IMG/VR virus record: IMGVR_UViG_3300025889_001117
Coordinates: 1-21,388 of that record
Reading direction: 5' to 3' (one strand)
DNA: 21,388 nt
Origin: a virus
The notes under the pieces were generated by a model. It was not told the DNA's origin. It worked only from the letters and a program-made list of their open reading frames with translations, and searched no databases. Of this stretch, positions 1 to 21,388 are shown piece by piece. Position 1 is the stretch's first letter, and each line of letters begins with the position of its first letter. The position numbers and the translations under genes were made by a program.

Positions 1-98
1 AACCCGCTTGCATAGTGCCGACTGCTAGCTCAGTCGTGGGGTTGGAGGGATCTTTGGCCGTTTCGTCCCAAACAGAAACGGCCCTCTTACACCAAAAT

Positions 99-446
99 AT
101 GCAAAAAGAAAACGTAACAATCGACACTATTCTTGACTGGTTTAGGGAGGCGGTAAAAACGAGAAATCCTATCTCCGCAAATATTTGGATCGAGAGCAGC
201 TTGAAGCTGAATATCCTTGTTGAAGAGCTAGACGATGCGATTGCTGAAATTGAAGGGGAGATGGCAAGGATTGAGGGGGAGCTGATTGGAGAAGGTGAAA
301 CGGCTGCGGCTGCAAAGAGAATCTCAAAAGGGAAGGTTGCTTATACGGAATATTTGAAAGCGAAAGGGAAGCGGAAACGAATAGAGGAGTTCATCAGACT
401 TTCTAAGAAACAAGCCCAAATCTTAAGCCAGAGGCAGGAGTTTTAA
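99..446 (+). CDS. Helical phage hypothetical protein (start uncertain)
   Basis: The product from the ATG at 99 is about 115 residues, starting MQKENVTIDTILDWFREA. It is almost entirely charged helix: an acidic coiled-coil-like middle (EELDDAIAEIEGEMARIEGEL) and a basic C-terminal half ending in EEFIRLSKKQAQ. I recognise the general pattern, small helical proteins near the regulatory end of phage genomes, but no function. The frame stays open to the left edge, so the gene could be 5'-partial or start at GTG 15. I prefer ATG 99 because its AAAAT-ATG context matches most starts here and because residues before it look like low-complexity filler. It is followed after one base by the winged-helix gene, so the two are probably co-transcribed. 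Confidence 0.6.
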   Translation: MQKENVTIDTILDWFREAVKTRNPISANIWIESSLKLNILVEELDDAIAEIEGEMARIEGELIGEGETAAAAKRISKGKVAYTEYLKAKGKRKRIEEFIRLSKKQAQILSQRQEF

Positions 447-447
447 T

Positions 448-765
448 ATGTACCCTTCGACAGCCGGCTACAAAAAGGAAGGAACGAGCAAAGAAGCAGC
501 ATTAAGCATTGACGCTTCTACCCTAAGAGCAAAGGCTCTACAGGTTATTGCTTCTTCTCAGGGTTTAACCGCGGATGAGGTGGCTGAAAAGATGAATATG
601 TCCGTCCTTTCTATCAGACCAAGAGTAACGGAATTAAAACGAATGGGGAGGATAGAAGAAACGGGCGTTACAAGAAAGAACCAGAGTGGGAGGAATGCGG
701 CGGTCTATCGGATCAGGGCCGTAGAGGGTCAATTGCAAATGTTTAGTCTTAAACAGCAATTTTAG
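448..765 (+). CDS. Winged-helix DNA-binding protein
   Basis: This is a 105-residue protein. Residues about 27-95 form a winged-helix pattern: a helix (LRAKALQVIASS), then GLTADEVAEKMNMS, a recognition-type helix (VLSIRPRVTELKRMGRI) and a hairpin wing (ETGVTRKNQSGRNAAVYRI). The family includes many phage and bacterial transcription or replication-adjacent regulators, so a DNA-binding role is a fair inference but the target is unknown. The start is ATG in the context TTTTAAT-ATG with no Shine-Dalgarno. Its TAG stop (763-765) overlaps the first two bases of the tRNA-Trp gene, so tRNA 5' processing would cut through the stop codon. The protein could autoregulate the downstream tRNA and rtcB genes. 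Confidence 0.82.
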   Translation: MYPSTAGYKKEGTSKEAALSIDASTLRAKALQVIASSQGLTADEVAEKMNMSVLSIRPRVTELKRMGRIEETGVTRKNQSGRNAAVYRIRAVEGQLQMFSLKQQF

Positions 766-837
766 GGGTGTAGTGTAACGGCAACACGGAGGCCTCCAAA
801 ACCTCAAAAGCAGGTTCGAATCCTGCCGCCCCTGCCA
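764..837 (+). tRNA. tRNA-Trp (anticodon CCA)
   Basis: A full cloverleaf can be drawn. Acceptor AGGGGTG (764-770) pairs with CGCCCCT (827-833), with one T-G wobble. The D arm is GTGT/ACAC with G780 G781 in the loop. The anticodon stem is 789-793/801-805 with loop CTCCAAA and anticodon CCA at 796-798. The variable loop is four A. The T arm is GCAGG/CCTGC with loop TTCGAAT. Discriminator G834 is right for bacterial tRNA-Trp, and CCA (835-837) is encoded. One flaw is the C793-A801 mismatch closing the anticodon loop, where E. coli tRNA-Trp has U-A. The gene overlaps the stop of the preceding gene by two bases and ends eight bases before rtcB. Confidence 0.95.
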
Positions 838-844
838 AAAATAT

Positions 845-2023
845 ATGCACATCGTAAACGACAAGCTCATCACGTTCATTGATCCGTCCGACATCGAGCC
901 TGAGGCAATGCAGCAGCTCAAAAACACGGCCAGCTTACCATTCATCTATCATCACGTCGCAGCCATGCCGGACTGCCATTTCGGTATGGGTGCCACAGTA
1001 GGCTCTGTGATCGCTACAAAGGGGGCCATCATGCCGGCTGCTGTGGGGGTTGATATTGGGTGCGGGATGATCGCCGTGAAGACCAAATTCAAAGCATCAG
1101 AGCTGCCGGACGACCTGAAATCAATCCGCGTTGGTCTTGAACGCAGGGTGCCGCTTGGGGCCGGTGGGCGGAACAGCAAGATGACAGACACCGCATTGAA
1201 GCGGGCAGAGAATCTTCTCCGAAGGGCAAAAGATTATTACTCAGAGCTTGATAAGAAATGGGATCTTGCCCTTGGTTCACTTGGATCGGGTAATCATTTC
1301 ATCGAGATCTGCCTTGATGAGAATGATCAGGTCTGGTGTGTTTTACATTCCGGCTCGCGTGGAATTGGAAACAAACTTGCGCAGATGCATATCAAAACCG
1401 CACAAAAGCTCATGGAGGATTATTTCATCAGTTTGCCGGATCAAGACCTTGCTTACCTGATTGAGAATACGCCTGAATTTCGGGCTTATATCGAAGATCT
1501 TTTATGGGCGCAGGATTTTGCCTTGTTTAATCGTGAAGAGATGATGGATCGAGCCATGACAGAGCTTAGCTATACCATGTACGGGGAGAACGGACACCAG
1601 CATGAAATCGAGTTAGAGCGGATCAACTGCCACCACAACTTCACGCAGCTTGAAAATCACATGGGGCAGAATGTCTGGATTACGAGAAAGGGTGCAATTC
1701 AGATGCGAAAAGGTCAGCTTGGAGTTATCCCAGGTTCTATGGGAACCAGAAGCTATGTCGTTTCAGGGCTTGAGAATGTCGCGAGCTTCCACTCAGCTCC
1801 ACACGGCGCAGGACGCAGAATGTCACGCAAAAAGGCAAGAGAATCGTTCTCAGTTGAAGACCTCATTGAGCAGACAAAGGGCGTTGAGTGTAGGAAAGAC
1901 GCTGCGCTCCTTGATGAGATTCCTGCCGCTTATAAAGACATTGATCAGGTCATGGAAAACAGCAAAGAGCTTGTTGAGATCAAGCACGTTTTACGCCAGA
2001 TCGTGAACGTAAAGGGAAGCTGA
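845..2023 (+). CDS. rtcB: RtcB-family RNA-splicing ligase
   Basis: RtcB joins RNA 2',3'-cyclic phosphate or 3'-phosphate ends to 5'-OH ends, using GTP and manganese through a histidine-GMP intermediate. It repairs tRNAs cut by anticodon nucleases. The product is 392 residues, close to the 408 of E. coli RtcB. The expected active-site residues are present: D70 and C73 in GVDIGCGM, N150/H151 in GSGNHF, H168 in VLHSGSRG, the NCHHNF histidines at 263-264, PGSMG at 296-300, the guanylylated histidine H320 in HGAGR, and the C-terminal lysine in VNVKG. It should be active. It lies eight bases after tRNA-Trp, suggesting co-transcription and a role in tRNA repair against host nucleases. No archease or RtcA is encoded here. 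The start ATG follows AAATAT with no Shine-Dalgarno. Confidence 0.96.
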   Translation: MHIVNDKLITFIDPSDIEPEAMQQLKNTASLPFIYHHVAAMPDCHFGMGATVGSVIATKGAIMPAAVGVDIGCGMIAVKTKFKASELPDDLKSIRVGLERRVPLGAGGRNSKMTDTALKRAENLLRRAKDYYSELDKKWDLALGSLGSGNHFIEICLDENDQVWCVLHSGSRGIGNKLAQMHIKTAQKLMEDYFISLPDQDLAYLIENTPEFRAYIEDLLWAQDFALFNREEMMDRAMTELSYTMYGENGHQHEIELERINCHHNFTQLENHMGQNVWITRKGAIQMRKGQLGVIPGSMGTRSYVVSGLENVASFHSAPHGAGRRMSRKKARESFSVEDLIEQTKGVECRKDAALLDEIPAAYKDIDQVMENSKELVEIKHVLRQIVNVKGS

Positions 2024-2037
2024 TTGAGGTCAAAAAC

Positions 2038-2403
2038 ATGACAAAAACACAAAGAAAAAACCTCGATAAACATCTAAGAGAAGCCTGCTTCGCCAGAGAC
2101 GGCTACCGGTGCGTGCGGTGCGGAAGAACGGATTCTTTGGCCCCAAGCCACATCTATCCCAAAGGAAAGTATCCAAGCATGCGCTACGTCTTGGAGAATG
2201 TCAAAACCCTCTGTTACGGCTGCCACATTCACTTCTGGCACAAAAGCCCAATAGAGGCTTGGGAGTGGATCAAGACAGCCTTACCAGCGGCTAGGCTGAA
2301 ACGCCTTAAAAAGCTATCCCAGACGAATACAGGCCTGAAAAAAGTCTACGTTTACGAACAAATAAAATCTGAGTTAGAGGCAGCGAAGGAAATGTTCATA
2401 TGA
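2038..2403 (+). CDS. HNH endonuclease-like protein
   Basis: This is a 121-residue protein with a zinc-bound HNH (beta-beta-alpha metal) nuclease core. CVRCG gives C25 and C28, SHI gives H38, N54 lies in LENVKTL, and CYGCH gives C59, C62 and H63. The order H-N-H with two CXXC knuckles is the standard layout, and the layout also resembles phage NinG-type recombination nucleases. It has no LAGLIDADG or intron-associated DNA-binding domain; the C-terminal third is a basic helical tail. Roles in the family include DNA nicking, recombination and homing, and I cannot tell which applies. It begins 14 bases after rtcB and its last codons overlap the next gene (ATATGA), so translation is coupled. It may be a free-standing homing gene. 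Confidence 0.8.
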   Translation: MTKTQRKNLDKHLREACFARDGYRCVRCGRTDSLAPSHIYPKGKYPSMRYVLENVKTLCYGCHIHFWHKSPIEAWEWIKTALPAARLKRLKKLSQTNTGLKKVYVYEQIKSELEAAKEMFI

Positions 2404-2729
2404 AAACCAAAATCTACATCACAGAGCACGCAAAAGAGAGGATCGCCAGACGGTTGGGGACGCGCCCGGACAAACACGGAAAAATGGCCAGGAAAGCTCT
2501 TTTGAGCAACGAAAGAGTGCCCATCAAGTATGCTCATCGATTCATCAAACAAGAAGGGCGGGTATACAGGTTCTTCTCTGGTTGTGTTTTTATCTTTGAT
2601 CCAAAGGGACCGTCCGGTTATGCACTTGTCACGGTGGTAAATCCCAAAATGGGAGACGGTTTACTTGAAGCCCTTGACAAAAACAAAAAGAGGGTCGACC
2701 AAGAATTGAGTTCTGAAAAACTGCTATAG
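2400..2729 (+). CDS. Small hypothetical protein, possible BrnT/RelE-like fold
   Basis: This is a 109-residue protein starting MKTKIYITEHAKERIARRLG. The pattern is an N-terminal strand, then H..ER..RR in a helix, a linker, and two or three C-terminal strands (RVYRFFSGCVFIFDP, YALVTVVNP). It is common in small phage and bacterial proteins and is reminiscent of DUF4258/BrnT/RelE-like RNase toxins. That is only a pattern-level resemblance, so I assign no function. No antitoxin partner is evident next to it. The start overlaps the HNH stop by four bases. The last 60 bases coincide with a promoter-like module that recurs before the portal gene. Confidence 0.7.
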   Translation: MKTKIYITEHAKERIARRLGTRPDKHGKMARKALLSNERVPIKYAHRFIKQEGRVYRFFSGCVFIFDPKGPSGYALVTVVNPKMGDGLLEALDKNKKRVDQELSSEKLL

Positions 2730-2730
2730 T
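2674..2730 (+). promoter_or_regulatory. Promoter-like module, copy 1
   Basis: It contains TTGACA (2674-2679), TCGACCAAGAA (2695-2705) and an extended -10, TGCTATAGT (2722-2730). All three blocks recur at exactly the same spacing at 7888-7944. The 45-base gap between TTGACA and the -10 is too long for one sigma-70 promoter, so TTGACA may be an activator site or part of an overlapping promoter. It overlaps the end of the preceding gene. The predicted start, near 2737, falls at the base of the following terminator hairpin. Confidence 0.5.
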
Positions 2731-2739
2731 ACAGATAGG

Positions 2740-2780
2740 CCGTGCTTTCGACACAACGTCGGGCGCGGTTTTGTTTTTTT
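2740..2780 (+). terminator. Intrinsic terminator after the rtcB-HNH operon
   Basis: CCGTGCT (2740-2746) and CGAC (2749-2752) pair with GTCG and GGCGCGG (2758-2768) around the loop ACAAC. TTTTGTTTTTTT (2769-2780) follows directly. This is a textbook rho-independent terminator with a two-base bulge. It ends transcripts of the 5' cassette and would also lie at the very 5' end of any RNA started at the promoter-like module just upstream. Confidence 0.8.
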
Positions 2781-2811
2781 GTGGGGACTTAAAACGCGCA
2801 CAGATTACGTT

Positions 2812-2950
2812 ATAGCCTGATCCATTCTTGGGCTATCTCGATACTGTGTTGCTGAGGAGTAATCCACCTCAAAACGAGCCGGCGTAAATCCGGTGAATGG
2901 CTGCCCCTTGCTATCAGCTCTGTCTGGATTATCAGAGACGCGAGGGGCTG
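2812..2950 (+). ncRNA. Candidate structured RNA or leader upstream of clpP
   Basis: This interval has no credible gene on either strand and holds a chain of perfect small stems. ATAGCC (2812-2817) pairs with GGCTAT (2831-2836). CTCG (2837-2840) pairs with CGAG (2875-2878), enclosing TGAGG/CCTCA (2853-2857/2867-2871). CCGG pairs with CCGG (2879-2882/2890-2893). GCCCCT (2903-2908) pairs with AGGGGC (2943-2948), enclosing CTCTG/CAGAG (2918-2922/2933-2937). I do not recognise a known RNA family. It lies between a terminator and the ClpP start at 2970, so a 5' leader or small RNA is possible. Confidence 0.4.
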
Positions 2951-2969
2951 AAAATAAAACATCAAACAC

Positions 2970-3539
2970 ATGAATCGACCTAAAACAAATTTCGGCCAGA
3001 CACAAGAGACAGACCAGAAAAAACAAATGATTGAACGGGGAATTATCCTGATCAATCAAAACTTCACGGATGATTTACTGGATTACGCGTACTTCGCTAT
3101 CCACCAGATCATGGAGAACCGGTATCTGGACAGCATCAAGGTTTATATCAACAGCAATGGCGGGCAGGTATCAACCCTATTCCCGCTTTATGATCTTTTA
3201 ATCAGCGCAGGAAAGCAGAAACCGGTTGAAACCTACATCACAGGGAAAGCCTATAGCGCAGGCGCAATTCTCGCCTTAGCAGGAGGAAAACGCTTCGCGC
3301 ATAAGCACAGCATGATTCTGCTGCACGAGGTTTCAGACAATTTCGGATACCAGAAAAACACGCAAATTCAGCACGAGGCAGAATGGATCAACCAAATCAA
3401 CGAATCTCTTAAGCAAATCATCAAGGACCGGACAAAGATGACAACCGCCCAAATAGAGCAATACATGGGAAGCAATACAGACATTTTCATCACAGCGCAA
3501 CAGGCCAAGAAATACGGGATTATCACACAAATTATCTAA
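2970..3539 (+). CDS. ClpP-like serine protease
   Basis: This is a 189-residue member of the ClpP/crotonase-fold proteases. The Ser-His-Asp triad is intact: S96 in the nucleophile elbow GKAYSAGAIL (usual family pattern GxASSMGA), H119 in MILLHEV, and D171 in NTDIFIT before the typical TAQQAKKYGII ending. The oxyanion strand YINSNGGQV (59-67) is also clear. The N-terminal about 20 residues are polar and may be a flexible segment. In phages this family often serves as the prohead (capsid maturation) protease. Here it is not between portal and capsid genes but 3.5 kb before terL, so a separate role, such as degrading or redirecting host proteins, is also possible. Hairpin-rich non-coding intervals flank it on both sides. 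No cognate ATPase is encoded here. Confidence 0.88.
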   Translation: MNRPKTNFGQTQETDQKKQMIERGIILINQNFTDDLLDYAYFAIHQIMENRYLDSIKVYINSNGGQVSTLFPLYDLLISAGKQKPVETYITGKAYSAGAILALAGGKRFAHKHSMILLHEVSDNFGYQKNTQIQHEAEWINQINESLKQIIKDRTKMTTAQIEQYMGSNTDIFITAQQAKKYGIITQII

Positions 3540-3551
3540 TATCTTAACCGT

Positions 3552-3652
3552 TCTGTGCCTTCTTCCGCCGCGAGGCGGTTTACAACCTATCCGTATCCCT
3601 GAGTGTAACCTGCAACGGGTATGGTCCACTTGGGGGCGGAATAAGGCGCAGA
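3552..3652 (+). ncRNA. Candidate structured RNA switch between clpP and next gene
   Basis: TCTGTGCCTTCTTCCGCC (3552-3569) pairs with GGCGGAATAAGGCGCAGA (3635-3652). Of 18 positions, 17 pair, including one wobble, and one is a mismatch. Inside, CCGTATCC (3591-3598) pairs with GGGTATGG (3617-3624). The segment CCGCC (3565-3569) can instead pair locally with GGCGG (3574-3578) around a GCGA tetraloop. The two folds exclude each other. The long stem ends nine bases before the ATG at 3661, so it could control the downstream gene, or it could be an independent small RNA or a 3' end stabiliser for clpP mRNA. I recognise no known family. Confidence 0.5.
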
Positions 3653-3660
3653 CCACATCT

Positions 3661-4068
3661 ATGCCAATGGCACCAAAAGAAGAGGCCAAGCAAGAACCAA
3701 AAGACTACCGAGCTATCGCTAAGAAGCAGAAGATCGAAGAACTCGAACGCCAGGTGATTGACGATGAGAAACAGCTCATGGTGGCAGACTATCTTGAGCA
3801 GATTGTTGTTCCGGAACAAGAAGAAGAGCTTGACGGAATGAAAAAGGATTTAGCTGAGGTTGAATCCAAACGCCAGTCCCTTGAGCTCAGCCACAAGAAA
3901 GAAGATCGCGAAACAAAAAAACAGCTCAGAGAAGACGCTCAGAAGCTGAGCATCGAGATTACAAAACTTGAGGGGGTAATTGAAGATTCTAAGAAGAAAA
4001 TTCCGCTTGGAAGGGAAGCGGCAGCAAAACGCCGAAGACAGCTTGAGTTCTTCAAGAAGAATTTCTAA
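3661..4068 (+). CDS. Charged coiled-coil protein
   Basis: This 135-residue protein is almost entirely Glu, Lys, Gln and Arg-rich helix with heptad-like spacing. Examples are KKQKIEELERQVIDDEKQL near residues 22-40 and KKQLREDAQKLSIEITKLEG near 83-102. It has no cysteine, signal peptide or membrane segment. It precedes a group of small genes and the terminase small subunit, so a packaging- or assembly-related accessory is possible, but no family was recognised. The start ATG follows CACATCT without a Shine-Dalgarno and lies just downstream of the long stem described at 3552-3652. Confidence 0.75.
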   Translation: MPMAPKEEAKQEPKDYRAIAKKQKIEELERQVIDDEKQLMVADYLEQIVVPEQEEELDGMKKDLAEVESKRQSLELSHKKEDRETKKQLREDAQKLSIEITKLEGVIEDSKKKIPLGREAAAKRRRQLEFFKKNF

Positions 4069-4073
4069 ATGGT

Positions 4074-4211
4074 ATGGAAATCAAACCACCAGAAGCAAAA
4101 CCAGATCATCATAAATCCTGCGAGTGCGAGAAGTGCTTGATTCAAGAGCTAGTAAGTTTACAGGACAGAAAGACATATATTTTGCGACGCTTAGGGTGGA
4201 CGAATTGGTGA
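4074..4211 (+). CDS. 45-residue cysteine-motif mini-protein
   Basis: The small open frame starts MEIKPPEAKPDHHKSCECEKC and ends WTNW. HHKSCECEKC holds two histidines and three cysteines within ten residues and could bind zinc. The rest is a short basic helix (LIQELVSLQDRKTYILRRLG). It begins five bases after the coiled-coil gene stop and ends two bases before the next start, which fits the packing of the neighbourhood. An alternative ATG at 4069 in another frame gives only 23 residues. No function can be named. Confidence 0.6.
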   Translation: MEIKPPEAKPDHHKSCECEKCLIQELVSLQDRKTYILRRLGWTNW

Positions 4212-4213
4212 TT

Positions 4214-4393
4214 ATGCCTGAAGTAAAAGCCACAAAACCTCAGCCAATCATTAAAAGAGTACAGGTGCTGATGCGGCCCCACATAATAGAAGACGAGCTT
4301 GTTTGTTATTACAGGGGCGTATTCGATAAGCCAGTAACCATGAGGAGCGGTGAAACGCTAGAGGTAGAAATGACTTATGTCCAAGAAGACTGA
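4214..4393 (+). CDS. 59-residue hypothetical protein
   Basis: The protein begins MPEVKATKPQPIIKRVQVLM and ends in EVEMTYVQED. It appears to be a small all-beta protein, with strands around IIKRVQVLMRP, LVCYYRGVF and ETLEVEMTYV. The same frame extends upstream to a GTG at 4124, but ATG 4214 is chosen because the 45-residue gene ends two bases before it and the extension would overlap that gene. Its 3' end overlaps the terminase small subunit gene by 17 bases, suggesting coupled translation. Function is unknown. Confidence 0.6.
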   Translation: MPEVKATKPQPIIKRVQVLMRPHIIEDELVCYYRGVFDKPVTMRSGETLEVEMTYVQED

Positions 4394-4811
4394 AAAACCA
4401 AAAGAAACAAAGAAAAAGAAGCTCAGCCTCAGGCAAGAGAGATTCTGTCAGCTCTATGTATCAAAGGACTTTTTCGGTAATGGAACTCAGGCTTATATCG
4501 AGGCTTACGAGCCAGATCAAAGCAAGAAGAACTGGTATAACACCGCCAGAGCCGTTGCTAGTGAGATGTTAACAAGACCTAGCATTTATAACCGAATAAA
4601 TGAACTACTAGACGACGCGGGCTTTAACGACGCAAACGCAGATAAGCAGCTTCTATTCGTCATAAATCAGCACGCCGACATCAAGGCGAAGAGAGCCGCC
4701 ATCGCTGACTACAACAAACTAAAGCAAAGAATCACTGACAAGGTTGAACACACCCTTTCTCCGGAACTCGTTGAAGCCCTAAACAAGGTTCAGAAAGTCC
4801 TAAATGACTGA
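4377..4811 (+). CDS. terS: Terminase small subunit
   Basis: The 144-residue protein has a lysine-rich N-terminus (residues 2-17), then LSLRQERFCQLYVSKDFFGN, the typical opening of terminase small subunits. The TQAYIEAY segment and helix-turn-helix region follow, up to about residue 75. The C-terminal part (ADKQLLFVINQHADIKAKRAAI..YNKLKQRI) is helical and suits oligomerisation. The small subunit binds phage DNA at the packaging site and hands it to the large subunit. The large subunit lies 1.6 kb downstream, separated by several tiny genes, which is further than usual. The start overlaps the previous gene. A packaging site would be expected nearby but none could be identified by eye. Confidence 0.85.
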   Translation: MSKKTEKPKETKKKKLSLRQERFCQLYVSKDFFGNGTQAYIEAYEPDQSKKNWYNTARAVASEMLTRPSIYNRINELLDDAGFNDANADKQLLFVINQHADIKAKRAAIADYNKLKQRITDKVEHTLSPELVEALNKVQKVLND

Positions 4812-4813
4812 TT

Positions 4814-4930
4814 ATGTGTGACCAGTGCAGCAAGCGATCTGTTGGCGTGATTATCCGCGGGAAGCTCCGACTGTGCATAGGATGCTTCACGACTTGGAGT
4901 AAAGAGGACGAACAAACCTTTAACCATTGA
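4814..4930 (+). CDS. 38-residue double-CXXC zinc-ribbon-like mini-protein
   Basis: The product starts MCDQCSKRSVGVIIRGKL, continues with LCIGCF and ends with a polar tail. CDQC (residues 2-5) and CIGC (21-24) are separated by a basic beta-hairpin-like segment, the classic shape of a zinc ribbon or knuckle. It starts two bases after the terS stop and ends six bases before the next gene, so it is in phase with the operon layout. The role is unknown; a nucleic-acid or protein-binding accessory is plausible. Confidence 0.6.
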   Translation: MCDQCSKRSVGVIIRGKLRLCIGCFTTWSKEDEQTFNH

Positions 4931-4936
4931 GACCCT

Positions 4937-5479
4937 ATGACCTACGCCCAATTCAAAGAGCATCTAAAAAAGCACGGCGTGACGAAAGCGAGAACGACTC
5001 AAGAGTTTCGCACCGTTCCAGCAGGAACAGAGCTACTGTTCGCCTCATACGAGGAAGGTATTTCTTCTTATGACGAAGATACAGGCAACACGGAGGAATA
5101 CAATTTTGATCATCAATGGGCCTGGAACAACTATCTAGGCGAGTTCATCCTTGTTGACCCTGGCTTTCCCTACGACGATTACCCTTTTGACATTAAGGTG
5201 GGAGACCTCGTTGACATCAGCCCGAACATGAAGAACCATCCTCACTTTGCTTGGTGGCAAGAAAAGAAACAGGAAATGGCTGGCGCGTGTGGTTTAGAGG
5301 TGAGATGGAGTTCCTTTGCAGAATATATTGTTTACACCGAAGACAAATCAGAGTGGTTCTATATTCCCTGCATCTACGTCCGCAAGCATATCCCAAAACC
5401 AGAGGAGACGGTGGAGATGACGGTGGCGGAGATTGAGAAGAAGCTGGGCGTGAAGAACCTTAAAATCGTCAAAGAATAG
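4937..5479 (+). CDS. Hypothetical acidic phage protein
   Basis: This is a 180-residue protein. Its N-terminus (MTYAQFKEHLKKHGVT) is a basic helix. The middle is acidic and aromatic-rich, with beta-like segments (EFILVDPGFP, DIKVGDLVDIS, EYIVYTEDKSEWFYIP). The ending is MTVAEIEKKLGVKNLKIVKE, a tail I associate with small phage hypothetical proteins. I know no function. The strand-rich middle that mentions DLVDIS and a tyrosine/tryptophan-rich edge could be an SH3-like fold, but this is a guess. The ATG follows GACCCT and has no Shine-Dalgarno. Two bases separate it from the next gene (TAG-AT-ATG). Confidence 0.7.
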   Translation: MTYAQFKEHLKKHGVTKARTTQEFRTVPAGTELLFASYEEGISSYDEDTGNTEEYNFDHQWAWNNYLGEFILVDPGFPYDDYPFDIKVGDLVDISPNMKNHPHFAWWQEKKQEMAGACGLEVRWSSFAEYIVYTEDKSEWFYIPCIYVRKHIPKPEETVEMTVAEIEKKLGVKNLKIVKE

Positions 5480-5481
5480 AT

Positions 5482-5655
5482 ATGCAAGACCTAACGTTAT
5501 TCGCAGGAGTGTTCTTGGTGGTGTGGCCTGTTATTCTTCTGTTCTTCCTGCCAGCGGGTGTCTTTTTTGACGATGACACAGATCCTCTTAAATGGCTGGT
5601 AATCGCTTCTGCTTTCCCCGCCCTCGGAGTGGGCCTAATCGCAATATCTTTATAA
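5482..5655 (+). CDS. 57-residue two-segment membrane protein (holin candidate)
   Basis: Residues about 5-24 (TLFAGVFLVVWPVILLFFLP) and 38-57 are hydrophobic enough to span the membrane. They are separated by an acidic turn, DDDTDP. Size and layout resemble small class II-type phage holins, but many phage membrane mini-proteins look alike and no lysin gene lies beside it. The start fits the TAG-AT-ATG junction used repeatedly in this phage. It ends seven bases before a second membrane mini-gene, and the pair may act together. Confidence 0.6.
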   Translation: MQDLTLFAGVFLVVWPVILLFFLPAGVFFDDDTDPLKWLVIASAFPALGVGLIAISL

Positions 5656-5662
5656 AGACCCT

Positions 5663-5827
5663 ATGAAAAAATCAACTCAAATCTGGCTGTACGGGCTGGC
5701 CATTTATTTCTTCGCTGGTGTTATTACCGTGGTGCAGGAACACAGCTTTATCGCATCCCTCGGCCTTACCTTCCTTTTGGCGATGTGGGCCGTATTCGTT
5801 GCCGAAAAATTAAGCGGAGAATTATGA
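5663..5827 (+). CDS. 54-residue two-segment membrane protein
   Basis: The protein starts MKKSTQIWLYGL. A basic N-terminus leads into a hydrophobic stretch (residues 7-25), a short QEHS turn, and a second hydrophobic stretch (30-48) ending in AEKLSGEL. It is a helical hairpin with both ends probably cytoplasmic. It could be a holin, a holin partner or a superinfection-type membrane protein. The stop overlaps the next start (ATGA at 5824-5827), which supports it as a real gene. The GACCCT-ATG context is the same as at 4937. Confidence 0.6.
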   Translation: MKKSTQIWLYGLAIYFFAGVITVVQEHSFIASLGLTFLLAMWAVFVAEKLSGEL

Positions 5828-6090
5828 CCAAACTAGAATACATCAAACAGAAGTGCGCTGAGGCACGCTTAGAGGCAATAGGAGAGCCAGTCTATCGCCT
5901 CGCCGACGTTCTGATGGCGATAGGATTAAAAGGAGTAGCTATTATGGGTACAGGTGAATTTTATAATGAACGATTCGGGCAAATAATGAGAGCAGGCGTT
6001 AGGTGGAACCTTCTCTTATCCCTAGACGACCAGAAGCCAGAGGTTCACGACTTTATCGCGAATGTTTTGGGGTATGAAGACCAAAAATAA
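5824..6090 (+). CDS. 88-residue phage hypothetical protein
   Basis: The protein starts MTKLEYIKQKCAEARLEAIG and continues with YRLADVLMAIGLKG. After a loop it has WNLLLSLDDQKPEVHDFIANVLGYED. The pattern, helix, LADVL helix, then WNL with a Gln and a helix near the C-terminus, is one I associate with small hypothetical proteins of many phages; no activity is known to me. The start is fixed by the ATGA overlap with the preceding membrane gene. A longer reading from 5785 would overlap that gene by 43 bases and was not used. Its end overlaps the next gene by 17 bases. Confidence 0.65.
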   Translation: MTKLEYIKQKCAEARLEAIGEPVYRLADVLMAIGLKGVAIMGTGEFYNERFGQIMRAGVRWNLLLSLDDQKPEVHDFIANVLGYEDQK

Positions 6091-6310
6091 GACACAGGAA
6101 ATGCCCCCCAAGCCTGATTATGTTGGGACAGATGAGTACAAAAAGTTCTTGCTCGACACCCAAAAACACATCCACCAAGCCCAGCTAGAGCTTCTTGAGG
6201 AGGTGATTGATACTTATGTTACAGTTTTCCCGCCAAAAGAAGATTCAACACTGAAAGCTGATATGGCTGGTTATGCCTTAGAGGGAGGTGATCATAGAAA
6301 TGACGGCTGA
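6074..6310 (+). CDS. 78-residue hypothetical protein
   Basis: The protein starts MKTKNKTQEMPPKPDYVGTD. An amphipathic helix follows at residues about 15-45 (EYKKFLLDTQKHIHQAQLELLEEVIDTYV), then an acidic tail. No family was recognised. An upstream ATG at 6062 is possible, but the ATG at 6074 is used as the one closest to the end of the preceding gene. The last codons contain the strong Shine-Dalgarno of the next small gene. Confidence 0.55.
   Translation: MKTKNKTQEMPPKPDYVGTDEYKKFLLDTQKHIHQAQLELLEEVIDTYVTVFPPKEDSTLKADMAGYALEGGDHRNDG
6284..6293 (+). promoter_or_regulatory. Perfect Shine-Dalgarno sequence
   Basis: GGAGGTGATC is fully complementary to the usual 3' end of bacterial 16S rRNA. 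GGAGG ends 11 bases before the ATG at 6300. It is the only strong ribosome binding site I see in the window; nearly all other starts have AT-rich leaders. It decides the start of the 36-residue gene. Confidence 0.65.
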
Positions 6311-6410
6311 TTCATTTAACGAGATTTCTAAGTTCGCGCCCTATGAAAAAGGTGATACTGTTAAGATTACCGATGGTGCACGGCAGACAATCGCATTTAA
6401 GTTAAGATAA
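6300..6410 (+). CDS. 36-residue hypothetical protein with strong RBS
   Basis: The protein starts MTADSFNEISKFAPYEKGD and ends in QTIAFKLR. A short helix is followed by a probable beta-hairpin (GDTVKITDGARQTIAFKL). It is included because a perfect 10-base Shine-Dalgarno lies at the correct distance and because it fills the gap before the terL promoter. It overlaps the end of the preceding gene by 11 bases. Function is unknown; it may be part of a longer SH3-like motif family, but at this length that cannot be shown. Confidence 0.5.
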   Translation: MTADSFNEISKFAPYEKGDTVKITDGARQTIAFKLR

Positions 6411-6415
6411 AACCA

Positions 6416-6424
6416 TGCTATACT
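6416..6424 (+). promoter_or_regulatory. Extended -10 promoter candidate before terL
   Basis: TGCTATACT (6416-6424) is an extended -10 with a good hexamer TATACT. The hexamer TTTAAG lies 17 bases upstream but is a weak -35. The expected start is near 6430, at the base of the hairpin that precedes the terL ATG. The same TGCTATA core occurs at 2722. Confidence 0.45.
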
Positions 6425-6431
6425 AAAGGAA

Positions 6432-6456
6432 ACACCCGTTGCAGGCGGGTGTTTTT
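6432..6456 (+). terminator. Intrinsic terminator abutting the terL start codon
   Basis: ACACCCG (6432-6438) pairs with CGGGTGT (6446-6452) around the loop TTGCAGG. T follows at 6452-6456, and the ATG of terL comes immediately after. The core CCCGTTGCA..GGCGGGT is repeated at 7956-7973. It ends transcription of the small-gene operon, or acts as an attenuator for terL if the promoter candidate just upstream is real. Confidence 0.7.
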
Positions 6457-7884
6457 ATGTTGATACCTACTTACGCGACCCCCAAAACCGATAAAATCCT
6501 GCAAATCTACTCTTTCAAAACGAAAGAGGGGCTTCTTTACAATGACATGATTACTCCTTGGCAAAAGGTAATCATGGAGACGATATTGACGCGCAAGGCC
6601 CCGGACGGGAGCGGCAAAAACAGAATCCACATCATGGCGCATACCCGATACGGGAAGTCTCTGGCTGTGGGTGCGGCTGTTGCTGTGAGAGCCTCCTCCT
6701 GTTCCGAACCTTGGGTTATTCTTGCCGGCACCAAAGAACAGGCCCAGATTATCATGGATCACGTTATTCAGTTCGTCACCAATGACCCTTTAATGCGCTC
6801 TATGTTGGTCCAGAGCGCAGATAACATCATCAAAGACCAAAAGAAGCGAACATACATCACATTCGCGAATGGGGGCAGTGTGCGCGCATTTACGACCGGC
6901 CCGGACGGGGACGCTGTCATGGGCCAGGGCTGTAAGAACGTGATCCAGGATGAATCGGCCCTGGTCTCAGACAACGCCAACTCAAAGGTTGAGCGTATGC
7001 TTGGTGACGATCCGCACGACAATTTTCTTGTAAAAATCGGGAACCCTTTCAACAACAACCATTTCAAACAGGCATACAAAAACGAGAATTATTTCCACAT
7101 AAATATCGATTACAGGGTGGGGCTACACGAGGGGCGACTAACAGAACAATTTTTGGCTGAAAGACGTTCTCAGCCTAACTTTTCAGTGCTTTATGAAAAT
7201 CTTTTCCCAGATGATGAGGCCGCGGACCAACATGGTTATCTCCCCTTGATCACACAGGCTACGCTTGAAAGGGCTATGATCGACGGTGATTCTGTTCAGA
7301 AGGTAGGTACTCCACTTGGTGGGGCTGATCCAGCGGACGGCGGTAGTAACGAGGCCGTGATCTGCAAGAGGTGGATGAATGTAGCAGAAATTGTACTCAG
7401 AACAACAGAAATGGACTCTGTCTCATTTGCGACACCTGTCGCGCATGAGACAAGGGATTGTTTCCAGGTTGGCATTGATGTCGTAGGGGTTGGCTCCGGC
7501 ACTTACAACACGCTCAAATATCAGCAAGGAACAAAGGAAAGAATGATTCCCGTCCGGTCCGGTGAACCGGTTCCAAAAGACATTGAAGACCGCGATCTCT
7601 ACAAAAACCTCCGCGCATATATCTTTTGGCAAGTGAAGACTTGGTTAGAATCTGGCGGAAGGTTGGTCCGGTCTGAGGTGTGGAAGGGGTTGCTTGATGT
7701 TCGATACAAGACAAGCGTGGATGGCAAAATTCAAATCATCAGCAAGGACGAATTAAAGAAATATTATCAAGTGGATGATCTTGGTGTGCCTGATGCTCTT
7801 AGTTTGACCTTTGCTCCGAGGAGGAAAGTTTACACAGCTAAGGGTCCAGTTGGAGGAGTCAATCCGTTGGGGGGAGCAGTCTAG
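6457..7884 (+). CDS. terL: Terminase large subunit (packaging ATPase/nuclease)
   Basis: This 475-residue protein is the motor that pumps DNA into the prohead and cuts concatemers. The ATPase domain holds a Walker A-like P-loop, HTRYGKS (62-68), and a Walker B, NVIQDE (161-166), whose glutamate is the catalytic base. The RNase H-like nuclease half has acidic residues at the expected places: D291 in GADPADGGS, D341 in VGIDVVGVG and D446 in GVPDALSL. The length is normal. An earlier in-frame ATG at 6439 lies inside the terminator hairpin, so ATG 6457 is used. The gene is separated from terS by seven small genes. It ends one base before the second promoter-like module that precedes the portal. 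Confidence 0.95.
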   Translation: MLIPTYATPKTDKILQIYSFKTKEGLLYNDMITPWQKVIMETILTRKAPDGSGKNRIHIMAHTRYGKSLAVGAAVAVRASSCSEPWVILAGTKEQAQIIMDHVIQFVTNDPLMRSMLVQSADNIIKDQKKRTYITFANGGSVRAFTTGPDGDAVMGQGCKNVIQDESALVSDNANSKVERMLGDDPHDNFLVKIGNPFNNNHFKQAYKNENYFHINIDYRVGLHEGRLTEQFLAERRSQPNFSVLYENLFPDDEAADQHGYLPLITQATLERAMIDGDSVQKVGTPLGGADPADGGSNEAVICKRWMNVAEIVLRTTEMDSVSFATPVAHETRDCFQVGIDVVGVGSGTYNTLKYQQGTKERMIPVRSGEPVPKDIEDRDLYKNLRAYIFWQVKTWLESGGRLVRSEVWKGLLDVRYKTSVDGKIQIISKDELKKYYQVDDLGVPDALSLTFAPRRKVYTAKGPVGGVNPLGGAV

Positions 7885-7887
7885 CCC

Positions 7888-7944
7888 TTGACAAAAAACA
7901 AAAACAGATCGACCAAGAACGGCCCTCAAAAAATACTGTATGAT
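7888..7944 (+). promoter_or_regulatory. Promoter-like module, copy 2
   Basis: TTGACA (7888-7893), TCGACCAAGAA (7909-7919) and the -10 TATGAT (7939-7944) match the copy at 2674-2730 with a constant offset of 5214 bases. The preceding AGCCC is also shared. It is the main candidate for the promoter of the portal-capsid operon. The predicted start near 7951 coincides with the base of the following hairpin. Confidence 0.5.
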
Positions 7945-7950
7945 GGAAGC

Positions 7951-7980
7951 ACAAACCCGTTGCAAAGGCGGGTTTGTTTT
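7951..7980 (+). terminator. Terminator 1 before portal
   Basis: ACAAACCCG (7951-7959) pairs perfectly with CGGGTTTGT (7969-7977) around the loop TTGCAAAGG, followed by TTT. The hairpin is a close relative of the one before terL (shared CCCGTTGCA and GGCGGGT). It terminates terL transcripts or attenuates those started just upstream. Confidence 0.75.
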
Positions 7981-7983
7981 CAT

Positions 7984-8008
7984 TCCCGCCGCCGCGCGGG
8001 ATTTTTTT
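7984..8008 (+). terminator. Terminator 2 before portal
   Basis: TCCCGC (7984-7989) pairs with GCGGGA (7996-8001) around a six-base GC loop, then a run of seven T (8002-8008). It stands in tandem with the preceding hairpin. The portal ATG at 8017 follows after eight bases. Confidence 0.75.
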
Positions 8009-8016
8009 GTTCAAAA

Positions 8017-9723
8017 ATGGACTACTCAGAAAAAGCAAAACTAGCTCTAGAGAAATATCAGGCCGAAAAGCCTGCTGCTCTTGAGTATCAGCAACGCAGA
8101 CATCTTGATTGGACGGAAAACTACCTGCTCTACCGCAACCGCGTGGCAATCAACCGCCTTACTCAGCGTCAGGAGGTAAGTATTCCCCTGATGAAAGAGA
8201 CCATCAGGACCATTCTGGCCAAGATCGACGAAGACCCAGACGTTTATTTCGAAGACTTGGGCGGAGATTTAGACAAAGAGATCGTTATTAACGAGCTTTT
8301 CGAGAACTTCAAGAAAGAGAATCAGATCAGCCTGCTTGATCGTGTTGACAAGAAACAGGTCATGCTCTACGGCCGAAGCCACAGGAAACTGAACTGGGAC
8401 GGGGAAAAAGTGACTTTAGAGCTGAAAGATCCGTTTGACATCTTGGTTGATCCAAAAACCCTCCCTTACGACATCGACAGTGCGCGATTCATCATCGAAA
8501 CGGGGATATTGAAGCCCCTAGAGGAAGTTATCCACGACGAACGATACGACCAAGAAGCAAGGGACTTGCTCAAAGAGCGATATACGCCAAACCAGACCAA
8601 AGGAGAAGTCATCACTTCAAGAACAGAGCAGGAGCAACAGGATCGAGACGAGCGAATGACGCAAATGGACGTTGACAGTGATCAGAATTTCGCGGGGTCA
8701 GAGATTATCTTATCGCTTGATCAGCACTTTACTTACCTTTGGGAAGAAGAAAAAAAGGAATACGTCCGTTATGTCTCAGTTATCGCTGATTCCGACGTGG
8801 TTCTGTCTTGTAAACCACTCAAAGAAGTTCTTGGCGTAGATAATTTCTGGCCTTTTGAATCGTGGGCCGACGATTTGGAGGCAACAGACTACAACAGCGA
8901 CGCGGTGGCCGACATTATCCGGCAGCCCAACAAGATCATCAATACATGGCTATCACAGGAGATCGAAAACAGGACATTGGCGAACTTCGGCATGAACTTC
9001 TATGACAGCACGATTGAAGGATTTGAGCCTGTTGCTTGGGACCCGCGCCCGTTTGGGTGGTATCCGTTGCCAGGAAAGCCTAGCGAGGTGCTTGAGCGGG
9101 TAAACGTAGCCCCGTTTCCGGGCAACATGGAATCAATCAATTACTTGATCGGACTTGTTGAGAAGGCCACAGCATCAGGCGCAGTTGAGAAGGGATCTCT
9201 TTCGGATGAAAAACGAACCCTTGGTGAGATTGAAATTACGGTGGCAAAAGCAATGGAGCGGATCAATAGCATGACACCGTTCTACCGTCTGTGCTGGCAG
9301 AGAACGGCCGAGAAGTGGCGACAGATCATGGAAGCGAACGTTGATAACAAGAAAAAATTCAAGCTCTACAAAAAAGGTTATGACGGTCGCATGCAGGAGG
9401 CGGTCATAAAAAAGAGCCAGTGGACTTCGAAGAAAGGCTTCCGTGTCCGCGTTGAGAACAAGCGTCAACGAGAAGCTGAAGACGCAAACGAATTGAATAA
9501 CATGTTCGCGATTCAGCAGAAGATTCCAAACAACCCTCCACTTGATGCAGCAATCCGAAGAAAAGCCCTGAAAACTTTGGGCCTCAGCCCGGAAGAGATT
9601 AGGGAAATCGACGAGTTCGAGAAGAAGAAGGCCGAAGAGATGAGGAACGCCCCGCAAGCAGGTCAACAGTCTAATCCAATGAATCCGGCAGGACCATTAC
9701 CGGCCCAGCCTATACCCGTCTAG
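8017..9723 (+). CDS. Portal protein
   Basis: The product is 568 residues and forms the dodecameric portal ring at the capsid vertex through which DNA passes. The family call rests on the position after terL, on the length, and on the general pattern. There is an N-terminal helical stretch (residues 1-60), an IPLMKETIRTILAKIDEDP segment, alternating strand segments around 90-300 and a long helical crown/stem region (NKIINTWLSQEIENRT). The C-terminus is rich in Lys, Glu and then Pro/Gln. It resembles the P22/T7-like podoviral portal group more than the HK97 group. The same frame is open upstream to 7888, but that part would cover two terminator hairpins, so ATG 8017 is used. A two-base gap (TAG-AT-ATG) joins it to the next gene. 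Confidence 0.88.
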   Translation: MDYSEKAKLALEKYQAEKPAALEYQQRRHLDWTENYLLYRNRVAINRLTQRQEVSIPLMKETIRTILAKIDEDPDVYFEDLGGDLDKEIVINELFENFKKENQISLLDRVDKKQVMLYGRSHRKLNWDGEKVTLELKDPFDILVDPKTLPYDIDSARFIIETGILKPLEEVIHDERYDQEARDLLKERYTPNQTKGEVITSRTEQEQQDRDERMTQMDVDSDQNFAGSEIILSLDQHFTYLWEEEKKEYVRYVSVIADSDVVLSCKPLKEVLGVDNFWPFESWADDLEATDYNSDAVADIIRQPNKIINTWLSQEIENRTLANFGMNFYDSTIEGFEPVAWDPRPFGWYPLPGKPSEVLERVNVAPFPGNMESINYLIGLVEKATASGAVEKGSLSDEKRTLGEIEITVAKAMERINSMTPFYRLCWQRTAEKWRQIMEANVDNKKKFKLYKKGYDGRMQEAVIKKSQWTSKKGFRVRVENKRQREAEDANELNNMFAIQQKIPNNPPLDAAIRRKALKTLGLSPEEIREIDEFEKKKAEEMRNAPQAGQQSNPMNPAGPLPAQPIPV

Positions 9724-9725
9724 AT

Positions 9726-10046
9726 ATGAAAATCAACACATTTCTCCAGAAACTAGGGATCAAAGGTTATGACGAACTGAGCCCACAGGAGCGGCAGACT
9801 TACGACCAATATCAGCAGCTCATGGAAAGAGAAGTCACACTAGACGACCTAAAGAAGATGATTCCCACGCTCATTTCGATGCTTGATGAACAGCTACTGA
9901 ATCCGGAAAACAGCAAAGAAACCGACTTGTTCTTAAAGGCGAGAATCAAGAATCTGAGAGACCTGAATGCGTTTATCACGTTGCCGGAGCGTAACCGGAA
10001 GGCTCTACAGGCCACCTTTGAATCACTCTTAAAAATTAAATCTTAA
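9726..10046 (+). CDS. Hypothetical protein between portal and scaffold
   Basis: This is a 106-residue, mainly helical protein starting MKINTFLQKLGIKGYDELSP, with a basic helical C-terminal half (LFLKARIKNLRDLNAFI, KALQATFESLLKI). It lies immediately after the portal with the TAG-AT-ATG junction and before a HeH-domain protein, where minor capsid or assembly accessory proteins usually sit. No recognised family. It could assist portal or scaffold assembly; nothing in the sequence proves it. Confidence 0.7.
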   Translation: MKINTFLQKLGIKGYDELSPQERQTYDQYQQLMEREVTLDDLKKMIPTLISMLDEQLLNPENSKETDLFLKARIKNLRDLNAFITLPERNRKALQATFESLLKIKS

Positions 10047-10060
10047 TAGGCAAAAAACCT

Positions 10061-10417
10061 ATGAATGAGCAAGCAAAAGCAGAGCTTACGCCGCGCGATT
10101 TCCGTCATTTCGAGGAACTACTTGGCAAAGGTATGTCAAGCCTTGAAATGGCTGATTTGCAAAGCCTTCAAGCACGCCGAGTCTACCTGACCAAAGAAAC
10201 TCAGGAACGCTTGGACGCGGAGCTTAAAAGGCGAGGTGCGGGCAAAGCCACCAAATCAGAAGGTGGTGAATCCGACCCACTTGCAGAGCAAGTCGCTGGA
10301 ATGAAAAAGGATCAGCTGGTTGAAGAACTCGAAAAGAGGGGCGCAACCATTGATTCCACTGCCAAAAAGCCGCAACTCGCAGCACAGCTCCTAGAGCTGA
10401 TGAAGGCAGAAGTATAA
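10061..10417 (+). CDS. HeH/SAP-motif small protein
   Basis: This 118-residue protein has an N-terminal helical part, a Lys/Glu/Gly linker (residues 58-72) and a C-terminal helix-extended-helix motif at about 80-115. That motif reads MKKDQLVEELEKRG, then TIDSTAKKPQLAAQLLEL. HeH/SAP motifs bind nucleic acid or proteins in phage and bacterial proteins and are common as small domains near phage capsid genes. The exact role here is unknown. The start codon overlaps a short hairpin (ATAGG/CCTAT, 10046-10062), and there is no Shine-Dalgarno. Confidence 0.65.
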   Translation: MNEQAKAELTPRDFRHFEELLGKGMSSLEMADLQSLQARRVYLTKETQERLDAELKRRGAGKATKSEGGESDPLAEQVAGMKKDQLVEELEKRGATIDSTAKKPQLAAQLLELMKAEV

Positions 10418-10479
10418 AAACAGAAACAAAAACAAAAATAGTTCTTTACACCTTGAAAAGTAATCTGCCAAACCCTGCG

Positions 10480-10509
10480 TTGAGTAGCCAAAAACAAGCA
10501 TCTACTCAA
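10480..10509 (+). repeat. Stem-loop upstream of scaffold gene
   Basis: TTGAGTAG (10480-10487) pairs perfectly with CTACTCAA (10502-10509) around an A-rich loop of 14 bases. The 112-base gap (10418-10529) holds this element, an A-rich tract at 10418-10440, and the palindrome AAAACGTTTT (10520-10529) just before the ATG. I see no clear -35/-10 pair. It may act as an mRNA processing or translation element. Confidence 0.5.
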
Positions 10510-10529
10510 TCAGGACGGCAAAACGTTTT

Positions 10530-11234
10530 ATGTCCCAAACTCCAAACAAAAGTGACGGAGAAGTTCAAGTGAATCTTGATCCGAACCAAACCACTCCAAA
10601 CGGAACGGGAAACCCGCAGGAGCCAAGCGGTCAACAAACTCCACAGACCAAGGACGGAATCGATTACGAGGAAAAATTCAAACAATCATCTAGCGAGGCC
10701 CAGAGACTTCTAAAAGAGAATGAAGAACTCAAGAAATCGCTAGAAGAAAAGAACAAACAGACACAAGAAAACCTCCGATCATTCCAAACCCAACAGTCTG
10801 CGCAACCCGCTGCACAGGGAGAAGCCCCAAAAGCATCTCCTCTCTCCGAAAAGGAATTGGCGGTACTGGCAAAAGCATACGACCGCGAAGTCTTCAATGA
10901 CGAGTGGTCAAAGGTTATCGCTCGATATCCTCACCTCAAAGGCAAAAAAGCTGAATTTAAGGCCTACGCCTACAAGGACGAGAATCTATCGACACCGACA
11001 ATCGCTCTTGCCGCGCAGTTCATGATTGACAATAACCTTGTCTCTCAGACCAAGGAAGAAGAGGAAGAAGAAACAAAAAAAGGTTCTCCCGCTCTTGAAC
11101 AAACAACTGGTGGCGGATCAAAAATCCCCCCAAAGAAGCTAACCACAGAAGAAATTGCTCGCATGCGGACAAATGATCCAAAGCGATATGCTGATGAGCT
11201 TCGCAAGGGGAACATCCAAAAAGCTCTCAGTTAG
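10530..11234 (+). CDS. Scaffolding protein
   Basis: This is a 234-residue protein directly before the major capsid gene. The N-terminus (1-45) is disordered and rich in Pro, Gln, Asn and Gly. Residues 46-85 form a charged coiled coil (YEEKFKQSSSEAQRLLKENEELK). A Pro/Ala/Gln linker follows, then a folded segment (about 110-170). An acidic run (EEEEEE) sits at about 176-181, and the C-terminal helix LTTEEIARMRTNDPKRYADEL (204-223) is followed by a basic tail. This disorder-coil-disorder-helix arrangement and position match capsid scaffolds, which bind the capsid protein through the C-terminal basic helix. It is expected to be absent from mature virions. The ATG follows CGTTTT. Confidence 0.8.
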   Translation: MSQTPNKSDGEVQVNLDPNQTTPNGTGNPQEPSGQQTPQTKDGIDYEEKFKQSSSEAQRLLKENEELKKSLEEKNKQTQENLRSFQTQQSAQPAAQGEAPKASPLSEKELAVLAKAYDREVFNDEWSKVIARYPHLKGKKAEFKAYAYKDENLSTPTIALAAQFMIDNNLVSQTKEEEEEETKKGSPALEQTTGGGSKIPPKKLTTEEIARMRTNDPKRYADELRKGNIQKALS

Positions 11235-11242
11235 AGCCGTGC

Positions 11243-11282
11243 AGTAGGGTCTTAATCAGTCAAAAAACAAAAAGACCTTACT
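11243..11282 (+). promoter_or_regulatory. Strong leader hairpin before the major capsid gene
   Basis: AGTAGGGTCTT (11243-11253) pairs with AAGACCTTACT (11272-11282), 11 pairs with one wobble. The loop is 18 bases and A-rich (AATCAGTCAAAAAACAAA). The stem ends three bases before the MCP ATG (11286), so ribosome access must involve unfolding or the A-rich loop. There is no U-tract, so it is not a plain terminator. A role in translation or mRNA stability of the most abundant protein is plausible. Confidence 0.5.
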
Positions 11283-11285
11283 TAT

Positions 11286-12374
11286 ATGGACAGTTTCGCA
11301 ACAGCATTGGCGGAGAAATTCGCCTCCCGCGCACTCGAAATCTTTTTCGAGGAAGCGGTAACCCCAATGATCACCAATACTGATTATGAGGGGGAAATTA
11401 GGGATAAAGCATCCCGCCTGAACATTCTTACTCTGGATGAAGATCAGGGGATTCAGAACTATAACGGTTCTGATCTGACAATGGGTAACGTTGAGGAATC
11501 AGAGGCCACCCTCGTTACCGACCAGCAGAAAGCCTACTACTTCGGCGTTAAAAGTCTTGATAAATTCAAGTCTTATGTCGAAGACCCAGCTAACGCAGTC
11601 ATGGCTCGAAAAGCTGGAGAACTGCAGGAAGAAGTCGATTCTTACGTCCTTGGCTTGCATGGCGACGTTGCCGCAGGTAACCGCGTAGGAACCGACTATA
11701 CCACGGGAACAGTTACCGTAACCGTTACCACCGGAGCAGTCACAGGAAGCGGAACGACCTTTACCGCGGCAATGGTTGGCAAGCCGTTCAAGGCTGCTGG
11801 TCACACCAAGTGGTACCGCGTGAAGTCCTACGCTTCCGCTACTTCAATCGTGATTGAAGACGACAGCGACGACCTCACAAGTGCCTACACAGGTGGTGCG
11901 ATCGGCGCAGGTGCTTCTTACACAATCCAGGCAGCAACCGCCCTGCAGGTTACAAAATCCAACATCTACGCAAAGATTGTTGAGCTTCGCACAAAACTGA
12001 ACCAGAGCAAAACCCCTAAAAAGGATCGTTGGCTCGTGGTTCCGGCTGATATCGAAGCTCTCTTGCTCAATGCGCCTGAATTTACTCGCGCGACAGATTC
12101 TGACACAGAAATCATCAAAAATGGTTTCATCGGACGAGTCGCGGGGTTTGATGTTTACAGCAATGAACAGATTGCTGGAGACAGCACGGACGGTTTCCAT
12201 GTTCTGGCTGGTCACAAATCAGCGATTACTTTCGCGATGGCCTTCACGGAAAGCGAAATCGAACCTTTCTTGAAAGGTAATTTCGGGAAAGCCTACAAGG
12301 GCTTGAACGTCTACGGAGCGAAAGTTATCGACGAACGTCGAAAGGCTCTCGCGGAAGGATTCTGGAAGTTATAA
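11286..12374 (+). CDS. Major capsid protein (HK97 fold)
   Basis: This 362-residue protein builds the capsid shell. The N-terminal helix-rich part (residues 1-30) and the strand-rich core (from VEESEATLVTDQQKAYYFGVKS to VDSYVLGLHGD) fit the HK97-fold pattern. So do the A-domain-like end (KTPKKDRWLVVPADIEALLL, VAGFDVYSNEQIA) and the final strands (NVYGAKVIDERRKALAEG). Residues about 136-217 (Thr/Gly/Val-rich, TVTVTVTTGAVTGSGTTF and ATSIVIEDDS) look like an inserted beta-sandwich domain, as seen in some phage capsids. No N-terminal cleavage motif is obvious, so whether the ClpP-like protease acts on it is open. The position after the scaffold supports the call. The ATG follows a tight hairpin. 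Confidence 0.9.
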   Translation: MDSFATALAEKFASRALEIFFEEAVTPMITNTDYEGEIRDKASRLNILTLDEDQGIQNYNGSDLTMGNVEESEATLVTDQQKAYYFGVKSLDKFKSYVEDPANAVMARKAGELQEEVDSYVLGLHGDVAAGNRVGTDYTTGTVTVTVTTGAVTGSGTTFTAAMVGKPFKAAGHTKWYRVKSYASATSIVIEDDSDDLTSAYTGGAIGAGASYTIQAATALQVTKSNIYAKIVELRTKLNQSKTPKKDRWLVVPADIEALLLNAPEFTRATDSDTEIIKNGFIGRVAGFDVYSNEQIAGDSTDGFHVLAGHKSAITFAMAFTESEIEPFLKGNFGKAYKGLNVYGAKVIDERRKALAEGFWKL

Positions 12375-12381
12375 CCCAATT

Positions 12382-12417
12382 GAGGGGCTAGGTGGTTAAA
12401 TCCGCCAGCCCCTCTTT
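12382..12417 (+). terminator. Strong terminator after the major capsid gene
   Basis: GAGGGGCT (12382-12389) and GGTGG (12391-12395) pair with CCGCC and AGCCCCTC (12402-12414) around the loop TTAAAT, with one bulged A. The T-run after it is short (TTT), so termination may be partial. It would lower expression of the downstream tail genes relative to the capsid gene, and it stabilises the capsid mRNA 3' end. Confidence 0.75.
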
Positions 12418-12431
12418 GGCTTGAGTGAAAT

Positions 12432-12728
12432 ATGCAACTCACAGCTCAGATCAAAGAGATAAAACAGGACCGCATCAAAGCATCAGGAGAGCACTTCTTC
12501 GATGTCTGCGTTCAATTTTTCGACAAGAAGACGAAAAAGCTGCACGTCGAGAAGCGACTGGGTTTTCCTATCGAATCAACGGAAGAAGAGATCACCTCTG
12601 AGATTTCAAAGCATGCTCGCATGCTCGAATCCGAAGCCAAGTCAGCAGCCGATGAAAAGGTCCGCGTCGAAGCAGAGAAAAAGGTCGACACAAAAATCAA
12701 AGGATTAACTGGCAAAGAAATCAAATAG
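12432..12728 (+). CDS. Small charged hypothetical protein
   Basis: This is a 98-residue protein. The first half (FFDVCVQFFDKKTKKLHVEKRLGFPI) is beta-like. The second half is a highly charged helix (EEEITSEISKHARMLESEAKS). No family or activity recognised. It follows the capsid terminator and is coupled to the next gene by TAG-AT-ATG. It could be a small head-completion or decoration accessory, but no motif supports this beyond position. Confidence 0.65.
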   Translation: MQLTAQIKEIKQDRIKASGEHFFDVCVQFFDKKTKKLHVEKRLGFPIESTEEEITSEISKHARMLESEAKSAADEKVRVEAEKKVDTKIKGLTGKEIK

Positions 12729-12730
12729 AT

Positions 12731-13354
12731 ATGTTGAAGATTAAACAAAAAGCAAAGTTTGGTCTCGGGGAGAACTTCGAGTACCAGAAGCGACATTGTT
12801 CAGTCTGTGCTAGCGGCCAAGATTGTCCTGAAAAGGGGACCTTTCACGGTGAATTGCAGCCTTTATTCCAGCCAAACGCATTTACTCAGTTTCTCGTAAA
12901 GAACGGCTTTCTAAGCCCGCATATTCCAAAGATCCCGGGCCTCATGGGTAGCTGGGGAGAAAAAATGATGATCGCGAACCTGATCACAGACGCGGGTAAA
13001 GCCGGTGCTGCGAGCCGAATAAACGGGGCTGGCTCGGAAGCCGCATTTACTTACTTAGCTATCGGTACGGGAACAACTGCGGCCAATGCTTCTGACACCA
13101 CTCTTGAAACGGAGATCACTACAGGCGGGGGAGAGCGGGCAGCCGCAACGGCTTCACGTGTCACGACTGACGTGACCAACGACACCGCGCGACTTGTTCT
13201 GACATTTAGCTTCACGGCTTCATTCAGCGTGACAGAAGCGGGTGTTCTCAACGCGGCCTCTGGTGGTGTTCTCTTGAATCGTCAGGTGTTCACAGCCGTT
13301 CCTGTTGTGAATGGGGACAGCTTGCAAGTCACGATCGATGTTGACGTAGATTAG
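12731..13354 (+). CDS. Tail/fibre-type structural protein with Cys-rich N-terminus
   Basis: Residues about 80-207 match a common phage structural domain: ANLITDAGKAGAASRINGAG, AAFTYLAIGTGTTAANASDT, LETEITTGGGERAAA and SFSVTEAGVLNAASGGVLLNRQVF. It ends in a strand-rich GDSLQVTIDVDVD. I associate this domain with tail and fibre proteins of many phages. The first 78 residues are unusual: C23, C26, C32 and H39 (HCSVCASGQDC) could bind zinc, and a Pro/Phe-rich linker follows. In-frame ATGs at 12965 and 12968 could start a separate short protein, which is close to the usual start of the domain. A two-gene fusion is therefore possible. The N-terminal part has ordinary codon use for this region. Confidence 0.7.
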   Translation: MLKIKQKAKFGLGENFEYQKRHCSVCASGQDCPEKGTFHGELQPLFQPNAFTQFLVKNGFLSPHIPKIPGLMGSWGEKMMIANLITDAGKAGAASRINGAGSEAAFTYLAIGTGTTAANASDTTLETEITTGGGERAAATASRVTTDVTNDTARLVLTFSFTASFSVTEAGVLNAASGGVLLNRQVFTAVPVVNGDSLQVTIDVDVD

Positions 13355-13362
13355 GCCTTGAT

Positions 13363-13387
13363 CTAGCCCCTGTCCTTCGGGGGTTAG
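13363..13387 (+). repeat. Hairpin before the fibre gene
   Basis: CTAGCCCC (13363-13370) pairs with GGGGTTAG (13380-13387), with one G-T wobble, around a nine-base loop. No U-run follows, so it is not an obvious terminator. It sits 12 bases before the ATG at 13400, like the hairpins before the scaffold and capsid genes. Confidence 0.45.
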
Positions 13388-13399
13388 GCTGAACGCCTT

Positions 13400-14989
13400 A
13401 TGAACCCAAAACGCGAAAACGTATCGAAGAAGAATCAGGGGCAGTTTGAATGCCTCAGTTTTGCGTGGTTTGAAAAGCAGCAAAATAGACTTCTGTGGCT
13501 ATCCAATCATTGGCTGACGAAACGTTTTTTTCGTTGGGTCCTTCGCATCAACAAGGATCTTTTACCAAATGAGCAGATTGATCTTCTAATGCCTCACGCT
13601 TACCGCGTCCCACTTGGGTTGCAGAAAATCAAAGGGAAGTGGATGTACGCCTATCGCTGGGACTTCAGAACTCACATGAAGTTCTCAAAGCGTCTCTTTT
13701 ACGCTTTCCGCCCGTTCTGGGCGATGCTTCATTTTATTGACTGGCTGGCTCTAGATAGGTTTCAGGCGCTGAATAAATGGTCTTTCGGGTTTGCTACGTA
13801 CACTTTCAATCCTGATGCGCACGCAGAAACCACCTCTGTTGACGGGTATGTAGGAAATGCCCCTGCAAGCTCTAACTTCGCAACTGTTCGTGGGGCAGCA
13901 ACAGGAACGACGGCAAACGATTCGTCCTCATCAGCTCAAGTTCCTGAGGTCACATCAAGTGGTGGTGCTTTCAATATTTATAGGGCGTTTGCGTTATTTG
14001 ACACCTCTTCGCTTGGTGATTCGGATGTCATTGCCAGTGCGACGATTTCGTTCATGCATTCATCAAGCGCTAAATCTAACTCACCTGCTGGTGCCATCGT
14101 TATTACTAGTTCTAATCCAGCATCTAATACGGCGCTTGCAACCGGGGATTATGACGCTTTTGGCACTACAGAGTTTTCTAGGGTAAACATCGCAACCATT
14201 CCTGGCCTAGATCAATATATCGATTTCTCGCTTAACTCAAGCGGAAAATCCAATATTTCAAAAACAGGGGTTTCAAAATTCTGTTTAATGATTAGTTATG
14301 ATTTTGATAATAGCGACCCAGGAGCAAATAGCAACCTTAGTACAAAGGGTATTTATTTTGCGGACCAGACCGGTACATCAAGCGACCCTAAGCTGGTTGT
14401 TGTTACTGGGACTGAGTACACAAAGTCATTAACGGAAACAGTGACCTTGAATGATTCAATTATCCGCGACACAAGCAAGGTATTTAAGGAGACGGTGACG
14501 CTTGTCGATTCGATGAGAAAATCGTTATCTCGCAGGATAACGGAAACGGTGACATTGGTTTCTAGTATCACGACAGCGCGAATATATTCAGAGCACATTA
14601 CGGACGCAATTACGCTTGTTGATACTGTTCGGGCCCGTATCAGCGCGAAGGTTCTTAAGGAAGCTGTTTCTTTGTCTGATTCTATCTCTAAACAGGTTCA
14701 GTACGTTCGATCTCTTGTTGAATCAATCACTCTTGCAGATGCGATTTCTGTTGCTCGTTTGTATGCTAGGTCGTTTGTGGAGTCCATTTCTCTTACGGAT
14801 AGCTTATCCAAAGTCGCTCAATTTGGCCGCCACCTCGTTGAAACGATCAGCCTACGCGATCGCCTTTATGGGATTCTCAACGGGGTGAACATGAAGTGGA
14901 GGCAGAAATACCAGAATACCGCTGATTCCTGGAGCAACAAATACAGCGAAAACGAAGGCGACTGGGTAAACAAATACGAAGACGTTTAG
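13400..14989 (+). CDS. Tail fibre/receptor-binding-type protein with short repeats
   Basis: This 529-residue protein has three parts. Residues 1-135 are basic and aromatic (many W, F, Y, R) and may anchor the protein to the virion. Residues about 140-335 (YTFNPDAHAETTSVDG, RAFALFDTSSLGDSDVIASA, DPKLVVVTG) are a beta-sandwich rich in Ser, Thr and Asn. They resemble carbohydrate-binding DNRLRE-like domains. Residues about 346-498 hold eight repeats of 18-20 residues, with a consensus like ETVTLVDSI...: ETVTLNDSII, ETVTLVDSMR, ETVTLVSSIT, DAITLVDTVR, EAVSLSDSIS, ESITLADAIS, ESISLTDSLS, ETISLRDRLY. A short W..KYQ/W.NKY tail ends it. It is likely a fibre that contacts the host. It is followed by TAG-AT-ATG. 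Confidence 0.75.
   Translation: MNPKRENVSKKNQGQFECLSFAWFEKQQNRLLWLSNHWLTKRFFRWVLRINKDLLPNEQIDLLMPHAYRVPLGLQKIKGKWMYAYRWDFRTHMKFSKRLFYAFRPFWAMLHFIDWLALDRFQALNKWSFGFATYTFNPDAHAETTSVDGYVGNAPASSNFATVRGAATGTTANDSSSSAQVPEVTSSGGAFNIYRAFALFDTSSLGDSDVIASATISFMHSSSAKSNSPAGAIVITSSNPASNTALATGDYDAFGTTEFSRVNIATIPGLDQYIDFSLNSSGKSNISKTGVSKFCLMISYDFDNSDPGANSNLSTKGIYFADQTGTSSDPKLVVVTGTEYTKSLTETVTLNDSIIRDTSKVFKETVTLVDSMRKSLSRRITETVTLVSSITTARIYSEHITDAITLVDTVRARISAKVLKEAVSLSDSISKQVQYVRSLVESITLADAISVARLYARSFVESISLTDSLSKVAQFGRHLVETISLRDRLYGILNGVNMKWRQKYQNTADSWSNKYSENEGDWVNKYEDV
14435..14890 (+). repeat. Eight tandem 18-20 residue coding repeats
   Basis: Within the fibre gene, the repeat unit is about 54-60 bases, with E-(S/T)-(V/I)-(T/S)-L-x-D-S-(I/L/M) as the conserved start and a variable basic-hydrophobic tail. 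The protein periodicity is clear, but the DNA is diverged, so the repeats have not been recently copied. The pattern recalls repeat regions in some cell-surface proteins, but I cannot name a family. Confidence 0.65.
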
Positions 14990-14991
14990 AT

Positions 14992-16371
14992 ATGGAGCTA
15001 TCAATGCTAACAATTTCGGCAGAGGACTTTATCCAGGGTGCTTCTTTTAGCAAAAGAATCTCTCTTGGTGGCCTAAGCCCAGAAGATAAGGGGGTCAACT
15101 TGTTCAAGGAGCAGGCTACTGTTCTATACCCACAGCCCCTACCGGTAGATATTACGGGCCTTGAGGATGACGCTATCGAGATGATCCTTGACCCTGAGTT
15201 CGGCGGGAACGACGCTTTTATCCTTGATAAGTCAGGAAAGTTTTACACATTGGACGGCACAACCTTAACCAAGAGGCAGACAGACGCGACAAATACCTAT
15301 GTTTTCGGAACATCTAAAATGGTTGTCTTTAAGGGGGACGTATACGCCAGTTCTCAGGGTGATATTGCTCTTTTGGATGGAACCAATCTAAGCACGCTCG
15401 ATCATGATTGGTGGACCAATACCAAATCAAAATCAGCTCTGCAGACAGACCAGCGACATGATTTGGTTGTTATCGAAGATACTCTCTATATACCGGATGG
15501 TAACTCCATTCACACATGGGACGGGACCACGGCCGTTGAAGATGCAATTCAAATCCCAACGGACATGAACATTATTACAGCAACCAAGCACCCTAACGGG
15601 CGTGATCTTATCGTATTTGCCTCTCGCTCTAAAAACTATTCTCACACGCTACGAGTAGAGGCTAGAGTTTATGTTATCGACACAAACACGAGTGAGTTTA
15701 TCAGCGAAACAAGTCTTGATGATCAAGTTGAGGGTGTTATTGATGTTGGTGGTGGATATTTTATTACTTCTGGTGATGTTTTTGGCATTTTAAACGGGTC
15801 TTCAGTTGATTTGATCCGAAAGATCACCAAGCCATCTACCGCAGCCGTCTACAAGCCTAAAATGACTAATTTTGATGGTGTTGTCATGGTGGTTGATAAC
15901 AATGCGGTTTTGGCGTATGGGGACCTGAACGGTCTTGGGGATATTCCTTTTTACCCTTACTACAACAACGATAATCAGAATGAAATCAAGGCGATTTTGG
16001 CGATTGGAAGCAAACAACTGCTTGTGGCCTATTCTACGAACACACTTAAAAAGCTTGATTTCAACAACTCAGATGGTGTTGCGCGTGCAAAGACCGGCAA
16101 GCTGAAGTTTCCAGGCAAGGTGTGGATTAGAAAAATAGAAGTATTCCTTGAATCTGCGTTATCGTCCGGCTCTCAACATAGTCTTTTGATCGCGAATGAA
16201 GCTGGCAGCGAACAGTCGTTGGGTTCGATGAATTACAGTAGTGATGGTGCGATAAAGAGCAAAGAATTTTGGTGCAACATGTTGCTTAAGGAGTTGAATT
16301 TTGTTGTTAGCTGGCTTGCCGTCCCTAAAGGCGTTAAGCGTATTGATATCTATTATGAATCAGGAGAATAA
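14992..16371 (+). CDS. Beta-propeller-like tail protein
   Basis: This is a 459-residue, strand-rich protein. Recurring blade-like segments such as DAFILDKSGKFYTLDG, DVYASSQGDIALLDG, DTLYIPDGNSIHTWDG and GGYFITSGDVFGILNG alternate hydrophobic strands with DG turns about every 35-50 residues, suggesting a beta-propeller (residues about 50-380). The C-terminal part (about 370-459) looks like a separate beta-sandwich. It could be a tail tube, stopper or fibre-associated protein; propeller-like folds also occur in phage fibre accessories. No catalytic residues are seen. The ATG at 14992 fits the TAG-AT-ATG junction, and ATG 15004 (MLTISAED) is an alternative. The last 17 bases overlap the next gene. 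Confidence 0.65.
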   Translation: MELSMLTISAEDFIQGASFSKRISLGGLSPEDKGVNLFKEQATVLYPQPLPVDITGLEDDAIEMILDPEFGGNDAFILDKSGKFYTLDGTTLTKRQTDATNTYVFGTSKMVVFKGDVYASSQGDIALLDGTNLSTLDHDWWTNTKSKSALQTDQRHDLVVIEDTLYIPDGNSIHTWDGTTAVEDAIQIPTDMNIITATKHPNGRDLIVFASRSKNYSHTLRVEARVYVIDTNTSEFISETSLDDQVEGVIDVGGGYFITSGDVFGILNGSSVDLIRKITKPSTAAVYKPKMTNFDGVVMVVDNNAVLAYGDLNGLGDIPFYPYYNNDNQNEIKAILAIGSKQLLVAYSTNTLKKLDFNNSDGVARAKTGKLKFPGKVWIRKIEVFLESALSSGSQHSLLIANEAGSEQSLGSMNYSSDGAIKSKEFWCNMLLKELNFVVSWLAVPKGVKRIDIYYESGE

Positions 16372-16594
16372 CCAACAACTTCCCACAAAAAATAAGATGA
16401 TCGCAAAAGAGACCTATCCTGGGGAAAATCATCTTGCAAACCTCACGGGATATATCAGAACAGTTGATACTGCCCCAACATATACGCCCAAGACCTTTTT
16501 TCAGGGACTTGTTCTTTATGCGAATGGGGCGACCTACCGGCTCTATATATACGATTTTGTTAACAAAGCTTGGCGATACCTCGCTCTAACATAG
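16355..16594 (+). CDS. Small tail-associated protein
   Basis: This is a 79-residue protein if it starts at ATG 16355 (MNQENNQQLPTKNK), or 65 residues from ATG 16397 (MIAKETYPGENH). The C-terminal half (FFQGLVLYANGATYRLYIYDFVNKAWRYLALT) is strand-rich with aromatic residues at the strand ends, a pattern common in tail-fibre tips and phage host-recognition repeats. It overlaps the end of the preceding gene. A longer reading from 16301 was rejected because it would overlap that gene by 71 bases. Function is a guess based on neighbours. Confidence 0.6.
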   Translation: MNQENNQQLPTKNKMIAKETYPGENHLANLTGYIRTVDTAPTYTPKTFFQGLVLYANGATYRLYIYDFVNKAWRYLALT

Positions 16595-16598
16595 ATAT

Positions 16599-17297
16599 AT
16601 GAATTTTGGAGAATTTAGAACAAACCTACTTGACTCACTAAGTGTTTCGGCTAGTGACGTATTCTTTTCTACAGATTATCTCAAGCGTGTGGTAAATAGA
16701 GGCATTAAGTGGGCGGCTGGTCTCTATGATTGGCCACACACAGAGAGTGCTGTTATTAGAGATAGCGAAGCTGGTCAGGAGTACGTCAACATCCCTGAAA
16801 ACTTCAAGAGGGATAGTATTACACACGCAGTTTACGATGGGAAACATTATGAATATGTCAACTGGGAAGACTATCAGATTTATAAAGAGAATGAAGGTGT
16901 AAACGCGACGGATAAAAACTGTAGCGATTACGGAAACAAGCTGTTCTTTAACCCAACGCCATCATCAACGATTGTTGGTGGTATTGAGATTTTTGGTCAT
17001 GCAATTCCATCTGATTTAACGGGTGATTCAGATGTAACGATCTTTCAGGGTGATACAGAGATCGAAGAAGCGATTTTAAAGTGGTGTGAGGCTCAGTGTC
17101 TCAAAAAACAGCGTGGAAGCTACTTTAATGCGGGTGTCGCGCAAGAAGAGTTGGCTAAAAAAGACCTAAGTATTATTTGGGATAAAATCGCTAAAAAGCA
17201 GTCGAAATATAAGAACAAGGGCCGTAATATGTTTAATCCCGTTGTAATTACCCGGCGAGGTTCTGGGTACAAAACGGGGTCATTTAGAAGTTGCTAA
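16599..17297 (+). CDS. Head-tail adaptor (connector) protein
   Basis: This is a 232-residue protein. The N-terminal half has helices (FFSTDYLKRVVNRGIKWAAGLYDWPHTES), then a strand-rich insert ending ITHAVYDGKHYEYVNWEDYQ. The C-terminal half has a helical segment (IEEAILKWCEAQCLKKQRG, EELAKKDLSIIWDKIAKKQ). The VNRG..WAAGL.DWPHTE pattern is shared by the adaptor proteins I know from podoviral modules (gp6-like). Such proteins form the ring below the portal and link it to the tail. It ends in a basic, disordered stretch. The junction is TAG-ATAT-ATG with no Shine-Dalgarno. Position after tail genes and before the ejection proteins is consistent. Confidence 0.75.
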   Translation: MNFGEFRTNLLDSLSVSASDVFFSTDYLKRVVNRGIKWAAGLYDWPHTESAVIRDSEAGQEYVNIPENFKRDSITHAVYDGKHYEYVNWEDYQIYKENEGVNATDKNCSDYGNKLFFNPTPSSTIVGGIEIFGHAIPSDLTGDSDVTIFQGDTEIEEAILKWCEAQCLKKQRGSYFNAGVAQEELAKKDLSIIWDKIAKKQSKYKNKGRNMFNPVVITRRGSGYKTGSFRSC

Positions 17298-17303
17298 AAA
17301 AAT

Positions 17304-19595
17304 ATGATTATTCCACCAAACCTAATACCAACCGGTGTAAAAGCTGTAACTAATCTATTTAAAAAGGATCGAAACAGAGACCCTATTTTGGGTGGTGATA
17401 GATTTGTTCAGATAGCAGATACAGCGGGGAAAGCTCTTGATGTGGCTGGATCAGTTGCAGATAAAATAAAACAGATACCCGGCTATGATGCAGCAACTCG
17501 AGCATATACTCCGTTATTACTTGGAACAAATGCCGTTCAAACTGCTCGCGATATAAAGCAGTCAATCCCTCAGCAAAATCCTACACCAGTGAAGCAGGCT
17601 ACATTTGTTCTACCTGATGGTAGCAGGGTTGCGGCCCCAGTGGACTCACCACAGGCACCAGCCCCCGGTGGCCAGGATCAAGGGTTTTATGGGCAAGACT
17701 TTCAGGGGGATGTGATCAATCCTCAGTACCAACCACAAGGACAAACAGGGCAAGGAGCTTCCGCGACATCTATAGACCCAAATACACCTTATGCAGAGCT
17801 TATTGACGCGGCAGCGCGCGCGGGTCTGTCTGTAACGGATTTTCTATCGCTTTATGGTGCCCAGAACGCCCCAACACAGCAAGATTATGAAGGAATCCGC
17901 TCAGAGCTTGGTATCCCTGACCTGGTTGATGATGTTTTTCGTCGGCCGTCATTGGACGCTCAGGCTATCTTTGATAACGCATTCAAAGAGGCTCGGTTGC
18001 CAGAGCTAAGAGAGAAAATTACCCAGATTGACGCAGAAATCCAAAAAGCGCGAGATCAGCTAAAAGAGGCAATAGGCCAAGAGAATAATAACCCCTTCAT
18101 TAGCGCACAGTCTCGATCTCTGCGAATCAGAAACATTCAGGACCAGGCGGAGGCTACGATTGCCAACCTCGAGAACCAGAGAGGCTCATTGGCAGACCTT
18201 TATAATACCGGCCTTGATCAGGTAGAGGGTGTGGTGACAAGGGCCACAAGTACAGATGAGAATACCAGGATCAGGTCCGCGGAACAGCTCAACTTCCTAC
18301 TACAGGAGGCAGAGAGACGGTTCGGCGCACTTGGGGCGGAATCAGAAAGAGAGGCGTTGCGATACGTTCCTGATTTCTTGAAGAGAAGCATTGAAGAGTC
18401 CCAGAATCAGCCAATGACCGCAGAAGAAATCTTGAAGCTCGAAAACCAAAGACTTACTAATGAAAAGCTCCGAGCCGAAATTGATGGAACGGGTAGGGCT
18501 AGTTTCGGCGACACCTCCTCTCTCAGAAAAGAGTTTCTTGCGCGTCCTGAAATCAAAAATTGGCAGGAGATTGACCGATCTTATTCCGCAATGCAAGAAG
18601 CATATACCCTGGCAGAAAATGGCGACAACGGTCCAGCTCGCGATGCCCTCATTGTATTGTTCAATAAAATGCTTGATCCGGGGAGCGTTGTTAGAGAAGG
18701 AGAATTTGCCCGAACCGCGGAAGGACAATCAGTCATCCAGCAGGCTTTTGAAAGCTCAAAACGACTTGTTCAGGCCGGTGCGGGTATCGATACAGCGACA
18801 CTCAAACAGGCTCTTGGTGTAGCTGAGGCCCTTTACCAAGCAGGGCAGCAGTCTTACTTCGAGGTTGCAAATGAGTATGTCGACCTGGCAAATCAATTCG
18901 GAATCGATCCTCGTAATGTAATTGGATCGAGAGCTGCTCTCTACGACGACGATATTCAAGACCCTTTATTGAATGACCTGAGCACGTCGTTAAACGGCTC
19001 AAACCAGATCGGAGAACTGTCTGAGAGGTATGAATCGAAGGGTGATCCCGGGGCTATCGGATACGACAGCACAGGGGGATATTCGTATGGGGTTTATCAG
19101 CTCGCCCACAGCAATGCTAAAGATTACGTTGAACAGTCACCGTTTGGGCAATTGTTCGCTGGCCTGAGGTTTAATAGCCCCGAGTTCCGCCAGAGATGGC
19201 AAGAGGTTGCGTCGCAGTATGGGGATGAGTTTGCACAGGACCAGAAACAATACATCCAGAGAACACACTTCCAACCACAGGTTGAGAAGATCAAGTCCGC
19301 GGGTTTTGATTTCAGCAAGGCTACTCCTGCTTTGCTTGATGTGGTCTGGTCTACAGCCGTTCAGCATGGCCCTCAAACAGACATTGTTGTGAAGGCGATT
19401 AAAAAAGCGGGTCCAAATGCGACAGAAGAAGAGTTAATCAAAGAAATTTACGCACAACGCTGGGCAGGAGGGCAAGGGTTTGCAAGCAGCACACCAGAGG
19501 TCAAGAAATCCGTTTATAACAGGTTCTTTGGGGAAGGAGGGGAGCAAGCCCTCGCACTAAACAAATCAAGATCATTCAATAGAAGAACCGCTTAA
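17304..19595 (+). CDS. Internal virion/ejection protein with lysozyme-like C-terminus
   Basis: This is a 763-residue protein. The N-terminal about 90 residues are helical and amphipathic. Residues 91-165 are rich in Pro, Gln and Gly. Charged helices with coiled-coil character follow (about 225-300, KITQIDAEIQKARDQLKEA) and continue to about 540. Residues about 574-750 form a lysozyme-like hydrolase: SERYESKGDPGAIG with E577 as likely catalytic acid, then YSYGVYQLAH, a helical core, LDVVWSTAVQHG, and a last LIKEIYAQRWAGGQGFASSTPE segment. Such domains in virion proteins cut the peptidoglycan locally so DNA can enter. The protein is probably carried in the virion and ejected. It is followed by a four-base gap and another long ejection-type gene. 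Confidence 0.75.
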   Translation: MIIPPNLIPTGVKAVTNLFKKDRNRDPILGGDRFVQIADTAGKALDVAGSVADKIKQIPGYDAATRAYTPLLLGTNAVQTARDIKQSIPQQNPTPVKQATFVLPDGSRVAAPVDSPQAPAPGGQDQGFYGQDFQGDVINPQYQPQGQTGQGASATSIDPNTPYAELIDAAARAGLSVTDFLSLYGAQNAPTQQDYEGIRSELGIPDLVDDVFRRPSLDAQAIFDNAFKEARLPELREKITQIDAEIQKARDQLKEAIGQENNNPFISAQSRSLRIRNIQDQAEATIANLENQRGSLADLYNTGLDQVEGVVTRATSTDENTRIRSAEQLNFLLQEAERRFGALGAESEREALRYVPDFLKRSIEESQNQPMTAEEILKLENQRLTNEKLRAEIDGTGRASFGDTSSLRKEFLARPEIKNWQEIDRSYSAMQEAYTLAENGDNGPARDALIVLFNKMLDPGSVVREGEFARTAEGQSVIQQAFESSKRLVQAGAGIDTATLKQALGVAEALYQAGQQSYFEVANEYVDLANQFGIDPRNVIGSRAALYDDDIQDPLLNDLSTSLNGSNQIGELSERYESKGDPGAIGYDSTGGYSYGVYQLAHSNAKDYVEQSPFGQLFAGLRFNSPEFRQRWQEVASQYGDEFAQDQKQYIQRTHFQPQVEKIKSAGFDFSKATPALLDVVWSTAVQHGPQTDIVVKAIKKAGPNATEEELIKEIYAQRWAGGQGFASSTPEVKKSVYNRFFGEGGEQALALNKSRSFNRRTA

Positions 19596-19599
19596 ATAT

Positions 19600-21388
19600 A
19601 TGGCCACACAACAAATGACAATTGAACAGATCGGCAAAGCCTACAAGGAAAAAAATCCGGGCCGATTCGACGGTTTCTCGGATCGAGAGGTTGGAATCAC
19701 CATGATTCAAAGGAAGCCCGAACTCAAAAACATTGTGTCTACAGAGCGGGCTTCGGTTTCTACCCCAACAGAAGAACTAAAACCATTCCGTCAGAACGTA
19801 GACGAATACCTTAAAGACTTCAAGATCGGTGCACTGAAGGGGATTGTTTCAGACGTAAAAGGTGCATCTAGTATCGGAGAGCGAACATTAAATTCCATTC
19901 TACAAACGGCCCTACCACGTTCAGCAGAAAGGGCTATCGGTATCGATGAAGCCCCAAACTTGGGTATTGTGGGCCGTCAAAGGGGCGGAGAGACTTCAGC
20001 GGCACAGCTTCAAGCGGATGTTGAAAGCCGTTTTGGTTTGAGAGAAGGGGCATTAACAACCGCCTCAAATCCGGCCCAAAGAACGGGAATGATGACAGAA
20101 CAAGTTGCAGGGTTCCTTCTGCCTGGCAGTGCAGGTCTGCGCGCAGGTCGCGCGGCTGAAACCGCCCTCAAACTGAGAAATGTTCCTAAATGGCTCCAGA
20201 TAGCCGGCCGAGTCGGAGGAACCGCGGCAGTAGAAGCTGGGGCCGGGGGCGGGGTAACCGCGATCCAGGAAGGCGAAATCAACTCAGACGTTATTAGTAA
20301 TGCCGTTGTTGCCGGCACACTTCCTATCGTTTTTGCAGGAGCGAGTGCTGCGCTGCGACCTGTCCAGAAGTTTTTATCAGAAAAACTACCTTCAAAAATG
20401 ATTAACAACTTGATCAGGCCAGGGAAAAATGACTTCAATTTTGGTAAAAACCCAGGACAGGCTGTTGTTGACGAAGGAATCACAGCAAATAGCCGAGAGG
20501 GTCTACTAAAGCAAATTCGAGACAAGAAGGATGAGATCGGTGCAATCAAAGGTGACGCCCTAGACGCTGTTCCAGAGGGTATCAACATTGACATCGCTCC
20601 GCTCCTAACCCCTATTGATAACGCGATGGAGCAGGCTGTGAAAAGTGGTGAAAGAAACCTGTTTTCACGGCTTCAAGACCTCAAGGACGGATTGACAAAG
20701 GAGTTTAGTGTTGTGGATGGAAAGCTGGTTACAGGTGGTGACAAAAGCCTCATTATGACACCAAAACAAGCAGATTTGCTCAAACAGCAGATCGGCAATG
20801 ATACGAAATGGACAGGACAGGCTTTTGACAATGACATCAACAAGGTGCGCCGAGACCTGTATTCGCGAATCAATGATGCAATTGATGAAGCAGTTGGGCC
20901 ATTGGGGGAGACTGGTACAAGAATTAAAGAGTTAAATCAACGCTGGGCGAACATGCTTACTGCGGAGAAAGCCCTAGAAAATAGAATTGCGGTTGAGGTG
21001 CGGAACAATATGATTAGCCTACAGGATACGGGGGTGGGCGTAGGGGCTGGGATTGCGTCAGTTGCCTCTGGTGCGGGTGCACCACAAGCTATATTAAACA
21101 GCCTTACCCTCATCGCAGGCAGAAAGCTAGTTAAAAGCACGGCTGTCTCAACGCGCTTAGCTCAATATCTAGAAAAATTAGCCCCAACTGATCGTGATAA
21201 TTTATATGCTTCTAAAGTAAACCCAATTGCTACTTTCCCAGGAGTTGGTGTTGTAGCTTATGGTCAGAAAACATTACAAACAAAAGCATCAGCTCTTGAT
21301 CGTGTTAACGTTCGTAGATTGTTAATTAACTTAAAAAGATTTGTAGGTGGTGTTGGCGAAACATTAGTATTTGAACAAAACACTGCTG
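19600..21388 (+). CDS. Ejection-type virion protein, 3' part replaced (partial)
   Basis: The frame runs open to the right edge (over 596 residues). Residues 1-526 fit a large ejection/internal virion protein: helices with basic ends, and Ala/Gly/Val-rich segments at about 205-255 (GRVGGTAAVEAGAGGGVTAI, VVAGTLPIVFAGAS) and about 465-495 (GVGVGAGIASVASGAGAP) that could insert in a membrane. The final helix STAVSTRLAQYLEKL resembles the near-C-terminal helix of similar phage proteins. After residue about 526 the sequence switches to a tail-sheath C-terminal domain that does not belong to this family. The start ATG follows AAATAT. The true end of this gene is not in the window. Confidence 0.7.
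   Translation, partial: MATQQMTIEQIGKAYKEKNPGRFDGFSDREVGITMIQRKPELKNIVSTERASVSTPTEELKPFRQNVDEYLKDFKIGALKGIVSDVKGASSIGERTLNSILQTALPRSAERAIGIDEAPNLGIVGRQRGGETSAAQLQADVESRFGLREGALTTASNPAQRTGMMTEQVAGFLLPGSAGLRAGRAAETALKLRNVPKWLQIAGRVGGTAAVEAGAGGGVTAIQEGEINSDVISNAVVAGTLPIVFAGASAALRPVQKFLSEKLPSKMINNLIRPGKNDFNFGKNPGQAVVDEGITANSREGLLKQIRDKKDEIGAIKGDALDAVPEGINIDIAPLLTPIDNAMEQAVKSGERNLFSRLQDLKDGLTKEFSVVDGKLVTGGDKSLIMTPKQADLLKQQIGNDTKWTGQAFDNDINKVRRDLYSRINDAIDEAVGPLGETGTRIKELNQRWANMLTAEKALENRIAVEVRNNMISLQDTGVGVGAGIASVASGAGAPQAILNSLTLIAGRKLVKSTAVSTRLAQYLEKLAPTDRDNLYASKVNPIATFPGVGVVAYGQKTLQTKASALDRVNVRRLLINLKRFVGGVGETLVFEQNTA
21179..21388 (+). other. Tail sheath C-terminal fragment joined in frame (likely chimera)
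   Basis: Residues after the junction read TDRDNLYASKVNPIATFP, then GVGVVAYGQKTLQTKASA, LDRVNVRRLLINLKRFV and TLVFEQNTA. This is the conserved C-terminal core of contractile tail sheath proteins (T4 gp18 family), including RDNLY, GVVAYGQKTLQ and ALDRVNVRRLL. The codons are distinctly A/T-ending, unlike the upstream gene. The junction is near 21165-21185. No other sheath sequence and no myovirus gene is present. An assembly join with another phage is the simplest explanation. Confidence 0.85.

Follow-up and report, generated by a model that had tools for sequence, protein, structure and literature searches.

The last open reading frame (ORF) of the phage sequence analyzed here combines two segments that clearly have different sources, and the 3' end of the contig is very probably chimeric, reflecting a technical join rather than a real gene fusion. 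The analyzed stretch (hereafter the window) is a whole IMG/VR virus record, a linear sequence of 21,388 bases, such that the end of the window is also the end of the contig. Its terminal ORF begins with an ATG at 19600 and remains open as far as the final base of the contig, encoding 596 residues without a stop. The first-pass annotation had described this ORF as a podovirus-type ejection gene fused to the C-terminus of a myovirus tail sheath, a description that holds for the assembled letters but most likely not for any phage. The relevant features are as follows:

16599-17297, + strand: SU10-type adaptor protein (PF24175, E=1.8e-9), which adjoins the lysozyme-domain gene in relatives too
17304-19595, + strand: upstream neighbor of the terminal ORF, 763 aa, with a C-terminal VgrG3-like/lysozyme-type domain (PF21277, E=3.4e-43)
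19600-21173, + strand: native podovirus part of the terminal ORF, about 523 residues, a predicted virion protein with a mostly helical model, 3' end missing
21171-21180, + strand: junction zone, from the likelihood scan and alignments, with AAAATTA at 21174-21180
21174-21388, + strand: slice of a T4-type tail sheath gene of another phage, from DNA identity, sheath profiles, the T4 gp18 match, and foreign codon usage

Within the ORF, only residues 521-596 recover tail sheath profiles, phrog_10581 (E=8e-18) and phrog_23 (E=3e-14), the first 523 or so residues showing no sheath similarity, and residues 512-578 of the 659-residue T4 gp18 align to the end of the ORF (E=1.4e-8). By the phrog_10581 and gp18 matches, the end of the ORF contains the conserved C-terminal sheath segment of the T4-type tail sheath, with 21174-21388 encoding the equivalent of that stretch of gp18. 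The same residues are matched in more than 2,300 phage records, and the named proteins among the matches listed are mostly tail sheaths. Thus, these searches agree, well above any chance level, with the first-pass annotation in assigning the last 70 or so residues to a T4-type sheath, and the profile searches, together with a DNA break at 21174, uphold its division of the ORF into a sheath end and an unrelated start. Its identification of the piece as the sheath C-terminus has to be corrected: about 75 more sheath residues follow in relatives and are missing here because the contig stops. Intact sheath genes carry about 450 residues before the segment and these 75 after it, whereas the window has only about 71 residues of such a gene with both ends missing; a complete sheath gene (about 590-660 residues) is absent from it. 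The window piece hence differs from the T4-type tail sheath family (gp18; PHROG 23 and 10581) in lacking the N-terminal 450 or so residues and the final 75. The record also differs in being devoid of tube or baseplate genes: as had been claimed from the letters, a scan of the 17 other window ORFs uncovered no sheath, tube, or baseplate gene.

The transition between the two segments is abrupt at the DNA level. The best DNA matches to the end of the window are the intact sheath genes of three IMG/VR contigs (L002-L004), which are 91.4% identical over 210 bases from 21174, whereas identity to sheath genes in the 74 bases upstream of that position is at chance level (24/74). In a two-rate likelihood scan, the switch falls at about 21171-21178. 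The string AAAATTA, seven bases common to the window and its sheath relatives, is all that both sides share at the join, and the podovirus part has no word of 18 bases or more in common with the tested myovirus relatives. The change in base composition that had been noticed at the junction is substantial: the last 72 codons have a GC3 of 0.125, whereas the rest of the window averages 0.49 and never falls below 0.19. These codons also score a log-likelihood of +32 for myovirus codon usage versus the window's own, while none of 930 stretches of equal length elsewhere in the window exceeds +6.8 (mean -41). It is this DNA break, combined with the foreign codon usage and GC3, that points to two sources.

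On the sheath side, we found 53 IMG/VR loci with the segment. An ordinary sheath lies directly upstream of it in 51 of these, typically with the motif AEWFAPAG followed by RGGL, and the remaining two begin inside the segment; the fusion is seen in 0/53. By profile, the ORF of L004, one of the best DNA matches, encodes a sheath of full length (phrog_23, E=6.9e-72, residues 5-597). A 24-mer from the sheath segment retrieved 24 further contigs, none closer than 91%, and a protein scan of IMG/VR for the fusion returned sheath loci only. Neither the 20-mer just before the join nor a 23-mer from the podovirus side had a match. As a separate observation, the stop-to-stop frames of the sheath relatives fall into two size classes of about 595 and about 702 residues (seen in L012, L022, L028-L031, L033, L037, L040, and L044).

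As for the podovirus part, IMG/VR contains relatives of the window's terminase, portal, capsid, adaptor, and lysozyme-domain genes, the best records being 23-36 kb in length; the terminase, portal, and capsid proteins are about 45-67% identical to the nearest relatives found. The adaptor and lysozyme-domain genes are parts of one podovirus module, with relatives of the latter present in 7 of 15 records. The order of adaptor, lysozyme-gene homologue, and next gene is kept in five records (L081-L085), and in a sixth (L086, a bacterial MAG contig), where an adaptor was not seen, the homologue comes after a relative of the lysozyme gene. In all six, the gene at the same position as the terminal ORF stands alone, with 579-760 residues and a stop of its own. 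Homology to residues 1-520 is detectable for two of these six (L086, 38% identity over 212 residues; L085, 25% over about 450 residues), the other four being assigned by position and weak alignment only. Sheath profiles match none of the six, and phrog_23 went undetected in all 15 related records, several of which are short fragments, in a search that was positive for 2 of 14 control genomes. We recovered no close podovirus relative covering the native gene end from IMG/VR or the GenBank phages, and one distant relative of the gene is in the bacterial MAG contig. The first-pass annotation had named the same fused protein in related phages as an observation that would speak for a genuine gene; none emerged from the 53 sheath loci, the six same-position genes, or the 15 related records.

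Some of these neighbors have features of their own. The gammaproteobacterial MAG contig JAUVDT010000067.1 (L061/L086) carries adjacent relatives of the lysozyme-domain gene and the podovirus protein, which may hint at the host group. The L085 homologue (5942-8221, - strand, in IMGVR_UViG_3300025087_000234) is 760 aa long and possesses an extra C-terminal region with the motif YHGTDSKSA and no Pfam match, which, we presume, recalls ADP-ribosyltransferase-like domains. Elsewhere in the window, an RtcB-type RNA ligase gene is found at 845-2023 (PF01139, E=1.2e-123), and a gene for a ClpP-like head maturation protease (2970-3539; phrog_94, E=1e-31) does not adjoin the capsid gene but precedes the terminase genes. 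Residues ~138-223 of the major capsid protein (11286-12374; phrog_267) match the tail-fibre-type PHROGs phrog_2712 and 1980, which suggests an inserted fibre-like domain. Its relatives in L055-L057, with 66-67% identity over nearly the whole protein, have the fibre-like stretch too.

The "ejection-type" label that had been given to residues 1-526 is plausible but tentative. In its favor is the position of the ORF in the virion gene module, after the adaptor and lysozyme-domain genes in an order shared with relatives. Against it, residues 1-520 have no match among the PHROGs and none in the GenBank phage set, and their only Pfam hit is a sub-threshold one to FliD_C. More generally, no similarity to a characterized ejection protein was detected in Pfam (above cutoff), PHROGs, NCBIfam, or the PDB. 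AlphaFold2 gives residues 1-523 a mostly helical structure with a mean pLDDT of 47.8, an unreliable model of too low confidence for a fold search. This region therefore resembles podovirus internal/ejection proteins in the gene order of L081-L086 and in its mostly helical model, and differs from them in the missing profile or PDB match and the low pLDDT. From gene order and this low-confidence model, it is plausibly an ejection or internal protein.

Of the two options raised by the first-pass annotation, a chimeric contig end is strongly favored and a real recombination much less so. A technical rather than a biological origin of the join is what we infer from several observations. The foreign piece is only 215 bases long, lacks both gene ends, and forms the very end of a linear contig; the fusion is absent from every examined relative of either parent; and a 7-base string is shared at the join. 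Under this proposal, bases 1 to about 21173 would derive from a podovirus-type phage and the last 215 bases from a sheath gene belonging to another phage, an AT-rich T4-type myovirus probably co-occurring in the sample. The two would have been joined at or beside the AT-rich AAAATTA, either in library preparation, by template switching or ligation, or in assembly. The frame would have been kept by chance, so that a gene caller reports one long protein, whereas the real podovirus gene would run on to its own C-terminus and stop. Seven shared bases are fewer than the usual k-mer overlap of an assembler. Should the join be an error, its source would be somewhat likelier to be a chimeric read or fragment than a pure graph error, because the podovirus part and the tested myovirus relatives have no word of 18 bases or more in common. 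Mixed contigs are described in the assembly literature (PMC7299287), and in amplification chimeras priming commonly occurs at 2-21 matching bases (PMC1855051). The window shares with such contigs and microhomology-primed chimeric reads (PMC7299287, PMC1855051) the joining of unrelated genomes at a few common bases and a short foreign piece at the contig end.

Two points run counter to a chimera: the reading frame continues through the join, which chance would produce in one case out of three, and the exact donor strain was not found by the 24-mer search of IMG/VR, the closest sheath being 91% identical. The former would also suit a real illegitimate recombination in a co-infected cell, which would have placed a sheath fragment onto the podovirus gene in either a viable phage or a dead-end molecule, and such recombination can likewise use an AT-rich microhomology of seven bases. 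We nevertheless regard it as improbable: no relative of either parent has the fusion, and a sheath slice without both gene ends could not make a sheath. Moreover, the join falls right at the end of a contig, the region in which errors accumulate, and one dead-end molecule by itself would seldom reach an abundance that allows assembly. That the sheath-like domain is instead native and functional in the podovirus protein, as an established fusion in this lineage, is more doubtful still, with only the open frame in its favor. The sheath profiles match neither the six same-position genes nor the 15 related records, and the codon usage of the segment is foreign. The segment is also 91% DNA-identical to a myovirus sheath, at odds with the far lower identity of the window's terminase, portal, and capsid proteins to their nearest relatives. 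A literature search, limited to titles, found none describing a fusion of a tail sheath with a podovirus ejection protein.

The apparent fusion most likely corresponds to no real gene and should not be annotated as one; the contig should be trimmed at about 21173. As an artifact, the join is a matter of curation only, with the terminal 215 bases to be removed. Left untrimmed, the record may be annotated with a "tail sheath" despite its podovirus-type genome and assigned the wrong tail type, or may propagate a false ejection-sheath fusion family. Were the join a true recombination, it would testify, unusually, to illegitimate recombination between phages that differ in tail type.
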